Shown piece by piece: positions 1 through 64,000 of a stretch of DNA of 64,000 bases (within the stretch, counting starts at the first letter, position 1; each line of letters begins with the position of its first letter). The stretch is from NCBI GenBank assembly GCA_025782575.1, contig JALGYY010000042.1, positions 1 to 64,000 of the forward strand. The letters run 5' to 3'. The notes under the pieces were generated by a model. The model was not told the DNA's origin. It saw nothing but the letters and a program-made list of their open reading frames with translations, and did no database searches. This DNA is from a bacterium (lineage in GTDB: Bacteria; Orphanbacterota; Orphanbacteria; Orphanbacterales; Orphanbacteraceae). The position numbers and the translations under genes were made by a program.

Positions 1-148
1 GTTCCGGGGACACAATACTTAACTCCCACGCCCCGTTTGGCGGAGTTAAGTATTGTGTCCCCGGAACTTCCCCCGGAACTAAATGGGCCGGCCGAACGAG
101 CCAGCGAGGGACGACGAGAGGAGTCCCGCAGCGGCTCCTCGGGAGGAG
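1..148. repeat. REP-like hairpin element, copy A
   Basis: Positions 1-26 and 42-67 are a perfect 26-bp inverted repeat around a 15-nt loop (27-41). The arm begins GTTCCGGGGACACAATACTT. A 29-nt tail at 120-148 (ggagtcccgcagcggctcct, then cgggaggag) recurs next to the second copy near 25.4 kb. The same arm core, loop and tail in two places shows a dispersed family rather than a simple terminator. Hairpins of this kind are typical of REP sequences mobilised by REP-associated tyrosine transposases; no such transposase lies in the window. The element may extend left of position 1. Confidence 0.8.
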
Positions 149-199
149 AATGACTTACCCGGGGAGCGCCCGGATCGGGGGTGAGGGATCGCCGGCAGT

Positions 200-769
200 T
201 TAACGGAATTCAAATCGATCGAAGTAGAGGTCGGTCCGTTCGTCCCTCTTGATGAGGAAGATCAGAAACTGTTTGATCCGGGAGAGATTCATCTCGCGGG
301 TCGCCGGCGCGGCGCGCACATCATCCATCAATACCTCGACAACGTTTTCTCCCGGTATCAGGTGAAACGAACCGTTGTATCGATTGCTGACATTCGCACC
401 GGAGAGATCGTCATCGATTCTTACAACCAGATTGATCGTGTCCGAGGTAGCGTTCCAGACATCGAACGACATCGCCTCGACCCGGGATAGATCGGTCGGA
501 AAATCGCGGAACATCAGGCCGGGATATTTCAATTTGCCGAAGAGACAGTGGAGGGAGCGGGTGCCCGATGTGGCATGCATATCACTCCACTCATAGCGGG
601 TCCGGCAGCTCCATCCGACCCGGTCGAGCTCATCCTCAGATTCAAAATCATAGAAAATGCCCGGCCCGGCAGGGCGGGGCCCGCATCCCGATAAAAGAAA
701 CGCCGATAACAGGCCGATCAGAATTGACCGATAGCGTCGGGCTGACAGCCTTATGGAAAATCGTTTCAC
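200..769 (-). CDS. lipoprotein, possible carbohydrate-binding beta-sandwich
   Basis: A 189-residue protein. The GTG start at 769 overlaps the stop of the upstream phosphoesterase (GTGA), and a GAGGGG ribosome-binding site lies just before it; the open frame runs further upstream but only inside the neighbouring gene. The N-terminus is basic, then hydrophobic, and ends in a lipobox (LLSGC, Cys29), so it should be lipid-anchored in the envelope. The mature part (FYDFESEDELDRVGW near the start, later SFDVWNATSDTINLVVRIDD) resembles the jelly-roll, galactose-binding-like folds of CBM11-type domains. That is a judgement by eye and no sugar-binding residues are assigned. Tight coupling to the phosphoesterase suggests joint expression. 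Confidence 0.7.
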   Translation of the reverse strand: MKRFSIRLSARRYRSILIGLLSAFLLSGCGPRPAGPGIFYDFESEDELDRVGWSCRTRYEWSDMHATSGTRSLHCLFGKLKYPGLMFRDFPTDLSRVEAMSFDVWNATSDTINLVVRIDDDLSGANVSNRYNGSFHLIPGENVVEVLMDDVRAAPATREMNLSRIKQFLIFLIKRDERTDLYFDRFEFR

Positions 770-1614
770 GACCGGTTCCCCTCGAAGTGAAGGACGGTTA
801 CTTCCGGTGGGCATGCGATCCTGACAGGTACGCTGTTCCACCCGATACCGGGATTGACATGGAGCCACATCGCCCCGAGAGAAAACGGCCCCGCACGGTA
901 TTGCATCCACTTATCGGGCATGAGTTTGATCAGCATGGAAGAAGGAAGTCTTACCTGGCCGCCGTGCGTATCACCTGCCAGATAGAGTTCGACGCCGTCC
1001 TCCGCGGCCTGCTCGGCGAGAAACGGCGTATGAGCGAGCACGATGCGGGGCAGGTGCGGGGGAGATTCGGTCAGCGCCTTTTCCGGCGAGCTTCCCCCGT
1101 TACGTGCATCGAACTCATCGAGCCCCACCAGAACCATCTTCTTGCCGTCGTGCACGATCACCGTCATCTCGTTACGGAGAATTCGGATCGGATCGTCACC
1201 GCGCACCGGACCATAAGAACGATCCGTGTGACACATAAGACAGTAGCCGTTCCGCCTGTTGTAGTCGGTATTGCCGAGGATACCCCACATGCCCTCTCGG
1301 GCGGGGAGTGTGCTCAGGTATTCGATGACCGGCTCGTAAGCATAGTCGGCCTGACTGAAGTCGCCTGTAATAAACACGTAATCAGGATCGATTCGTTCGA
1401 GGATCTTTTTGAGCCGTCTCTCGCGAAATCCGATCCGGCGGAGCTGAAAGTCGCTGATATGGACGACGGTGGCATCGCCGAAGAACGCGTTCAAAGAGGG
1501 GGAGGGAAGGTCGACATGGCGCACGACGATACAGTTCGGCTCGATTAGCGTGCCGTACAGGACGATACAGACGAAAATCGCCAGGGTGCCGAGGATGATT
1601 GATGATATTCGCAT
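766..1614 (-). CDS. membrane-anchored calcineurin-like metallophosphoesterase
   Basis: A 282-residue protein with one N-terminal membrane segment (about residues 5-22) followed by a calcineurin-like phosphoesterase domain of the YkuE type. Recognisable blocks in order are HISDFQ (52-57), ITGDF (82-86), GNTDY (114-118), LAHTP (193-197) and AGDTHGGQ (213-220). The family normally reads DxH, GD, GNHD, H and GHxH. Here three histidine positions are replaced: Gln57, Thr116 and Asp215. Asp55, Asp85, Asn115, His195 and His217 remain. The enzyme may still bind metal, but with altered ligands. It is first gene of a two-gene unit with the lipoprotein downstream. The substrate is unknown; lipid or nucleotide phosphodiesters are usual in the family. 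Confidence 0.85.
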   Translation of the reverse strand: MRISSIILGTLAIFVCIVLYGTLIEPNCIVVRHVDLPSPSLNAFFGDATVVHISDFQLRRIGFRERRLKKILERIDPDYVFITGDFSQADYAYEPVIEYLSTLPAREGMWGILGNTDYNRRNGYCLMCHTDRSYGPVRGDDPIRILRNEMTVIVHDGKKMVLVGLDEFDARNGGSSPEKALTESPPHLPRIVLAHTPFLAEQAAEDGVELYLAGDTHGGQVRLPSSMLIKLMPDKWMQYRAGPFSLGAMWLHVNPGIGWNSVPVRIACPPEVTVLHFEGNRS

Positions 1615-1630
1615 AGAGACCTAGTAGGAA

Positions 1631-1658
1631 ATTCTCACTCCTTACCACTGTTCGTCAA
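1631..1658 (-). promoter_or_regulatory. weak sigma70-type promoter candidate for the phosphoesterase unit
   Basis: On the minus strand TTGACG (1658-1653) is followed after 16 nt by GAGAAT (1636-1631), which lies 16 nt upstream of the start codon at 1614. The -35 matches consensus at five of six positions and the -10 at four of six. It is a by-eye candidate only. Confidence 0.3.
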
Positions 1659-1700
1659 GCGGGGCCCTGCCGATCACCGGTTTTTGGGTATTCCGCTGGA

Positions 1701-1736
1701 TTCCCCGCTCCCGGGGAATGCGTCACCTGCTATAAT
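1701..1736 (+). promoter_or_regulatory. extended -10 promoter with upstream dyad
   Basis: TGCTATAAT at 1728-1736 is a perfect extended -10 element. No good -35 lies 17 nt upstream. In that place sits a dyad, TTCCCCG (1701-1707) and CGGGGAA (1712-1718), around a 4-nt spacer. This layout suits a promoter that depends on the extended -10 and may be controlled by a protein bound at the dyad. The dehydrogenase GTG start follows at 1773 behind GAGGAGG. Confidence 0.5.
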
Positions 1737-1772
1737 GCCCGGCAGGTCAGTTCCGCGAGGAGGATTAAGAAG

Positions 1773-2783
1773 GTGATTCGAGTAGGTGTGGTCGGGATCG
1801 GATACTGGGGGCCAAACCTGGTCCGGAATCTCTACGAGACGGATGGCGTGGAGCTCGTTGCTGTTGCCGACAGGGAGAGTGACAAGGTCTCGAAAATGAC
1901 CAGGCGCTATCCATCGGTAAAGGGCTACAACGACGGTGCCGATGTGATCGCCGATTCATCGATCGATGCGATCGTGATCGTCACTCCTGCCGAAACGCAT
2001 TATGCCATGGCGAAGACCGCTCTGGAAGCCGGCAAACACGTCCTGGTCGAAAAACCGCTCACTCTCCTGCCTGAGGAATCGCTCGAGCTGACCGAGCTGG
2101 CGGATCAGAAGGGGCTCACCCTCATGGTCGGGCACACGTTCGAATACAATCCCGCTGTCCGTCGCCTGAAAGAAATCGTGCAGGCCGAAGACTTCGGCAA
2201 GATCCGCTATATTTACTGCACCAGGGTCAATCTGGGCATATTCCGCCACGGAATCAATGCGATGTGGAATCTTGCCCCCCATGACCTCTCCATTCTCTTT
2301 TACCTTCTGGAAGAGCCGCCGGTAGCGATTCGTGCACTCGGCCGATCATTCATCAAACCGGATGTGGAAGACGTGGTCTTCCTCTTCCTGGAATTCGCAT
2401 CAGGAAGCATGGCCCATGTGCACGTCAGTTGGCTCGACCCTTCAAAAGTAAGACGGGTTACGGTGGTGGGTGAGAAGCGAATGGTGGTCTACGACGACCT
2501 GGACAGCGAGCAGAAGCTCAAGCTTTACGATCGTGGGTTCGAAAGCACGTTGTTCGAGGACGGAGGCATTCTTGACTATCAGGTGAGACTGCGGGGGGGA
2601 GATATTCTCGCTCCCAAGATTGAAAACAGAGAACCACTTCGCGTGGAGTGCGAGCATTTCATCGAGTGCGTCCGCGAGGGGAAGCCCCCCCTCACCGGTG
2701 GCCGGAACGGGCACCGGGTCGTACAGGCGCTGGCCGCGGCGGACGAATCGCTCCGAACCGGAGGAGGGCGTATCGAAATCTGA
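1773..2783 (+). CDS. Gfo/Idh/MocA family NAD(P)-dependent sugar dehydrogenase
   Basis: A 336-residue oxidoreductase. The N-terminal Rossmann motif GVVGIGYWGPN (residues 5-15), the family signature EKP (93-95) and the segment NLAPHDLSILFYLL in the C-terminal half are diagnostic of Gfo/Idh/MocA proteins. The relatives it most resembles act on UDP-sugars, for example UDP-GlcNAc(A) 3-dehydrogenases of the WlbA type, so a role in nucleotide-sugar synthesis for envelope glycans is reasonable; the exact substrate cannot be read from the sequence. Translation starts at GTG behind a strong GAGGAGG site (1757-1763). It appears monocistronic; the next gene begins 117 nt later with its own ribosome-binding site. 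Confidence 0.85.
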   Translation: MIRVGVVGIGYWGPNLVRNLYETDGVELVAVADRESDKVSKMTRRYPSVKGYNDGADVIADSSIDAIVIVTPAETHYAMAKTALEAGKHVLVEKPLTLLPEESLELTELADQKGLTLMVGHTFEYNPAVRRLKEIVQAEDFGKIRYIYCTRVNLGIFRHGINAMWNLAPHDLSILFYLLEEPPVAIRALGRSFIKPDVEDVVFLFLEFASGSMAHVHVSWLDPSKVRRVTVVGEKRMVVYDDLDSEQKLKLYDRGFESTLFEDGGILDYQVRLRGGDILAPKIENREPLRVECEHFIECVREGKPPLTGGRNGHRVVQALAAADESLRTGGGRIEI

Positions 2784-2900
2784 GCGCGAAATTCCGATCA
2801 CGTCCATGTACGTGTGCGTTGAATAACTCACGAACAGCCATCCCCGGCGTGTGTTCTTGGGCGGCTCTCCAAGCCCCCGAATGGAAAGGAGCACCCTCGG

Positions 2901-4226
2901 ATGTCTCTCCCTATGAAGTTTCGGCAAGCGCCTGAGGCGCTGTTCCCCCCCGGCATGTTACTCCTCCTGCTCGTCCCCCTTTTCTTCTTAATGACCGGTT
3001 GCGGCGATGATGACGACAACCCGGTTGCACCAGCCGACGATCTCCGAACCACATTCGATTTACAGATCCTGGGCGCTATTCCCTATCCGGCGAACAACCC
3101 GCCCCTTCAGGAGAGGATCGCCCTTGGTAAGCTCCTCTTCTACGATCCGATTCTGGGGGGCGAAAAAGATGTCTCATGCGCCACCTGCCATCATCCCGAC
3201 TTCGCGTTTGCCGATCGACGTGCTCTCGCGATCGGCGTGAGCGGAGCGGGGCTCGGCCCGCAGAGAATCCAGACGGACAGCGATCGGATCGGCATGGTCC
3301 CGCGAAACTCACCGACAGTACTCAACACCGCATTCAATGGAGATGAGCAGGGAATGCCGAGTCACGATGGTTTCATGTTCCTGGACGGCCGCATGAAGAG
3401 CCTGGAAATGCAGGCGTCAGGACCGCTCGGCTCCCGAGTGGAGATGGCAGGGGACGCCTGGTCCGGGGAGGTCGCTCTCGACAGTGTCGTCGCACGGCTG
3501 ATGGCGAATGAAGAATACGTTGATCGATTCCGCGCCGCCTTCCCTGACGAAGCGGCGGAAGTGGATGCCGGATCGAGAGAGAGCGTGATCGATTCGTCCT
3601 CTTATTCGCGAGCGATGGCGTCGTTCGAACGGGAACTGGTGACACGGAACTCGCCGTACGACCGTTATGTGATGGGCGATGATGATGCCTTGAGCGATCT
3701 GCAGCAAGATGGGCTCGAGCTCTTTTTTACAAAAGCCAGATGCGCCGAGTGCCACAGTGGTCCGATGTTCAGCGACTTCCGGTTCATCGTGCAGGGAACT
3801 CCCCAGGAAGGTCCGGGTAAGGACGTGATTCCCGGCGACGACACGGGGCGGGAAGAGGCGACTCGAGATGGCGCCGATCGATACGCATTCCGTACACTCA
3901 CACTTCGAAATGTGGAACTGACGCCACCCTACATGCACGACGGCGTGTTCGAAACGCTGGATGAGGTCGTCCGTTTCTACAATGACGGCTGTCTGCCCCG
4001 CCATCCTGACGTGACGAACGCAATGATGGATTCGGTACTGGTCGAGCCGCTAGGCCTGACCGATGACGAGATCTTCGCGGTCGTGGAGTTCATGAACGCT
4101 CTGACCGATGCCGGGACAGCACTCGATGCTTTTCTGCTCGATGTTCCCGAACGTGTGCCGAGCGGGCTGATCCCCGTGATCGGATTGGGCGATCCGGGAT
4201 CCGGCAAGATGGTGTCTCTCGACTGA
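2901..4226 (+). CDS. di-heme cytochrome c peroxidase (CCP/MauG family) lipoprotein
   Basis: A 441-residue protein with an N-terminal hydrophobic segment and lipobox (LMTGC, Cys34). Two c-type haem sites are visible: CATCH at 93-97 and CAECH at 281-285, as in bacterial cytochrome c peroxidases. The block PYMHDGVFETLDEVVRFY near the C-terminus is the usual distal segment. It should be periplasmic and reduce hydrogen peroxide or act as a MauG-like oxidase. An aspartate-rich linker (GDDDDN) follows the lipidated cysteine. The ATG at 2901 follows GGAAAGGA. A strong hairpin separates its 3' end from the convergent tyrA gene. Apart from a CcmH-like gene near 18 kb, no cytochrome c maturation genes were found here. 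Confidence 0.92.
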   Translation: MSLPMKFRQAPEALFPPGMLLLLLVPLFFLMTGCGDDDDNPVAPADDLRTTFDLQILGAIPYPANNPPLQERIALGKLLFYDPILGGEKDVSCATCHHPDFAFADRRALAIGVSGAGLGPQRIQTDSDRIGMVPRNSPTVLNTAFNGDEQGMPSHDGFMFLDGRMKSLEMQASGPLGSRVEMAGDAWSGEVALDSVVARLMANEEYVDRFRAAFPDEAAEVDAGSRESVIDSSSYSRAMASFERELVTRNSPYDRYVMGDDDALSDLQQDGLELFFTKARCAECHSGPMFSDFRFIVQGTPQEGPGKDVIPGDDTGREEATRDGADRYAFRTLTLRNVELTPPYMHDGVFETLDEVVRFYNDGCLPRHPDVTNAMMDSVLVEPLGLTDDEIFAVVEFMNALTDAGTALDAFLLDVPERVPSGLIPVIGLGDPGSGKMVSLD

Positions 4227-4244
4227 ACCGATTCTCATGGAACG

Positions 4245-4285
4245 AAAAAGCGTCGGCCGGGCACCCTCCCGGCCGATCGCTTTTT
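4245..4285. terminator. bidirectional intrinsic terminator
   Basis: The sequence aaaaagcg-t-cggccggg, a 6-nt loop (caccct), then cccggccg-at-cgcttttt forms a long GC-rich stem with A and T tracts on both sides. It lies between the convergent peroxidase and tyrA genes and can terminate both. Confidence 0.85.
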
Positions 4286-4309
4286 CGCGCCCCCCGAAGC
4301 GGTGCCCGC

Positions 4310-5401
4310 CTATTTCTTGCCGAAGAATTCCCTGCCTCGTTTGATCATGGCCAGAAACGCCCGGTCGGACCGGCTTGTCGAGGCCTTTCGGAATCGAGTT
4401 AACGCCCTTTCGAACAGCGAGTAGACTTCGGAAGAGTATCGGTTCATTTTCTGTATGTCGTAATAGAGTCGGGGATTCTCGCCGACCAATTCCTCGGCAG
4501 TGCGGACCTGTTTCTCATAGGTCACCGTCGCCACTCGATCGAGATCGGTTTTTGTCAGTCCGCTCAATGCCATCGCTTCGGTGAATACGAATCCCACCGC
4601 ATGGCTGAGACCCAGCACGATCCCCATTGCCCGGTCATGTTCGGCCACATCCATTTCGACTGTATCCAGGCTTGTCCCTTCAAAGAGATCAGCCACTTCT
4701 CGATCCGCCCGGGGGGAACCACACCGGCAAAGCAGCAGAATCCTGTCGGAGAGCAGGTAGACGTCAGGACCGAAGAGTGGGTGGATGCTCGTCACCGAAA
4801 GTCCGTCGGCGAGCGCTTTTTCGATCTCCTTCATGATGGGCGACTTGAGGCTCAGAAGATCGACGATCGTCCCCGATGGTTTCATGGCCCGGATTTCCGC
4901 GTAGATTCGCCCGGCCGGCTGGAGGGGAACGGCAACAATAATGATCTCCGCTCCGTGTACCGCTCGATCGAGCCGGCTCGTATTGTGAAAGCCCCGAAGC
5001 CGGCCGGCCGTATCGTGGATCGTCACCCGGTGGCCTCGGGAATACAGGTACTGGGCGACCCACTGACCCATCTTCCCTTTGCCGCCGATTATGGAGATCC
5101 GCTTTTTCGTTCCGTCGTATTTCTGCTCATGAAGATCTTCCTGTACTTTCACCGCTCCCCCGATGAGGGCGCGGGCGATCGCACGGCCGAGCGTCGGGTC
5201 GAGGCCCAGGTCGGAGCAACGCTCGGCGGCGAGTTCGAGTACATCCCGTTCCGCCTCGTAGTTCCTGATGGGAACGCCGTGAGCCAACTTCCAACGGCCG
5301 ATCGTTTCCGCGAGGTCAATGCGCTTGCGGGCAAGCTCGAGGATTCTCCCGTCCAGTCGGCGAATCCTGCGGCGAAGCTTGTCGAGTTCCATTTCACTCA
5401 T
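4310..5401 (-). CDS. tyrA: bifunctional chorismate mutase / prephenate dehydrogenase
   Basis: A 363-residue fusion. Residues 1-90 are an AroQ-type all-helical chorismate mutase (LDKLRRRIRRLDGRILELAR start, then RIDLAETIG). Residues 100-360 are prephenate dehydrogenase, with the nucleotide motif GGKGKMG at 106-112 and the conserved SIHPLFGPD block. This is the domain order of the enteric T-protein. It converts chorismate to 4-hydroxyphenylpyruvate for tyrosine synthesis in the cytoplasm. It lies 33 nt downstream of an aminotransferase gene on the same strand, which would supply the last step of the pathway. Confidence 0.93.
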   Translation of the reverse strand: MSEMELDKLRRRIRRLDGRILELARKRIDLAETIGRWKLAHGVPIRNYEAERDVLELAAERCSDLGLDPTLGRAIARALIGGAVKVQEDLHEQKYDGTKKRISIIGGKGKMGQWVAQYLYSRGHRVTIHDTAGRLRGFHNTSRLDRAVHGAEIIIVAVPLQPAGRIYAEIRAMKPSGTIVDLLSLKSPIMKEIEKALADGLSVTSIHPLFGPDVYLLSDRILLLCRCGSPRADREVADLFEGTSLDTVEMDVAEHDRAMGIVLGLSHAVGFVFTEAMALSGLTKTDLDRVATVTYEKQVRTAEELVGENPRLYYDIQKMNRYSSEVYSLFERALTRFRKASTSRSDRAFLAMIKRGREFFGKK

Positions 5402-5434
5402 GAAGATTTCTCCGGGGATGAGTGCCGGTACGAT

Positions 5435-6532
5435 TCAATTCCTTCTCTCCATCATGTAATCGGCAAGGACGTGGAGAAGCGCCCTGTTTTCGGACCGCTT
5501 TCCGATCGTAATTCGCAGGCAGTTCCGGAGTGACCGGGGTGTGCCTGGAGCCTGCCCGACAGGCCGCACCAGGATACCGGCGCTGAGGAGCGCCTCATAC
5601 ACCCGCCGGCCATCGGGGAATCGCGCGAGGAGAAAATTCGCGTCGGACGGGAATACTCTCACACCCGGGAGCGAGTCAATTCGTATCCGCAAACGCTCCC
5701 GTTCCCGAACGGTTCGCTCGACCTCTCGATCGATGATGCCGGGGTGGTCGAAGAGTTCCTCGCCGGCAATCTGGGAGAAGATGTCGATCGAGTGAGGCGG
5801 CTTCCCCCGTTCCACCAGGCTCAAGACTTCAGAATGGCCGAGGATATATCCGATGCGAAGTCCTGCCAGACGAAACGCTTTGGAGAGCGTACGAAGCAGG
5901 ACCAGGTTGTCATGTCGGCGAAGAAGCGAAGAGAGACGGATCCGGGAATACTGGAAGTATGCCTCGTCAACCACGACGAGCGAACGTCCCGCCTGGAGAA
6001 TCCGCTCCACACCGATCCGATCGATCGATGTACCGGTCGGGTTATTGGGGGACGGCAGGAAGACGAGACGTGGCTCGTACTCTCTCACAGCACGAACAAG
6101 CGCGCCCACGTCGTAACTGAAGTCGTCTAGGAGTGGAACGGTGCGGATCGTCGCGCCAGCAAGCGTGGCGGCGAGCGCCGTCACCGGGTAGGAGGGTGTC
6201 GGCATGACTATTGTCTTCCGCCGTTCGAGTGTGGTGAGGGCGAGCGAATAGAGCAGTTCGTTCGAACCGTGTCCGATGAGGACGCGATTCATGGCGACCC
6301 TGTTCGAACGGGCGATCCTTCTGGTCAACTCTTCCGCCGGGTAGTCGGGATAGCGGCTCCAATCGGTCCGGTCCAGTCGTGTCAGGATTTTCCGTCGCAA
6401 ACGGGCGGGGAGTTCGATCGGGGACTCGTTCTGGTTCAACTTGATCAGATGAGGGGCTGTCGCGACCCGATAGGGGGCGATTCTTTCGATCTCTCTCCGA
6501 AACGGGGGAAGGGATGAATCTCTCTTCGGCAT
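5435..6532 (-). CDS. hisC: HisC-family aminotransferase
   Basis: A 365-residue PLP enzyme of fold type I. Conserved blocks are LNQNESP (32-38), PSPNNPTGT (160-168), VVDEAYFQYS (187-196) and the PLP-lysine block TLSKAF with Lys218. The chosen ATG at 6532 has GGGAGG eight bases upstream; the frame stays open further 5' but without such a site. Family members are annotated as histidinol-phosphate aminotransferase. Because it lies directly before tyrA and no other his genes are in view, it may serve as the aromatic (tyrosine) aminotransferase, or do both jobs. That is inference from gene order. Confidence 0.85.
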   Translation of the reverse strand: MPKRDSSLPPFRREIERIAPYRVATAPHLIKLNQNESPIELPARLRRKILTRLDRTDWSRYPDYPAEELTRRIARSNRVAMNRVLIGHGSNELLYSLALTTLERRKTIVMPTPSYPVTALAATLAGATIRTVPLLDDFSYDVGALVRAVREYEPRLVFLPSPNNPTGTSIDRIGVERILQAGRSLVVVDEAYFQYSRIRLSSLLRRHDNLVLLRTLSKAFRLAGLRIGYILGHSEVLSLVERGKPPHSIDIFSQIAGEELFDHPGIIDREVERTVRERERLRIRIDSLPGVRVFPSDANFLLARFPDGRRVYEALLSAGILVRPVGQAPGTPRSLRNCLRITIGKRSENRALLHVLADYMMERRN

Positions 6533-6711
6533 GATCGAGCCTCCCGGTGACCGATCCAGGTGTCCGGAGCTGCGGCACCTGAAGAATTGCGCGCATCGTA
6601 CCTTCCCGGACAGGAGCGGGTCAACGGGGGAGGCTGGTAGACACACCCGGAACCGTCGGTTATCGTCAAGAACAATACGAGCGATACAAACTCAATTTCG
6701 ATCGGAAGGCG

Positions 6712-7368
6712 ATGAAGGAAAGCGACTGGGATCGATACTGGGAAGGGGCACGCGGGGGGCGATTCACCCGTGTCAGCTGGTCGAAACGACGAATGGAAGC
6801 CGTCCTGGAGCCCTTTTTGAGGCCAGGTGTTCGTGTGCTGGACGCGGGATGTGGCTCGGGCTACTTCAGCGCGCATTTTGTTGACAGAGATTGCCGAGTA
6901 AGCACACTTGACCACTCGAAGGAAGCGCTCGAGATGGCCCGCCGATTGACGAAAGGTCGCGCGGAAGAATACCTGGCCGATGACCTGCTCGATCCTTCAT
7001 TCGCCGAGCGTCACGCGGAAAAGTACGATCTGGTATTCACCGACGGGCTCTTCGAGCATTTTCAGGAGGAAGAGCAGAGGCGAATCCTCGGCAACTTCAT
7101 CGCCGCACTATGTCCTGGCGGGCTGGTGGCGACATTCGTGCCGAACAAGTATTCGTGGTGGACCCTGGTCCGGCCATTCGTGATGCCCGGGATTTACGAA
7201 AAACCGTTCGGCCGATCCGGATTGTTGAGCCTGCATGAAGGCCTTTCGATTGAGGGGGAAGGGGGGATCAGCGTGTGGCCGTTTCGGCACTCCCCCGATA
7301 GAATCCTCGGCAGATCATTCGGCATGCTTCGCTACGTACTCGCCCGCAAAGAGAAAGCCCCCTATTGA
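6712..7368 (+). CDS. class I SAM-dependent methyltransferase
   Basis: A 218-residue protein with motif I RVLDAGCGSG at residues 41-50 followed by a Rossmann-type methyltransferase core (LVFTDGLFEHF, later LCPGGLVATFVPN). It is likely soluble. Its stop overlaps the TTG start of the following flippase-like gene by two bases, and that gene in turn overlaps a GT-C/TPR gene, so the three form an operon. The context suggests modification of a glycan or lipid-linked sugar; the substrate cannot be read. The start follows GGAAGG. Confidence 0.85.
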   Translation: MKESDWDRYWEGARGGRFTRVSWSKRRMEAVLEPFLRPGVRVLDAGCGSGYFSAHFVDRDCRVSTLDHSKEALEMARRLTKGRAEEYLADDLLDPSFAERHAEKYDLVFTDGLFEHFQEEEQRRILGNFIAALCPGGLVATFVPNKYSWWTLVRPFVMPGIYEKPFGRSGLLSLHEGLSIEGEGGISVWPFRHSPDRILGRSFGMLRYVLARKEKAPY

Positions 7369-8345
7369 AGCGTCGCAGTCTACTTCTCTGGATTGTCGGG
7401 CTCGCCCTTTTTTTCTATGTGGAGCATCGTCTCGGTTGGTCGGAATCGCGGGATGCCCTTGCCGGCGCCGACTTCGGTTGGATTATGATCGCCATAACCG
7501 GCTTCATTCTCTCCCAGATCATCCGTATCGCCAAATGGAAGTACTTCCATCGTGCCGCGAGAATCCATGCGGACTGGGTCAGCATTGCAGGATTCTATTT
7601 TCAGATCAAACTGTTTGGAACCCTTACTCCGGGGAGGCTCGGCGAGTTTCTGCCCGCCCTCGCGTCAAGAAGGGAGAGTCGCGCTCCTCTTCTCTCTTTC
7701 ACGACCTATGATCGCTTGAGCGAAGGGTTCATGACCCTTCTCATCGCCGCCATCGCATTCCCTCTCCTTCTTCGTGACCGTTTGCCGGCTTTTGCTTTCG
7801 GGACGATTCTGATCGCCCTTGTTCTTGTCGTTCTGGCCGCGGTTCTTCTTGCTCGGAACGAATGGATGATGGCGTTGGCGCGGCGGCTCGGTGGCTGGCT
7901 GGCGCGTTTCGATAGCTTCCCGCCTGTCGCGTCGGTCCTCAGGTCGCGGGATGAGATCGCGAAGGGAATCGAGTCATTGCAGCACTCGTTCCGGGCCATG
8001 CTTCTGCCCGGACCCGTATCGATTGTTCTTCTGATTACCATCGCAGCGGTGACCGCCGACCTCCTCTTCTGGTGGGCGACCTTTCAGAGCGTGGGAATCG
8101 GGCTCGACCTGAGTACTCTCGTTGCATCGGTCGCTGTCTTCAATATCTCGGCGTTCTTTTCTCCCACGCCGGCTGGAATCGGAGTTGCCGACGGCCTATT
8201 CGTGGTTTTTCTACAGTCCGTCGGACAAGGGGGCGCGCTCGGATCTTTTCTGCTTCTTATGAGGCTGATCCACATTGTCATGACAGCTTTGCCGTTCTTC
8301 GCTCTTCGCCGAGGGAAAGGCCGACTGGTGAGCCGTGAATCGTAG
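7365..8345 (+). CDS. flippase-like membrane protein (UPF0104 / LPG synthase TM family)
   Basis: A 326-residue polytopic membrane protein beginning at TTG (7365), overlapping the methyltransferase stop. It shows the pattern of the UPF0104/AglD/YbhN family: repeated hydrophobic segments, FKIKLFGTLTPGRLGEFLPA-like wording early (QIKLFGTLTPGRLGEF) and FFSPTPAGIGVADG near the C-terminus. Family members occur beside glycosyltransferases and are thought to move or modify lipid-linked substrates. Here it sits between a methyltransferase and a GT-C protein, in keeping with a lipid-linked glycan pathway. Confidence 0.8.
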   Translation: MKRRSLLLWIVGLALFFYVEHRLGWSESRDALAGADFGWIMIAITGFILSQIIRIAKWKYFHRAARIHADWVSIAGFYFQIKLFGTLTPGRLGEFLPALASRRESRAPLLSFTTYDRLSEGFMTLLIAAIAFPLLLRDRLPAFAFGTILIALVLVVLAAVLLARNEWMMALARRLGGWLARFDSFPPVASVLRSRDEIAKGIESLQHSFRAMLLPGPVSIVLLITIAAVTADLLFWWATFQSVGIGLDLSTLVASVAVFNISAFFSPTPAGIGVADGLFVVFLQSVGQGGALGSFLLLMRLIHIVMTALPFFALRRGKGRLVSRES

Positions 8346-10206
8346 GATTCGTTCCTCATCCGGGCTGATTGATGACATCATCATCGTCTTCTTCGCGGTC
8401 GGTTTCGGACTGATTCACCTGTTTTTTCTGCGTGGCGATCCATTCCTGAGCCATCCGATCATCGATGGGGCAGAGTATCTTGCCGAGGCAAGAGGACTTC
8501 TCGCCGGGCTTCCGATCGGGGAATCAATATCGATTCACGGACCGGTCTATTCTCTCATGCTTCTTCCTCTGGTCGCGCTTTACCCGCACGAGATCATGCC
8601 GATCTATCTGTTTCAGATTCTACTGCTCGCGACGTCCGCCCTTTTTGTTCGTCGTTCCGGAATGGTGATCGCCGGAAGGGGGGCGGGGAACGTGGCTGCG
8701 TTTCTGTTGGTCGCTTCCCCTCCCATGCTCTACTTCGAGGCGCAGGTCCTGCCTGTGTTGCTGCAGGTCTTCTGGAACAGCATTCTCATCTATCTGCTGA
8801 TCCGACCCGACCGGGAGCGGCCCCGCATGATAGTAGCGGGAGTCATCGGAGGGCTTTCCTATCTCACTCATCCTGGAGTCGGCCTGCCGCTTCTTTGCCT
8901 CTCGATCCTTCTTGCCGTACGGGCGCGATCATTCCGTCCCGCCCTCCTGTTCTGCCTCGGCATACTTATGCCTCTGATCCCTATGTCAGCTCACCATATC
9001 GGAAGGGGGGAGGGGATCCTGCCGGTACAGGGAAACGCCGGTTTGAATCTCTACATCGGTAACGGGATCGGATCCGACGGCACTCCTCATGTGAGACCCG
9101 GGTACGAATGGGAACGCCTTACCGCATTGCCGGCATTGCACGGAGTCTCAGGGAGCCGAGCGGAGAACGCCTTTTTTCTGAAACGGCTTCGCGGGGAAAT
9201 CGCCGCTGATCCGACTTCCTTCCTGAAACGTCTTGCTGCGAAGGGGGTACTTTTCCTTTCCCCCTATCGGATCGATGCGAGCCAGGATCCGGCCTACTTT
9301 CGCGAGCGTTCTCCGTTGCTTCGGTTTGACCTCTTCGGCCCGGGACTCCTGATGGCGCTTGCAATGGCAGCGCTGGTACTCGGGCCTATCCGAAAAGGGG
9401 AAGGAGCTTTTCCGATCACCGCGCTGCTTGCCTATGGAGCCGGGACCATTCTTACCGTGTACGCCATTCGTTATCGGGCGCCCGCATGGCCGTTCGTGAC
9501 GCTCCTTGTGGGCGCCTTTACAAGTGGGTACCTCGCTGCCACGGGAAAGCAACGGGGAGCAGCGATCTTCGTGTTGATCGTAATACTCGGGGCGGGATGG
9601 TTCGATCCTTTCGCTTATGCCGGGACGAATCATGTCCGTACTGATTACAACCTGGGGCGCCTCTTTTATCTCGAGGGAGACTGGCCGGCTTCGCGAAAGG
9701 CTTTCGAGCGTGCCCATCGCCGGCATCCGAATGATCCTGATGCGCCCAATGCGCTGGGTGCGCTGGCGCTCGCACAGGGGAAGAATACCGAAGCGGAGGC
9801 CTGGTTCAACCGTGCGATCGTTCTGGCGCCCGACTATGGGGATGCCCATTTCAATCTCGGGTTGCTCGAGCTCGGGCGAAGAAACCAGGATCTTGCCGAG
9901 GAAGAATTGGAAGAGGCGATCCGGTTGAGTCCGCGGCATGCGGCCGCCCACTATACGCTCGGTATCATTCGAGAGCAGCGGGGTGATTTCGCCGGGGCGG
10001 AAGAATATTATGAAAACGCAGTTCGTTACGATCCTACAAGGGGGGATGCGTGGACGGCGCTCGGTGTTCGCCTAGCCGCACGGGGGGCTTATGAGAGGGC
10101 TGACCTCGCATTCGGTCGGGCGCTTCTGCTCGACCCCCGATCAGAGGCCGTTCGCGCGAATCGGGAGAGACTGGACAAACTGCGCCGTCAGTCATTGCCC
10201 CGCTAG
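8335..10206 (+). CDS. GT-C-type membrane glycosyltransferase with C-terminal TPR domain
   Basis: A 623-residue protein starting at GTG 8335, 11 nt inside the preceding gene. About the first 430 residues are multiple membrane helices with an acidic residue in the first loop (HPIIDGAEYL) and an extracytoplasmic segment containing GNAGLNLYIGNG, as in PMT/ArnT-like GT-C enzymes. Residues from about 440 to the end are four or five tetratricopeptide repeats (for example GDAHFNLGLLELGRRNQDLA, ALGALALAQGKNTEAEAWF). The architecture parallels the 18.4-20.3 kb protein and resembles eukaryotic TMTC O-mannosyltransferases. It probably transfers a sugar from a lipid carrier to an envelope acceptor; donor and acceptor are unknown. 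Confidence 0.75.
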   Translation: MNRRIRSSSGLIDDIIIVFFAVGFGLIHLFFLRGDPFLSHPIIDGAEYLAEARGLLAGLPIGESISIHGPVYSLMLLPLVALYPHEIMPIYLFQILLLATSALFVRRSGMVIAGRGAGNVAAFLLVASPPMLYFEAQVLPVLLQVFWNSILIYLLIRPDRERPRMIVAGVIGGLSYLTHPGVGLPLLCLSILLAVRARSFRPALLFCLGILMPLIPMSAHHIGRGEGILPVQGNAGLNLYIGNGIGSDGTPHVRPGYEWERLTALPALHGVSGSRAENAFFLKRLRGEIAADPTSFLKRLAAKGVLFLSPYRIDASQDPAYFRERSPLLRFDLFGPGLLMALAMAALVLGPIRKGEGAFPITALLAYGAGTILTVYAIRYRAPAWPFVTLLVGAFTSGYLAATGKQRGAAIFVLIVILGAGWFDPFAYAGTNHVRTDYNLGRLFYLEGDWPASRKAFERAHRRHPNDPDAPNALGALALAQGKNTEAEAWFNRAIVLAPDYGDAHFNLGLLELGRRNQDLAEEELEEAIRLSPRHAAAHYTLGIIREQRGDFAGAEEYYENAVRYDPTRGDAWTALGVRLAARGAYERADLAFGRALLLDPRSEAVRANRERLDKLRRQSLPR

Positions 10207-10241
10207 ATCCCGCTGGATGCCCGCGACATGATAGGACGTAG

Positions 10242-12383
10242 TTATTGTGCGTGGAGGAGGTCGCGCAATTCGTTCGCATCCCCGAGGATTGCCGGTTCGA
10301 CACAGTTACTTTTGATCTTCTCGCACTCGGCGAGCGCCCCGGCCGAGTTTCCCTCTTCCGCCCAGGCGCGGGCGATTCTCAACCTGACATCATATAGCTC
10401 CGGATCGATCTGGAGAGCGCGGAGACCGAAAGCTATGACGTTCACGTGATCTGTCCTTTTCTCCGAGATGAGCTGCAACATACGGAGAGCGGATAGCTGG
10501 TGTGAGTCCCCGTCAAGCGCGGAGCGGAGAAGTACCTCGCCGGAGCGTGGCTCTCCGGCGAGCAGGAGCAGCGATCCTGCGAGCGCCTGATCATCAGGGT
10601 CCGCAAGAATCGATTCATTGATGAGATCAACGCCAGCTTCCCGATTCCCCGACTTGATGAACCACTCCGCAAGAAGGAGGCGCATATCAGGTGACGCCGT
10701 TCCGGGTGGAACGGCAGCGGCAAGAAGGGAGGCCGCCTCGCTCCAACGACCGGAATCGGCAAGCAAGGTCGCTCGGGCGATCCGGTCACCGGCCGCCCCT
10801 CCGGGAATTTCTGTTCCGTTCAGTTCGAGGGCGCGCCGTCGGTATTGTATCGATTGATCCTCTCCATGGGCATTCGATCGAATAAGTGATTCCAGGTAAT
10901 TGATCGCCAGAGATCGAAGCGGTGTCGATCGTTCGAGCAGACTCGCCAGACCGGAGAGACCAGGGGGTTTGGGTGGTTTCGGAAGCGAGGGGCTTGACGC
11001 GGCCCGGTAGAGAAGTCCGTCAGGAATCAAACCGGGCAAGGGATCAATCGAATAGAGATGCTCATGTCGCCCGGTCGTTGGTCTCCGTTGATCAGCCTGG
11101 TTATTGCCGAATACAGTCCCTGACCGGTTCCTGATTCGTACGTCCTTTCTGAACCCCTCCACCTGCTGGACATAAAGAAGGGGGAACAGAATATCGTCCC
11201 CCCTTACATTCAGCAGGGCGGACCTCGGAAGATCGGCGAGAACAGAACGGGCATAGTAACCCGGTAAGTCGACCCGATCGAACCTATGATCATCCGCGCT
11301 CCCCACGGCACGAATCACCAGGGCGACCCCCAGAACCAGCAGCAGGCCGAAGTTCGCCGCTCGGGTACCCCGAATGGCCGTCGCGATCGCTTCGACACCG
11401 GACATGAGAAGCAGCAGCAGAAGGGGCAGCGCGGGAAGAAAGAAGACAATGTTTTCTTCCACTCGATCCGGAGAAAGAGGGAACCGTAAATACCATGCGA
11501 GACCGGGGAGTAACAGGAAGAGCCCGACAGTGATCAGGAGGATCTCCCTTTTCCTTCTGATCATAAAGGTCAACAATCCCAGAAAAATGAGCGGGATCCA
11601 TGGGAGGGGAATGGAGTCCCTGATGAACGAACCCGTGACAGCTTCAAGGTCGGCGGCTAGAAGAGCGATCGATCGGTCGGCTTGCAGCACCCCGGCGTAT
11701 TGGGTCCGCGTAGCATGATCCAGCAGGGCCCCCGCCGATTCCGGGTTCCCCCAATCCACAAATGGATCGAGTGACGAGCGAATCGGGATGTAGGCAAAGA
11801 CGGAGAGACCGGCAATGAGAAGCAGGAGAGCGGCGGGAGCGCTTCTTCGCCAGCGAATGATCCGGATAACGAGCACGGGAAGAAGTGAGAGGGCGATCGG
11901 GTGGGCAGTCAGGGCGAGTCCTGCAAGAAAGAAGGCGAGAAGTGTGAATCGCCGCCCCCCGCTCAGCAGGGCAAGCCACGTTGCGAGATAGAGAGCCAGA
12001 AAAGGCCCGTAGACTTCAGCGATTCCGGCCTGGTCTCGAAGAAGTCCCGACAGACCGAAAAGGGCCGCACCGAAGAACGCGAACGGTGGTCTTGCGAAAC
12101 GAAGTCCCAGTCGAAAGAGGAGCAGGACTGAAGCGACGGCCCCCGCTGCCGAGAAAAGGCTCAGCCGGAACGCTATCGATCCGAAAGGGAGAAGAGTGAA
12201 GAGTCTTCCGATAAGCGCATAGAGCGGATAGCCGGGTGGGTGTGGGATGTCGAGCCGATAAGCAGCATGGATGAGCTCGCCCGAGTCGCCCAGGTAAACA
12301 TCTCGACACGCGGAAAGGCCGAAGAGCAATCCGAACAGGATAAAAAGGGCGAAAGCCCAGACTGTGCGCCGATCCATCAGCAT
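10242..12383 (-). CDS. DUF2723 family membrane protein with TPR-like C-terminus
   Basis: About 713 residues from the ATG at 12383, which follows AGGACGG; a second in-frame ATG is two codons later. The N-terminal third shows the DUF2723 signature GDSGELIHAAYRLDIPHPPG followed by YPLYALIGRLF. Many membrane helices follow to about residue 380, then a soluble region with solenoid helices (AASLLAAAVPPGTASPDMRL, AWAEEGNSAGALAECEKI). DUF2723 proteins are GT-C-like membrane proteins found with glycosylation genes. The gene converges on the GT-C/TPR gene with only 35 nt between them, and no clear terminator is visible there. Confidence 0.8.
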   Translation of the reverse strand: MLMDRRTVWAFALFILFGLLFGLSACRDVYLGDSGELIHAAYRLDIPHPPGYPLYALIGRLFTLLPFGSIAFRLSLFSAAGAVASVLLLFRLGLRFARPPFAFFGAALFGLSGLLRDQAGIAEVYGPFLALYLATWLALLSGGRRFTLLAFFLAGLALTAHPIALSLLPVLVIRIIRWRRSAPAALLLLIAGLSVFAYIPIRSSLDPFVDWGNPESAGALLDHATRTQYAGVLQADRSIALLAADLEAVTGSFIRDSIPLPWIPLIFLGLLTFMIRRKREILLITVGLFLLLPGLAWYLRFPLSPDRVEENIVFFLPALPLLLLLLMSGVEAIATAIRGTRAANFGLLLVLGVALVIRAVGSADDHRFDRVDLPGYYARSVLADLPRSALLNVRGDDILFPLLYVQQVEGFRKDVRIRNRSGTVFGNNQADQRRPTTGRHEHLYSIDPLPGLIPDGLLYRAASSPSLPKPPKPPGLSGLASLLERSTPLRSLAINYLESLIRSNAHGEDQSIQYRRRALELNGTEIPGGAAGDRIARATLLADSGRWSEAASLLAAAVPPGTASPDMRLLLAEWFIKSGNREAGVDLINESILADPDDQALAGSLLLLAGEPRSGEVLLRSALDGDSHQLSALRMLQLISEKRTDHVNVIAFGLRALQIDPELYDVRLRIARAWAEEGNSAGALAECEKIKSNCVEPAILGDANELRDLLHAQ

Positions 12384-12532
12384 CGATCCGTCCTGGCTCC
12401 TATTCGTGCAAATCGGAACGAACCGATCGCAAAATGGACGATTTGGTATTACCGGCAGCATACCCTTTCCGAAAGGACCGTTCTACATGCAAGCCTGGGC
12501 CTCGGTTAGCTGAAATCGGTTCGCGGGCGGTC

Positions 12533-12548
12533 TGGCATCCCACTTGCA
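12533..12548 (+). promoter_or_regulatory. sigma-54 (-24/-12) promoter
   Basis: TGGCATCCCACTTGCA matches the RpoN consensus TGGCACG-N4-TTGCA with the essential GG and GC at the correct 10-nt separation. The start codon of the small lipoprotein lies 44 nt downstream, which leaves room for a short leader and a GGAGG site. A short palindrome (CCTTTC-C-GAAAGG, 12464-12476) about 60 nt upstream could be an enhancer site, but this is speculative. Confidence 0.65.
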
Positions 12549-12591
12549 TTCCCATTCGGGTAACACAAGCATCCTACGGAGGTCGACGGTT

Positions 12592-12798
12592 ATGCGATAC
12601 ACGATGGTCCTGGCTCTTCTTGCCGGTTTCTTGTTTTCGAGCTGTGCCGCCTACCGGCGGCCGGCACCCCCTCCGCCGCGGGCCGAGATCCGGCAGGGCA
12701 CCCCCTGCCCCGGGTCAACCTGGAACGCAGGTCATTGGCGCTGGGAAGGAAAGCGGCACGGATACCGATGGGTACCTGGGCATTGGCATTGCCCGTGA
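12592..12798 (+). CDS. small lipoprotein with YXWxxGxW-like motifs
   Basis: A 68-residue protein. The ATG at 12592 has a GGAGG site just upstream. The N-terminus is a lipoprotein signal (LLAGFLFSSC). The mature part is proline-rich, then carries two aromatic-glycine motifs, WNAGHWRWEGKRHGYRW and VPGHW, typical of small secreted YXWGXW-repeat proteins whose function is not established. The upstream sigma-54-type promoter implies regulated, probably stress or surface-state dependent, expression. Two cysteines remain in the mature chain, CPGS and the penultimate residue. It stands alone; the next gene starts 74 nt later behind its own ribosome-binding site. Confidence 0.7.
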   Translation: MRYTMVLALLAGFLFSSCAAYRRPAPPPPRAEIRQGTPCPGSTWNAGHWRWEGKRHGYRWVPGHWHCP

Positions 12799-12872
12799 TC
12801 GGTTTGACTGGTTCGAGAGCAGCCGGAGAGATATGTTCTCCTCTCAGTTGATTCGGAGAGGGGATTTTTCCG

Positions 12873-13760
12873 TTGAACAGTACAGGCAGATTTCTGCAGG
12901 CGGTCTATGAGAAGTACTCGGTCCCCTCTTTTCTTGATACGGATCCCCTCCCGCTTGTCCGCCGATACCGAACGAGCCAGGATCGAGAGGTGGCGGGATT
13001 TCTGACAGCCCTGCTCGCCTATGGCCGTGTCGAATCGATTCGACGGCATGTTTCTCTCATTCTCAATGAACTCGGTCCCCATCCAGGGCGGTCGATACTG
13101 CGGTTCGATCCCGAACGTTTCCTCTCGCGAATGGCCGACTTGAGATACCGGTTCCATACGGGACGGGATCTGGCCGCTCTTCTCCTCATATTGAAAAAGG
13201 TTTATCAATCGCATCAAAGTGTCGAAAACCTGTTCGTAGCCGGAAAAGGGGATACGAAGACCCGATTGGGGGCAATGGTTCGCCATCTGAATTCGATCTC
13301 ATTAGAGCCGATCTTCCCCGATGGTGAAGGCGATCGGTCCTATGGTCTCCGATTTCTCCTGGCGGATCCTGCCAATGGAGGCGCTTGCAAGCGATGGAAT
13401 CTGTTTCTCCGATGGATGGTGCGTCCGGACGACGGAATCGATTGCGGTGTCTGGAACAAGGTCCAACCATCGGAATTGATCGTTCCTCTCGATACTCACC
13501 TGCTTCGCATCGGCAGGCGGCTCGGGTTCATTCGGATCAAGACGGCAACCTGGAACGGGGCGGAAAGCTTCACGGAATCGCTACGCAAGTTCGACAGAAA
13601 CGATCCCGTCCGTTTCGACTTTTCCTTGTGTCGACTCGGGATACTCGATCGATGTCCTGTGAATGGTTTTCGAATAAAATGTGCAAATTGCGAGCTACGT
13701 GATCACTGTGAGCTCGCTTGGAGCGAAAATGGCCCTCAAAAAAATGTCAAACTACTGTGA
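12873..13760 (+). CDS. TIGR02757 (DUF2400) family protein, endonuclease III-like features
   Basis: A 295-residue protein starting at TTG 12873 behind GGAGAGGGG. It matches the TIGR02757 pattern (EVAGFLTALLAYGRVESIRR, residues 39-58, and the long central region). Residues 205-219 (PLDTHLLRIGRRLGF) resemble the catalytic VDTH..R..NR block of HhH-GPD DNA glycosylases, with Asp207 in the position of the catalytic Asp. The C-terminus has Cys261-X8-Cys-X2-Cys-X5-Cys279, close to the 4Fe-4S loop of endonuclease III (CX6CX2CX5C). A DNA-repair or nucleic-acid role is therefore plausible. The family has no settled function that I can name. Confidence 0.85.
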   Translation: MNSTGRFLQAVYEKYSVPSFLDTDPLPLVRRYRTSQDREVAGFLTALLAYGRVESIRRHVSLILNELGPHPGRSILRFDPERFLSRMADLRYRFHTGRDLAALLLILKKVYQSHQSVENLFVAGKGDTKTRLGAMVRHLNSISLEPIFPDGEGDRSYGLRFLLADPANGGACKRWNLFLRWMVRPDDGIDCGVWNKVQPSELIVPLDTHLLRIGRRLGFIRIKTATWNGAESFTESLRKFDRNDPVRFDFSLCRLGILDRCPVNGFRIKCANCELRDHCELAWSENGPQKNVKLL

Positions 13761-13768
13761 GAAAAACA

Positions 13769-13797
13769 TTGACAGGTTTTTTTTGAAAATCCATAAA
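13769..13797 (+). promoter_or_regulatory. sigma70-type promoter of the H1-like gene
   Basis: TTGACA (13769-13774), a 17-nt spacer that includes a run of eight T, then CATAAA (13792-13797). The -35 is perfect and the -10 matches four of six positions. It starts a leader of about 180 nt before the GTG at 13987. The leader contains a possible 15-codon frame (13833-13880, ATG after AAGAGGAG) and a palindrome. Confidence 0.65.
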
Positions 13798-13944
13798 TTG
13801 AATGCGGAATTGGTGAATCGGTAAAAGAGGAGATGAAACAGAGCGCTCGGAGGTCTGAAACGGATCCGGGCTTGAGATAGAAAGGGGTTGTGGTGGTGAG
13901 GTGCGGAGTAACAAAGTTGTCGCGACGACTCTGATGTGTGAAGT

Positions 13945-13966
13945 GAAGGTTTAGTACTAAGCCTTC
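13945..13966. promoter_or_regulatory. 22-nt near-perfect palindrome in the H1-like leader
   Basis: gaaggtttagt / actaagccttc is self-complementary apart from one G-T pair. It ends a few bases before the ribosome-binding site (GGGAGGAAAA) of the H1-like gene. It could fold in the mRNA or bind a dimeric regulator. Confidence 0.45.
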
Positions 13967-13986
13967 AAACAGGGAGGAAAATTAAC

Positions 13987-14385
13987 GTGGCCACCAGAAA
14001 GAAAACTTCTGCTCGGCGGAAAGTAAAAGCCGGCAAGAAGAAAGTTGCGAAGAAGAGGACGACGAGAAAGAAAGCCACTCGTAAGAAGAAGGTAGCGAAG
14101 AAGCGCGCCACTAAGAAGAAGGCCAAGAAGAAAAAGGCCAAAAAGAAAGCTACGCGCAAGAAAGCCAAGAAGAAGACCACGCGCAGAAAGGCCAAAAAGA
14201 AGACCACGCGCAGAAAGGCCAAAAAGAAGGCTACGCGCAAAAAGGCCAAAAAGAAAGCTACGCGCAAAAAGGCCAAAAAGAAGGCTACGCGCAAAAAGGC
14301 CAAAAAGAAGGCTACGCGCAAGAAGGCCAAGAAGAAAACTACGCGCAAGAAAGCCAGGAAGAAAGCTACGCGCAGACGTCGCTAG
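13987..14385 (+). CDS. histone H1-like / AlgP-type lysine-alanine-rich DNA-binding protein
   Basis: A 132-residue protein composed almost only of Lys, Arg, Ala and Thr, with no acidic residue. GTG start at 13987 follows GGGAGGAAAA. From residue 51 to the end it is nine tandem nonapeptides of the type AKKKATRKK, encoded by 27-bp repeats. Such tails resemble eukaryotic H1 C-termini, chlamydial Hc2 and pseudomonad AlgP, which bind DNA or RNA without sequence specificity and condense the nucleoid. It has its own strong promoter, a long leader and a hairpin after the stop, so it is a single-gene unit. Repeat number is likely to vary between strains. Confidence 0.88.
   Translation: MATRKKTSARRKVKAGKKKVAKKRTTRKKATRKKKVAKKRATKKKAKKKKAKKKATRKKAKKKTTRRKAKKKTTRRKAKKKATRKKAKKKATRKKAKKKATRKKAKKKATRKKAKKKTTRKKARKKATRRRR
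14137..14382 (+). repeat. nine tandem 27-bp coding repeats
   Basis: Nine in-frame 27-bp units (pattern gccaaaaagaaggctacgcg, then caaaaag) encode AKKKATRKK variants with Thr for Ala or Arg for Lys in some units. Adjacent units differ by only a few bases, which suggests recent slippage or unequal exchange. Confidence 0.9.
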
Positions 14386-14411
14386 CTGACTGATCGGTCG
14401 GTAATAGCAGG

Positions 14412-14439
14412 GGAGGCGGGTCCGGGTGGATCCGCCTCC
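14412..14439 (+). terminator. hairpin after the H1-like gene
   Basis: GGAGGCGGGTCC, loop GGGT, GGATCCGCCTCC: a 12-bp stem with one wobble pair, 27 nt after the stop codon. The tail (ttctgcatt) is only weakly T-rich, so termination may be partial. Confidence 0.6.
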
Positions 14440-14533
14440 TTCTGCATTCCCGGTCGAATTCGAGCCCGTTCTCGATGTACAATCGGGGGACCGAGATGTC
14501 ATTCCGCCCACGCAAAAAGTATGCGGTGTTGTC

Positions 14534-15868
14534 GTGATCAGGATCTTTCTTGCCCTGTCTCTTCTGTTGGTCGTTCTTTCGTGCAGCGGCGATGGGGAGA
14601 AAAACGTCCTCCTGATTACGATCGATACCATGCGGGCCGACCGTCTGGGCTGTTACGGGGCGTCCGGTATGCGGACACCCCATATGGATCGATTGGCCCG
14701 GCGCGGCGCGCTGTTCCAAGAGTGCGTATCCCCCATTCCCGAGACGTCACCTGCCCACGCGAGCATTCTGACGGGCCTCTACCCCAAGCATCACGGCATG
14801 AGGCAGAACGGCGTGGCCCTCAATCAATCTCTTCCTGTTCTGCCTGACATTCTGGGGAGTGAGGGATTTACGACAGCCGCATTTGTTGCCGGATTTCCTC
14901 TGCTGGAGAAGTTCGGATTCGCCCGGGGGTTCGATCACTATGATGACTATCTGACCGATGGCTTCACTTCCCGCGACGGCGAAGTGCAAAGGACGGAGCG
15001 AATCGCTCAGAAGGTAGTGGACGCATTCTCATTCTGGCTCGAACGGGAAGACGGTCCGTTTTTCGCCTGGATTCATCTGTTCGATCCACATGCCGTTTAC
15101 GCGGCACCCGGTCCTTATCGAAGGATGTACTACAATGGCGCTGAGAGAGATCCGGAGAACCGGTCGCTGGAAGGCGTTTCCCTTCCGGGATATCTCCTTC
15201 TGGGAGGGGTCACCGATGTGGAGTATCCGGTGGCTCTGTATGAGGGCGAGGTATCCTATGTCGATCATCAGATCGGCCGCCTGATCGATCTTCTCCGTGT
15301 GAGAGGGGTCCTCGCCCGGACTCTCGTTATTCTGACAGGCGATCACGGCGAATCGATGAACGAGCACGGCTACTATTTCGGGCATTCGCGATTTCTTTAT
15401 GAGCCTTCCCTTCATGTCCCGTTGATCATGCACTGGCCCGGCCGGGTTCCGGCGGGAGTTTCCGTTGACGGCCCCGTTTCCCTTGTCGATCTCGTACCGA
15501 CCATTCTCGATCTCCTCGAGATCGATGGAGCCGGGACGTGGGACGGCTCCAGCCTCGTTCCGCTCCTCTTCGGATCGACCAGGCCATCGAGTTACATGTT
15601 TCTCGAGCGATCTCTCCTCGCCGGTGGAGGACCGGGCGGGGTTCGGAAGGGTGACTGGAAGTTCGTCACCACATCGGAGCGGGGTGAGGAATTATATAAT
15701 CTCGAAAATGACCCGGGTGAATTGACGAATCTCCTGTCGCTCGAGCGGGAACGGGCGAAGGAGCTCCGTGGGGTGCTCGCCGATTGGCGGCGGGATGACA
15801 AACCGATTTCTGAGATTCTCGATCCCCGGACAAGGGAAGTTCTGCGCGGCCTCGGCTACGTCGATTGA
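14534..15868 (+). CDS. sulfatase-fold lipoprotein 1 (alkaline phosphatase superfamily, no formylglycine site)
   Basis: About 444 residues from GTG 14534, which gives a lipoprotein signal (VVLSC, Cys17). The 5' frame is open further but contains the H1 terminator hairpin. The fold markers are DTMRADRLGCYG (31-42), FDPH (183-186) and GDHGE (269-273). In place of the sulfatase CxPxR nucleophile motif it has TSPAHASILTG (71-81): Thr71 stands where Cys or Ser is converted to formylglycine, and His75 replaces the Arg. It is therefore unlikely to be a classical sulfatase and may be a Thr-nucleophile phospho- or sulfo-hydrolase or transferase in the periplasm. It ends 8 nt before the convergent NhaC gene. 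Confidence 0.85.
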   Translation: MIRIFLALSLLLVVLSCSGDGEKNVLLITIDTMRADRLGCYGASGMRTPHMDRLARRGALFQECVSPIPETSPAHASILTGLYPKHHGMRQNGVALNQSLPVLPDILGSEGFTTAAFVAGFPLLEKFGFARGFDHYDDYLTDGFTSRDGEVQRTERIAQKVVDAFSFWLEREDGPFFAWIHLFDPHAVYAAPGPYRRMYYNGAERDPENRSLEGVSLPGYLLLGGVTDVEYPVALYEGEVSYVDHQIGRLIDLLRVRGVLARTLVILTGDHGESMNEHGYYFGHSRFLYEPSLHVPLIMHWPGRVPAGVSVDGPVSLVDLVPTILDLLEIDGAGTWDGSSLVPLLFGSTRPSSYMFLERSLLAGGGPGGVRKGDWKFVTTSERGEELYNLENDPGELTNLLSLERERAKELRGVLADWRRDDKPISEILDPRTREVLRGLGYVD

Positions 15869-15876
15869 TTCCGCAT

Positions 15877-17829
15877 CTACTTCTGCTCGACGATCTCTCC
15901 CGGAGGTCGACCGAATACACGAATCACCAGAACGATCACGATTGTTCCGAACAGGAGAGAGAGGGGCGCGGGAAAACCGTGAGTGGCGGGGATGTATCCG
16001 CAGACCACGGCGACGATCATGGTGGTCAACGCGTAAGGGATCTGTGTTTTTACATGATCGATGTGATCGGCGGCCGAGCTTACCGAAGACAGAATCGTGG
16101 TGTCGGAAAGTGGTGAACAGTGATCACCGAAAATCGAACCTTCCAGCACGGCACCGATCGAGACAATTGTGAGGCCGAAGGCGCCGATCGGTCCGTCCGC
16201 ACCGAGAAGATGGGCCAGAATGACGGCATTCGGTAGAATGATCGCCATGGTGGACCATGAGGATCCGGTAGAGAATGAAACGAGACAGGAGACCGCGAAT
16301 AGAACGATCGGATAGGCGAGCGGCGAAATGGCCTGTTTGAAGAGCGCGACGAGGTAGTAGGCCGTCCCCATGTCATTGCAGACCCCGCCGATACACCAGG
16401 CTAGGATGAGAATGACCACGGCGAAGAACAATGCTCTCGTAGAGCTGAACGCTGCGGCTGCGACCTCACGAACGCTGAGGAGTTTCTGGCTCAGCATGAG
16501 AAAGACAGCGAGAAAAAACCCGCTCCATGCGCCGAGTGCGATCGCCTTGGTTGAACTTGCCAGAGCCATGACGTCGCGGATCGCCGTGAGAGAGAAGAGA
16601 CCGGAAATTGCATAGGGCTCGGCAAGGGCCTGGTTCCCGCTTTGCCACATAGTAAAGAGAGTGACGGCAATCACGGTTGCAAGAGGAAGAAAGCCGTTCA
16701 ACCAGCGAAACGGAATCCCTTTTTTTGATTGCACCCGGGTCATGGCGTCCGAAACCATGGGACGCGCACCCGGTCTGCTGAGCGCTCCGGTCGTTCTCGC
16801 CCTCCGCTCCGCAGTCAGCATGGGACCGAAATCCCGTCGCAGCAGAATCCCGCTCAGTATGAAGACCAGAGTGAAGAGCGAGTAGAACCGGAAGGGAATC
16901 GTCTTCGCAAAAATGAAATACGGATTGTCGCTGATTCCGACCTCGACGAGCTGTTCCGAGAAAAGACTGATTTCATAAGCGACCCACGTCGAGAGCATGG
17001 AGATCCCGGCGACCGGTGCTGCTGTGGAATCGACAATATAGGCGAGTTTCTCCCTGGCGATCCGCATCTTGTCGGTCAGGGGGCGCATGGTGTTCCCCAC
17101 CAGGATCGTATTCGCGTAGTCGTCGAAGAAGATGACAAGCCCCATCAGAAACGTGGAGATGAGCGCCGACCTCGCCGACTTCACGAGGCCTGTAATCTTC
17201 TCCATCATTCCCTGGACGCCCCCTCCCTTGCTGATCACACCGACAAGAGCCACCAGGCCGATTACGAAGCCGATGATCTCGATGCGGAAAGTATCCATGA
17301 GGGCCTGCTGGATTACATAGGTGCGAAAGAACATCCAGAGTCCGGTAAGCGGGTTTCCGCCCGACTGGATCGTCGCTCCGAGCCAGACTCCGAGCGAAAG
17401 AGCGAGAATCGTCTTCTGAAACAGGAGGGCGGTAACGATGGCGATCAGAGGTGGCAGCAGAGCCTTCCAGTCGATTCGTGGAGCGGTTTCTCTCTCTTCC
17501 TGACTCCCGCCGATCGACCAGCGTATGGACGGGGCGCCGGTATCGGCCTCCAGCGTGATGTCCATCGGCGTCCCCCCTCGGGGGATGATTCGCCCGGGGT
17601 CTCCTGCTTTGTCAGCCAGGATACTTGCTGCCCTATCTTTCAGAGATGTGCTTCGAGCCCCTTCGACATGGACGGTGATCGTCACGGTTCCGGCCGCTTC
17701 GATTGCAGAGGCGGGACGTTCCAGAAGCTGATCGAGGCTCCGCTCGAAGAGATAGTCCTGATCGGGATCGGGCAGGAAGAACAACAGAAGAACAATCGTG
17801 AGGACCGTGGCGATGCGGAGTATGTTCAT
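15877..17829 (-). CDS. NhaC-family Na+/H+ antiporter with N-terminal extracytoplasmic domain
   Basis: About 650 residues from the ATG at 17829, chosen because it gives a clean signal-anchor (MNILRIATVLTIVLLLFF) and lies 19 nt after the upstream stop. A non-membrane domain of about 100 residues follows the first helix (TVTITVHVEGARSTS, MDITLEADTGAPSIRW), then many membrane helices. NhaC hallmarks include FFDDYANTILVGN and GSIFGDHCSPLSDTTILSS. It should exchange sodium or an organic substrate for protons at the inner membrane. A cytoplasmic loop (RRARTTGALSRPGARPMV) precedes the second helix bundle. The leading domain is not part of ordinary NhaC and its role is unknown. Confidence 0.88.
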   Translation of the reverse strand: MNILRIATVLTIVLLLFFLPDPDQDYLFERSLDQLLERPASAIEAAGTVTITVHVEGARSTSLKDRAASILADKAGDPGRIIPRGGTPMDITLEADTGAPSIRWSIGGSQEERETAPRIDWKALLPPLIAIVTALLFQKTILALSLGVWLGATIQSGGNPLTGLWMFFRTYVIQQALMDTFRIEIIGFVIGLVALVGVISKGGGVQGMMEKITGLVKSARSALISTFLMGLVIFFDDYANTILVGNTMRPLTDKMRIAREKLAYIVDSTAAPVAGISMLSTWVAYEISLFSEQLVEVGISDNPYFIFAKTIPFRFYSLFTLVFILSGILLRRDFGPMLTAERRARTTGALSRPGARPMVSDAMTRVQSKKGIPFRWLNGFLPLATVIAVTLFTMWQSGNQALAEPYAISGLFSLTAIRDVMALASSTKAIALGAWSGFFLAVFLMLSQKLLSVREVAAAAFSSTRALFFAVVILILAWCIGGVCNDMGTAYYLVALFKQAISPLAYPIVLFAVSCLVSFSTGSSWSTMAIILPNAVILAHLLGADGPIGAFGLTIVSIGAVLEGSIFGDHCSPLSDTTILSSVSSAADHIDHVKTQIPYALTTMIVAVVCGYIPATHGFPAPLSLLFGTIVIVLVIRVFGRPPGEIVEQK

Positions 17830-17848
17830 CGGCCGGGGCCCGGGTGAC

Positions 17849-18367
17849 TCAAACCTGTTCGTCCCCTTCCCGGATGAGCCGTTCAATCTCATCATCATTC
17901 GAATCCGGCGGGGGGGACGCTTTTATCCTGCCGGATTCCTTGAGTGCATCTCCGTGCCGTCTCTGGTGTCTGACCACCGAGACAGCGACGACCAGGCCGG
18001 CAAGGAGAGCCGCAATCGGTGCGATGACCGCCAGGCGGTTGATCCCCTCCGGAACCGGTTCCGCCAGAATGATCTCACCATATTTCCCGACGTAGATCTG
18101 TCGGATCTCCTCTTCCCCTTTTCCCTCCTCGATGTATGCGGCAATCTCCGCCTTCATCGCCTCAGCCCCTCCTGAAGTGTGATCTTTCAGGTAGCTGTGC
18201 TTGCAGCAGGGAGCCATGAAGAGGCCGATGATTTCGTCCGCTTTCTCGCTCTCAGAGCCGGACGCGGCTCCGAATCCGAATGCAATCAGGCATCCAAGTA
18301 AAATCATGGAGAGGATCGGATCGTTTCTGTACAAGTGTCTATTCCTCGGCTCGGGGGTCACAAACAT
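17849..18367 (-). CDS. CcmH/NrfF-like cytochrome c biogenesis protein with CC motif
   Basis: About 172 residues from the ATG at 18367; a TTG lies one codon earlier and an internal ATG at 18307 would give a shorter signal peptide. No start has a strong ribosome-binding site. After the signal peptide comes FMAPCCKHSYLKDHTS, then AEIAAYIEEGKGEEEIRQIY and YGEIILAEPVPEG, the pattern of the CcmH three-helix domain, followed by a membrane helix. The canonical CcmH motif LRCxxC is replaced by PCC with adjacent cysteines. It may act in thiol reduction for haem attachment, possibly to the c-type peroxidase at 2.9 kb. No other ccm gene is adjacent; the next gene is NhaC. Confidence 0.75.
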   Translation of the reverse strand: MFVTPEPRNRHLYRNDPILSMILLGCLIAFGFGAASGSESEKADEIIGLFMAPCCKHSYLKDHTSGGAEAMKAEIAAYIEEGKGEEEIRQIYVGKYGEIILAEPVPEGINRLAVIAPIAALLAGLVVAVSVVRHQRRHGDALKESGRIKASPPPDSNDDEIERLIREGDEQV

Positions 18368-18445
18368 CAATGATCACATTGAGTATAGAAAGGGAACGGG
18401 AGGGGAGCCAGAGAAAACCTGATCCGGATCAAGGGTTGGCCCGAC

Positions 18446-20347
18446 TTAAAGTTGCTCACCGACCCGGCGAAGCGCCTGAACCCGGACGGTGTCGACTCCT
18501 GATGCTTCGAGCCGGGTAGTCCATTCCCGGGCGCGGTTCTTTTCCCCCCGGGCGAGAAGAATCGATAGGGCGCGCTCCCAGTCAGCGCCTGCCCCGTCAC
18601 TATCCCCCATACTGTCCCGCAGAAGACCCCGGTTCCAAAGTGCGTCCGGATGATCGGGCCGAATACGAATCGCTTCATTCATCTGCTGGAGAGCTTCTCC
18701 GGGGCGTCCCGTTCGTACGAGAACACCGGACAACTCCTGCCTTCCCTCGGCGAATTCCGGGTAGAGGCGGACCAGCTCGCGAAATTCCCGTTCCGCGTCA
18801 ACAGGCCGACCGGCATGCACATGGCAGAGCCCCAGATCGTAGCGGGCGTTTCGATAGCCGGGGTCTTCGGCCAGAGCCTTTTCGAACCAGGCGGTCGCCT
18901 CGTCGTACCGGCCTTCCGTCAGGTAAACGACCCCCACATTGTAGAAACCCTGCGTCATCCGGCCCTGCTCGAGGCCATACGGATTGGAGTTGGCGATAAT
19001 TCCGAGCCCCATAAGAACCCCGGCTGCCGCGATCATGCGGGGGAAACTTTCCCTTTTGAAAGCGCGGCCGATTTGCAGCAGGCCGGCCGCACCGAGCAGA
19101 AGGAGAGGGGGGATTAGCGGCATTCTGTATCGTGCCGTTACGAAGAAGAGGACGATGGAGAGGGCGTATGACAGTAGGAAAAGAGCGAGCAGTCCATTTT
19201 CACGGTTCCATCGAATCAGCATGGCGCCCGCGCCGCCAAGGGGGAGGATGATCCCGAAACCGAAAACGGTGAGAACCGTCAGCAGCGTCGAATATTGTTT
19301 CAGAAAGTAAATGCCCTGATTGTTGCTCACCTCGAAATCACCGGCGAGAATGACCGACTTCTTAAGCATCAGTCGAGCTGCGCTCTCCGGATCTTCGCGC
19401 ATGAATCGCCAGGCTTCACCGAACCAGTAGCTGGAAACCTCGCTTCTCGCGAGGCGCTTCCCCCGGGAAGTTTCGGCAATTCGGATCAGGTCGCCGTATC
19501 CTCCCCACCATGTCCCGTCTGTTCCCGGTGCGATGGCTGTCATCCCGTCAGACTCCCTGTTGTTTCCGATATAGAAATTCGTCCCTCCCTGCCAGGCGAT
19601 CAGCACGGGATCGCCCGACGAAACGTTATGGAGAAAGACAGGGAGAATGGGGAGCGCGGTTCCGAGCAGGAACGGCAGGATGGCTCGCCCGAGTCGATTA
19701 TGGCGGCGACCGGGGAGGGCGGCGATCCAGAATGGGAGACAAGCCCCGAAAAGCAGTATGTTCGGTCTGGCGATCGCCGAGAGGCCGAGAAACAGGCCCG
19801 CCAGAAGCCACATGGTCGGTCGCCCCACACTTCCCGGCCGCTTATCGGCGACACTCTCTTCCTTCGCTCCATGAAGCAGGAAGAGGAGTAGGAGGAGATC
19901 GAGGGGCAACAGGATCGAAACAATCAGCAGGCTCAGATTGAAGTAGATCGTCATCCCGTGAAAAACGAACATGGCGGCGGCCAATCCGCCCGCCGTCCGG
20001 CTGAACAGGCGGCGACCGAGAAAGTAAACGAGTACCGGATTCCAGATCGCAATCAGAACCTGGACGATTCGAACGGCGAGAAAACCGGGGCCGAACAGGC
20101 GGAACAGAAACGAGAGGAACAGAGGGTAGAGGGGGGCACGAAAGAAGGGCTCGCCGGGAAACCAATCCTCCCCGTCCGCCCATGCGGCGGCCCACTGGTA
20201 GTGAATCGCCTCGTCCAGAATCGGATGCTCGAAAAACGGGTTCTCACGAAGCTGGAGAAGACAGACCATGTGAAGGATGAAACCCGCGAGGAGTAGAGCG
20301 GCGAGGAAGATCCTCTCTCCCCGGAGCATCCCGGCCGGTCCGGTCAC
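18446..20347 (-). CDS. GT-C-type membrane glycosyltransferase with C-terminal TPR domain
   Basis: A 633-residue protein. The GTG at 20347 overlaps the stop of the upstream PAS gene (GTGA); an ATG six codons later is an alternative. The N-terminal 430 residues hold many membrane helices, an acidic first loop (HPILDEAIHYQWAAAWADG) and the extracytoplasmic block GGTNFYIGNNRESDGM, closely parallel to GNAGLNLYIGNGIGSDG in the 8.3-kb protein. The C-terminus is a run of TPRs (YNVGVVYLTEGRYDEATAWF, RNARYDLGLCHVHAGRPVDA). The two proteins are evidently paralogues. A protein- or lipid-directed sugar transfer at the periplasmic face is likely; specificity is unknown. Confidence 0.78.
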   Translation of the reverse strand: MTGPAGMLRGERIFLAALLLAGFILHMVCLLQLRENPFFEHPILDEAIHYQWAAAWADGEDWFPGEPFFRAPLYPLFLSFLFRLFGPGFLAVRIVQVLIAIWNPVLVYFLGRRLFSRTAGGLAAAMFVFHGMTIYFNLSLLIVSILLPLDLLLLLFLLHGAKEESVADKRPGSVGRPTMWLLAGLFLGLSAIARPNILLFGACLPFWIAALPGRRHNRLGRAILPFLLGTALPILPVFLHNVSSGDPVLIAWQGGTNFYIGNNRESDGMTAIAPGTDGTWWGGYGDLIRIAETSRGKRLARSEVSSYWFGEAWRFMREDPESAARLMLKKSVILAGDFEVSNNQGIYFLKQYSTLLTVLTVFGFGIILPLGGAGAMLIRWNRENGLLALFLLSYALSIVLFFVTARYRMPLIPPLLLLGAAGLLQIGRAFKRESFPRMIAAAGVLMGLGIIANSNPYGLEQGRMTQGFYNVGVVYLTEGRYDEATAWFEKALAEDPGYRNARYDLGLCHVHAGRPVDAEREFRELVRLYPEFAEGRQELSGVLVRTGRPGEALQQMNEAIRIRPDHPDALWNRGLLRDSMGDSDGAGADWERALSILLARGEKNRAREWTTRLEASGVDTVRVQALRRVGEQL

Positions 20348-21288
20348 GAAATCCCTTTGCCGATTTCTGCTTCCATGCGCCGGATGATATCCATGATCTT
20401 CCGTACCTGCATCTCAAAAAGGAGAAACTCGGCCTCCGGACCGTCATCCTCACCGTCGAGGAGCTGGTGGAGGGACGATGAGGACGCAAGAAGCGCTTCC
20501 AGGTGGTCTCTCACGGTCTCACAGTCCTCTTGCAGCGTGAGGCCGATGGATTCAGCGAGAGGTGCCGGAAGATCCTCTATCTGAGGAGGCGTCCGGGCGA
20601 GCACCTTCTCGAGATCGATCGCATCCCGCTTCTCTTTCGGAACACTCTTGTCATCCATTCGAATGACGAGCCGTTCGGTCTCATCCTGCCTGTTCTTCCA
20701 GGGATAGATGCGCATATTGATCGGTTTCGGCGTTGATCCGTTCCCCTGCTTGAATCGGATTCCTTCCAGTAGAATCGATTCTCCCCTCTGCACGCACGAA
20801 TCGAGGATGTCGATGAGCGGCTTCCCCCTGTAGGCGTAAATCTCCCCCGTGTAGATCTCACTGGAAAGGGGGTGAAAGCGAAACGGCTTTCCGATCAGTT
20901 CCTCTTTCTCTTTTAGTGTCAGCAGATGACATTCGGCGTGATTCATGGAGCGTACGGTGAGGGCCCGGTCAACAACGAGTATTCCGGAGCTCATGGTCTC
21001 GAGGATCTCGTCGAAGTACCAGCGAAGATAGAGAAACTCGTCACGAAGGAGCCGCAGATGTCGGGCAGCCAAGGGAGGAGGAGCGCTCTTGCCGGTCAGC
21101 CGGGACGCGAGGAAGAAATTCAGAAGGGTGAACAGGGCAAACAAGATTCCGGCGGCGCTCGCTACCTGGGCCGGGGAGGCCTGAAGCGTCCGGATCAAAA
21201 CGACGAAGGAGAGCACGAGCACGATGTACTCAACTATGACGACGAGAACGAATCTTCCGGCATTCCCGGCGTTTCGATGCCTATCCAT
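20344..21288 (-). CDS. membrane protein with PAS-like sensory domain
   Basis: About 314 residues from the ATG at 21288, placed there because GGAGGAG lies nine bases upstream; the frame extends a further 11 codons through that site. Two membrane helices (about residues 12-32 and 44-62) are followed by a PAS-like domain (DEILETMSSGILVVDRALTV, then RSMNHAECHLL) and a C-terminal helical region (LLASSSSLHQLLDGEDDG, EMQVRKIMDIIRRMEAEIG). There is no histidine-kinase ATPase or GGDEF domain, so its output must pass through a partner. Translational coupling to the GT-C/TPR gene downstream suggests it modulates that enzyme or shares its expression. Confidence 0.7.
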   Translation of the reverse strand: MDRHRNAGNAGRFVLVVIVEYIVLVLSFVVLIRTLQASPAQVASAAGILFALFTLLNFFLASRLTGKSAPPPLAARHLRLLRDEFLYLRWYFDEILETMSSGILVVDRALTVRSMNHAECHLLTLKEKEELIGKPFRFHPLSSEIYTGEIYAYRGKPLIDILDSCVQRGESILLEGIRFKQGNGSTPKPINMRIYPWKNRQDETERLVIRMDDKSVPKEKRDAIDLEKVLARTPPQIEDLPAPLAESIGLTLQEDCETVRDHLEALLASSSSLHQLLDGEDDGPEAEFLLFEMQVRKIMDIIRRMEAEIGKGIS

Positions 21289-21470
21289 TGCAGGAAACTC
21301 CTCCGAATCACAGTATATCACAAGGGCTCCCGAGCGGTGGACGCACGGGGAAACCCCTTGAACGCAACAGAGCCCATCCCTACAATCCGTGGCGTCGTGA
21401 GATGAGCAGCAGTTCTGAAGATCGGGCCGATTTCGGGGCCGCGGTCGCCTGTCCGAGTGGAGGAGAAGTC

Positions 21471-21941
21471 ATGTATCGGCGAATCTGGGTAGTGGCCGCA
21501 CTGATTGCGATGACCCTGCCCTGCCTTGCGAGGGCATCGACTGATCGTGTGGGGGCCGGCTATTCACTCTACCCGCAGATCGACGGATTGGTCACAATCC
21601 GCTACAGCGCCTACAGCTTTTTTCTGGAAGGGGGGCTGAAGATCGAGGATCTTGACAAGACTCGATTTCTTCTCGGCTCCAAGTTCGCCCTCAGGCCGTA
21701 TGAATATCGCGGAATCCCGCTCGAGATCGGGGTGTCAGCGGCGATCAAGACCGACGTACCGAGCGGGGATGGCGGCGAAGACACATTGATCCATGTCGGA
21801 TCGTTCGTCGGTCTCTCCACACTGATTACGGATGACGTTTCGGTCGGTGTTGCGGCGTATCTGCTAGGGATCGGCCTCGGGCTCGACGAGAGGAACTACG
21901 ATTTCCTTACCCCTGTCTTCGACATCACCTTCCTCTTCTGA
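21471..21941 (+). CDS. secreted outer-membrane beta-barrel-like protein
   Basis: A 156-residue protein with an ATG behind GGAGGAG and a Sec signal peptide ending ...CLARA. The mature chain alternates hydrophobic and polar residues with aromatic ends (YSLYPQIDGLVTIRYSAYSF, FVGLSTLITDDVSVGVAAYL) and finishes in Phe, as outer-membrane barrels do. It may be a small porin-like or assembly-related barrel. I do not recognise a named family. It is transcribed alone and converges on a small membrane protein gene 16 nt away. Confidence 0.65.
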   Translation: MYRRIWVVAALIAMTLPCLARASTDRVGAGYSLYPQIDGLVTIRYSAYSFFLEGGLKIEDLDKTRFLLGSKFALRPYEYRGIPLEIGVSAAIKTDVPSGDGGEDTLIHVGSFVGLSTLITDDVSVGVAAYLLGIGLGLDERNYDFLTPVFDITFLF

Positions 21942-21957
21942 CCGGCCATAGCCCCGG

Positions 21958-22236
21958 CTACAGCAGGCAGAAGATCCCGCCAAGCAGAGTAAACACCACG
22001 GCAACTGCGAGACCGACCGCCAGCAATATCCCGCCGATCAGTATCGGGCCCATCAGCAGGGCCACCGGGATCGCCACCAGCCCGACGATCAGGCCGCCGA
22101 CAATCTGGAACGGCAGCAGGATCAGGGTGCCGATGATCTGAAGGGGGACAAAGAGGATATGGAGCAGCAGAGCACCGATCTTGATAAACAGGCCGACGAA
22201 CACAATCAGCCCGAAAAGGACCAGTAATTCGAACAT
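21958..22236 (-). CDS. small, strongly hydrophobic membrane protein
   Basis: A 92-residue protein, nearly all Leu, Ile, Val, Gly and Ala, with about three membrane spans. Only a few charged residues are present (Glu near the N-terminus and Lys20). The ATG at 22236 follows AAAGGGAGA. It is the last gene of a minus-strand cluster after queC, separated by about 100 AT-rich bases. No family is recognised; small hydrophobic proteins of this kind can be stress or envelope proteins. Confidence 0.6.
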   Translation of the reverse strand: MFELLVLFGLIVFVGLFIKIGALLLHILFVPLQIIGTLILLPFQIVGGLIVGLVAIPVALLMGPILIGGILLAVGLAVAVVFTLLGGIFCLL

Positions 22237-22335
22237 CACAATCTCCCTTTCTCCGGTACCATCAATCTATCTACTAATAATGACGATGACCAGGGCACTT
22301 CTGTTTCGAAAATTCACATTTGATCAATCTGATTT

Positions 22336-23019
22336 TTATATGCGATTAATAGCATATGAAATAGGATCGTCTAAGTTATTGTCTTTAAACGCATTCAGTC
22401 TAAGTCTGCAGGAATCACACACGCCGCAGGCGCTCTCGGTCGCCTGGTAACATGACCAGCTCAAATCGAACGGGGCATCCAGCTCAATTCCTCTGGTAAC
22501 AATTGAGGATTTGGACATATGAATGAGCGGAATACGAATCTCGATATTCCCGGCCGCTGTCCCGTGGCCAACCGCCCGGCCGAACGCATTGAAGAACGCT
22601 TCGCTGCAATCGGGGTACCCGGATGAATCTTCCTCCACTGCTCCGATCCAGACAGAACCGGCCCCCAGGACCTCGGCCCAGGAGACGGCCATAGAAAGGA
22701 GATGGGCGTTCCGGAACGGGACGTAGCTCGTAGGGATTACGTCTTTCTGGACGCCCTCGGTTCGGAGGGGGATGGACCGGTCGATGAGGGAGGTCCCCCC
22801 GATCACCCTCAGATGGTCAATGCTGAGGACCAGCGTCTGCTCCACTCCATAGTGAGCAGCGATGTCGAGAAACGCCTGTTTCTCCCGATCGGCGGTTCGT
22901 TGCCCGTACGAGACGTGGAGCAACGCCAGATCGTGATTGCGGGCCGCCCACGCCGTAGTTACCAGGCTATCCATACCGCCGCTCAGTAGTACAACTGCTG
23001 ACTCCCCCCGGCCGGTCAT
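22336..23019 (-). CDS. queC: 7-cyano-7-deazaguanine synthase QueC
   Basis: A 227-residue enzyme of the PP-loop ATP pyrophosphatase family. The SGGMDS loop (13-18) activates the carboxylate of 7-carboxy-7-deazaguanine, and the C-terminal CX7CX2CX2C zinc site (SCYQATESACGVCDSC) is typical. It makes preQ0 for queuosine tRNA modification or for deazapurine DNA modification. The ATG at 23019 overlaps the stop of the upstream thioesterase gene (ATGA). queD, queE and queF are not in the window. The gene's 3' end is AT-rich compared with its body. Confidence 0.93.
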   Translation of the reverse strand: MTGRGESAVVLLSGGMDSLVTTAWAARNHDLALLHVSYGQRTADREKQAFLDIAAHYGVEQTLVLSIDHLRVIGGTSLIDRSIPLRTEGVQKDVIPTSYVPFRNAHLLSMAVSWAEVLGAGSVWIGAVEEDSSGYPDCSEAFFNAFGRAVGHGTAAGNIEIRIPLIHMSKSSIVTRGIELDAPFDLSWSCYQATESACGVCDSCRLRLNAFKDNNLDDPISYAINRI

Positions 23020-23441
23020 CGGTCCGGGCACCCGCATAGGGCGAGGCGGAGGCGGTCAGGCAGAGAGCGAGGTTTCATATTTTGATCTACGCATATGTGT
23101 TGCGTGGTCCCTGTGGCCAGGAGTCTTGTGTCACGCCGAACCTCATAGCTGAATTCCACACTTCTTGATCGGATCTTGTCGACCCGGGTCAGGATGGTCA
23201 GCAGATCTTCGTAGCGGGCGGGAGAGATGAGCCTGTACTGCACTCGGGAGACGGGAAGAATGGCCCCGTCCGCTTCCATCTCCGAATACGGGGCGCCGAC
23301 GGATCGCATGAGGGCGCCCCGTCCGACTTCGAACCAGACCGGGTAGTTTGCGTAGTAGGCGATCCCCATCTGGTCGGTTTCGGCATAACGGACCCGGATT
23401 TCAGTCATGCCGTACGCATTCTGGCCAGTTTGCTGATTCAT
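23016..23441 (-). CDS. YbgC/4HBT-family acyl-CoA thioesterase
   Basis: A 141-residue hotdog-fold protein. The segment VRYAETDQMGIAYYANYPVWFEVGR carries the catalytic Asp of YbgC-type thioesterases (residues 17-41). It would hydrolyse short- or medium-chain acyl-CoA or acyl-ACP. An in-frame ATG 11 codons later is a possible alternative start; neither has a strong ribosome-binding site. It overlaps queC by four bases. In proteobacteria YbgC lies with tol-pal genes; here it is instead coupled to queC and follows a PDZ protein gene. Confidence 0.88.
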   Translation of the reverse strand: MNQQTGQNAYGMTEIRVRYAETDQMGIAYYANYPVWFEVGRGALMRSVGAPYSEMEADGAILPVSRVQYRLISPARYEDLLTILTRVDKIRSRSVEFSYEVRRDTRLLATGTTQHICVDQNMKPRSLPDRLRLALCGCPDR

Positions 23442-23495
23442 AACGAAGAAAGTATCACCCGTCCGCCGGGAAGGGTAGTCTCGAACAGCATTCGA

Positions 23496-24404
23496 TCAGA
23501 TCTGCTCTTTCAGTTTCCTGACCTCTTCGCGGAGTTCCCTGATCTCTTCGCGGAGCTTGTCCAGCTGCTCGTCAATCTTGAACGGCATCACCTGAACATG
23601 AGCGCCTCCCCGCTGTCCCCCTCCGCCGAAACGGCGAAGCAACGAGTTCGGCCGGTTCCCGCCCAGCGTAACTTCGATTGTCTTCTCTTTTCCCCTACGC
23701 AGAATCTCGATGGCGACTTCATCACCCGGTTCCATAAGGGAGAGTTCTTTTCGAAGATCAGCCACTGTCGATACCGGCCGGTCCTCAATCTGCAGGATCA
23801 CGTCTCCCCCTTCGATCCCGCTTTCGGCCGCCGGGCTGTCCGGTTCAACTCCCGTGACAAGAACGCCGCCGTTTACATCTACAGAGAAGTAGGAGGCGAG
23901 GTTCGCCTCATCCAGATTCTGGATCTGAACACCGAGATAGGTTGAGGAGGGCGGGATCAAATTCCGCGGATTGAAAGATGGATGTATGGGAGGGGGGGGA
24001 GGCGATTCCCGTTCCGGCGTGCCCCCCGGCCTGGCACCGATCTCGATCATGCGTGTCACGATCTTTCCACCCCGATGGATGGAGAAGGGGACCTTCCGGC
24101 CTGGCGCAAGCTTCCTGACCTCCCGCACAAACTGCTCCCCGTTCCTGACGCTTTTCCCGCCGAGTTCCAGAATGACATCGCCCGGTTCAATGCCGCCCGA
24201 TTCAGCCGGACTCCCCGGAGCTACTGTAGAGACGAGCACTCCCCGATCAGACTCGAGGCCGAACCCCTCCGCGAGATCCGGATTCAGTGCCTGGATTCGC
24301 ACGCCGAGCCAGCCGGGTGAGGAATCCTGAGCCTGAAGGGGGAGAGGGGGCGTGAGAAAAAGCAACAAAACAAACAGGTAGGTGATACGAGCCGGAAAGC
24401 GCAT
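23496..24404 (-). CDS. secreted tandem-PDZ protein without protease domain
   Basis: A 302-residue protein from ATG 24404, which has GGAGG five bases upstream. A Sec signal peptide (ending PLPLQAQ) is followed by two PDZ domains: about residues 30-125 (WLGVRIQALNPDLAEGFGL) and 155-245 (YLGVQIQNLDEANLASYF). A proline-rich linker joins them. The C-terminus is a charged coiled coil (LDKLREEIRELREEVRKLKE). No trypsin-like domain or catalytic triad precedes the PDZ pair, so this is not a complete DegP/HtrA enzyme. It probably acts as a periplasmic scaffold or adaptor that captures C-termini. The coiled coil suggests oligomers. Confidence 0.85.
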   Translation of the reverse strand: MRFPARITYLFVLLLFLTPPLPLQAQDSSPGWLGVRIQALNPDLAEGFGLESDRGVLVSTVAPGSPAESGGIEPGDVILELGGKSVRNGEQFVREVRKLAPGRKVPFSIHRGGKIVTRMIEIGARPGGTPERESPPPPPIHPSFNPRNLIPPSSTYLGVQIQNLDEANLASYFSVDVNGGVLVTGVEPDSPAAESGIEGGDVILQIEDRPVSTVADLRKELSLMEPGDEVAIEILRRGKEKTIEVTLGGNRPNSLLRRFGGGGQRGGAHVQVMPFKIDEQLDKLREEIRELREEVRKLKEQI

Positions 24405-25015
24405 GACATCCTCCGTCGAGTGGGGTTCACGACGATCATACACCGTCCGGGGAGCTGTGTTCCTAGAGTTCCTGAAGAAGAAAAGGCGGCCCCCCGCTCA
24501 TGACACGTGTTCGGACCCTCATCGGCGCAAAAGTGCGAGGGGATCGATTCACGAGGGGAGCAGGGGGCCGAAAGTCAGCTTCGAACTTGTGGAGCACCAT
24601 TATCGCACATGAATGATTACTTTACAAGATTTATTGCGATAAACGGGAATTTGGTGATTCCAGACGGGAGGTCGATAGCGGGCGGCGGCCGTAACAACAA
24701 CGGGGTCACATCTTCAATATTGGACAAGCTCTCCACTTTGACCGGCCGTCGGGAGCCAGCCCAGGTAGACGGAATTCAGGATAATGATTGCCACCTTTTT
24801 GAGGTATCAATCGCCTAGCCCACATGCGCCTTGCGAGAATAACCGGAGAAGCCTCTCCCAGGCTCTTCGTCTGAAGAAATTTCATTTCTGCCACTCTGAT
24901 CGCTCCCTGAGCCCATTTTGCGCCATCTTGACCCTCCCTCGAAGTCAGAAAAACAGGGTATATACTCTGACCACGACCCTATCACGTCAGGCTTGATGAT
25001 GAAGGGGGATGACTA
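24405..25015. other. gene-poor interval
   Basis: About 610 bases with no gene I can support. The stretch around 24600-24660 is AT-richer than its surroundings. A frame of about 69 codons from an ATG near 24609 and a minus-strand frame at 24706-24894 have no ribosome-binding site and no recognisable family. With the HNH remnant and REP element that follow, it looks like decaying accessory DNA. Confidence 0.5.
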
Positions 25016-25411
25016 TTGAACAAGCAGAACTTCTCGCCACTATCCGACCAGGAACTCATTCGCGATCTGAAATATGAAATACGCACCGAACGATCGGTTA
25101 GGCTTCGAATCGTCCATCGGCTGATTGAAGTGGAACGCCGGCGACTCTATCTCGAGCTGGGCTACTCCTCCCTGCATGACTTTGCGAGCCGGGAGCCTGG
25201 CTACTCCGACTCGGCAGGCTTCCGCCGAATCAGACGATATCTTTATGCCCGAATCAAACCGGCCGGTTTTCGACCGCCGTAATGGCGGTCAGGAACTAAC
25301 CACCCCTCACAAAATGCAACGCCCTATAAACAACCCGGAAGAGAATGAGAATTGAAACGTTCAACCCGAACTTCGCTACAAGATCGAGTTCTCCGCCGGT
25401 GAAATCTATTC
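25016..25411 (+). pseudogene. degraded DUF222/HNH endonuclease gene
   Basis: From TTG 25016, behind AAGGGGGATG, 88 codons remain. Residues 8-70 (LSDQELIRDLKYEIRTERS..., EVERRRLYLELGYSSLHDF, GYSDSAGFRRI) match the N-terminus of DUF222-type HNH endonucleases. Similarity stops abruptly after FRRI and a stop follows at 25280-25282. Further on, in another frame, 25362-25407 encodes ELRYKIEFSAGEIYSVL, which resembles the conserved (R)YK(I/V)xFTAx block that precedes the HNH domain in that family. A REP-like hairpin begins at 25412, so the gene has been shortened internally and then interrupted. The catalytic HNH part is absent. Confidence 0.65.
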
Positions 25412-25513
25412 AGTTCTGGGGATACAATACGTAACTCCCACGCCCCGTTCTGGCGGAGTTACGTATTGTGTCCCCAGAACTGCAGGAGTCCCGCAGCGGC
25501 TCCTCGGGAGGAG
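25412..25513. repeat. REP-like hairpin element, copy B
   Basis: Arms 25412-25438 and 25455-25481 (27 nt, one G-T mismatch) enclose the loop cacgccccgttctggc, nearly identical to copy A's cacgccccgtttggc. The 29-nt tail found at 120-148 recurs at 25485-25513. The arm sequence differs from copy A at compensating positions in both arms, so the hairpin is under selection or was copied as a unit. The distance from hairpin to tail is 3 nt here and 52 nt in copy A. The following 225 nt up to etfB hold no gene I can support. Confidence 0.8.
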
Positions 25514-25738
25514 GGTCGACTGGCGTGGAGAGGCACAGGGCGAGCAACGGCCGGGCGCTTGGATGGCAGGTCCGCCTCCCGGCTGATTCTTGACAGCCCT
25601 GGGGGCCGGTGCTACTTTTTGGATCTCTGCGAATCGCCAGGAACGAACGCGTGACAGGCGCTCGTAGCAACGGCACCGAGATACCCTGGCTACCCGGCGG
25701 CCTTTTTCTGCAATCCCGAATACGAGTTTGGAGGAACC

Positions 25739-26533
25739 ATGAAAGCGATTGTATTCGTCAAGGAGGTAGCGGAAACCCCTGACGGTGTAAGCGTGACGTC
25801 CGATGGACAGCTCTCGTCCGGTGAGGGGGGGGCATTCCTGACGGACCCGATCGATCCCTATTCGATTGAAACGGCTCTTCAGCTGAAGGACAAGAGCGGC
25901 GGCGAGGTGATCGCAATAACCGCCGGCGAGCCCCGGGCCGAGAAGATCCTGAAGGAGGCTCTCGCCATGGGAGCCGACGAGGCTTTTCTGGTACATGATG
26001 AGGCCGCTTCGGGCAGCGATCCTTATGCGACGGCCCGTTTACTGGCGGGGGCGGCGAAGAAATCAGGCGACTACGATATCATCGTTGTCGGCGAGAGGGC
26101 GGCTGACGACAACTCTTATGCGATCGGTCCCGCTCTCGGACAGCATCTCGACATTCCTGTCCTTACCTATGTAAACGAAGTCCGCGAATTCGACCCTGAA
26201 AACAAGAAGATCCGGGTCGTCCGTTCGATCGACGGCGGCAGCCAGGTGGTCGAGGCGACGCTTCCCGCAGTGATTACTGTAGTGAAGGGGATTCATGAGC
26301 CGCGCTATCCGTCACTCATGGGTATTCGGAAGGCGTCCAAACGGGAGGTGCCCGTCTGGAGCATAGCCGACATCGGCGAAGAGGCAGAGCGTGTCGGCCC
26401 ATCAGGATCTCCGACTCGAATGAGGAGTTTCGATCCACCACCACCACCATCCGGTTGTGAGATGATCGAAGGCACGCCCGAAGAAGTGGCCGAGCAACTG
26501 GTCGGCAAAATCATGGATAAGAAAATTCTGTAG
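25739..26533 (+). CDS. etfB: electron transfer flavoprotein, beta subunit
   Basis: A 264-residue EtfB/FixA protein. The ATG follows GGAGGAACC. Characteristic segments are MKAIVFVKEVAETPDG at the N-terminus, NPYSIETALQLKD-like DPYSIETALQLKDKSGGEV, and ALAMGADEAFLV. It pairs with the alpha subunit 16 nt downstream to carry electrons from acyl-CoA or other flavin dehydrogenases to the quinone pool. The C-terminal part has a proline run (DPPPPPSGC) that is longer than in many homologues. No acyl-CoA dehydrogenase or ETF-quinone oxidoreductase is adjacent. Confidence 0.93.
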   Translation: MKAIVFVKEVAETPDGVSVTSDGQLSSGEGGAFLTDPIDPYSIETALQLKDKSGGEVIAITAGEPRAEKILKEALAMGADEAFLVHDEAASGSDPYATARLLAGAAKKSGDYDIIVVGERAADDNSYAIGPALGQHLDIPVLTYVNEVREFDPENKKIRVVRSIDGGSQVVEATLPAVITVVKGIHEPRYPSLMGIRKASKREVPVWSIADIGEEAERVGPSGSPTRMRSFDPPPPPSGCEMIEGTPEEVAEQLVGKIMDKKIL

Positions 26534-26549
26534 AGCGGGAGTAATTTCA

Positions 26550-27536
26550 ATGGCTCAGTCGATTTGGGTAATCGGACAGCGCGGGAAAAGTGGGATTTCG
26601 CGCGCGACCCGGGAAATTCTAGGGAAAGCGAACGGGCTGGCCGGGGGAGATTCTTCCGCGGTCACAGGGGTCTATTGCGGAGCTTCAGCCGATGGAGTCG
26701 CTGACGAAATGGCGCAATCCGGCGCCGGTTCGGTGATCACCATGACGGATCCCCGTCTCGAAACATACACTGCCGATTTCTATGTTTCGGCAATATCTCA
26801 TCTGGCAGGGGATCGAAAGCCGGACGTAATTCTGATAGCGGCTACCGCCGATGGCCGCGAACTCGCTGCCGCGCTCGCCACATCATTCGGCGGGGGGGCC
26901 GTGCAGGACTGCACCGAACTCGAGTGGGACGGGGACACTCTTCTTGGGACGCGCGCCTGTTTCGGCGGGAACCGAACTGCGGTAGTCGAAAACTGTTCAC
27001 CCGGCGCGAAGGTTTTTTCCGTGCGGCCGAATTCTTTTCCCGTACCGGATGCGGGGGGGGGAGGGGTTTCCGCGGAAGAGGTGGCGCCAGTTCTTCCTGA
27101 GGGCGATCCCCGGGTGAAAGTACTCGAGTTCATCCCGGATGCGGGGGGGACGATCAATCTACTCGACGCTGATGTCATCGTATCAGGTGGCCGCGGTCTT
27201 GGAAAAGCCGAAGGGTTCAAGGTGATCCAGGATCTGGCCGACGTACTCGGGGGAGCGGTCGGCGCTTCCCGCGCTGTCGTCGATTCCGGTTGGATCGCCT
27301 ACCCTCACCAGGTGGGGCAGACCGGGAAGACCGTCAAGCCGAAGCTCTATATTGCTCTCGGCATCTCCGGCGCTATCCAGCATCTTGCCGGAATGAGAAC
27401 AGCTGATACGATTGTGGCTGTAAACAAAGATGAGAACGCGCCGATTTTCAACGTGGCGCACTATGGCATTGTCGGAGATCTCTTTGAGATCGCTCCGGCG
27501 CTTACGGCGAAGTTTCGGGAAGTGCTTCAGGGATAA
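26550..27536 (+). CDS. etfA: electron transfer flavoprotein, alpha subunit
   Basis: A 328-residue EtfA/FixB protein. The C-terminal FAD-binding region is clear: [13 protein letters not shown] (around 212-224), [20 protein letters not shown], and [19 protein letters not shown] site lies eight bases before the ATG. The heterodimer with EtfB binds FAD and AMP. The 3' end overlaps the last 35 bases of the convergent five-TM sulfatase-fold gene, and a terminator for etfA lies inside that gene. Confidence 0.93.
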
Positions 27537-29337
27537 CCGGGAGCCGGTTATCCAGAACCCAGTCCGGAGGAGGACCCCCGTTCCATGGCGGAGCGGGGGT
27601 TTCTTTTAACCATGAATCGAGCCTGTTTTGAAGCTCCTGTGATACACCGCTCTCTTCCTGCCACACGTTAAGAGATTCAGCCGGATCTTCCAGCATGTTG
27701 TAAAGCTCAAATGTTCGATCGCCGCCTCCCGGTGTGACGATCAGCTTCCATTCCCCTGTCCGAATGGCCCGGAGCTTTCCATGCACGGTAGCCACCGGCC
27801 GTCCGGAGTTAAATCGTGGAGTGAGGGACTCACCTGACTCAGCATAGAGAACGCGATCATCGTGCGTCTCCGGCCGTTCGATCACACCGAGAAGGCTCTT
27901 CCCCTGCAGATCCTGCAACGGATCGAAATGAAGTACGTCGATCATCGTCGGAAAGAGATCGATGGTACGCACCTGGCTCTCGATGATTCTCTTCGGAAGA
28001 TTGGCTGCCGACAGGATGAACGGCACCTGAATCCCAGAGTCATAGAGATACTCGCCGTGATCGAATCGATAATCATGATCACCGAAGCTCTCACCGGTTG
28101 TCCCGGCCAGGAGAATGAGGGAGTTATGGAGCCGATCGGTCTCTTCCAGGAAACTGATGAGACGCCCGATCTGTCTGTCTACGAACCGGATTTCTTCATC
28201 GTATAGCTGTAGTGCCCGATCGACAACGGCGCTGTCGAGCATCGTATGCCCGAAGACCAGGCACCCCCGCGTGGGCCCATAGTCGAACTCGGCCGATCCT
28301 GTGGCGGAACGGTAGGGCATGGAGGGATCGGAATAATGAAGCCACGCGTGAAATGGTCTCTTGTTCCTCTCGGAAATCCAGTCGATGGCGGCCCCGGTCA
28401 CACGGTCAGCCTGAAATCGATTGGCCGTTTCCCAGTGATCGAATCCCTGTCTGAAACCGCTGTCCCCGACCGGTGGTAGAAGAGAGGCGAAAGCCCCGGT
28501 CCCGTAGCCTCGGTCCCGGAGAAGCTCGGCCATAGTGACTTCCTCCGCTCCGAGTTGATCCCACAGTGCCTGCACTCCCATGGCCCTCGGATATCTTCCT
28601 GTTAGAATTGACGAAATGGCTTGAGTTTCTCTCGGGGACACAGTGTAGCTGTGACTGAAGAGAATCCCCTCTCGGGCCAACCTGTCGATATTCGGTGTCA
28701 CCGGCCGCGAATAGCCGTAGGTGCCCAGGTGATCCGGCCTGATCGCATCGATCGTGATCAGAATAACATTCGGCCCCCGGGGGAAGTTCTTGGTGTGATT
28801 GATATAATCGGCGCTGTTGGCAGCGCCGAGCAGGAAGAGAGTGACAATGATCGCCCGGAAGGGAACGATCCGGACAAGGCTGTGCAGAAGCGTGAAACCA
28901 TCATAGACGAGGCGGCCGATTCCGAACGAGATCAGGACGAGGATGAACCGTGTCATTATCAGGGAGACGAGACGTCCTGTCTCCGTCTCCCCCCCCAGCC
29001 CGTTGCTCCAGAGGCCATAGCGGGAGATCAGAACGAGCAGGGCTGCAGCCGAAAGTATCGCTGTAAGTGCCCGGAATGACCGGCGTACCACACGATGGAG
29101 AAAATAGAGAAGGAGTGCGATCGGGAGTCCGACCAGGATGATCTTCAAGAAAGTGGCGTTCAACGCATGCGCGAAGACGGCGATGGCCAGATTGTCGAGT
29201 CCATGGCTACGGTAGAGATTGGTGCTTACCACGGAGGCACCGGAGAGCACACCGAAAAGCAGCCCGAGCAGGGCGACGAGGGAGACGCCCCGCTTCAGTG
29301 TGTCGAACGACTCCTTCCCCTTTTGGGAACGTAACAT
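27502..29337 (-). CDS. five-TM membrane protein with sulfatase-fold domain (LtaS-like topology)
   Basis: About 611 residues from ATG 29337, which has GGAGG seven bases upstream. Five membrane helices span roughly 18-38, 62-82, 88-106, 128-145 and 160-178, then a periplasmic alkaline-phosphatase-superfamily domain begins (ILITIDAIRPDHLGTYGYS, 192-210) with a GDHDYRFDHG block later. At the nucleophile site it reads RETQAISSILTG: Glu237 occupies the formylglycine position and Thr238 is next to it. Five helices plus an external domain is the layout of lipoteichoic acid synthase and related phosphotransferases, which use Thr. A phosphoglycerol- or phosphoethanolamine-transferase-like role is conceivable; the substrate is unknown. 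Confidence 0.8.
   Translation of the reverse strand: MLRSQKGKESFDTLKRGVSLVALLGLLFGVLSGASVVSTNLYRSHGLDNLAIAVFAHALNATFLKIILVGLPIALLLYFLHRVVRRSFRALTAILSAAALLVLISRYGLWSNGLGGETETGRLVSLIMTRFILVLISFGIGRLVYDGFTLLHSLVRIVPFRAIIVTLFLLGAANSADYINHTKNFPRGPNVILITIDAIRPDHLGTYGYSRPVTPNIDRLAREGILFSHSYTVSPRETQAISSILTGRYPRAMGVQALWDQLGAEEVTMAELLRDRGYGTGAFASLLPPVGDSGFRQGFDHWETANRFQADRVTGAAIDWISERNKRPFHAWLHYSDPSMPYRSATGSAEFDYGPTRGCLVFGHTMLDSAVVDRALQLYDEEIRFVDRQIGRLISFLEETDRLHNSLILLAGTTGESFGDHDYRFDHGEYLYDSGIQVPFILSAANLPKRIIESQVRTIDLFPTMIDVLHFDPLQDLQGKSLLGVIERPETHDDRVLYAESGESLTPRFNSGRPVATVHGKLRAIRTGEWKLIVTPGGGDRTFELYNMLEDPAESLNVWQEESGVSQELQNRLDSWLKETPAPPWNGGPPPDWVLDNRLPVIPEALPETSP
27574..27607 (+). terminator. intrinsic terminator for etfBA inside the convergent gene
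   Basis: ACCCCCG (27574-27580) pairs with CGGGGGT (27594-27600), with an inner TCC/GGA pair, and is followed by TTCTTTT. It lies 38 nt after the etfA stop and within the coding 3' end of the minus-strand sulfatase-fold gene. A second perfect hairpin without a T tract, GGATAACCGG-gag-CCGGTTATCC, spans 27531-27553 over the etfA stop codon. Confidence 0.65.
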
Positions 29338-29438
29338 CACATTACCTCCACGTGGCTCCATCAGCCCCATGTCGATCATCGAGACTCTCATTTATACAAC
29401 GGGGAGTTGTCCGGGGCCAGTCTCTTGTGAGATCTGAG

Positions 29439-29467
29439 TTGACCCAATTACGGGGAGCCCCTATTCT
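29439..29467 (+). promoter_or_regulatory. sigma70-type promoter for the bactofilin gene
   Basis: TTGACC (29439-29444), a 17-nt spacer, TATTCT (29462-29467). The -35 matches five of six and the -10 four of six positions. Transcription would start near 29474, about 80 nt before the ATG at 29553. Confidence 0.6.
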
Positions 29468-29552
29468 GTCCGGATAAAGACCCTAGCAGCTTAGCCAGGA
29501 TCCGGGCCAGATCCGGAATGTTGCTCGGGCTGCTAACCGAGGGGATAATAAA

Positions 29553-29981
29553 ATGCCTAAGAATGATTTTGAAGAAGGAAACGTCGCATCAATCATCGCC
29601 GAGGGTTGTCACTTCAATGGATCGATCAAAGTAAAGGGCAGCATCCGAGTGGATGGTGGGTTCGAGGGGCAGTTGACCGTGTCCGAGACTCTCGTCATCG
29701 GAAAAGGCGGAAAACTGGATGCCAAAGTGGAGACCCGCCGAGCCAGTATCGCTGGGACCCTCAAAGGGGAGATTAACGCACAAGACGGCGTCAAGCTGCA
29801 GAGCGGCTCTCATTTCGAGGGAAATATCTTCACCAAGAATCTTGTCATCGAAGAGGGAGTTTTCTTCGATGGTGGTTGCTGGCGCTCCATAGAGAGCAAG
29901 AGTCGCCACAAATCGAGCAGCCCGCCTCGGAAACCGGAACAACTGGCGAAGACTGATCGGCAGCCGACGGTCGCTACCTGA
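29553..29981 (+). CDS. bactofilin (polymer-forming cytoskeletal protein)
   Basis: A 142-residue protein with an ATG behind GAGGGGATAATAA. The central domain (about 12-110) shows the bactofilin beta-helix pattern: IIAEGCHFNGSIKVKGSIRV, GGFEGQLTVSETLVIGKGG and RASIAGTLKGEINA. Flanking tails are short; the C-terminal tail is basic and polar (SKSRHKSSSPPRKPEQLAK). Bactofilins polymerise without nucleotide and help shape the cell or position wall enzymes, often with M23 peptidases, none of which is nearby. A moaB-type gene follows after three bases and may share its transcript. Confidence 0.92.
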   Translation: MPKNDFEEGNVASIIAEGCHFNGSIKVKGSIRVDGGFEGQLTVSETLVIGKGGKLDAKVETRRASIAGTLKGEINAQDGVKLQSGSHFEGNIFTKNLVIEEGVFFDGGCWRSIESKSRHKSSSPPRKPEQLAKTDRQPTVAT

Positions 29982-29984
29982 TCC

Positions 29985-30476
29985 ATGCCCCCTCCATTCC
30001 GCGCGGTAGTCGTTACGGTCAGCGATCGCTCCTTTCGGGGCGAGAGGGAAGACCGGAGTGGCCCGGTGGCGGAATCATGGCTTGGCCTGAATGGGTTTCA
30101 GCCGGTGGAACGCCGGCTCGTTCCTGATGACCGATCTCTTATCCGCAAAGAGCTGGAGTCCCTCGTAGACCGCAAGCGCCCTCTCCTGGTCATCACGACG
30201 GGAGGGACAGGATTCTCGCCTCGCGATGTGACACCCGAAGCAACACTTCCTCTGCTTGAGCGATTGACTCCGGGAGTAGACGAAAAACTGAGACGCTATG
30301 GGGCGCGCCACGTGGCGACTGCCGCTCTCGGCCGGGGTGTTTCCGGTATCGCAGGGATGACCTGGTTCATCAATCTTCCCGGAAGTGTGTCTGGTGTGAA
30401 GCAGAGTCTGGAGGCGCTCGAGGATCTTCTGGCTCACGGGCTTCGTCTGCTCGAGGGGGAGAATCCTCACGAGTGA
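29985..30476 (+). CDS. MoaB/Mog-family molybdopterin-binding protein
   Basis: A 163-residue MoCF_biosynth-domain protein. The blocks VSDRSFRGEREDRSGP (12-27), TTGGTGFSPRDVTPEAT and FINLPGSVSGVKQSLEAL are those of MogA/MoaB, which adenylate molybdopterin before molybdate insertion. There is no ribosome-binding site before the ATG; it starts three bases after the bactofilin stop, so translation may be coupled. No other molybdenum cofactor gene is in the window. MoaB and MogA cannot be told apart from this sequence alone. Confidence 0.88.
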   Translation: MPPPFRAVVVTVSDRSFRGEREDRSGPVAESWLGLNGFQPVERRLVPDDRSLIRKELESLVDRKRPLLVITTGGTGFSPRDVTPEATLPLLERLTPGVDEKLRRYGARHVATAALGRGVSGIAGMTWFINLPGSVSGVKQSLEALEDLLAHGLRLLEGENPHE

Positions 30477-30496
30477 GGAGATCCGACGGGGGGCGG

Positions 30497-31813
30497 TCAG
30501 GCGATCGCCGTTTCGGATCCTTTAGGTACTTTGGGAAGCGTTACCGTAAACACGCTCCCCTTGCCCGGTTCTGAAGCGACGCTGATCGTTCCCGACTGCA
30601 TTTCCACGATCCGTTTGGCGAGGGAAAGCCCGATTCCCGCCCCGCCATGAGTCCGTGTCTCCGAGCCGTCGACCTGGCGAAAGCTCTCGAAGATATGGTC
30701 GATCTCACTTTTGGCGATTCCGATCCCGTGATCTCTCACCGAAAATGTGACACCATCCTCGCTGATAGTCGTGCTGATCTCAACCCGGCCCTTCTTCTCT
30801 GAGAACTTGATTGCGTTGTCCAGAAGATTACGTAGGACGCGGCTCGTTCGGGGCGCATCGAACATCGTTTCCGTCATGGACGGGCTGAGCCGGAGATCGA
30901 GATAAACCTCTTTCTCTTTGAAGTCTCGCTGGAATCCCTCGGTCACTTCATGGATCAAGTCGTTCAGATTCGCCTTCTCGGGAAGAGCAGTACTACTCTT
31001 GTTCATCAAATCCGTCAGGTCGAGCATCTGATCGATCAGATCGGATAATTTTTCGCTTTGACGGACTATGTTGTCCGCGAATTCCTGGCGCATGTCCTCG
31101 GTTACGTCCGGGTAGGCCAGGCACTGTGCGAATCCGATCACACAGGTCAGCGGCGTACGCAGTTCATGCCCCACGTTCGCGAGAAACTCGTTCTTCATCG
31201 AGTCGAGTTCCTGGAGACGGACGTTGGAATCTTCGAGCGTCTCGTTCGCCTGCCGCAGATCCTCGTAGAGTTGGACGTTGTCCATGACGAGGCCGGAGAG
31301 GTCGAGAATTGAGGCAAGCATCTCTTCGTCGAACGCGTTCATGTCTTTGGAATCGATACGCGCTCCGAGAAGCAGGATTCCTACCAGTCTTCCCTTGGCC
31401 CGGATCGGAGTGGCATGCGTGAATTTCTGATCCTTCAGGAATTGAATCGTGGATGATTCCCGTTCCGGGAGACCATCTCCGCGAATCCCCGATAACCCTG
31501 TGGAAGCTTTGAGCCTTCGGGCGAACACGCCCGATGGCCGGAGATCCATATGTTCCTTGGCGTCTTTTTCACGAATACCGCGGGCATATATGCGGAACCC
31601 ATCCTCATTCACTTCTTTGGCGAGGAGAATGGCGCGGGAAACCGAGAGAAGCCCCATCACGGTGAGGAGAATCAGGCCGTCGAGGCGCCGGGCTTCCTGC
31701 ACCGACACGAGTGACCGGCTTAATTCGAGAAGGGTTTCGAGACCGAGAATTCGCTTCCGAAGAGAGGTCGCGTCTCCGGCGTCCAATGAGGGCGAGTAAT
31801 CGATTCCGGCCAT
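30497..31813 (-). CDS. soluble GAF-domain sensor histidine kinase
   Basis: A 438-residue kinase without membrane helices. Residues 20-185 look like a GAF domain, followed by a coiled coil (LRQANETLEDSNVRLQELDS). The dimerisation domain has NEFLANVGHELRTPLT with phospho-acceptor His216. The HATPase region shows the N box (LRNLLDNAIKFS), DHGIGIAKSEIDHIFESF and GGAGIGLSLAKRIVE. It is the last gene of the array that starts with the giant surface protein and lies 10 nt after the STAS gene. No response regulator is adjacent, so its target is elsewhere or it acts on the partner-switching proteins. It converges on moaB with 20 nt between. Confidence 0.9.
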   Translation of the reverse strand: MAGIDYSPSLDAGDATSLRKRILGLETLLELSRSLVSVQEARRLDGLILLTVMGLLSVSRAILLAKEVNEDGFRIYARGIREKDAKEHMDLRPSGVFARRLKASTGLSGIRGDGLPERESSTIQFLKDQKFTHATPIRAKGRLVGILLLGARIDSKDMNAFDEEMLASILDLSGLVMDNVQLYEDLRQANETLEDSNVRLQELDSMKNEFLANVGHELRTPLTCVIGFAQCLAYPDVTEDMRQEFADNIVRQSEKLSDLIDQMLDLTDLMNKSSTALPEKANLNDLIHEVTEGFQRDFKEKEVYLDLRLSPSMTETMFDAPRTSRVLRNLLDNAIKFSEKKGRVEISTTISEDGVTFSVRDHGIGIAKSEIDHIFESFRQVDGSETRTHGGAGIGLSLAKRIVEMQSGTISVASEPGKGSVFTVTLPKVPKGSETAIA

Positions 31814-31823
31814 AGGGCGCCCT

Positions 31824-32213
31824 TTAGGTCTGGTTCAGTGTCTCTTCGGTCAGGAGGTGCTGAATCGCCTCCTCGCGATCGTCACGGATCTGGAGGAACT
31901 CGAGTACATTCAGCACCTCGAATATCCTCTTGATTGCATCGGGTACATTAAGAAACACGACGCCGCCACCATCCGAGTTCAACTCCTCCACGAGAGATAG
32001 AAAGATGCCGATTCCCGCCGACCCGATGAACGATACATTCTCGAGGTCAATCAGGAATCGAATCGATCCCCCTGCGCGATTCTTTTCGATCTCCGCCAGA
32101 ACCAGAGGCAAACCTTCAGCATCAAATCGCCCCTCAAGCATAAGGGCGCTGATGAGGGGATCCTGCTGGATCGTATCGGCGTGGATTTCCAGTGTTGCGG
32201 TACTTCGGCTCAT
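31824..32213 (-). CDS. STAS-domain anti-anti-sigma factor (SpoIIAA/RsbV type)
   Basis: A 129-residue STAS protein. The segment DLENVSFIGSAGIGIFLSL (56-74) aligns with the phosphorylation loop of SpoIIAA (LSFMDSSGLG): Ser65 matches the phosphorylated Ser58, the preceding Asp is Gly64, and the second Ser is Ala66. The extended C-terminus (AIQHLLTEETLNQT) is acidic. It should be the antagonist released by the phosphatase and phosphorylated by the kinase encoded just upstream. Its ATG overlaps the kinase stop codon (ATGA), which implies matched synthesis of the two. Confidence 0.9.
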   Translation of the reverse strand: MSRSTATLEIHADTIQQDPLISALMLEGRFDAEGLPLVLAEIEKNRAGGSIRFLIDLENVSFIGSAGIGIFLSLVEELNSDGGGVVFLNVPDAIKRIFEVLNVLEFLQIRDDREEAIQHLLTEETLNQT

Positions 32214-32779
32214 ACCACGTCTCCTCTTCGAAGTGCCAGCACACCTGCCTGCCCTTCCCGACCTCGATCGAGAATCTTGAGCAGGAACAGTTGGTTCCGG
32301 CCGTCAGCTGTTCTCCTGTAACGCATCCGATTCATCGATTTTCGGATGATCTGAAGGCCGAATCCCCGGCCTCTTCGCCTGACCCTCGGATCCCTGACAT
32401 CCGGAGGAGGAATCATCTCTGGGTTGATGCCGGACCCCCTGTCGATGAACGAGAGACAGACCCGGCGTTTGGTCATGTGTATGCGAATCATGATTCGCTC
32501 CTCAGGATCAAAACCGTAAGCATGTTCGATTATGTTCAGCGCCGATTCGTATGCGGCGATCTCCACGCATTGGAGTTCTTGAATAGACAATCCATGACAA
32601 TCACCGACCATGTTCAGAAAAGCACAGAGCGGACCGACTGCTTCTATACGGGCGGGAAATTCGATCTCATACTGCGCGCCTATCGGCAGATCGAGCGGAG
32701 CCCGCTCTTCGGCCTCGTCACGAACCAGAGTGGCCGTGGCAGTCTCATCAGGCAAGTCTGTTCCCCGTTCGTCTTTCAT
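32210..32779 (-). CDS. RsbW/SpoIIAB-type serine kinase / anti-sigma factor
   Basis: A 189-residue protein with a GHKL (HATPase_c_2) domain: N box ESALNIIEHAYGFD, G1 box SFIDRGSGI and G2 box RGRGFGLQIIRKSMN. A polar N-terminal extension of about 30 residues precedes the domain. Proteins of this type bind and block a sigma factor or another target, and phosphorylate the STAS antagonist. It lies between the SpoIIE phosphatase and the STAS gene in one operon. No sigma factor gene is nearby, so the released target is not visible here. Confidence 0.88.
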   Translation of the reverse strand: MKDERGTDLPDETATATLVRDEAEERAPLDLPIGAQYEIEFPARIEAVGPLCAFLNMVGDCHGLSIQELQCVEIAAYESALNIIEHAYGFDPEERIMIRIHMTKRRVCLSFIDRGSGINPEMIPPPDVRDPRVRRRGRGFGLQIIRKSMNRMRYRRTADGRNQLFLLKILDRGREGQAGVLALRRGDVV

Positions 32780-32823
32780 TCTCGATCCCCTATTTCCGAA
32801 TATCGGTCGTAAACAGTGATCGC

Positions 32824-34389
32824 TTAAGCCATTACCCGGACACTTGTCTTCTCATCTGCCGTAGTTGAGGCTCTTTTGAGGACAAGCAGGGTAATATCGT
32901 CGCTTTGGGTCATTCCATCGGTAAACTGGCGAATTCTCTCAACAACGCTTTCGATCAGATCCTGTGAATTGCGGTCATACCCATTCCGAATGACATCGAG
33001 AAGCGAATCCATTCCGAATTCCTGGAGATTCTCGTTAGTCGCTTCGTTCACGCCATCCGTGTACTGGACGATTCCGTCACCCGGGCCGAGTACGATCGTC
33101 TGATCTTCGACACGATCATCGAAACGCTTGCCGGCGAAAATGCCGAGCGGAACACCGGTGGTGCGCATCAGGCTCTGGAGTCCTGACTTCGCGTTGAAGT
33201 GAATCAGCGGATTGTGTCCGGCTCCGGAGAACCGGAGAGTGCCGGACTGAAGATGGAGAATCCCGTAGAACATCGTGATGAAGGTGCCCCGGCGCATGCT
33301 CGGGCAGAGCATCCGATTCAGCGCGATCAGTGTTTCGGAAGGAGTGTCAAACCGTGGCCCGTGAGTTCGGAGGAGCGCGCTCGTCATCGCCATGACCACG
33401 AGTCCCGGAATCCCCTTGCCGGAAACATCAGCTACCGTAATTCCCACATGCTCATCGTCCAGGGGAATGACATCGTAGTAATCTCCGCCCACTTTTTGAG
33501 CGGACTGATGAAAACCGTAGGCGTCATACCCCTGGATTGCGAGATTCGGCCGGGGCAACAGGCGCTCTTCGATCTCCTGGGCGATCTCGATCTCCTTGCC
33601 GAGGCGCTCCTGCTCGACGAGCTCTTCCTGGGCGCCTTTGAGGCGTGTCGTCATCTCGTTGAACTGTCTCGCCAGGCGGCCGATTTCCGTCCTGCTCTTC
33701 ACATGAATCTTGTAATCCAGATTGCCCCGCCCGATCGCCTCCGACCCTTTGGTCAGGAGGTTGATAGGGCTGACGATTCGGGAGACGAGTATGTAGGAAA
33801 AGAGGATGCCCACCAGAGCTGCGACCGACATCACTTTGATCGTACTGTGCCTTGCCTCGTCGATCACGCTGTTGACATGGCTCTTTCTCATGCCGAGATA
33901 GACGCTCCCGAGAACGGATCCGTCGCTGTATCGAATCGGAACGGAAACTTCCATTACCTCATCGTCATGGTGAAACGTCTCGCCATCGGAGTGGGCGAGA
34001 GTCACTTCGCGTGGGGTGAGGCCTGCTCTCTTCTTGTAGTCGGTTTCAACATCGCGAAGGTCGTCCGCGCCCCGGATCTTCCCATTCGGATCGACAACAA
34101 CGGCGTAGGCGATTTCGCTGTTTTCGCTCAAAATATCTTTGATCAGTGGAGTGAGTACGAATTCAGGAAACTCATCGAGTAGCGGCGCGGCACTCAGCGA
34201 GGCAAGACTGCGGCACTGGGCGAGCAAGCGGCGCTCCGTTTCCGCTTCCAGAAAGACCTTTTCCCTGTCGAGGATGATCTTGGCGGCGGTTCCCGTCAGG
34301 ACCGTGATGAGAGTCATGACGGAGAGGGCGAAAATCAGTTGCAGACTGAAGGTCCGTTCCTGTCGCCCCTCATTGCTAGCGTGCTCCAC
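32824..34389 (-). CDS. membrane SpoIIE/RsbU-type PP2C serine phosphatase with sensor and HAMP domains
   Basis: A 521-residue protein: membrane helix 17-37, an extracytoplasmic sensor (about 40-185, single-Cache-like, with YAVVVDPNGKIRGAD and SVPIRYSDGSVLGSVYLGM), membrane helix 187-205, HAMP 203-255, a short coiled coil, then the PP2C domain from about 280. PP2C metal-binding motifs are present: GGDYYDV (301-307), ITVADVSGKGIPG, SGAGHNPL, YTDGVNEA and SDDITLLVL. It would dephosphorylate the STAS protein in response to an envelope signal. Its start overlaps the end of the PorV/TPR gene by 14 nt, which ties the regulator to the surface-protein genes. Confidence 0.92.
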   Translation of the reverse strand: MEHASNEGRQERTFSLQLIFALSVMTLITVLTGTAAKIILDREKVFLEAETERRLLAQCRSLASLSAAPLLDEFPEFVLTPLIKDILSENSEIAYAVVVDPNGKIRGADDLRDVETDYKKRAGLTPREVTLAHSDGETFHHDDEVMEVSVPIRYSDGSVLGSVYLGMRKSHVNSVIDEARHSTIKVMSVAALVGILFSYILVSRIVSPINLLTKGSEAIGRGNLDYKIHVKSRTEIGRLARQFNEMTTRLKGAQEELVEQERLGKEIEIAQEIEERLLPRPNLAIQGYDAYGFHQSAQKVGGDYYDVIPLDDEHVGITVADVSGKGIPGLVVMAMTSALLRTHGPRFDTPSETLIALNRMLCPSMRRGTFITMFYGILHLQSGTLRFSGAGHNPLIHFNAKSGLQSLMRTTGVPLGIFAGKRFDDRVEDQTIVLGPGDGIVQYTDGVNEATNENLQEFGMDSLLDVIRNGYDRNSQDLIESVVERIRQFTDGMTQSDDITLLVLKRASTTADEKTSVRVMA

Positions 34390-36400
34390 CTGTCAGTTCC
34401 TCCGCCTTCTGTATGGCAATACGAGCCCGCCTGAGATAGGTCAGCGCCTGGTCATCTTCCGGGTCGACACCCAGGATCTTTTCCCATACATCGACCGCTT
34501 CGGAGATTTCACCACTCGTGTAGTGCTCCATACCGGTGAACAGGTAAGCCTGTTTCAAGTAGGAATCCACTTTTTCGTACGTCGGAACCAGGTCGTAAAC
34601 GAATTCGAAGTACCGGATAGCCTCTCGATTCCGACGTTGCCGGAACTCATCGACGCCCGCCTTGTACATCCGCTCCGCCTCACGAGCCTCTTCCACCGAA
34701 AGCACACGCGGCGCCCGGCGTACCGCCGGTTCGCTGCTTTGCCCTGCGGCCTCTTCTCCCTCGGGAGGGGCGGCGTCCAGCCGCCTGATTTCACGCCTGA
34801 GATCATCCCGGCCGGGGCGGAGGGCGATTGCCTCGCTATAACGCTGGCGGGCCGTGGCCCGATCCTTTCGGTCCCGGTACCAGTTCGCCTCAGCCACCAG
34901 CGCATCCACGCGGCGGGCGATGAGCGAATCGGTACGAGCCAGGTATCTCTGAACATCGGCGTTGTCCGGCTCGATCTGGAGAGCGGAGCGGAATTGCTCC
35001 TGGGCGGCCGGGAATTCGGAGAGCGCCAGATACTCGATCCCCCGGGTGAGGGCATTACTCACCTCTCTACTTCGCGCTGTGGATCGATTCAATTGGACTG
35101 TGGCACTGGCGAGTTTGTCGGCAGCCTCATCGTCACTCGGATCGGCCGCGGCCGCCAGGGAGTACTCTGATACCGCTTCCAGAAGATTTCCGGTGCGGGC
35201 TTGCCTGATGCCTTCTTCCAGGTGCTTCCGAACTCTCGACTTCACATGAAATTCGTTGGCGGTTTCATTTACAGGATCCCATAGAAGGGCCCGTTCGAAC
35301 GATGCTTCCGCCAGGGCATACTCGGCCCGGTCGAAATGGACCATCCCCTCCCGAATATTCGTTTCAGCCTGAATCTTTTCGTTCCTTGCAATCTCCTCCT
35401 GCGTCCTTAGGGCAAGAGCCTCCTCATCGCGGAGTGCCCTATCGGCGAGGAGCATATCCAGACTGGAGCCGAAGCTCATGGAAAGTTCCAACCGGTGCGC
35501 GGTGCCGAGCTCCTGTGAGCCGAACGAATAGTCGAGTCGGCCGCCGAGAAGTGCGAGCCCCATTCCCGTCGACCAATCATCGGGACCCCCTCCCGCGCGG
35601 AACGAAAGACCGTGTGGCAGGTCCATCTCTGAGCCGAATCGAGTTCGACCGCCGCTCTCTTTTCCCTGCTCGAACGCAAGCACAAGCAGGAGCCTGTCGC
35701 GGAGCGACCCGCGGAGCGGAAGGGAATACGCCAGTCCGCTCCTGATGAGTGTCGGGAGATTCTCCTCTTCGGCACGCAGAGTGAGCCGAGGTTCGAGCGC
35801 GTTTCGAATACTGATGCCGAAGGAGAGATTACTTACAGACCAGACGCTTCGATCGTGCTCACTTGATCGGAACAGGAAGCCGAGGTCAGCGCCGACCGCA
35901 GTTGCTGTTTCGTTGTCGATGGACTGCGTTTCCACTTTGATGCTCGCCCCGAATCGTGCCGGTCCGAACGGCGGCAGAGCATAGGAGAGGAGCCACTCGT
36001 TCTGGACATTCGAAAACTCGCCCAGTTCACGGCCTCCTGAGTCGAATTTGCGGATTCCGTCCACTCCGTACCGGGCATTCGCAAACGCCATGGTGCCGAG
36101 ATCAAGAAACGGGTGAACATATCCCACAAAAGTATATTGATTTCCATCTGTGAAAGGTGAGGTGTAAAAGAACGACACCTGCTTGACCTGAGTTCCCGCG
36201 AGGCCGGCCGGATTCCAGGTGGTGGCGGCCGGTCCCTCCGCGACGGCAACGTACGCACCGCCAAGGGCAAGGGCCCGCGCCCCGGCACCGAAGGCGAACG
36301 GCGACTCCGTGCCGCCACTCTCGTCTGCAGAGGGCGCACGGGCCGGCACGATTGCCAGAAGAAGGGCGCTAGTGAAGCACAGCGATCTTGTGAATCGCAT
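34376..36400 (-). CDS. PorV/UPF0164-type outer-membrane barrel fused to TPR domain
   Basis: About 674 residues from ATG 36400, preceded by GGAGGGAGGG. After a signal peptide (ending ARAPSA) residues 30-310 show the PorV/PorQ pattern: AGARALALGGAYVAVAEGPA, ATTWNPAGLA, then a beta-barrel with FGSEMDLPHGLSFRAGGGP. The C-terminal half is a long helical region of TPR-like repeats (ALAEASFERALLWDPVNETA, FPAAQEQFRSALQIEPDNAD, EAVDVWEKILGVDPEDDQAL). In Bacteroidota PorV escorts type IX secretion cargo to the surface. Here the gene overlaps the 3' end of a giant protein gene that has a T9SS-like tail. The TPR part would lie in the periplasm. Confidence 0.82.
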   Translation of the reverse strand: MRFTRSLCFTSALLLAIVPARAPSADESGGTESPFAFGAGARALALGGAYVAVAEGPAATTWNPAGLAGTQVKQVSFFYTSPFTDGNQYTFVGYVHPFLDLGTMAFANARYGVDGIRKFDSGGRELGEFSNVQNEWLLSYALPPFGPARFGASIKVETQSIDNETATAVGADLGFLFRSSEHDRSVWSVSNLSFGISIRNALEPRLTLRAEEENLPTLIRSGLAYSLPLRGSLRDRLLLVLAFEQGKESGGRTRFGSEMDLPHGLSFRAGGGPDDWSTGMGLALLGGRLDYSFGSQELGTAHRLELSMSFGSSLDMLLADRALRDEEALALRTQEEIARNEKIQAETNIREGMVHFDRAEYALAEASFERALLWDPVNETANEFHVKSRVRKHLEEGIRQARTGNLLEAVSEYSLAAAADPSDDEAADKLASATVQLNRSTARSREVSNALTRGIEYLALSEFPAAQEQFRSALQIEPDNADVQRYLARTDSLIARRVDALVAEANWYRDRKDRATARQRYSEAIALRPGRDDLRREIRRLDAAPPEGEEAAGQSSEPAVRRAPRVLSVEEAREAERMYKAGVDEFRQRRNREAIRYFEFVYDLVPTYEKVDSYLKQAYLFTGMEHYTSGEISEAVDVWEKILGVDPEDDQALTYLRRARIAIQKAEELTGGAR

Positions 36401-39400
36401 GATCCCTCCCTCCATCGTGATACTTGAGTTCGATTGACGCCAGATAGGCGCCGCTTAAGACACGCTTTCCGTCTCCGTTCCTCCCGTCCCAGGGAAGCTC
36501 GATCAATCCGGCTGCGCTGACATCCTGTTCAATGGAGCGGACCGGAGTGCCGAGACCGGTGTAAATGCGAATAGCGGCGTGGCACGGGCTCTTGGCGTAA
36601 AACGCGACGATAGTTCCCCCCTCGCTCGTGGAGAACGGATTCGGATAGTTACGAACGGAAGCTTCGAATTCCTTTTTCGCGAGATGGGCCGGGGATGATG
36701 GATTGGTACCCGGATCATTCACCGCCCGGGTGATGGCCTGGTCCGACTCGGTGAAGCTGAGTTTATCCACAGGGAATTCGAACCGGAACGACTCGACTTC
36801 GATCTCGGTTGCAAGAGTGAGGTCGAGTGTGATTGAAAGTGTTTCTCCCGGGACTACCGCCAGCGGTGTGTCGAAGGGGAACAGGATGTGGTCGGTTTCG
36901 AGTATGCCGTCTGATGTCGTCGCGCCGTCTCCGGCAGGTGTTGCCCACGCATCGGAAAGGACAGCCGATGGCGAGAGAGGGTTCCCGTCTCCGTCCTGGA
37001 CTTCAAGGCGGATGCTTTTCAGGTGAAGGTCCGATACGCCGATCCCACCCGAGGAGAGGATGCGTATCTGTCCCACATCGTCCAGTGATGACCCGGCAAC
37101 AGTCGTCGGCGGGATGTCGAGATCGACCCAGACGGTCACCCCTTCACTCTCCCGGCGGATACGAAGGGGGGTGGAACGATAAGCGCTGTTCCCGTCGATC
37201 GTAGCGGCCACGGGTGCGCCCGAATTGTTATCTGCTATGTCGATGCCGCTCTCGAAAACCACAAAGCGATAGTCTCCCGGCAGAGCCCCATCCCGAATGT
37301 CGACGGCCAGGACGAGTGTTGTGTCTTCCCCCCCCTGCAGTCGAAGAAATGATCCGGAGAAGGGAATCTCCAACGTGGCGCTCCCCTGATTCCGAGGTAC
37401 GATCGAGGCGAGCACCCGACCGTCATCCAGGACGGTTGCCCGTTCCAGAATGGATCTGATTTCAACCGAATCCCCCGCGCTGTTTTCCAGGCGAATCGAG
37501 AAACCTCGAATTCGGATATCGGCGAAGGAGTCCCCCATGGCGTGGTGGAACCGGAGCGAAAGCGCTTGTCTATCGAGAGTACCCGGCACCACTTCTGTCG
37601 TATCGGCCGGATCGAGACCGCTGACCTCGATCGAAACGGCCGGCTTCACGATGCGGGTTACCAGCGGGATGTCACGGCTGATCCGCACTTCTGGATTGAT
37701 GTCCGGTTGAAGCTGGAAGTCGCCGAAGAAAACCAGGTCGTCGAGGTCGAGCTGGACCCTCCCGACCGGAGCCGACGAGGCGACGCGGGCAATGATTTCG
37801 ATCTCCGAAGTCTCTCCGGTTCGGACCAGTATGTTGTCAGTTAACGGAAATCGAACAAGGCTCCCTTCCCGAACCCAATCGGAACCGGAGAAGAGAGGCG
37901 ACAGGCCTCGGTCGGTAATTTCTACCCAGTCAAACGGGAAGTCACCGTCAGCAAGTACGAAAGAGATCGAACCGATTCCGACCTCGGCGATAGCACCCGT
38001 TCCCTCGCTCTTGAGATCGAATGAGAGGATGGTGACCGTATCGGACCGATTGCTTTGGGAAAGGAGCGTGTCGGCTACCAGTACTGTGAGGCCCTGAGGG
38101 GGATTCACGATCGCGGTGCCGGCTGAGAATATCGGATCGTTTGATGTGACTGAGACCGGCAGGCCCGAGTTTCGATCGTAAGCCGCGACGGCGTTCGATG
38201 GTTCGATCACCGCCCGGAACGTCTCAACCGGCGAAGTGAGAGAGAGGTCGAGAGAGAGTGTGATCGTCCTTTCACTGCCGGGATCAAGAACGATGGGTAC
38301 GGACAACGGGATAGAGGCGACGTCGCTATCCAGGTCGGCCACCGAAAGTGAGCCAAGCGCATCGAGCTTGAGCCGGTCGATGAAATCGGCCGGAGCGATC
38401 AGATTGCCCTGCCCATCATCGAAAGATACCCGAACACTATCCACTCGTACGGCCGCGTAAGAAGCACCCTGGTCGGGATGGGAAAAAGTGAGCCGAAGTA
38501 TGGACAGATCTCTCGCCCCCCGAATCACATCACCCTCGATCGTAGACGCACCGACGATGACCAGCCCGGTGGGAGGGGATTGGACTGTCACGAATGCTGA
38601 CTGGGTAATGAAAGTCGTATCGGGGAGACCGGTTGACCGGCGGACACCGATTGCGTTCCCCGTGAATCGATGGGTCCCTTCCTCGTCCGCCACCACGACC
38701 CAACGGAAACGCGCCTTTCCTCCGGGGGGGAGGCTGACAAGGCTATCGCCGGGTGGCTCGAGCACGATCGTCAAAGGGAATACTTCGCAGCCGAAGCTGT
38801 CCGGCCGTGCCATGTCGAGCGTGTCCGACTCGTCAACATTCTCGAGATCCATGAATACTTCATACTGCTGCCCGCGGGAAACAGGGCTATCCGGAACGGT
38901 GATTGCCGCGAAGAGCGGAATACCTGACACGGTAATCTTCGTTGGTGAGACGACCGGCCCGTCAACCGGCCCGTCATTCGAGGAGAGCATTTCGATTCCA
39001 TTCTCAGGAATGCGCAGGCGAAGTGTGCGGGAGTCCCGGGCGGAGTCGGAAAAATCGATACGTACATTGAGTACGATCCCGCCGGGGTCCACGACGAGCC
39101 CGGGAGAAATCCAACCCCAACCGGTCCCGTTGAAGAACAGATCGCTGACGAAAGTCTCGTTCGATTCTCCGTATGTGAGATAGACGCGGTCGATATCGGT
39201 CGTATCCGCCGTGCCACTGTCGTTGTCCACGGAGAATTCGAGGAGTGCGTCTGATTCACAGGCGGCGGCGGGTAATCGGAACCGAAGCGCAAGCCGTCCG
39301 GCGGTGCCCGCTGTCGCGCCTCCCCCTTCAACGTCATACATGACGATCTGGGATGAAGAGAGCGAGCGGATGCGGATGGAATCAGAGGCGATAGGGAACG

Positions 39401-42400
39401 GACCGATCATGAGCCGATCGGATTCAAATACGAAAGAAGATGCTTCGTGGATCGCGACCGCGGCCCAATCACCGTCGGTCAGGCAGGAGGTGCCGATGTC
39501 CAGCAGAATGGCGTACTCGACGCTTTCCCCCGGATCGAGCCCGGAGCCAAGACCTGTGAAGGTCGCCTCCCCTTCATCGAAGACCGCTTCGGCCAGGACG
39601 GCACCGCTCGCCGACTCGATCAGGCTCGCGGACCGTGCAATCGAATCCGGTGGAGCCGACGTACCGCTTGACCGGTTCGAAACAGTCAGTTCGCGAAGTT
39701 CCAATGAGATGGAATCCAGATTGCCGAGTGTAAAGCGAAGAGCTTCAACCAGGACAGAACCGGCAAATGCCGAGTCCGCTTCCCCCGGCATGACGTTGCT
39801 GACGACGACCCCCTGGAGGTCACCGATGATCTTGATGGTCGGTGAAGTCGATCTTCTGTCGAGCGGTCCGTCGTTACTCGACGTCATATCGATTCCGCCC
39901 ACAGGGATCGAGAGTTCGACCACGCCACCGGAGGCCGGCGTTTCGGCGATGTCCACGGTGACAAAAAACCGTTCCCCACCCGGAGCTACCGGTATGCCGA
40001 GGTTCGACCAGGTCCACTCTCCGATCCAGCCGAGCAGATGGACCAGGGCGTCATCGCCGCTTCCCCCATCAAACAGACCGTTCCCCCCATCTTTCCAGAG
40101 GAGTACTTCGGTGATGTCCCCCTGCTCACCGGGGTTCCCGGAATTGATGATCGAGACCTTGTGGAGCGTGTCCGGTAGAAAGCCGTTTGAAGGGAGATCG
40201 AAGACCATCGCAAGGGAATCGTCAGCGCCGGCCGGGAGTTCAGTGGAGAAGCCCCCCGAAGTGATGATCTGAGCTGCGATCATTCCGTCGACAAACTGAT
40301 TCCCCGGTGAGTCGAGCGGGAATGTGGCATCGATAGCTGTCCCCACGTTGAATTCGAAGTGATTCAGTGTACCGACCTGTACGTTGAGTTCCGCTCCATC
40401 GGGGGCTTGCAGAAGCGACAGATCACCGGTGACCAGAAGGCTGGTCGTGTCCCCCCCGGCCATGACCAATCCAAGGCCGTTCAGTGTCAGGAGCCCGTTT
40501 TCGAACGAGCCTTCACCGAGAAGGTCCTCGCCTTGATCATGCCGCCCGTTTCCATCCTCGTCGTTGATCAACCGGATGGCATTCCAGACACCGTCCCGGT
40601 CGGCCGTGCTGCCGCCCGCCTGAATCGCATTCGTCAAGGTGAGCTCCGTTAGCGTCCGGGCAGTGCTGTAAAGATTGACGAGCTCGAGACGCATCAGGCT
40701 GATCGAATCGGCGCCGGGTTCGAGAATCAAACCGTCAACGGCGAGCGCACGAACCTGAACAAAAGGAGGGAGCACAGTAAGAGAGTTGAACTGAGTCGTC
40801 ACGGTGCCGGCAAAGATGGCCCCGTTCCCATCGAGGCCGCGCAGGCGGAGATCGAGAACGTAGTCTCCCGGATCGAAGCCTTCCGGCACATTCGCGGTGT
40901 CGAATAGAAGTGAAACTGCCTGGCTGTCCGCGGGAATCGTCGGTGCGGCCGAGATCGGAGCGACAAAGCTGTCGACACCGTCGCTGAAGAAGAGAGCGCT
41001 GGCGATATCGAGTTGGAGAGACGTTCCCCCCTCGTTCTTGACACCGATCCAGAACCCCGATGCCTGGCCGGCGACAGCCGTTGTCGGGAATAGCGAATGA
41101 ACGAGATCCTCGATGGAGGGAGGATTGCTGACAACCCATGATCCTTTGGAACCCGCCTCGAACGATCCCACACCATCGCCGAAGGCGGTCACGGCGGAAG
41201 CATCCACATCGATTGTGACGGCCGCGCCCGTTGTAGCTTCGGTGCCGACGGTTACGTAGAAACGCAACGTATCCGTCTGGCCATCTGAGAGCGTGTCGGG
41301 TGGGGATCCGATCAGCGAATCCGAGTACTCCGCGGAAATATCCTGTCCATCGATTTCGAAGCGGAGAGAGAGGGAGATCCCGGTCAGAGATCCGCCGGTA
41401 TCATTCCGGTAGATCACATCCACCGGAATGCCGCTCTCACCCTGCGTGACGCCTTCTCTTGATTCCACGGCCGAGACGACCACAAGACCATTGTTATCAA
41501 GCACAGTGATAGTCGCTGTATCTGACACAGCGCCGGGGAGAGAGGCGACTACCGATCCGTCACCCGGTGCCGTGGTGGTCAGAAGGCCGGCAGGGCTAAT
41601 TGTCCCGATGCCTCCCTGAACTGACCAGTTCACAGCGTCATTCGTGCTGTTACTGTCTCCGTCGATCGTGGAAGCGGAAAATAAAGATCGATTACCCAGA
41701 ACGACAATCGTGCTGTCCGGTGCGATGTCGATCCAACGTGTCGGGCCCGGCACGACGACGATTGTATCGCTCGCCCCTTGCACCGTCCCGGCGGAAACGC
41801 GTACCACATCTTTGCCGGTCACATCGGCTTCGAACAGGCCGGTTGCAGGGTCGATGATCCCGATCGACTGAGCGCCGCTCCATGTGAGCGGCGGAAGGCC
41901 GGCGATCGCGTTGCCGTCCGAGTCCCACCCCGCTGCCGAGAAGGAGATGGATTGTTCCGTATTGAGAAGGGCGCTCACGGGGGAAACTGTCAGCGAAGCG
42001 AGTGCTCCCACCGTGATCGTGAACGCAGCCGTATCGACAACGTCGTCGACGCCCGCCACGACTAAACCGGTCCCGGGAAGGACAGGATCGAAATAGCCTG
42101 TGGAGTCTATTACGCCTAGTCCGGTCGGTTCAGTCCAGGCAGCGGAGGGAATGTACCAGTTGAAGTCGCCGTCGACAGCGACGACAAAAAATTGAATCGT
42201 ATTGTCAGCGGCGCTGGTGATGCTGTCCGGCCCGACGATGATGTACGCCGCGCTTCCGGGGATCACCGTCAGAAAGAGGCTGTCGCTGACTCCGGATGCC
42301 GTTGCAATGATAAAGGCCTGTCCGACCGTGTTCGGGTCGAGGAAGCCGGTGTCCCTGTCAAGAGCGCCTACGGCGCCCGACATCGACCATGTCGGCGTTA

Positions 42401-43694
42401 TGGTCACAGGATTTCCGTCGGCATCCGAGCCGGTCACTGTGAACTGAATCGTAGTGTCGGTATCGACTGTGTCCACTTGCGGCAGGATCTCAATTCCCAC
42501 CAGAGGGCCGATTACCGTGAGGGCGAGAGAGTTGCCGTCTCCGGCGACTCCGTTCACATCCCCTTCAGGTAGGATCTGGGGAGCGAATGTCGTCGATGTA
42601 TCATCAACGAAGGGATCGAGACTCACGTACGTGGGGACTCCCACATCCGGGATATCCACTTCCCAGGTGATTTCGAAAATGCCGTCGCTGGATATTGGCG
42701 CCGGAAACCCGATAATCAGGCTGTCGGGTGAGGAGAGGTCGGTCCAGATCGGAGTATTGCCGTTCCAGACTATTTTTGTGGCGGCCGGTTGCCTGAAATC
42801 GGCGGGGAGGGGGATGAGAAACCGGTTGACCCCCGTATCAATTCCTCTGCCCGCGAATCGCAGATCGGCAAACGTGACGAACGAGATTCGCTGGTCCCGT
42901 GCCATGATGTTCGGTTCCATCTCGGCCATCCCGGACTGGGCGGCGGGGAGCAGATTGGGGTCAGGCAGAATCAGGAAGTAGACCTTCGGTTGCTTTGTCG
43001 AATCCGCCTGATCGGTAGCGCCGAGAATCAGATTGGTATTGATTGCCGCTGTTTTGTTATTGGTGTCGGAACCGAATTCACTGACGTCGTCTTGCCCGAT
43101 AATGCCGACGCCGGGCTGGAGTGTGTCCGGAACGACGACCACTACCTCTTTCACTGCTCGAATGAGAAGGCCGAAGTTGGAATCCGGGTTGGCGATCCAG
43201 AACTGGACGAGAGGAGTGATCTCCCACTGAATGGAATCGTCGGAAGAAGAAACGGTAGCGACCGATATGGCCGACCCGTCGTATGCGGCGCCCGCTTTAC
43301 TCCAGACTGTGCCGGGGGATCGTTCGTTCCAGGTCGTCCCATTGCCTGGTGAGGAGTCCCAGGATTCCAGGACACGATGCAGGCTGTAGTTCAGCACGGT
43401 GCCGTCCAATCCGCCGAAGCGGGTCAGAGCAACTGTGAGAACGGACGAGTCGATCGTGGCGCCCGGCAGGAGGGGGGGCATCGCAAACTGCAAAAGTGCC
43501 CGCCGCACCTTGCCCTTGTTTCCGACAATGAGGCTGTCCGCTGAGCCATACTCGAGTGTGGGAAACTTCTGGGAGATATAGGTATCCGAGGCGAAGGTGC
43601 TGTCCAGATGCCAGACCAGATCCACAGGTGTCGCCTGCAGAATCGACGGACAGCAAAGTAATGCCATAAAGATATATGAACGAGCAATTCGCAC
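36369..43694 (-). CDS. giant secreted multidomain protein with DNRLRE, Ig-like and FlgD-like modules
   Basis: About 2,441 residues. The best start is GTG 43694: AGGGAG lies seven bases upstream and it gives a normal signal peptide (RSYIFMALLCCPSILQA); in-frame ATGs at 43766 and 43757 would add a basic extension. Domains in order: a DNRLRE-type segment (about 25-240; DTYISQKFPTLEYGSADSL, LHRVLESWDSS, WEITPLVQFWI), Big_2/Ig-like repeats (VDTDTTIQFTVTGSDADGNP), several long beta-sandwich repeats with a recurring SSNDGPVDGPVVSPT phrase, and a C-terminal FlgD-like module (NYPNPFSTSEGGTI to AIHKIAVLH). It should be exported and surface-attached, perhaps through the PorV-like protein encoded next. 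The total repeat count was not determined. Confidence 0.85.
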   Translation of the reverse strand: MRIARSYIFMALLCCPSILQATPVDLVWHLDSTFASDTYISQKFPTLEYGSADSLIVGNKGKVRRALLQFAMPPLLPGATIDSSVLTVALTRFGGLDGTVLNYSLHRVLESWDSSPGNGTTWNERSPGTVWSKAGAAYDGSAISVATVSSSDDSIQWEITPLVQFWIANPDSNFGLLIRAVKEVVVVVPDTLQPGVGIIGQDDVSEFGSDTNNKTAAINTNLILGATDQADSTKQPKVYFLILPDPNLLPAAQSGMAEMEPNIMARDQRISFVTFADLRFAGRGIDTGVNRFLIPLPADFRQPAATKIVWNGNTPIWTDLSSPDSLIIGFPAPISSDGIFEITWEVDIPDVGVPTYVSLDPFVDDTSTTFAPQILPEGDVNGVAGDGNSLALTVIGPLVGIEILPQVDTVDTDTTIQFTVTGSDADGNPVTITPTWSMSGAVGALDRDTGFLDPNTVGQAFIIATASGVSDSLFLTVIPGSAAYIIVGPDSITSAADNTIQFFVVAVDGDFNWYIPSAAWTEPTGLGVIDSTGYFDPVLPGTGLVVAGVDDVVDTAAFTITVGALASLTVSPVSALLNTEQSISFSAAGWDSDGNAIAGLPPLTWSGAQSIGIIDPATGLFEADVTGKDVVRVSAGTVQGASDTIVVVPGPTRWIDIAPDSTIVVLGNRSLFSASTIDGDSNSTNDAVNWSVQGGIGTISPAGLLTTTAPGDGSVVASLPGAVSDTATITVLDNNGLVVVSAVESREGVTQGESGIPVDVIYRNDTGGSLTGISLSLRFEIDGQDISAEYSDSLIGSPPDTLSDGQTDTLRFYVTVGTEATTGAAVTIDVDASAVTAFGDGVGSFEAGSKGSWVVSNPPSIEDLVHSLFPTTAVAGQASGFWIGVKNEGGTSLQLDIASALFFSDGVDSFVAPISAAPTIPADSQAVSLLFDTANVPEGFDPGDYVLDLRLRGLDGNGAIFAGTVTTQFNSLTVLPPFVQVRALAVDGLILEPGADSISLMRLELVNLYSTARTLTELTLTNAIQAGGSTADRDGVWNAIRLINDEDGNGRHDQGEDLLGEGSFENGLLTLNGLGLVMAGGDTTSLLVTGDLSLLQAPDGAELNVQVGTLNHFEFNVGTAIDATFPLDSPGNQFVDGMIAAQIITSGGFSTELPAGADDSLAMVFDLPSNGFLPDTLHKVSIINSGNPGEQGDITEVLLWKDGGNGLFDGGSGDDALVHLLGWIGEWTWSNLGIPVAPGGERFFVTVDIAETPASGGVVELSIPVGGIDMTSSNDGPLDRRSTSPTIKIIGDLQGVVVSNVMPGEADSAFAGSVLVEALRFTLGNLDSISLELRELTVSNRSSGTSAPPDSIARSASLIESASGAVLAEAVFDEGEATFTGLGSGLDPGESVEYAILLDIGTSCLTDGDWAAVAIHEASSFVFESDRLMIGPFPIASDSIRIRSLSSSQIVMYDVEGGGATAGTAGRLALRFRLPAAACESDALLEFSVDNDSGTADTTDIDRVYLTYGESNETFVSDLFFNGTGWGWISPGLVVDPGGIVLNVRIDFSDSARDSRTLRLRIPENGIEMLSSNDGPVDGPVVSPTKITVSGIPLFAAITVPDSPVSRGQQYEVFMDLENVDESDTLDMARPDSFGCEVFPLTIVLEPPGDSLVSLPPGGKARFRWVVVADEEGTHRFTGNAIGVRRSTGLPDTTFITQSAFVTVQSPPTGLVIVGASTIEGDVIRGARDLSILRLTFSHPDQGASYAAVRVDSVRVSFDDGQGNLIAPADFIDRLKLDALGSLSVADLDSDVASIPLSVPIVLDPGSERTITLSLDLSLTSPVETFRAVIEPSNAVAAYDRNSGLPVSVTSNDPIFSAGTAIVNPPQGLTVLVADTLLSQSNRSDTVTILSFDLKSEGTGAIAEVGIGSISFVLADGDFPFDWVEITDRGLSPLFSGSDWVREGSLVRFPLTDNILVRTGETSEIEIIARVASSAPVGRVQLDLDDLVFFGDFQLQPDINPEVRISRDIPLVTRIVKPAVSIEVSGLDPADTTEVVPGTLDRQALSLRFHHAMGDSFADIRIRGFSIRLENSAGDSVEIRSILERATVLDDGRVLASIVPRNQGSATLEIPFSGSFLRLQGGEDTTLVLAVDIRDGALPGDYRFVVFESGIDIADNNSGAPVAATIDGNSAYRSTPLRIRRESEGVTVWVDLDIPPTTVAGSSLDDVGQIRILSSGGIGVSDLHLKSIRLEVQDGDGNPLSPSAVLSDAWATPAGDGATTSDGILETDHILFPFDTPLAVVPGETLSITLDLTLATEIEVESFRFEFPVDKLSFTESDQAITRAVNDPGTNPSSPAHLAKKEFEASVRNYPNPFSTSEGGTIVAFYAKSPCHAAIRIYTGLGTPVRSIEQDVSAAGLIELPWDGRNGDGKRVLSGAYLASIELKYHDGGRDHAIHKIAVLH

Positions 43695-43791
43695 AGACTT
43701 CTCCCTTGGAACCCTCCGGGGGAAGAGGGCGTTCCTTCTGTCAAAAAGTCGGCGCATTCTGGCCATTCCTTGAGACCCGGGTATCCGGCCC

Positions 43792-43808
43792 TGCTCGATA
43801 TTCGAGCA
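43792..43808. promoter_or_regulatory. 17-nt perfect palindrome upstream of the giant gene
   Basis: TGCTCGA-TAT-TCGAGCA lies about 100 nt before the proposed GTG of the giant gene and 184 nt after the 3' end of the upstream sulfatase-fold gene. It is suited to a dimeric regulator. No convincing -35/-10 pair was found in the 280-nt interval (43695-43974). Confidence 0.4.
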
Positions 43809-43974
43809 TCCTGTTCAAAGACACGACGGCACTTGCCTGTTGGATCGATTTACCAATAGGCCGTTGTAACGGGAATGGGAGTCCCTCTGAGGCCTTTGGG
43901 GGGCCTGGAGGTACAAACCGCCATGACTCCATACATGCAGGAGCTGTGCCGGAATTGGGGCGAGAAGCCGTAGT

Positions 43975-45708
43975 TTAGCGGCCTGAGATGTATCCGAGGG
44001 CGCGAAGCCGTTCTCGCTCATCGTCGGAGAGATCGATCGGTTCACCGGTCAGGTGGGCGCCTTCATACTGGATCAAAAAAGTGCGGGGGGGATGATCGGG
44101 CGACTCGGGCAGAATGAGCGAGCCCTCGGGGCTGTTACCTGGATCGATTCCGAACCGCCCGTCCGGCGGATGAAAACCGTCACGGCCGATCCGGACGAGC
44201 TGGGGGTCTTCATCACCGTTGATCGTGAGGCGAAACGTAACAGGTGAATCGGGTGGGGAGGTCCGGAATCGGATTCCCCCGGCCCGGCCTTCCGCTCGGA
44301 AGCGGAAAAGGCGATTCCCTGAAGCTTCAACCGAAACGACATCCGGCGCACTCGGGAGGACTTCCTGGAGAAATCCTTGCGCCCTGATTTCTCCTTCGTA
44401 GATCAAGGAATCCGCGCCGGCGGGCCAGCTCACCGTCCATCCGGAACCTGTGGTTTCATTTCTCAACTGGTTAAAGAGAACGGCCGCCTGTTGTTTGTGG
44501 GCGGCGATAACGTCGCATTGTTCGGCCGGGTCGGTCTCTCTGTCGAACAGCTGCGTCCCACTACCCCCCCAGATCAGCTTGAGCCTCGCCTTCATTACCG
44601 CCATTCCGTATCGACCCTCCCGTGAGGTGGCGGCAAAAAAGGAACGCCCCCGTGGAGCATCCGTCTCCCCGGTCAGCAGGGGGCTGCCCCGCAGGCCGGG
44701 GGGGAGGGGAAGTCCTGCTCGCCTCAAAAGTGTGGGGTAAACATCGATGATCCCGACAGGAGTGGGAATCGGGAAGAGGGATGGCTTTCGTGCCGGGTCG
44801 CGCACGATCATCGGCACCCTTATGACCTCATCGTAGAACGTGAAAGAGTGTCCCATCGATCGGTGGTCCTGGAATTCTTCCCCATGATCGGCAGTAAGCA
44901 GAACAATCGTGCTGTCCGCCATCCCACCCTCTTCCAGGCCATGGAGCAGCGAGTCGATCCAGGAATCGACATAGCGCACTTCGCCGTCATAGAGGGCGAC
45001 GAGCTCGGCGAGATCATCCTCGTTCATGAGCGAGTCAACGGGCATGTACCTCGAAATCGTTTCATAATCGCCGACCAGGGACGACTCCCGGTTCGGCACA
45101 TATCGATTTCGATAATCCCCCGGCGCTCCGTACTCCCAGTGGGGATCGAAAAGATGGACGAGAAGGAAAAGCGGCTTACGCCTATTTCTCTCCTTCATCC
45201 AATCGACGGCGGCTCGTACGACCGTTTCGGCGACCGGTTCGTTCCCCTCGTCGAAACGGTAGTTCTCACCAATGCCGAAGTCCTCAAAATGGTTGAAATC
45301 AGAATCGAATCGATAGCTCGACGAAGTATAGATGTGGCTGACGAACGCGGCAGTCTCGTATCCCCCTTTTCGAAATTGACCGGCGAGTGTAGGGAGATCG
45401 GATCGTATGGAGAGATAGTCATTTCCTGCGCCATGCTCCCATGGATAGCGGGATGTCAGCAGTGATGCGAACGCAGGCAATGTCCAGGGGGCTGTACTGA
45501 ACGCCGATGTGAAAACTACTCCCTCATCCGCCAGCCGGTCGATCGCCGGGGAGGTCTCGAACTCGTAACCGTAGCAGCCGAGGTGATCGGCACGCATGGT
45601 ATCGATGACGATGAGAAGAAAATGAGGGCCTTGGGCGGGCCGGCCGCACGACAGAATCAAAGTCGTGAGGAGCATGAGGAACATCGCAGGAATGGCGTAC
45701 CGGTTCAT
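43975..45708 (-). CDS. sulfatase-fold lipoprotein 3 (no formylglycine site)
   Basis: A 577-residue protein with a lipoprotein signal (LILSC, Cys21). Fold markers are VIDTMRADHLGCYGYE (34-49), LFDPHWEYG and TADHGEEFQDH. At the nucleophile site it reads WTLPAFASLLTS (75-86): Thr76 replaces the Cys/Ser and Phe80 replaces the Arg of the sulfatase motif. After the catalytic domain there is an extra beta-rich region of about 150 residues (GNRLFRFRAEGRAGGIRFRT), absent from the other three paralogues. It ends RERLRALGYISGR, a tail also seen in proteins 1 and 4 (LRGLGYVD, LLALGYVTGK). It follows the acetyltransferase gene by four bases. Confidence 0.85.
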   Translation of the reverse strand: MNRYAIPAMFLMLLTTLILSCGRPAQGPHFLLIVIDTMRADHLGCYGYEFETSPAIDRLADEGVVFTSAFSTAPWTLPAFASLLTSRYPWEHGAGNDYLSIRSDLPTLAGQFRKGGYETAAFVSHIYTSSSYRFDSDFNHFEDFGIGENYRFDEGNEPVAETVVRAAVDWMKERNRRKPLFLLVHLFDPHWEYGAPGDYRNRYVPNRESSLVGDYETISRYMPVDSLMNEDDLAELVALYDGEVRYVDSWIDSLLHGLEEGGMADSTIVLLTADHGEEFQDHRSMGHSFTFYDEVIRVPMIVRDPARKPSLFPIPTPVGIIDVYPTLLRRAGLPLPPGLRGSPLLTGETDAPRGRSFFAATSREGRYGMAVMKARLKLIWGGSGTQLFDRETDPAEQCDVIAAHKQQAAVLFNQLRNETTGSGWTVSWPAGADSLIYEGEIRAQGFLQEVLPSAPDVVSVEASGNRLFRFRAEGRAGGIRFRTSPPDSPVTFRLTINGDEDPQLVRIGRDGFHPPDGRFGIDPGNSPEGSLILPESPDHPPRTFLIQYEGAHLTGEPIDLSDDERERLRALGYISGR

Positions 45709-45712
45709 GACC

Positions 45713-46222
45713 CTAATCCCGGTCGAGGATGATCTGCATGATGGTTACGTCCAGAATACGGCCGAATTTTTCGCCAGCCGATTTCATGACACCGATGGTT
45801 CGAAACCCGGCACGCTCGTGCATATGAATGCTCACCGTGTTCCCCTCGGCAATGCGGGCCATGAGAGTCAGAAGGTTCCGGGAACGGCCTTCTTCGATCA
45901 GTTGCGCGAGAAGTTTCGAGCCGATCCCGCCCCCCCACAAATCCTTTCTTACATAGACCGAAATCTCGGCCGATCGCGCATAGGCCGGCTTGGGAGACCA
46001 GGGGCTGAGCGCAGCCCACCCTCCGATCTCGCCCCCGCGAAGAGCCACGATCACGGGGTAACGGGGTACATGTGCCTCGAACCATGCCCGGCGTTCGCCG
46101 AGCGTTTCCGGCTCCGTATCGAACGTCGCGGTCGTTTCGAGGACGGCGTCGTTGTAGATCGAAGCGATCCCTTCAAGATGTTCGAGTCCCGCCTCAATGA
46201 TTTTCAATCGGTCTTCTTTCAT
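45713..46222 (-). CDS. phosphinothricin N-acetyltransferase-like GNAT enzyme
   Basis: A 169-residue GNAT protein. Segments ASIYNDAVLETTATFDTEPET (20-40), ISVYVRKDLWGGGIGSKLL (acetyl-CoA site, 87-105) and MHERAGFRTIGVMKSAGEK are those of the PAT/YncA/MnaT group that acetylates methionine sulfone, phosphinothricin or related amino acids. The start ATG at 46222 was chosen because the family begins there and the rest of the upstream open frame is antisense to the decarboxylase gene. It probably shares a transcript with the sulfatase-fold gene downstream. The natural substrate is not known. Confidence 0.88.
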   Translation of the reverse strand: MKEDRLKIIEAGLEHLEGIASIYNDAVLETTATFDTEPETLGERRAWFEAHVPRYPVIVALRGGEIGGWAALSPWSPKPAYARSAEISVYVRKDLWGGGIGSKLLAQLIEEGRSRNLLTLMARIAEGNTVSIHMHERAGFRTIGVMKSAGEKFGRILDVTIMQIILDRD

Positions 46223-46327
46223 CCCCAGGTACCTTCCCGGAAGTGAGCCGACTATACCATGTTTCGATCGTCGCTCTCGATGGCCTGGATGGGATATACT
46301 CGCACCAAGAGCGACGGAAGGAAGGGA

Positions 46328-47761
46328 ATGGAAAAGCCGCACGACATCCCCTCGGAGGAATTCGTTTCGGCCGGAATGCGTGCGATCGATTGGATCGCCC
46401 GCTATCTGGAAGAGGCGGGCCGCTCGCCGGTAGTACCGCCGGGAAAAGAAGGGAGCCTTATCAGCCGGCTCCCCGCATCCATGCCCGAGGTCGGGGAGCG
46501 TTTCGAGGAAATCGAAAAGGATTTTGTTGATCTCGTCCTTCCCCATGTAACCCACTGGAATCATCCTCGATTCCTCGCTTACTTTTCCATAAGCGGCTCG
46601 GCGCCCGGAATACTCGGCGAGCTGTACAGTGCGGCGCTGAATACGAACGGCATGAAATGGAGCACCAACCCGGCATCGGCCGAGCTGGAGTCGCTCACTC
46701 TGCAGTGGCTTCGTGACGCGCTCGGCCTTCCGGGAGCCTTCTCCGGAATACTGGCCGATCTGGCGTCGACGGCCACACTGCTCTCTCTTGCAGTGGCGCG
46801 AGAGAAGGCGACAGACTATCGGTCCCGAAACGAAGGACTTGGCCGATGGGCTGACAGCCTCGTGCTCTACGCTTCTGAAGAGGCCCATATTTCCGTACAG
46901 AAAGCGGCTCTCGTGCTGGGACTCGGTGTGCAGGCGGTGCGGACTGTTCCGACGGATGAGCGCTTTCGTCTTCGGTCCGATGAGTTACGGCCGATGATCG
47001 AGGCGGATCGGGCCGCCGGGAAGAACCCTTTTGCTGTGGTAGCGACGCTCGGAACCACAGCAACGACAAGCGTGGATCCGATCGATGAGATTGCGACAAT
47101 CGCGGAGAAGGAAAATCTCTGGCTTCACGTCGATGCCGCCTATGCCGGACCGGCCGCGATCCTGAAGGAGAAGCGTCCGATGTTCGCCGGGTGGGAGCGG
47201 GCCGACTCTATCGTCGTGAATCCCCACAAATGGCTGTTTGTTCCGATCGACGCAAGCGCGCTCTTCTTCCGTGATCCGGCCGCCTATCGTCATACATTTT
47301 CAATCGTGCCCGCCTATCTGGAATCGACCGATCGGGCGGACGATCCGATGGATTATGGTTTCCAGCTTGGCAGGCGATTCCGCTCCCTCAAACTCTGGTT
47401 CGTATTTCGGGCGTTCGGTAGATCTGGGCTGGAGAAGCGCATCCGGTATCACATCGACATGGCCGGTCACTTCGTGGAACTGCTTGATGGGTCGAGTAAA
47501 TGGGAAATACTGGCACCCGTACCGTTTTCGACGATCTGTTTCCGCTATTGCGGAGAGGGAGGGGCGAGCGACGATCAATTGGACCAGTGGAACGCGGCAA
47601 TCCTGGAGGAAGTGAATCGAGGAGGGGATGCGTTCTTATCTCATGCCGTACTGAAAGGGCGCTATGCCATCAGGCTCACGATAGGAAATATCCGTACTAC
47701 GGAAAGTGATATCGATCTTGTGTGGGAGAGACTGCGAGAGGCAGCGGCAGAATGCCGATGA
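46328..47761 (+). CDS. PLP-dependent group II (aromatic amino acid-type) decarboxylase
   Basis: A 477-residue enzyme from ATG 46328 behind GGAAGGAAGGGA. Conserved features are HWNHPRFLAYF, the stacking His187 (ASEEAHIS), Asp269 (LHVDAAYAG) and PLP-lysine Lys301 (NPHKWLF). These mark the aromatic-L-amino-acid / tyrosine / tryptophan decarboxylase family. It would produce an aromatic amine, or by family variation another amine or an aldehyde. It is monocistronic, divergent from the GNAT gene with about 105 nt between the starts. The exact amino acid cannot be assigned. The nearby GNAT enzyme could acetylate the amine, which is speculation. Confidence 0.9.
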   Translation: MEKPHDIPSEEFVSAGMRAIDWIARYLEEAGRSPVVPPGKEGSLISRLPASMPEVGERFEEIEKDFVDLVLPHVTHWNHPRFLAYFSISGSAPGILGELYSAALNTNGMKWSTNPASAELESLTLQWLRDALGLPGAFSGILADLASTATLLSLAVAREKATDYRSRNEGLGRWADSLVLYASEEAHISVQKAALVLGLGVQAVRTVPTDERFRLRSDELRPMIEADRAAGKNPFAVVATLGTTATTSVDPIDEIATIAEKENLWLHVDAAYAGPAAILKEKRPMFAGWERADSIVVNPHKWLFVPIDASALFFRDPAAYRHTFSIVPAYLESTDRADDPMDYGFQLGRRFRSLKLWFVFRAFGRSGLEKRIRYHIDMAGHFVELLDGSSKWEILAPVPFSTICFRYCGEGGASDDQLDQWNAAILEEVNRGGDAFLSHAVLKGRYAIRLTIGNIRTTESDIDLVWERLREAAAECR

Positions 47762-47771
47762 GCAATCCGGG

Positions 47772-49721
47772 TTAGCGTTCGGCCGCCGCATGACGGGCGT
47801 TCTCCAATCGTTCTGCGTACGAGGCGTTTTCCGGGTCGAGTTCCACTGCTCTCCCGAGTGGGATAAGCGCCTGTTCCGGCTCACCCGCTCGGTACAGTGC
47901 CAGGCCGTAGGTATCGAAAAAGTCCGCTCTCTCAGGTGACCCTTCCGATGCGCGCCGCGCCCAGCCGACCGCTACTTCGGTATCTATCCCCTCTTCGAGC
48001 AGAATCCAGGCGAGCAGATTCATTGCCTGGAAATTAGTCCAGTCCAATGCGATGGCCTTTTCGAGCCACTCGATCGCCTCGGTGGCTTCGCCGGCTTCGT
48101 GAGAGATGAGGGCCGCCTGATAACAGAGTGTCGCGGGTTGAACCACATGGATCAAGCCTTCCCTTAAGAGATCAACGGCGCTCTCGAGATCCCCCCGGTC
48201 AGTCCGGAGCTCCGCGAGATTCAGGTAGGGTTCGACTTCGGCCGGCCGGAACCGGATCGCCGCCTCCAAGCTGGTTTCAGCATCCCCATAAAGGCCCCGG
48301 CTTCGCTGAACGGAAGCGAGCGCAAGATGGGCACCGCTCCGCGTGGAATCAAGTGTGAGAATCTCCTCAAACAGCCTGCTCGCTTCCGCCTTCCGACCAT
48401 CCCGCATGGCCCGGTACCCGTCGATCATCCGCCTGGCCAAGGGCATTTCGACCCGGGGCGCCGATCCGACAGTGGGATCGAGTTCCTGCTCTCCCGTCTT
48501 CCCCGTCACATATCCAAGGGCGAGCAGCTTTTTCCGCGCGGCGTCGTCCGGATCATAGGATTCGCCGAACCGTGCCTTTCGGGTGCCCGTCCGGTCGAGA
48601 GCTTCCCGCGCTTCCCGAGGCCATTCTCCACCCAGATCTCCCGTCTCTCCCGGGTCCGATTCAAGATCGTAGTTTTCGGGTGCGGCGGTCAGGATGTACT
48701 TTCTGTTGTTCCAGATGACCCCCTGGATACCGCTCCACCCATAGCTGAACCGGGAGTGGAACGATTCGAGGTAGACGGGGCGATCCGGGATCGGCCCGAG
48801 GAGGGAGACTCCTTCGATCCAGTCGGGGCCGCTGATCCCGGTCCATTCGAGGATCGTCGGCGCAATATCGATCAGTCCGACCCGATCGGGGGAGAGGCCG
48901 GGCTCGATCCCCGCCCCGATGATGATGAGCGGAACTCGCATGGTGGTTTCGTAAATGAAGACGCCGTGGCTCTTCTCGTCATGTCTCCCGAGACCTTCGC
49001 CATGATCGGCGGTTATGATGGTCAGACGGTCGGCACCGCCGAACTCCCGGTGTGCGGCATCGAGAAGTCGGCCGATTTCATTGTCGGCATAGGCGATCTC
49101 TCCATCGTACGGGGAGTTTCGAAAACGGGTCGCCCAGGGTTCGGGTGGTGCGTAGGCGCCGTGTGGATCGAAATAGTGAACCCATAAGAAGAGCCTGCCC
49201 TCACGGCGCCCCTTAAGATATTGAATCGCCTGATCGGTAACCTCTCCGGCCGTTCTCTGATCGTAGAGCGTGAATTCGGGATTATGAATGTTCTCGGTGG
49301 TCCGAATGCCGCCATCCCAGAAGTGAAAGCCCTGGGAGAGACCGAATTCTTCGGCGAGCGGGTAGGCGCTGATGAACGCAGCTGTTTCGTAGCCTCCGTC
49401 GGCGAGTAGTTCGGCGAGTGTCACAGCATTTTCTGCGAGGCGAAACGTACCGTTATCCCTGACGCCGTGAACGGGGGGCGTCAGGCCGGTCATTATGGAT
49501 GTGTGGGCGGGCAGTGTCACGGGTACCGGAGTCCAGGCCCTGGCGAACTGGAGCCCTTTGCCGGCTACGCGATCGAGATGGGGGGTGATCGCATCCCGGG
49601 AGCCGTAACATCCGATCCGATCCGCCCTTGTCGTATCGAGCGTGATCAATAGGACGAGCTTTTCCGGCTGGCTTCCGCAGGAGAGCGAGAGACCGATCAG
49701 TATGAGAATCCATTTTCGCAT
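47772..49721 (-). CDS. sulfatase-fold lipoprotein 4 with C-terminal TPR domain
   Basis: About 649 residues from ATG 49721, which yields a lipoprotein signal (LSLSC, Cys15). Fold markers are TLDTTRADRIGCYGS (28-42), YFDPHGAYAP and TADHGEGLGRHDE. The nucleophile site is VTLPAHTSIMTG (68-79): Thr69 in the Cys/Ser position and His73 for Arg, the same substitution as in protein 1. From about residue 430 a TPR solenoid follows (RSGAHLALASVQRSRGLYGD, ATLCYQAALISHEAGEATEA, DTYGLALYRAGEPEQA). The TPR part suggests a periplasmic partner. There is no ribosome-binding site; a perfect -10 hexamer ends six bases before the ATG, so the message may be leaderless. Confidence 0.87.
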   Translation of the reverse strand: MRKWILILIGLSLSCGSQPEKLVLLITLDTTRADRIGCYGSRDAITPHLDRVAGKGLQFARAWTPVPVTLPAHTSIMTGLTPPVHGVRDNGTFRLAENAVTLAELLADGGYETAAFISAYPLAEEFGLSQGFHFWDGGIRTTENIHNPEFTLYDQRTAGEVTDQAIQYLKGRREGRLFLWVHYFDPHGAYAPPEPWATRFRNSPYDGEIAYADNEIGRLLDAAHREFGGADRLTIITADHGEGLGRHDEKSHGVFIYETTMRVPLIIIGAGIEPGLSPDRVGLIDIAPTILEWTGISGPDWIEGVSLLGPIPDRPVYLESFHSRFSYGWSGIQGVIWNNRKYILTAAPENYDLESDPGETGDLGGEWPREAREALDRTGTRKARFGESYDPDDAARKKLLALGYVTGKTGEQELDPTVGSAPRVEMPLARRMIDGYRAMRDGRKAEASRLFEEILTLDSTRSGAHLALASVQRSRGLYGDAETSLEAAIRFRPAEVEPYLNLAELRTDRGDLESAVDLLREGLIHVVQPATLCYQAALISHEAGEATEAIEWLEKAIALDWTNFQAMNLLAWILLEEGIDTEVAVGWARRASEGSPERADFFDTYGLALYRAGEPEQALIPLGRAVELDPENASYAERLENARHAAAER

Positions 49722-49727
49722 GCCGGT

Positions 49728-49733
49728 ATTATA
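49728..49733 (-). promoter_or_regulatory. consensus -10 hexamer directly before the start codon
   Basis: TATAAT on the minus strand (49733-49728) ends six bases upstream of ATG 49721, which would place the transcription start at or within a base or two of the A of the ATG. No good -35 lies 17 nt upstream. Confidence 0.4.
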
Positions 49734-49912
49734 GAGGATGATCGAATGGATCGGGAGACGGCGTTCACGCCGGCTTCCTTGACGGTCATCAATCGAACCT
49801 GCTACGGTCACTCACTTCCATCCGAGCTATTCGGAGGGTGCAGAGAAGCGGGCCCGGCGCTCACCGAGCGTGACCAGATCCAATTCTGTGCGTCCTACCA
49901 GGAGGATGACCC

Positions 49913-50314
49913 GTGAGCCGGACGAAAATGCGTAACTGGCGGCTGGCGGCGGCGATCGGCTGGACGGTTCTGATCTTTATCGGATCGTCGATCCCATCGA
50001 CCTCTCGCCAGATCGTCCCTTGGTTGCATTACGATAAAATCATTCACATCATCGAGTATGGCGTGTTCTCCTGGCTGTGGGGCCTTGTGCTCAGATCATC
50101 CAGGAACCCGACGGTAAGTACCCGAGCATGGATGATCGTCATTCCGGTCGGCCTCGTCTGGGCAGCGGGCGACGAGATATACCAGGGAACGGTAGGCCGG
50201 AGCAAGGACATCTTCGATTTCTATGCAGACGGGATCGGCCTTGCACTGGCCCAGTTGATTCAGACGCGTCGGTTCCGACGCAAAAAGGGAGTGGAAGAAG
50301 TTGGCGCGGTATAA
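49913..50314 (+). CDS. VanZ-family membrane protein
   Basis: A 133-residue protein with about four membrane helices. The VanZ-like pattern is clear: SSIPSTSRQIVPWLHYDKII, then HIIEYGVFSWLWG and GDEIYQGTVGRSKDIFDFYA near the C-terminus. GTG 49913 follows GGAGGATGACCC. The family's function is not settled, and membership does not imply glycopeptide resistance. Its 3' end overlaps hisS by 14 nt, so it is first gene of a vanZ-hisS-aspS operon. A weak TTGACG at 49779 could be part of its promoter. Confidence 0.85.
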   Translation: MSRTKMRNWRLAAAIGWTVLIFIGSSIPSTSRQIVPWLHYDKIIHIIEYGVFSWLWGLVLRSSRNPTVSTRAWMIVIPVGLVWAAGDEIYQGTVGRSKDIFDFYADGIGLALAQLIQTRRFRRKKGVEEVGAV

Positions 50315-51596
50315 GGTCCCACGCGGGACGAAAGACATTCTTCCTGCCGACATCCGGAGGTGGCGATTTCTGGAGCGGACGGTAAGAACCGTGATGGATC
50401 GATTCGGATACGAAGAGATTCGCACACCGGTCTTTGAAACGACGGAACTGTTCACGCGGTCGATCGGCACCGATACCGACATTGTCAAAAAGGAAATGTA
50501 TACCTTCGAGGATTTGAAGGGGCGAAGTCTCACACTTCGGCCGGAGGGAACGGCACCGGTGGCTCGTGCCTTCATCGAGAGCAACATGGCTCGAGAAAAA
50601 CCTCTCGCCAAACTTTTCTATATCGGTCCGATGTTTCGGCGTGAGCGCCCCCAGAAAGGGCGGTACAGGCAGTTTCATCAATTCGGCACGGAGGCAATCG
50701 GCTCACCTGAATCCTACGTGGACGCGGAGTCGATCGAGATTTTCTATGAAATCCTGCGGAGCCTCGGTCTTGATGGGCTCTCGGTCCGGCTCGGCTCTGT
50801 GGGGGACGGGAATTGCCGCCCCGGCTACGTCGACTCCCTGAGAGAGTATCTCCGGGAGCACGAAAGTGTGATGACCGATGATCAGCGGGAGCGGGCGGAG
50901 CGAAATCCCCTCCGCATTCTCGATAGCAATGATGAGAACCTCGCGCCGGTGATTGCGGGGGCGCCGTCAATTCTCGATGCACTCTGTGACGATTGCGCCG
51001 CCCATCTCGCAAAGGTGAAGCACTATCTGAATCAGGTTTCAATTCCCTTCACGCAGGAGTCGAGTGTGGTGCGGGGCCTCGATTACTACACCCGGACGGT
51101 ATTCGAGATACATCACGATCAACTGGGCGCCCAGAGCGCACTCGGTGGCGGTGGCCGCTATGATCGACTCGTGAGTGATCTCGGCGGTCGCGAAACCCCG
51201 GGGGTCGGATTCGCCGCCGGTATGGAGCGAATTATCACAGTTGCCGAAGAACTCGGTATCCCGTGGGAGGAGCGGGCGGGGGTTCGCCTGTTCGTGGCCC
51301 CGGTCGATTCCGAGGCGGAACCCGGGATTTTCCCGATCCTCAGCACCCTCCGGAAGCGGTGGTTCGCTGATGGCAACTACCAGACGAAGAATCTGAAGAC
51401 TGTATTGAAGCACGCCAATCGTGCGCGCGCCGACCTGCTGCTTCTTGTGGAAGGTAGTGCCGGCGGGGAATGCGCGGTTAGCGTGAAGAATATGAAATCC
51501 GGGGAGCAGACGACAGTCTCTCTCGAAAACATCATCGACGAGCTCGAGCCGTTGGCGGAACAAGCGCTTGCCGAGGCCGGGCGGGAGGAAAACTGA
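50301..51596 (+). CDS. hisS: histidyl-tRNA synthetase
   Basis: A 431-residue class II synthetase. Motif 1 region ADIRRWRFLERTVRTVMDRF, motif 2 GPMFRRERPQKGRYRQFHQF, the histidine-specific VVRGLDYYTRTVFEI and motif 3 GVGFAAGMERI are present, with a C-terminal anticodon-binding domain. Translation starts at TTG 50301 inside the vanZ gene, behind GGAGTGGAAG. It attaches histidine to tRNA-His in the cytoplasm. Gene order with aspS directly downstream is common in bacteria. Confidence 0.96.
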   Translation: MARYKVPRGTKDILPADIRRWRFLERTVRTVMDRFGYEEIRTPVFETTELFTRSIGTDTDIVKKEMYTFEDLKGRSLTLRPEGTAPVARAFIESNMAREKPLAKLFYIGPMFRRERPQKGRYRQFHQFGTEAIGSPESYVDAESIEIFYEILRSLGLDGLSVRLGSVGDGNCRPGYVDSLREYLREHESVMTDDQRERAERNPLRILDSNDENLAPVIAGAPSILDALCDDCAAHLAKVKHYLNQVSIPFTQESSVVRGLDYYTRTVFEIHHDQLGAQSALGGGGRYDRLVSDLGGRETPGVGFAAGMERIITVAEELGIPWEERAGVRLFVAPVDSEAEPGIFPILSTLRKRWFADGNYQTKNLKTVLKHANRARADLLLLVEGSAGGECAVSVKNMKSGEQTTVSLENIIDELEPLAEQALAEAGREEN

Positions 51597-51598
51597 AG

Positions 51599-53353
51599 AT
51601 GGAGTGGATCCGCACTCACACTTGCGGTGAGCTTCGCAACACAGACTCGGGCGGCGATACAATACTCATGGGATGGGTGCACCGGGTGCGCGACCAGGGG
51701 GGGATCCTGTTTATCGATCTACGTGATCGATTCGGCATGACCCAGGTTCTTGTCGAACCTGACGGCCCCGTATCGTTTGAAGAAGCGAGGGAGCTGAAGC
51801 GTGAGTATGTTGCCGCCGTGCGTGGTACCGTTCGGACCCGGCCGGGCGAGATGGCGAATCAGAATCTGCCGACGGGCGAAATCGAGGTGGTGGCGCGGGA
51901 GCTGCGAATTCTGAACAAATGCGAGACTCCTCCGTTCGTAGTGGAAGATGTGACTGATGCTTCGGAAGATGTGCGTCTTCAGTACCGGTTCATCGATCTG
52001 CGCCGGCCGGTGATGCAGAAGAGGATCGGTCTCCGCCATTCGGCGATGCAGTCAGCCCGCGAGTATCTGTCATCAAAGAGCTTTCTTGAAATCGAAACCC
52101 CCCTTCTCGTTCGTAACTCGCCCGAGGGGGCACGCGATTTTCTCGTGCCGAGCCGCGCAGCCGGGGGGCGGTTCTACTCGCTTCCCCAGTCACCTCAGAT
52201 CTATAAACAGATCCTGATGGTCTCCGGGTGTGATCGATACTTCCAGATCGCCAAGTGTCTCCGGGATGAGGACCTTCGTGCCGATCGCCAGCCGGAGTTC
52301 ACACAGATCGATATCGAACTCTCCTTCACCACGGAGAAACAGATCTTCAGTATTATGGAAGGGCTGATGAACGCCATCTGGAAAGGAACCGTCGACCGAG
52401 AGATTGAAACACCGTTCCCCGTACTTCCTTACAACGAGGCTATGGAGCGGTACGGGAGTGACAAGCCGGACACTCGATTCCATCTGGAGCTCGATGATGT
52501 GGGCGAGATGGCGGGGCGCTCGGAATTTCGAGCGTTTCGCTCTGTCATCGATGGTGGCGGCACCGTAAGAGCGATCACCGTTCCAGGCGGGGCGGCGTTC
52601 TCCAGAAAAGAGATCGATTCTCTGGAAGGGACCGCCAAAACATACGGCGCGGCAGGCCTGGCCTGGACCCGTATTAAAAAAGGAAAGCTGGACGGGGGAG
52701 TCGGCCGTTTCTTCGACTATGATGATTTCGTCCGGGCGGCGGATGCGAACGAGGGTGATCTCGTCGTTCTTGTCGCAGCCGATTGGAAGGTCGCCCTTAC
52801 CGCGCTCGGGCAGGTCAGACTTGTACTCGGGAAGAGACTTGATCTCATCGATCCTGATCAGTTGAATTTTTTATGGGTCAATCGATTCCCGCTGTTCGAA
52901 TGGGACGTAGACGGCAAGCGGTGGGAGCCGGCACATCATATGTTCACCATGCCGTACTCGGAGAGCATTCCTCTCCTGGAATCCGATCCGTCAAAAGTAC
53001 ATGCCCAATTATATGACACAGTTCTGAACGGAGTCGAGATCGCTTCCGGTTCCATCAGGTGCCATAATCCGGAGATTCAGCGTCGAATCATGGCGGTCGT
53101 CGGCATCGAAGGGGAAGAGGCGGATCGTCGCTTCGGGTTTCTGCTGAAGGCGCTCAGTTATGGGGCGCCTCCCCATGGCGGAATCGCATTCGGTCTCGAT
53201 CGCCTGATCGCGCTCCTGGCGGGGGTTGACTCGATTCGCGAAGTGATTCCGTTTCCGAAAACCACCAGCGGCCTCTCGCTCATGGACGGATCTCCGTCGA
53301 ACATCGATCCGTTACTTCTGAAAGAACTCGGCCTGAAGATCATCGAAGATTGA
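51599..53353 (+). CDS. aspS: aspartyl-tRNA synthetase (bacterial type)
   Basis: A 584-residue class II synthetase. It has the N-terminal OB-fold anticodon domain (1-110), the catalytic core with SPEGARDFLVPSR, LPQSPQIYKQILMV and PEFTQIDIELSF, the bacterial GAD insertion (about 290-400) and motif 3 GGIAFGLDRLIALLAG. The ATG begins two bases after the hisS stop, so the two are translated from one message. Whether it is discriminating or also acylates tRNA-Asn cannot be decided by eye; no gatCAB is in the window. Confidence 0.96.
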   Translation: MEWIRTHTCGELRNTDSGGDTILMGWVHRVRDQGGILFIDLRDRFGMTQVLVEPDGPVSFEEARELKREYVAAVRGTVRTRPGEMANQNLPTGEIEVVARELRILNKCETPPFVVEDVTDASEDVRLQYRFIDLRRPVMQKRIGLRHSAMQSAREYLSSKSFLEIETPLLVRNSPEGARDFLVPSRAAGGRFYSLPQSPQIYKQILMVSGCDRYFQIAKCLRDEDLRADRQPEFTQIDIELSFTTEKQIFSIMEGLMNAIWKGTVDREIETPFPVLPYNEAMERYGSDKPDTRFHLELDDVGEMAGRSEFRAFRSVIDGGGTVRAITVPGGAAFSRKEIDSLEGTAKTYGAAGLAWTRIKKGKLDGGVGRFFDYDDFVRAADANEGDLVVLVAADWKVALTALGQVRLVLGKRLDLIDPDQLNFLWVNRFPLFEWDVDGKRWEPAHHMFTMPYSESIPLLESDPSKVHAQLYDTVLNGVEIASGSIRCHNPEIQRRIMAVVGIEGEEADRRFGFLLKALSYGAPPHGGIAFGLDRLIALLAGVDSIREVIPFPKTTSGLSLMDGSPSNIDPLLLKELGLKIIED

Positions 53354-53379
53354 TGGCTAACTTGTAGGCAGGCATACGA

Positions 53380-55431
<2,052 letters not shown>

Positions 55432-55445
55432 GGAGTACCCACTGA

Positions 55446-57884
55446 CTAGCGAATCAGGGTCAGTTTCTGAGTGTCCACGGATTCGCCGGAACGGAGACGA
55501 TAGAAATATACTCCACTCGGCGCGGGACCGCCCGCATCGTTATTCCCATTCCAGGTGACTTCATGGCTCCCGCCCTCCCGCACACCGGAAACCAGAGTTC
55601 GTACCAGGCGCCCCGCGATGTCGTAGAGTTCAAGGGTCACTCTGCTGCGCTCCGCGATCTGAAAGCGGATCGAGGTTGACGGGTTGAAGGGGTTCGGCCG
55701 GTTGCCCATGAGAACGGTGCGGACGGGCGTCACGCTCCCGTTCGAGACGTCGCCCGAAGCTACGCTCGTAAATGTCGGCGGACCTTCGTAGACCGAGAAG
55801 TCGTCCACACCCGATTCCACAATCGAGTCATCTCCCTGGTCGGTGATGACGAATTTAACGAGGAACGTGGAAGTAAGTGGAACGAAGTCATTCACGGTGA
55901 ATTCATGATTACGCCACTGGGCGCCCAGATGGATGAGATTGGTCGTCAGCGAGTCAACTGTCGTCCAGCTGGATCCGCCGTCCGATGAAGCCTTTACTAC
56001 AAAAGCGTCACCATTGAAAGGGAACGGCCCAGCGTTTACGGAATGGAAACGCCAGTAGGATACGACAGGGTTGTCAGTTCCCGTAAGGTCGATGATAGGC
56101 GAGAGTAGGGATGTCGTGCCGTTCACCTCGTTCAGATCGACCGATTCGAAGAGATCGCCCCGCTCCGTGAAGAACGCATCTGTTCCGCTCCCGGGCGTAT
56201 GATCGAACGAGGGGACGACCCGCCCGCTCTCTTTGCCCAGAATGAGGGTCCGTTCCCAGATTCCATCGGTGGCGTTATCGCCCGGTGCGCCGATGGTCCA
56301 ACCGTTATCCGCTTCGAAGTCGTCCGAAAAGATCGCCGCTGTGAGAAAGAAATCGGTAGTTGTGGTCCCGCCATCAGAAACGACCGCCGGTTCCACCCCC
56401 GGGGTCCTTCCTAATACAGTTGCACGAACTTCCCAGCCCCCAATCGGAGAAGAGGGGAGTGAGTAGTTTCCGGAACCGTCCGTCGTGTCTGAGTATTCCT
56501 GAATGGGGACGATCGCCGGCCCGATCAGTTCGACGAATGCACCGGCAATGGGGGTGCCGCCGGTCGTCTTGACCGTACCGCTGATCGTTCCGGTCGGAAG
56601 AGGCGTCATGGCGACGGAGATCGTCGTATCCAGACCGGTCGTAAACGTAGTCGGAACGATCTCAGTCGCGTAGCCATGTCGTTCGAAGCGAATCGAGTGA
56701 CTGCCGGGCGTTTCGTGAATACTGAACAGTCCGTCGTCGAAACTGCGTTGGCTGAAGCCGACAGACGCGATCGAAATGCTCACATCGGCGAGGGGGGTTG
56801 CATCAAGGCTGGAGGAGACATCTCCCGACACGTTGCCGAACGATTCGTCATAAAAAATAGTGAAGAGGCCGTTCCGAATATCGCTCCCGTAAACCGCACC
56901 TGACGGAGCGTACGGGTAGATTCCCCAGCAGCCTTTGAAGCCGGTTGCCGTTGCGAGAAACGTGTCGTCAAAGCCGATTTCTACCGGGGCGGTCGGATCG
57001 GAAACATCGAGAAGCCGCATTCCCTCGGTGTAGTAGGAGATGAAGGCGACGTCTCCTCTGACGTGTACGTTGTGGATAATCGAACCGCTCGGTCCCGTTC
57101 GATAGGACGCCACTTCCGAGATATTCTGCAGATTGGTTACGTCATAGATACGAAGATCACCGTTTGCGGTTTCGTCGGTTGTCAGCACATACTGGCCGTT
57201 GTCGGTCGGCCAGACATTGTGAGTCGAACCACCCGGAGTACTTCTTGCGCCAATCGGCACCGGGTTCGAGGGAGTGGATACGTCCCACATACGCAATTGT
57301 CCCGAGCCGATAGCGCCTCCATAAAGGACGCCGTCACGCGCCATGATATCGTGCAGGTATGGACTCGAAATCAGTCCGACTTCCACCGGGTTGACCGGAT
57401 CGGAAAGATCGAGAATATGAGTGCCGCCTGATGCGCCGCAAACATAGGCGTGACCGGCAGCCGTGTCGATATAGACATTGTGGGCAGACGTGAAAGTCGC
57501 TGTATACGTGCTGACAAGTGTCGGATTATCCGGGTCTGACAGATCGATTATCTGGAGTCCCTCTCCCGTACCGCCACCCTCGGTCGTGACATAGCAGTAG
57601 TCCCGATAGACTTTGGCGTCCCGCCAGGACGACTTGGGTCCGCCGACGAAGCCGGTGTACCGAGGGGAAGACGGAATAGTCATGTCGTAGAACGCCGTGC
57701 CCCATTTGGTGCCGATAATGCAGTACTCGTCTCCTCCCGGGGCGGTGTAGCCCCAGATGTCCGCGTACGCGATGAATTGGTTGGTGCGCGACTCGAGTCG
57801 CACATTCTTCAAGTCGTAAGCATCTACACTTGCTCCTGAGAGCAATACCAATCCGAGGACCGCATACTTTATCGATCGACGCAT
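55446..57884 (-). CDS. choice-of-anchor B / LVIVD repeat secreted protein with FlgD-like tail
   Basis: About 812 residues from ATG 57884, which has AAAGGGAG upstream; a TTG five codons earlier contains that site. Signal peptide (ending GASVDA), then a beta-propeller of LVIVD-type repeats to about 370 ([52 protein letters not shown]). Two carboxypeptidase-regulatory-like beta-sandwiches follow ([40 protein letters not shown]), then a jelly-roll region and the C-terminal sorting-type module ([32 protein letters not shown], ending TQKLTLIR). It should be exported to the cell surface. It lies 14 nt before the DUF255 gene. Confidence 0.88.
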
Positions 57885-57983
57885 GAATCTCCCTTTCAAA
57901 GGTCAGCAATATAGTCTGTTCTCGGGAATCCGTAATCGGAACGGAGAGAAACGGGGGAGGATACTCCATCCACATCCGTCGCT

Positions 57984-58012
57984 ATTCTAACAAATTATGG
58001 TGATCAGGGCAA
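57984..58012 (-). promoter_or_regulatory. sigma70-type promoter for the choice-of-anchor B gene
   Basis: On the minus strand TTGCCC (58012-58007), 17-nt spacer, TAGAAT (57989-57984). The -10 matches five of six positions and the -35 four of six. The leader to ATG 57884 would be about 93 nt. Confidence 0.5.
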
Positions 58013-58042
58013 GTGAGGGAGTGGCCTCACCCCATAAGCGCC

Positions 58043-58759
58043 CTATGGGCCGCCGGTCAGCCGAAGTCGCCCGATCGTGCTCAGGATCTTCCAGCCTGCG
58101 AGGACTGTACCCTTGAACGTCCCGCTAATTTTTGAGGTGCCGATGCGCTTACGGTACGTTACCGGAATCTCCACCACCTGCAGTCCGCATTGGATGGCCC
58201 TTACCTGCATCTCAACGGTCCAGCCGTAATCCCTGTCTTTCATTCCTATTTTCGCGAGCGCTTCGCTGCGGACCGCACGAAACGGCCCGAGATCGGTGGT
58301 GTGATGTCCCCAGAGTGACCGGATGAGCATGGCGGCAAGCCAGTTCCCGAAGCGTTGCGGCGGGGTGAGTGCTCCCTTTTCCGCATGGCCGAGAACTCGC
58401 GACCCGATGACGAGATCGGCCCCCCCCGCAATGCGATCAAGAAGTGCGTATGCTTCATCGGGTTGATCGGATCGATCGGCATCGGCGAATAAGATGACGT
58501 CCACATCTTCGAGGGCACTGAGCGCAGCGAGACAGGCGGCGCCGTAGCCGCGCTCCGGTTCCGGAACGACCCGTGCGCCTGAGCTCTCGGCGACGTTGGC
58601 CGTGTCGTCGGTCGAGGCGTTATCACAGACTACGAGATCGTCCAGCAGGGGGGAGTCGTGATCGCCGCGGAGCCCCAGGAAATCCGAGACTACAAGCCCC
58701 ACGGACCGCTCTTCGTTCAGCGCGGGAATCACTCCGCCGATGCGATATCCTTGATACAT
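58043..58759 (-). CDS. family 2 glycosyltransferase (polyprenyl-phosphate glycosyltransferase-like)
   Basis: A 238-residue GT2 enzyme. Motifs are VIPALNEERSVG (10-21), VVCDNASTDDTA, the metal-binding FADADRSDQPDEAY and RKRIGTSKISGTFKG near the C-terminus, as in dolichyl/polyprenyl-phosphate mannose or glucose synthases. No C-terminal membrane domain follows. It probably loads a sugar onto a lipid carrier at the cytoplasmic face. Its ATG shares one base with the stop codon of the upstream GT-C gene, which may use the product. Confidence 0.88.
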   Translation of the reverse strand: MYQGYRIGGVIPALNEERSVGLVVSDFLGLRGDHDSPLLDDLVVCDNASTDDTANVAESSGARVVPEPERGYGAACLAALSALEDVDVILFADADRSDQPDEAYALLDRIAGGADLVIGSRVLGHAEKGALTPPQRFGNWLAAMLIRSLWGHHTTDLGPFRAVRSEALAKIGMKDRDYGWTVEMQVRAIQCGLQVVEIPVTYRKRIGTSKISGTFKGTVLAGWKILSTIGRLRLTGGP

Positions 58760-60174
58760 CAGACGGGAGCTCGATCGGTCAGATCATCATCTTCTGCTGT
58801 GGAAGGATCCACTACCGCAACGCCGAAGTCATGCCGGCGGAGATCCCAGAGCATGAAAAACAGGACAGGAAGAATAGAGGCGAGCTGGAGCGCCTGATTT
58901 TCGATCCAGCCCTGGCCGATTCGTTCGGCGATTAGGATTTCATATGTAAATGGAATTGTGGCGGTCCATAGCAGGAATGCCCTTGCGTACCTTACGGCAA
59001 GGAGCGGGAGAAGCCAGGTGAGATACCACGGGTGAATCGTCGGTTGGACCAGGAGAAATGCACCGAGTGTCCAGAGAGTAACGGCCGATGGGGCGGCCCC
59101 GCTCAGGATTGCGGCCAGACCACCTCCCAAAACGATAAGGGTGATAATCAGCCTGCCCCGGCGTTTTTCGAGAACCGTGCCGGGATCGAACAGTCGATTC
59201 CATTCCTCCCGTTCGATTCGATCCGGTGCGGCGGCCCACGCGTCCACGTGCAGAAGGCGGTGAATGACGCCGTTAAATTCCCATTCCGCCTGATAGAGCG
59301 TCAGAGATTCGATAGCGGAGCGCCCGGAGGATGAATAGGGAACACAGAGAACGATTGCGGTTAACGTTGCGGCCAGGACTCTCTTCCATTTACCTCGCAG
59401 GGCGATAAACCCGATCGCCACCGGCAGGGCGACCAGTTTTGTAAGGACGGCTGCGGCAAATGCGATGCCTGACGCGGCTCGTCGGTGAAGCAGAATAAAT
59501 CCCGATGTAGCGGCCAGCAATCCGACTCCTGCCGCATCGACATGTCCTGATCCGTAAAACTCGACGACGGCGAGCGGCGACCAGCCGTAGACCAGAAATG
59601 CAGCCCCTCTGCCCTTTTTGTAGAGAGCATAGGCAAGCACGGCGGCACCGGCCAGTTCGACCAGTAGAAGTGTGAGTTTCCAGGGGAGAACGGGGTGGGA
59701 ATTCTCCGGATCGATCACGAGACCGAGTCGATTGGAAGCGAGGGCGAGGATCTGCGAAGCGGGTGGGTAGATCGTCTTCAGATCGGGGTGGTTTATTTTC
59801 GGCCATACATGTTCATCGACAAGTCCGGATACTTCCGGTGCGGTGGGGGCGTAAATATAGGGATTCAGGCCGGCCGCCTGAACGCGACCGTCCCAAATGC
59901 TTCGGTAAGCATCATCGGATAGGCTCGGAATCAGGGGAAGCATGGTCAGACGAAAGACCACCGCAATCAGGAATATCGCTACCATTTCAGCGCGACGGGG
60001 GTGGATCCATTTGCGGATTGCATGGTGGGCGATAAAAAAGTGAATCGTGCCCCCTGCTACCAGAATCCACATCCAGCGAAACGCGTCGAGTGCCGGTGAG
60101 AGCTCGAAGTATCCGCAGAGAAGAGCCAGCTCGAGGGCGATTGCCCCCAGCCATATGAAGATGCCGCTTTTCAT
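58759..60174 (-). CDS. GT-C-type polyprenyl-sugar mannosyltransferase-like membrane protein
   Basis: About 471 residues from ATG 60174, chosen because GAGG precedes it and the first membrane helix begins there; the frame is open to 60324. There are about ten membrane helices. The first external loop has SLSDDAYRSIWDGRVQAAGL followed by NPYIYAPTAPE and NHPDLKTIYPPASQ, a pattern of the DUF2029/AlgL-like mannosyltransferase group that uses polyprenyl-phosphate sugars. WYLTWLLPLLAVRYARAFL lies near the C-terminus. It is coupled by a one-base overlap (TGATG) to the GT2 gene that could make its donor. Confidence 0.82.
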   Translation of the reverse strand: MKSGIFIWLGAIALELALLCGYFELSPALDAFRWMWILVAGGTIHFFIAHHAIRKWIHPRRAEMVAIFLIAVVFRLTMLPLIPSLSDDAYRSIWDGRVQAAGLNPYIYAPTAPEVSGLVDEHVWPKINHPDLKTIYPPASQILALASNRLGLVIDPENSHPVLPWKLTLLLVELAGAAVLAYALYKKGRGAAFLVYGWSPLAVVEFYGSGHVDAAGVGLLAATSGFILLHRRAASGIAFAAAVLTKLVALPVAIGFIALRGKWKRVLAATLTAIVLCVPYSSSGRSAIESLTLYQAEWEFNGVIHRLLHVDAWAAAPDRIEREEWNRLFDPGTVLEKRRGRLIITLIVLGGGLAAILSGAAPSAVTLWTLGAFLLVQPTIHPWYLTWLLPLLAVRYARAFLLWTATIPFTYEILIAERIGQGWIENQALQLASILPVLFFMLWDLRRHDFGVAVVDPSTAEDDDLTDRAPV

Positions 60175-60687
60175 GAAGGAGAATCCTCGACTGATTGTTC
60201 CCGGTTCGATGCCATTCTCGGTGAAGCCTCCCATCCACGCAAGCCGATTCGGCGACCAGACAGATCGGCCTGACCGCCAGATATTTGCTGCCAGTGAGTG
60301 AAAGATATAGGCGGTCTTCGACACTCATTCCTGTACAGTTCGAATTTAGTGGTGGCGAGCTTACTCGCGAGGCTTGCCTCGCATTCACCCTTTCGCTAGA
60401 CTCTGCCGGGATCAGGATGCACTTCCCCGAGTGGGAGAGCAGCCGGGCCTTCTGCAGCGCGCAGCCCGCCCGAGATTTGGGTTCGCCCCCGTTTCCGGCC
60501 ATTACCGGTAGCGGGAGGAACGAGGAGGCTTGACCCCTGGTGAGATTAATCGAGAAGGCAATACAGAGGCGCATCCATCGCGATGATTGGCAGATGATAT
60601 CGGCGCAACTACCAGCAGAATATAGGGTTCGGGTACCCGGACCATTTCGGAAATTAACCGGACGTCTCGATTCGAAGGCCCGCGCAA
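60175..60687. other. divergent intergenic region between glycosyltransferase genes
   Basis: About 510 bases without a gene I can support. It holds a short perfect hairpin, GCGAGGC-TT-GCCTCGC (60367-60382). It must contain promoters for both flanking genes, but no convincing -35/-10 pair was found. Part of it (60175-60324) may be coding if the GT-C protein starts further upstream. Confidence 0.5.
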
Positions 60688-62139
60688 ATGGATAGCTGGG
60701 GTTCGCTCATCGCCGGAGTTTATGCTGCATCGCTTTTTCTCCTTGCCGCATTCGGTGTTCATCGTTATCTGCTACTCGCTCTCTATATTAAGCACCGCCG
60801 AAACAATTCGCGACAGGAGTGGAACGACGACTTCACTCCCCCTGTCACGATCCAGCTCCCGATTTACAATGAGAAATACGTGGTCGAGCGACTCTTGGAA
60901 TCAGTCGCTCTGATTCGCTACCCGGCCGGGAAAATGGAAATCCAGGTTCTTGACGATTCCACCGATGAGACTGCCCAGCGTCTGGAGGAGATTGTAGAAC
61001 GACTCCAGGGGAAGGGGCATGACATCAAGTACATCCATCGATCCGATCGCCAGGGGTACAAGGCAGGGGCATTGCAGGCCGGTCTGGAAACCGCCAGCGG
61101 AGAATTAGTGGCCGTTTTTGACGCCGATTTCACGCCTGATCCGAGTTTTCTCGAAGACGTGGTCCCGCAGTTTCAGAATGAAGATGTAGGCATGGTGCAG
61201 ACGAGATGGTCCCACATCAATCGGAATCATTCTCTTCTCACCCGGATTCAGTCAATCCTGTTGGATGGTCACTTCATAATCGAGCACAGCGCTCGAAGCA
61301 GGTCGGGACGATTCTTCAATTTCAACGGCACGGCGGGCATCTGGAGGAAAGAGGCGATACAGTCGGCGGGGGGATGGCAGGCGGATACGCTGACCGAGGA
61401 TCTTGACCTCAGCTACCGGGCCCAGCTGAAGGGGTGGAAGTTCATCTATCTGGAGGATGTGACGTCTCCGGCTGAACTCCCGGTCGAGATGAACGCTTAC
61501 AAGAGTCAGCAGCACCGGTGGGCAAAAGGCTCGATCCAAACCGCACTCAAGTTGTTGCCGACGATCTGGAGGAGCCCGCTACCGTTCAAGGTGAAGGCAG
61601 AAGCGACGGTTCATTTATCTAATAATATCGCTTACGCGATCATGGTTGTTCCTGCGTTCCTGATGCTTCCCATGCTTATGCTGCACGCATCCAACGAAGT
61701 TTTTCGTGTGTTCTTCATCTATTCGCTCGTCTGGTTTGCATCGACGATTTCTGTTGTAGTATTTTATCTGTCAGCCGAATGGCGTGCCACGGGCCAGATT
61801 CGACGCCATCTTGCCATGCTTCCCTGTCTGATGTCGCTCGGGATCGGCATGTCGCTGAACAACGCCCGCGCTGTGTTCGAGGCGCTGGCTAGAAAGCATA
61901 CGCCCTTTCTAAGGACTCCGAAGTACGCGGTCGTCGAGAGTGGCTCGGGGTGGAAGAGAAAAAGCTATCGCGGCCGGTTTTCGGTACTATCCCTTCTCGA
62001 GGTGGCGCTCGCCTTGTACTTCATGGTTTCTGTGGTTTATGCGTTCTACTGGCATCTCTATCTTGCTGTGCCGATTCTACTACTCTTCCTCTTCGGATTT
62101 TCCTACGTGGGGGGATTGTCGATTTTTCAACGCGCCTGA
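60688..62139 (+). CDS. processive-type family 2 glycosyltransferase (cellulose synthase-like)
   Basis: A 483-residue membrane enzyme: one N-terminal helix, a cytoplasmic GT2 domain and about four C-terminal helices. The catalytic signature is complete: LDDSTDETA (first Asp), FDADFTPDPSF (DxD), LTEDLDLSYRAQLKGW (TED) and the product-binding QQHRW. This arrangement is that of CslA/BcsA-like beta-glycan synthases such as glucomannan synthases. It would polymerise or transfer sugar from a nucleotide donor and move the chain across the membrane. No PilZ domain is present. GAAGG precedes the ATG by about 10 bases. Confidence 0.9.
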   Translation: MDSWGSLIAGVYAASLFLLAAFGVHRYLLLALYIKHRRNNSRQEWNDDFTPPVTIQLPIYNEKYVVERLLESVALIRYPAGKMEIQVLDDSTDETAQRLEEIVERLQGKGHDIKYIHRSDRQGYKAGALQAGLETASGELVAVFDADFTPDPSFLEDVVPQFQNEDVGMVQTRWSHINRNHSLLTRIQSILLDGHFIIEHSARSRSGRFFNFNGTAGIWRKEAIQSAGGWQADTLTEDLDLSYRAQLKGWKFIYLEDVTSPAELPVEMNAYKSQQHRWAKGSIQTALKLLPTIWRSPLPFKVKAEATVHLSNNIAYAIMVVPAFLMLPMLMLHASNEVFRVFFIYSLVWFASTISVVVFYLSAEWRATGQIRRHLAMLPCLMSLGIGMSLNNARAVFEALARKHTPFLRTPKYAVVESGSGWKRKSYRGRFSVLSLLEVALALYFMVSVVYAFYWHLYLAVPILLLFLFGFSYVGGLSIFQRA

Positions 62140-62255
62140 ACAGCGATGGCGAATTTGTCATCGGGACCGCCTTGGGTTACAGTCACACCTGATCGAATGT
62201 CTGCTCCCCTCAAAACCTCTCCATCGCCTGGCCGATTGAGCTGGAGATCGTCACT

Positions 62256-63741
62256 ATGCGTAAACGGATTCCCTCTGCTCTCGGCGTGGTGCTTCTTTTG
62301 ACTTTCGCCGGCTTTACGGAAGCTCCGGCGGATGTCACGTCCGAACTGATCGTGTCCGGCCTGAATCGTCCGATCTACGTTACAGCCCCTCCAGGAGATG
62401 GACGCCTGTTCATTGTCGAGCAGCGGGGACAGATTCTGATCTACGAAAGCGGTGCTCTGCTGACCGAACCGTTTCTCGATATCGATTCCATTACACACAA
62501 CATATCCAGCTTAAGCGAGCAAGGTCTGCTCGGGCTCGCGTTCGATCCTGATTTTTCGAACAATCGATTCTTCTATGTTCACTACTCAGCGAATTCGGGA
62601 CTGACAACAATCGCCCGCTATGAAGTTCTCGGTACGGACGCGAACAAGGCGGACCACTCCTCTGCCCAAATCATCTTCACCCAGTTTCAGCCATTTGCGA
62701 ATCACAATGGAGGTTGGATCGATTTCGGTCCCGACGGGTACCTCTACGTCGGCCTTGGTGACGGGGGATCAGGGAGCGATCCGGGAAATCGGGGACAAAA
62801 CGGGGCGACGCTGCTCGGGAAGATGCTCCGACTTGATGCATCGACCGTCCCGGCCTCGATTCCGGCGAGCAATCCATTCGTCGGTAACGGTAACGTGCTC
62901 GATGAAATCTGGGCGCTCGGTCTCCGCAATCCCTGGCGGTGCAGCTTCGATCGATTGACGGGCGATTTCTGGATCGGCGATGTGGGCCAGAATGAATTCG
63001 AAGAAGTCGACTTTCAGCTCGCTTCCAGTGCGGGGGGGGGAGAATTACGGCTGGCGAAAGATGGAGGGTTTCCATTGCTTCATTCCATCGATCAACTGCG
63101 GGGCCGATACGCTCGACCTGCCTGTGCATGAGTATGATCACGGCGATGGCTGCTCGATCACAGGGGGGTATGTTTATCGGGGGGCCGAGATCCCCGAGCT
63201 CTACGGTCATTACCTGTTTGCCGATTATTGCAGCGGTCGGATCTGGTCACTCGAACATGATGGCGACACGGTGACGAGTTTCACCGAATGGACCGATCAG
63301 ATCAATCCAAGCTGGCCCGACACGATCGGTGCGCCGGCCTCATTCGGCGAAGATGGTTTCGGCGAGCTGTATGTTGTCGATCGGGGAGGGGGCACGAGTG
63401 GGGGCGAGATATGGAAGATCATTGCAGATCCGACAGGGATAAGCGGCACCGGGACGGCCCGGCCCTCATTCCGACTCGGCCACGTCGCGCCCAACCCCGT
63501 CACACGACACGCCCGCTTTGAGATTACTCTCGACCGGCCGGGCATCGTCTCTATCAGTGTGTTCGATGTGACAGGCCGACTTGTTCGGAACATATCGAGC
63601 GAGAGCCGCGGAGCCGGGATTCATATTGCAGAATGGGACGGTCGCGACGCTTCCGGAGCGGAGGTCTCATCCGGTGCCTACTTCCTACGAGCCGAACTGG
63701 ACGGCCGGCGACTCACAAGAAGAATCAGCGTACTTCGGTAG
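62256..63741 (+). CDS. secreted PQQ-type glucose/sorbosone dehydrogenase, frame broken at a G9 tract
   Basis: The frame from ATG 62256 (behind CTGGAG) holds a signal peptide and the first part of a GSDH beta-propeller: GLNRPIYVTAPPGDGRLFIV, EQGLLGLAFDPDF, NHNGGWIDFGPDGYLYVGLG. At nine G (63032-63040) it shifts and would end at 63131. Family residues ENYGWR, GGYVYRG and YLFADYCSGRIWSL continue in the +1 frame to 63741. Removing one G joins the two into about 494 residues. The tail after the propeller is a FlgD/T9SS-like module (VAPNPVTRHARFEITL to RRISVLR). It may be an assembly or sequencing error, a true mutation or a phase-variable tract. The propeller would oxidise a sugar in the periplasm or at the surface. 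Confidence 0.85.
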
Positions 63742-64000
63742 CGGAAAGCTCCTCGAACCAGGCGAGGAGACCTCCAGGACCCAGGGAGACAAAACAGCAA
63801 AAAAACGCGCAAATTTTCGCCTTCCCTGCCGAAAAGGGGAGAAGTGGAAGAAGTTCCGGTGTTCTTCCACAGATTGAGGCCGGTCCCCCTCGAGGAGGCA
63901 GAGCCGTTGACACACCACTGGAACTGTCGTAAGTTGAGACAGATCAACAAATCAGGTCACTTCTTCAGGAGGTCGTTCGGCTCCCAGTGAGCACCGCATG
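63742..64000. other. intergenic tail of the window
   Basis: No gene supported. A perfect 7-bp hairpin (CTCCTCG-aaccagg-CGAGGAG, 63749-63769) lies just after the dehydrogenase stop and may act as a weak terminator. A purine-rich, A-rich stretch (about 63790-63850) follows. The region continues beyond the window. Confidence 0.5.

Follow-up and report, generated by a model that had tools for sequence, protein, structure and literature searches.

The 64,000-nucleotide stretch of DNA analyzed here (the window) carries a gene for a 68-residue envelope lipoprotein, and sequence comparison identifies in front of it a genuine sigma-54 promoter together with a newly recognized, conserved candidate activator site. 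We consider it probable that an enhancer-binding protein (EBP) that binds this site, a dyad of the form CGTKC-N6-GMACG, switches on RpoN-dependent expression of the lipoprotein. The comparison set comprises seven genomes of the phylum, G000 to G006, of which G000 is the window's own (4.88 Mb in 49 contigs, 95% complete); kinship with the relatives that carry the gene suggests that the phylum is Candidatus Eisenbacteria. In the literature collection searched, no paper was found on Candidatus Eisenbacteria together with rpoN or sigma-54.

The sigma-54 promoter element

The sequence TGGCATCCCACTTGCA at positions 12533 to 12548 of the forward strand carries the invariant GG (12534-12535) and GC (12546-12547), 10 nt apart, in a TGGCAY-N5-TTGCW context. 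It matches this consensus (TGGCAYNNNNNTTGCW) exactly and is the sole exact match in the 64 kb, which agrees with the earlier note, where the element had been read as a sigma-54 promoter of a quality noticed nowhere else in the window. At up to two mismatches, the window holds 38 matches compared with 29.9 expected, i.e., background. When the 200 nt preceding the lipoprotein start were dinucleotide-shuffled 3000 times, an exact site never arose, and five of the shuffles had a site with at most one mismatch. The ATG at 12592 lies 43 nt downstream of the element and 9 nt after a ribosome-binding site, GGAGG (12578-12582, forward strand, direct reading), and transcription would be expected to start at about 12558-12560. 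No sigma-70-like promoter was matched in the interval 12380-12880.

Orthologues of the lipoprotein (50-68% identity) are present in five of the six other genomes of the phylum, and the element precedes all six genes, 28-61 nt from the start. It is exact in G000, G002, G003, and G005 and has one mismatch in G001 and G004, and the sequences read TGGCACTACTTTTGCA in G002 and G005 (which belong to the same genus and are counted as one lineage), TGGCATCCCCTTTGCA in G003, TGGCGCGGCTCTTGCA in G001, and CGGCACCACTCTTGCA in G004. With GG/GC fixed, a site with at most one mismatch was reached by 1-11 of 3000 dinucleotide shuffles per orthologous region. Non-conservation upstream of orthologues, which had been named earlier as an argument against the promoter, is thus refuted. 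The G004 start codon, a CTG, was picked by eye; this orthologue (L018, reverse strand) has no ATG, GTG, or TTG at the expected start, and either the CTG, 6 nt past a GGGAGG, is the start or the sequence contains an error.

The machinery that such a promoter needs is encoded in the genome, and the lack of an rpoN gene, the other refutation named in the earlier note, does not apply either. A profile search of G000 gave a single PF04552 match for rpoN (209.2 bits, E 8.1e-62). For EBP domains it gave 33 matches at E ≤ 0.001, of which 27 reach E < 1e-50. The window's contig, C34, has neither the rpoN match nor any of the 33 EBP-domain matches. Collectively, the sequence data strongly support the reading of 12533-12548 as a sigma-54 promoter.

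A conserved dyad upstream of the promoter

The candidate activator site, CGTGC-N6-GAACG at 12405-12420, begins 128 nt before the promoter element. The dyad is present in all six orthologous regions with zero or one mismatch to CGTKC-N6-GMACG, starting at -127, -128, -128, -130, -132, and -133 from the element. It was spotted by eye ahead of a search with shuffled sets, in which all patterns of 4+4 bases with gaps of 0-12 in the window's upstream 220 nt were compared with four other lineages at a matching distance from the promoter (tolerance 4 nt). This search returned GTGC-N6-GAAC with one mismatch in total, compared with six for the best of 400 shuffled sets.

Among exact sigma-54 sites, the dyad is restricted to the promoters of genes for proteins with W-x-x-G-x-W motifs (WXXGXW promoters). 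Within -140 to -100, a dyad with at most one mismatch is present at five of seven WXXGXW promoters and at none of 66 other exact sigma-54 sites (p 1.4e-6), a comparison in which four of the seven (L011, L133, L156, and L016) are orthologues that gave the pattern, so that the match in those regions is no independent test. The corresponding numbers are 7/7 and 4/66 at up to two mismatches and 7/7 and 37/66 at up to three. Independent support comes from the promoters of a paralogue operon (see below), where the dyad has one mismatch in G000 (L007) and two each in G001 (L134) and G002 (L021).

By itself the dyad is common: the window has three exact copies, and 18 at up to one mismatch compared with 11.6 expected, and there are 36 places in G000. 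A search for the dyad combined with a loose promoter pattern gave 14 matches in the seven genomes compared with 14 for the reversed control, and seven of the 14 are WXXGXW promoters. The seven others are not claimed as targets: five lie inside called genes, and a sixth, L258, has just a doubtful gene far downstream. The seventh, L255 (G000:C17:146252-146382), stands 34 nt before the gene for a 494-residue lipoprotein and combines a dyad at one mismatch with a sigma-54-like element near the ribosome-binding site of that gene; the gene is possibly a third target, or the match is due to chance.

The earlier note had proposed a different activator site, the palindrome CCTTTC-C-GAAAGG (CCTTTCCGAAAGG) at 12464-12476. 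The palindrome exists, as a single exact copy in the window, yet it occurs in only one of the six orthologous regions and is rejected as a conserved activator site, although it may have a role in G000 alone. Of that reading, the promoter stands, given rpoN, the EBPs, conservation in six of six regions, and the position of the site class outside genes (see below), whereas the activator site does not; from its conservation, the dyad appears the likelier candidate.

Could the dyad instead be the site of a different regulator, such as one controlling the divergent gene, while the EBP of the lipoprotein gene uses an unrecognized upstream site or none in particular? The promoter would be real in this case as well. 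The divergent gene (10242-12383, reverse strand) encodes a TMEM260-like membrane protein with TPR, and its start, placed with the gene caller and the starts of relatives, is likely 12383 rather than 12461, which leaves the G000 dyad only 21 nt in front of it. In G001, however, the upstream neighbor is co-directional and the dyad is still at the -127 to -133 position relative to the element; in G003 and G004, the divergent gene begins 59-65 nt farther away, while the distance between dyad and element is kept; and the paralogue operon, which has other neighbors, also has a version of the dyad. We therefore judge this alternative unlikely and favor the dyad as an operator of the WXXGXW promoters.

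The paralogue operon and a candidate activator

A second operon encoding a WXXGXW protein is present in G000 (contig C13, near 375 kb) and also in G001, in the order element, lipoprotein gene, WXXGXW gene, and gene for a protein rich in Tyr, His, and Trp. In G000 this operon has both the sigma-54 element and the dyad. In the G002 paralogue the element directly precedes the WXXGXW gene. Scanned with PF12779, the three paralogues score 20.6 (G001), 14.6 (G002), and 12.4 bits (G000).

Synteny points to a candidate for the cognate EBP, G000:C13:381689-383098. In G000, G001, and G002, this gene ends 5.7-6.1 kb upstream of the promoter of the paralogue operon, and the interval contains ABC-2 transporter genes and a gene for a small protein that is weakly DUF1931-like (below cut-off). 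The candidate has an AAA+ sigma-54 interaction domain, a lid, and a Fis-type helix-turn-helix, with weaker matches to general AAA models; no receiver domain was matched by Pfam. It is conserved in all seven genomes, including G006, where neither the lipoprotein nor a dyad-plus-promoter match was detected, and in G003 and G004 no WXXGXW gene is near it. A dyad with at most one mismatch is absent from the 300 nt before the candidate gene in all seven genomes; two other EBP genes of G000 (L031 and L036, out of 27 loci) have a one-mismatch dyad in that stretch, which is about chance level. In another observation, a gene at L220 (7150-8229, reverse strand), beside the receiver-less candidate EBP gene, encodes a protein with an O6-methylguanine DNA methyltransferase as its C-terminal half and an unassigned N-terminal part that by eye resembles a sigma factor.

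A model for activation of the lipoprotein gene

RNA polymerase carrying RpoN would wait in a closed state at 12533-12548. The EBP would recognize the dyad at 12405-12420, the center of which is about 146 nt before the expected transcription start, and loop to the polymerase, and ATP hydrolysis would open the promoter. In this scenario, the 68-residue lipoprotein would be produced only in response to the signal of the activator. After export, the protein is predicted to be lipidated at Cys18 and to reach the outer membrane, exposing a periplasmic WXXGXW module of about 50 residues that is perhaps closed by a Cys39-Cys67 disulfide. By analogy to BcpO (see below), the module might act as a small part in envelope maintenance or as a secretion helper. 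The same activator would probably serve the second operon, with its lipoprotein, WXXGXW protein, and uncharacterized protein.

Whether Eisenbacteria have a dedicated EBP/sigma-54 circuit that reads CGTKC-N6-GMACG and targets WXXGXW envelope proteins, both the stand-alone lipoprotein and the operon-borne ones, we regard as evenly balanced. If true, this circuit would constitute an envelope-response regulon, possibly run by the receiver-less EBP near the paralogue operon. We know of no counterpart of such a WXXGXW regulon. A repeat family that lacks an assigned function would thereby be linked to a regulated response of the envelope, with an operator that can be tested.

The kind of circuit is already known, and the instance is new. 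Sigma-54 as a controller of the bacterial exterior is a published theme (Francke et al. 2011, PMC3162934), with which our finding fits. As in the sigma-54/EBP promoters of envelope genes covered by the sections of that paper used here, there is a -24/-12 element, RpoN with EBPs, an upstream dyad, and an envelope product, and flagellar, pilin-like, and lipid A genes bear the element in G000; however, a gene for a 68-residue lipoprotein is not among the targets that those sections describe. The dyad can be compared with the upstream activating sequence yGTCA-N6-TGACr of the one-component EBP DVU2894 of D. vulgaris, as given in the excerpt of PMC4641369 available to us. Both are N6-spaced inverted repeats upstream in sigma-54-type regulation, whereas the half-site is GTKC here and GTCA there, and the activator in the present case is a candidate.

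The lipoprotein and its relatives

The lipoprotein gene occupies 12592-12798 of the forward strand, and its product is, as the earlier note described, a lipoprotein of 68 residues with W-x-x-G-x-W motifs. It has a lipobox with Cys18 and two such motifs, WNAGHW and WVPGHW. A signal peptide is recognizable by eye as a hydrophobic stretch followed by SSC18. Invariant in the six orthologues are the cysteines Cys18, Cys39, and Cys67 and, within the repeats, Gly47 and Trp49 (first repeat) and Trp60, Gly63, and Trp65 (second repeat); G004 has another residue in place of the initial Trp of the first repeat. Since Ala is at the +2 position in all six, sorting to the outer membrane is expected, and the BcpO paper, in the portion at hand, argues likewise for localization from the +2 residue (PMC3415462). 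Neither G006 (91% complete, 340 contigs) nor any of 34 genomes outside the family gave a match to the lipoprotein.

Downstream of the lipoprotein gene is a DUF2400 gene (12873-13760, forward strand), and four of the five other genomes with an orthologue (G002, G003, G004, and G005) have, judged by eye, a gene of similar appearance next in order. Farther on, at 13987-14385, is a histone H1-like open reading frame of 132 codons with a GTG start and Lys/Arg/Ala repeats; it has no Pfam match.

The two motifs behind a signal peptide resemble the WXXGXW family PF12779, although the lipoprotein scores 17.1 bits (E 0.0061), below the gathering score of 18. At 75 WXXGXW loci (78 minus three Eisenbacteria orthologues), no sigma-54 element with at most one mismatch was found in the upstream stretches scanned; these loci include the G001 paralogue (L072), which has its element at a greater distance, ahead of the first operon gene. 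Comparison with solved structures gave nothing significant (best E 0.38), and the AlphaFold model (mean pLDDT 62.1, pTM 0.26) is too weak for a fold search.

The sole NCBIfam match is the BcpO model NF037971 (residues 7-65), with 30.3 bits, and this raises the question of whether the lipoprotein is a true BcpO, i.e., a helper of two-partner secretion or contact-dependent inhibition (CDI). Its size, lipobox, and predicted location resemble those of BcpO as far as the excerpted text of PMC3415462 describes them, and ShlB-type transporter matches above the Pfam cut-off are present in six of the seven genomes (best 38.7 bits, in G002). However, 30.3 bits is far under the curated cut-off of 80; the gene lies outside a CDI locus, unlike bcpO in the Burkholderia bcpAIOB CDI loci, with the TMEM260-like and DUF2400 genes as neighbors; and Cys39 and Cys67, invariant in all six orthologues, are extra relative to BcpO. 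Moreover, the ShlB matches are confined to the final ~70-126 of 311 positions (in G000 the best reaches 24.1 bits), a pattern that any Omp85-like barrel would give, and with coverage partial throughout the genomes a CDI link for the lipoprotein was rejected on the transporter side. True BcpO identity is thus quite improbable, and we do not claim membership. In the part of the study consulted, B. thailandensis deleted for bcpO no longer autoaggregated, a defect that could not be complemented, and its CDI was strongly reduced (PMC3415462); because of these phenotypes, a helper function in the outer membrane is the best analogy for the WXXGXW lipoprotein.

Exact -24/-12 matches in the phylum

Exact matches to the promoter consensus number 12 in G000, compared with seven for the reversed pattern. 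The excess over the seven genomes is modest (73 compared with 50), and G002 has 14 compared with 16; the case rests on location and conservation since the raw counts are just modestly above the control. As to location, 68 of the 73 exact matches lie outside called genes, compared with three of 30 reversed-pattern loci (30 of the 50 places were used; Fisher p 1.4e-16), with genes called by a purpose-written codon-usage caller run on all 73 sites, which overlooks some small genes and makes "outside" somewhat generous, equally in both sets. A same-strand gene was called soon downstream for 47 of the 68 sites. Exact-match sites are thus functional as a class in this lineage, and in a little-studied group exact -24/-12 matches are for the most part reliable as promoters.

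That the element at 12533-12548 is a chance match and the lipoprotein gene has an ordinary promoter, for which the frequency of exact matches (about one per 0.4 Mb in G000) and the raw counts might speak, is very improbable and already disfavored by the presence of the element at a similar place in six of six regions with poorly aligning flanks (46% mean column identity, in an alignment with G001 and G004 wrongly oriented), by the location bias, and by the lack of a sigma-70-like match around it.

The exact sites in G000 precede genes for a flagellar FlgE/F/G-type protein, a sigma-70-family factor (FliA-like by eye), a lipid A acyltransferase, a pilin-like protein encoded beside an EBP gene, LytB/IspH, a beta-helix protein, and the 68-residue lipoprotein. 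Four further downstream products (L002, L003, L005, and L007) have no Pfam match, and one site (L010) is within a called gene. Flagellar proteins, FliA-like sigma factors, pilin-like proteins, and lipid A acyltransferases are classical kinds of sigma-54 targets.

Two kinds of genes recur behind exact elements. LytB/IspH-like genes follow them in G000, G001, and G003 (L012, L146, and L172; Pfam match in G000, the others by eye), and sigma-54 control of isoprenoid synthesis would, to our knowledge, be unusual. Lipid A acyltransferase-like genes do so in six genomes (L009, L141, L144, L171, L180, and L189; again Pfam in G000 and by eye elsewhere), and in G000 about 3 kb separate this site from rpoN.

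Follow-up and report, generated by a model that had tools for sequence, protein, structure and literature searches.

Why should a partner-switching module with no sigma factor beside it lie in a predicted operon for a giant, putatively secreted protein? The question is raised by a locus in the window, as we call the whole 64,000-nucleotide stretch of DNA analyzed here. Six minus-strand genes spanning 30497-43766 encode, from 5' to 3', a giant secreted protein, a PorV-TPR barrel, a SpoIIE phosphatase, an RsbW-type kinase, a STAS protein, and a histidine kinase (Table 1). All six, in the composition given by an earlier sequence-only reading, were found by ORF and domain searches.

Table 1. Features of the locus in the window, in order of transcription, with the evidence for each
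Feature	Position	Strand	Evidence and remarks
Giant, putatively secreted protein	36369..43766	-	ORF; 2,465 aa from first ATG; homologs L069-L071
DNRLRE/CBM96 domain near N terminus of giant	43155..43598	-	Pfam CBM96 1.2e-8; NCBIfam DNRLRE 7.5e-20
C-terminal FlgD_ig/Por_Secre_tail-like domain of giant, putative T9SS sorting signal	36429..36626	-	Pfam FlgD_ig 6.7e-8
PorV-family outer-membrane barrel with C-terminal TPRs	34376..36415	-	PorV_fam 6.8e-23; likelier start ATG 36400
PorV-like beta-barrel part	35471..36292	-	AlphaFold2 model, strands 78-315, mean pLDDT 85
TPR part, residues 319-674	34394..35461	-	Pfam TPRs; all-helical in AlphaFold2 model
Membrane phosphatase, TM-sCache_3_2-TM-HAMP-SpoIIE, GTG start	32824..34389	-	Pfam SpoIIE 4.2e-42, HAMP 9.8e-15, sCache_3_2 5.3e-8
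SpoIIE/PPM catalytic domain, every metal-binding Asp retained	32872..33459	-	Pfam; residue census over homologs
RsbW-type serine kinase (HATPase_c_2), catalytic Glu78 and Asn82 retained	32210..32779	-	Pfam 7.4e-20
STAS antagonist, 129 aa, without HTH tail	31824..32213	-	Pfam STAS 1.1e-13
Ser65 of STAS, predicted phosphorylation site (FIGSAGIG)	32019..32021	-	Ser in 34/34 homologs
Soluble HisKA-HATPase_c histidine kinase	30497..31813	-	Pfam HATPase_c 3.1e-30, HisKA 1.6e-16

The predicted operon and its products

The genes are tightly packed, and ORF calling shows each overlapping its neighbor or lying at most 47 nt from it. The giant and PorV genes overlap by 47 nt, or by 32 nt if PorV begins at its likelier start, the PorV and SpoIIE genes by 14 nt, and the RsbW and STAS genes by 4 nt, with gaps of 44 nt between the SpoIIE and RsbW genes and 10 nt between the STAS and histidine kinase genes. 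The packing described earlier holds. A promoter and terminator between the PorV-like and phosphatase genes had been named in advance as counterevidence; because these genes overlap by 14 nt, neither fits between them, and a pattern scan of the operon found no promoter or terminator between genes beyond chance. The promoter scan gave only two sigma-70-like sites, both within the giant gene. Annotated neighbors of the system on the contig include genes for a sulfatase, a GNAT protein, an ETF protein, and a bactofilin, among others.

The giant protein has a likelier start at GTG 43694, where the ribosome site is better than at the first ATG. This start gives the 2,441 residues reported by the sequence-only reading, a figure that depends on it in preference to the first ATG. 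The N terminus appears hydrophobic by eye. At the other end, the match to the PorU tail is weak, and a profile search did not return the window giant among the Por_Secre_tail matches listed; at nearly all other system loci, the protein encoded upstream likewise terminates in an FlgD_ig-like CTD motif. The T9SS translocon protein SprA is encoded in the window genome (SprA_N 6e-15), away from the system locus, and in 14 of 17 further system genomes, the search giving no match in G070, G341, and G035. The KSB1 giants are homologous to each other across most of their length, but the Eisenbacteria giants match them mainly in the last ~100 to 270 residues, and we rejected the idea of a single conserved family of giants. 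An apparently uniform KSB1 size of 2,600 to 2,650 aa was likewise rejected as an artifact of the 10-kb flank (2,651 aa at L177 versus 3,184 aa for the full L080 copy).

The barrel protein scores slightly below the NCBI cutoff of 90 for the PorV family model NF033709 (E = 6.8e-23, 81.7 bits), and 18 of 18 homologs match the family at E ≤ 0.001. Its profile matches the solved PorV structure 6h3i_F (E = 8e-19), and the best Foldseek match of the predicted barrel is the PorV chain 8gl6_F from a T9SS-RemA-CTD complex (E = 1.8e-10, TM 0.64 by target). By profile and structural model, the product is a member of the PorV family with a predicted PorV fold, to which a TPR domain has been added.

The phosphatase, kinase, and STAS genes adjoin one another in the window and in its relatives, and, as judged from alignments, the catalytic residues of the switch are almost invariant among homologs. 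The metal-binding Asp residues of the PPM domain are kept in 49/49 proteins where aligned, the kinase Asn in 49/49, and the kinase Glu in 48/49. The STAS phosphoserine, already described as retained, corresponds to Ser65 and is Ser in every one of the 34 homologs. The sixth gene had been read as a GAF histidine kinase; the HisKA-HATPase_c core is confirmed, but the window protein has no GAF domain match, and the one N-terminal match in a relative (L071) is weak (E = 5.6e-4). This gene has so far been met only at Eisenbacteria loci.

Conservation of the PorV-switch adjacency

Loss of synteny in close relatives, also named in advance as counterevidence, is not what the comparison revealed, as the order is kept within the family and far beyond it. 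All four window-family relatives with enough sequence (G001-G004, Candidatus Eisenbacteria) have the six genes in the same order, and the loci of G005 and G006, which are interrupted by contig ends, are consistent with it. Another 13 families (KSB1, Calditrichota, and others) have PorV followed by the switch, usually behind a CTD-ended secreted protein. PorV precedes the switch at 50 nonredundant loci in 14 families, while a PorV match occurs at 0 of 77 other RsbW loci (~1,130 ORFs examined). Because the order is conserved across at least 14 families, the adjacency goes beyond chance.

These counts bear on one explanation of the locus, that a general stress switch rides in the operon as an ordinary neighbor with a function unrelated to the surface protein. 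Giant-PorV pairs without any switch do exist (L074 in the same genome and L075 in G001), as do PorV-free RsbW/STAS/SpoIIE sets in the same genomes (L084, L095, L097, and L100), and both would fit such an explanation. It has difficulty with an adjacency maintained in 14 families despite different flanking genes and with the association of PorV with at least two kinase lineages; we strongly disfavor it and consider it improbable. Two fused-type loci, L158 and L172, also lack PorV.

In two families, represented by G070 and G341, PorV and a fused kinase-phosphatase are kept without an adjacent giant gene, so the switch can occur with no cargo gene next to it. PorV is short in both, and a domain search found no TPR match in that of G070. 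As for the origin of the association, a kinase tree did not reject a single clade of Eisenbacteria and fused kinases (P = 0.46; few columns), but a single origin of all PorV-linked kinases was rejected when the G035 kinase was added to the clade (P = 0.001, again in a few-column tree). Because the G035 kinase falls outside the clade, PorV and the switch may have come together on more than one occasion, or kinases may have been exchanged.

The target of the switch

The sequence-only reading found no sigma factor encoded here, and domain searches bear this out: the window contig has no match to the Sigma70_r3 or SigBFG models, ten genomes have none in the vicinity of the system, and nowhere in those genomes does a match exceed the SigBFG family cutoff. 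Most families outside Eisenbacteria have the kinase and phosphatase as one membrane protein (kinase-sensor-SpoIIE). One of the genomes with the fused system, G350, consists of a single contig. In these families, helix-turn-helix (HTH) tails of the transposase type are usually present on the fusion and on STAS alike. The tails are recognized by profile match (HTH_21 on STAS, 5e-6; HTH_28/23 on the phosphatase, 3e-6), and the tail domain is predicted to be helical with a pLDDT of ~90 or more. In Eisenbacteria, the window lineage, the kinase and phosphatase are separate and HTH tails are absent. With the tails missing and a histidine kinase present that is not seen in other families, the window lineage may differ from them in its output.

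Of the two targets suggested earlier, the switch's own operon or a non-sigma target, the latter is backed by the STAS and phosphatase tails elsewhere and by the lack of a nearby sigma gene in the ten genomes. The classical alternative is an anti-sigma switch acting in trans, in which the RsbW-type protein would hold an alternative sigma factor and dephosphorylated STAS would free it for the operon or a surface regulon. The split kinase and tailless STAS of Eisenbacteria look canonical in this respect, and seven Sigma70_r3 matches in the window genome mean that candidate targets exist. Because HTH tails are absent from the window lineage, a sigma factor encoded elsewhere is a possible target there. 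The ten-genome result speaks against this alternative, as does the fused kinase-phosphatase with a DNA-binding-type STAS tail in most outside families, a layout unsuited to sigma sequestration, and on balance we think it rather unlikely.

Alternatively, the switch might act as a posttranslational gate on the secretion process and not on transcription, along the lines suggested for BtrU/BtrV/BtrW and type III secretion in Bordetella. That precedent links partner switching, through a mechanism not yet understood, to a system for protein secretion that BtrU and BtrW are taken to govern (PMC7498569), and here too the switch is encoded together with secretion genes. The Btr case differs in that it concerns type III secretion, its locus encodes an ECF sigma factor (BtrS), and it has neither a PorV nor a giant cargo. 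Since the HTH-type tails of most outside families suggest DNA as the target, and the SprA export machinery is encoded elsewhere in the genome, a gate seems to us a distinctly unlikely function.

A proposed envelope-sensing switch and its meaning

The reading we prefer, and to which we give about an even chance of being right, is that the switch senses the envelope and serves a single T9SS cargo together with the PorV escort of that cargo, STAS being the output. The operon would then be a dedicated surface-assembly unit carrying its own switch. The giant CTD-bearing protein would be a T9SS-type cargo, and the PorV-like barrel would serve only this cargo, as its escort or anchor in the outer membrane, with the TPRs directed toward the periplasm. 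The SpoIIE phosphatase is predicted to cross the inner membrane, placing its Cache domain in the periplasm that the PorV TPRs would face. In the direction of control that we infer, a periplasmic change, either a ligand or the loading state of PorV-TPR and cargo, would switch the phosphatase, which would remove the phosphate placed on STAS by the RsbW-type kinase. The phosphorylation state of STAS would be the output, acting on a non-sigma target that may be reached through the HTH tails on STAS and phosphatase in most other families and through some partner in Eisenbacteria. A more specific version is that cargo loading on PorV-TPR is read by the membrane kinase-phosphatase and that STAS, with its domesticated transposase-type tail, is freed as a transcription factor without any sigma factor; we offer this version tentatively, as a possibility that is probably wrong in at least some part.

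Several known systems share elements with this one. The RsbU-RsbV-RsbW and SpoIIE-SpoIIAA-SpoIIAB switches are alike in their phosphatase, phospho-Ser STAS antagonist, HATPase_c_2 kinase, and catalytic residues, but here no sigma factor is encoded and the switch sits in a surface-protein operon, and outside Eisenbacteria a single membrane protein combines the kinase with the phosphatase, and STAS bears an HTH-type tail. SypE of Vibrio fischeri is a single kinase and phosphatase protein, and in the control of a surface trait its STAS partner SypA is itself the output (PMC8256260). In comparison, the fusion outside Eisenbacteria also has a membrane sensor, HTH parts, and in many cases TPRs, and its STAS protein is tailed, whereas Eisenbacteria keep the kinase and phosphatase as separate proteins. 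In Porphyromonas gingivalis, PorA, a PorV-binding CTD surface protein, feeds PorXY-SigP and acts back on T9SS gene expression (PMC7712824), but does so through a two-component system and an ECF sigma factor instead of partner switching. Type B CTD cargos (SprB-SprF) each bind a PorP-like protein of their own, and in this pairing too a large adhesin at the surface goes with an outer-membrane barrel dedicated to it (PMC9143113); here the barrel belongs to the PorV family, has TPRs, and comes with an attached switch. Our literature search found no paper that brings PorV or type IX secretion together with either SpoIIE or partner switching, none combining PorV with SpoIIE and STAS, and none linking KSB1 to type IX secretion.

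Little is understood about how the export and assembly of huge surface proteins are sensed, and the chief regulatory circuit linked to T9SS in the literature searched is PorXY-SigP. The gene order shared by 14 families, whose members are mostly uncultured, brings together in one operon candidates for the sensor, the escort, and the output, and the conserved locking of giant and PorV genes with a switch points to an undescribed way to sense and regulate surface building. The HTH-tailed STAS protein and phosphatase, if they bind DNA, would be a new partner-switching output. If this is true, partner switching would control DNA binding directly, without a sigma factor, in a widely inherited surface-assembly system.

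The operon and its conservation within the family

The six genes of the operon lie on the minus strand of contig C34 of the 4.88-Mb window genome. Three of their five junctions overlap, by 47, 14, and 4 nt, and the other two leave 44 and 10 nt between genes; a sulfatase gene lies 208 nt upstream on the same strand and a convergent gene downstream. In the giant protein, a DNRLRE/CBM96 domain lies close to the N terminus, and the C-terminal end carries an FlgD_ig domain akin to the C-terminal domains that match Por_Secre_tail (75 matches in this genome, which also contains the T9SS translocon SprA). The second protein joins a PorV-family domain to TPRs; its predicted structure (pLDDT 85) has a barrel at residues 78 to 315 followed by helices up to residue 674, and among solved structures the closest is PorV from the T9SS complex with a cargo CTD; by sequence, the protein matches 6h3i_F (8e-19). 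The remaining genes encode, in order, a phosphatase (sCache-HAMP-SpoIIE), a kinase (HATPase_c_2), a STAS protein that keeps its serine, and a soluble histidine kinase. The operon has three flanking genes of the sulfatase family, of which two also lie close to it in several family relatives, and paralogous giant/PorV-TPR pairs lacking switch genes occur elsewhere in the window genome and in G001 (see the table).

The sequence-only reading linked the surface-protein and switch genes, and named a strong promoter and terminator between the PorV-like and phosphatase genes as grounds against this. A pattern scan found none recognizable above chance inside the operon and these two genes overlap, so the linkage is not refuted. 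Nor is synteny lost in close relatives: four same-family genomes (G001 to G004), deposited as Candidatus Eisenbacteria, keep the order giant, PorV-TPR, phosphatase, kinase, STAS, histidine kinase. Longer overlapping ORFs mask the G001 kinase and the G004 STAS and phosphatase genes in ORF picking, and the kinases were located by a separate search. In G005 and G006, operon parts are present as far as short contigs permit.

Coordinates of the operon and of related or neighboring loci
Feature	Location	Note
Operon	C34:43766-30497	minus strand
Sulfatase-family gene	C34:27502-29391
Sulfatase-family gene	C34:43975-45708
Sulfatase-family gene	C34:47772-49811
Giant + PorV-TPR pair	L074:558-12876	G000:C2, window genome
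Giant + PorV-TPR pair	L075:6627-16794	G001:C37
SpoIIE gene	G000:C13:358019-366351	window genome; SpoIIE gene 2-8 kb from two sigma-factor genes; more classical partner-switch setting
Obg-type, DprA-like genes	L080:17912-18916	KSB1-type locus
Fused RsbW-SpoIIE	L158:9965-15937	no PorV
Fused RsbW-SpoIIE	L172:1844-6760	no PorV

The association outside the family

A kinase-profile search of 386 genomes, with inspection of the gene neighborhoods, found the switch downstream of PorV in another 13 families. A scan by organism name added KSB1 and Calditrichota members, as well as single records filed under Cloacimonas, Deferribacteres, Bacteroidetes, or Actinomycetota, labels that may stem from binning or naming. 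In all, PorV directly precedes the switch at 50 non-redundant loci, and it was not found at 77 other RsbW loci (about 1,130 ORFs), counts that are not population frequencies because loci were picked by kinase score. The only PorV hit among these controls comes from a system locus, L144, in which the ORF caller had merged genes. Among fused-type loci without PorV, five are broken by contig ends and two (L158 and L172) are real exceptions; their fused proteins (1,638 to 1,990 aa, each preceded by an ~255-aa ORF) may represent a side branch of this switch.

In 12 of the 13 outside families, kinase and membrane phosphatase form one protein, with the kinase at the N-terminal end (HATPase_c_2, TM, sensor, TM, HAMP, SpoIIE); in genome G035, the Cache-HAMP-SpoIIE gene stays separate. 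The kinase tree is compatible with a single clade of Eisenbacteria and fused kinases (p 0.46) and rules out the G035 kinase as a member (p 0.001). Replacement of kinases or a repeated origin of the PorV-switch association would account for this, and either speaks for a functional link.

In most outside families, the protein upstream of PorV has a very similar CTD motif at its end. In G070 and G341, genomes in which SprA was not found, the gene in this place is unrelated to the giant (in G070, it encodes an RNB ribonuclease), and in G059 an upstream giant was not seen. Two loci of family f30 (L107 and L121) have two kinase copies each, with STAS, RsbW, and a SpoIIE::RsbW fusion of reversed domain order adjoining. 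At many KSB1-type loci (L080, L134, L137, L140, L141, L149, and others), an Obg-type GTPase gene and then a DprA-like gene, as judged by N-terminal sequence, follow STAS. This may be no chance neighborhood, because Obg is tied to the sigma-B switch in Bacillus.

Active sites, HTH-type tails, and a proposed mechanism

Among outside families, conservation of the STAS domain is very strong, and active-site residues are retained: the STAS serine in 34/34, the kinase Asn in 49/49 and Glu in 48/49, and the phosphatase Asp in 49/49 where aligned. Outside Eisenbacteria, the phosphatase usually extends into a transposase-type HTH (HTH_28/HTH_23, 3e-6), often with TPRs too, and STAS into an ~100-aa tail (HTH_21 match of 5e-6 in L162) that AlphaFold2 predicts to be a compact helical domain (pLDDT about 90 or more). 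These HTH-type tails suggest DNA as the output. They are absent from the window's STAS and phosphatase; the histidine kinase, seen in Eisenbacteria loci only, may fill their role.

We propose that the Cache domain would read a periplasmic state tied to cargo loading on its PorV-TPR partner, with STAS phosphorylation as the putative output. Single steps have precedents: PorA binds PorV and feeds PorXY-SigP (PMC7712824), type B CTD cargos have PorP-like barrels of their own as binding partners (PMC9143113), in BtrUVW, partner switching is linked with type III secretion (PMC7498569), and in SypE/SypA, STAS serves as output (PMC8256260). Among open-access journal papers, none was found that combines them, which by itself is no proof of novelty. 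The window genome's Por_Secre_tail-like domains are accompanied by about ten SpoIIE phosphatases, and by their sequences Eisenbacteria appear to combine a rich T9SS-type surface proteome with many partner switches.
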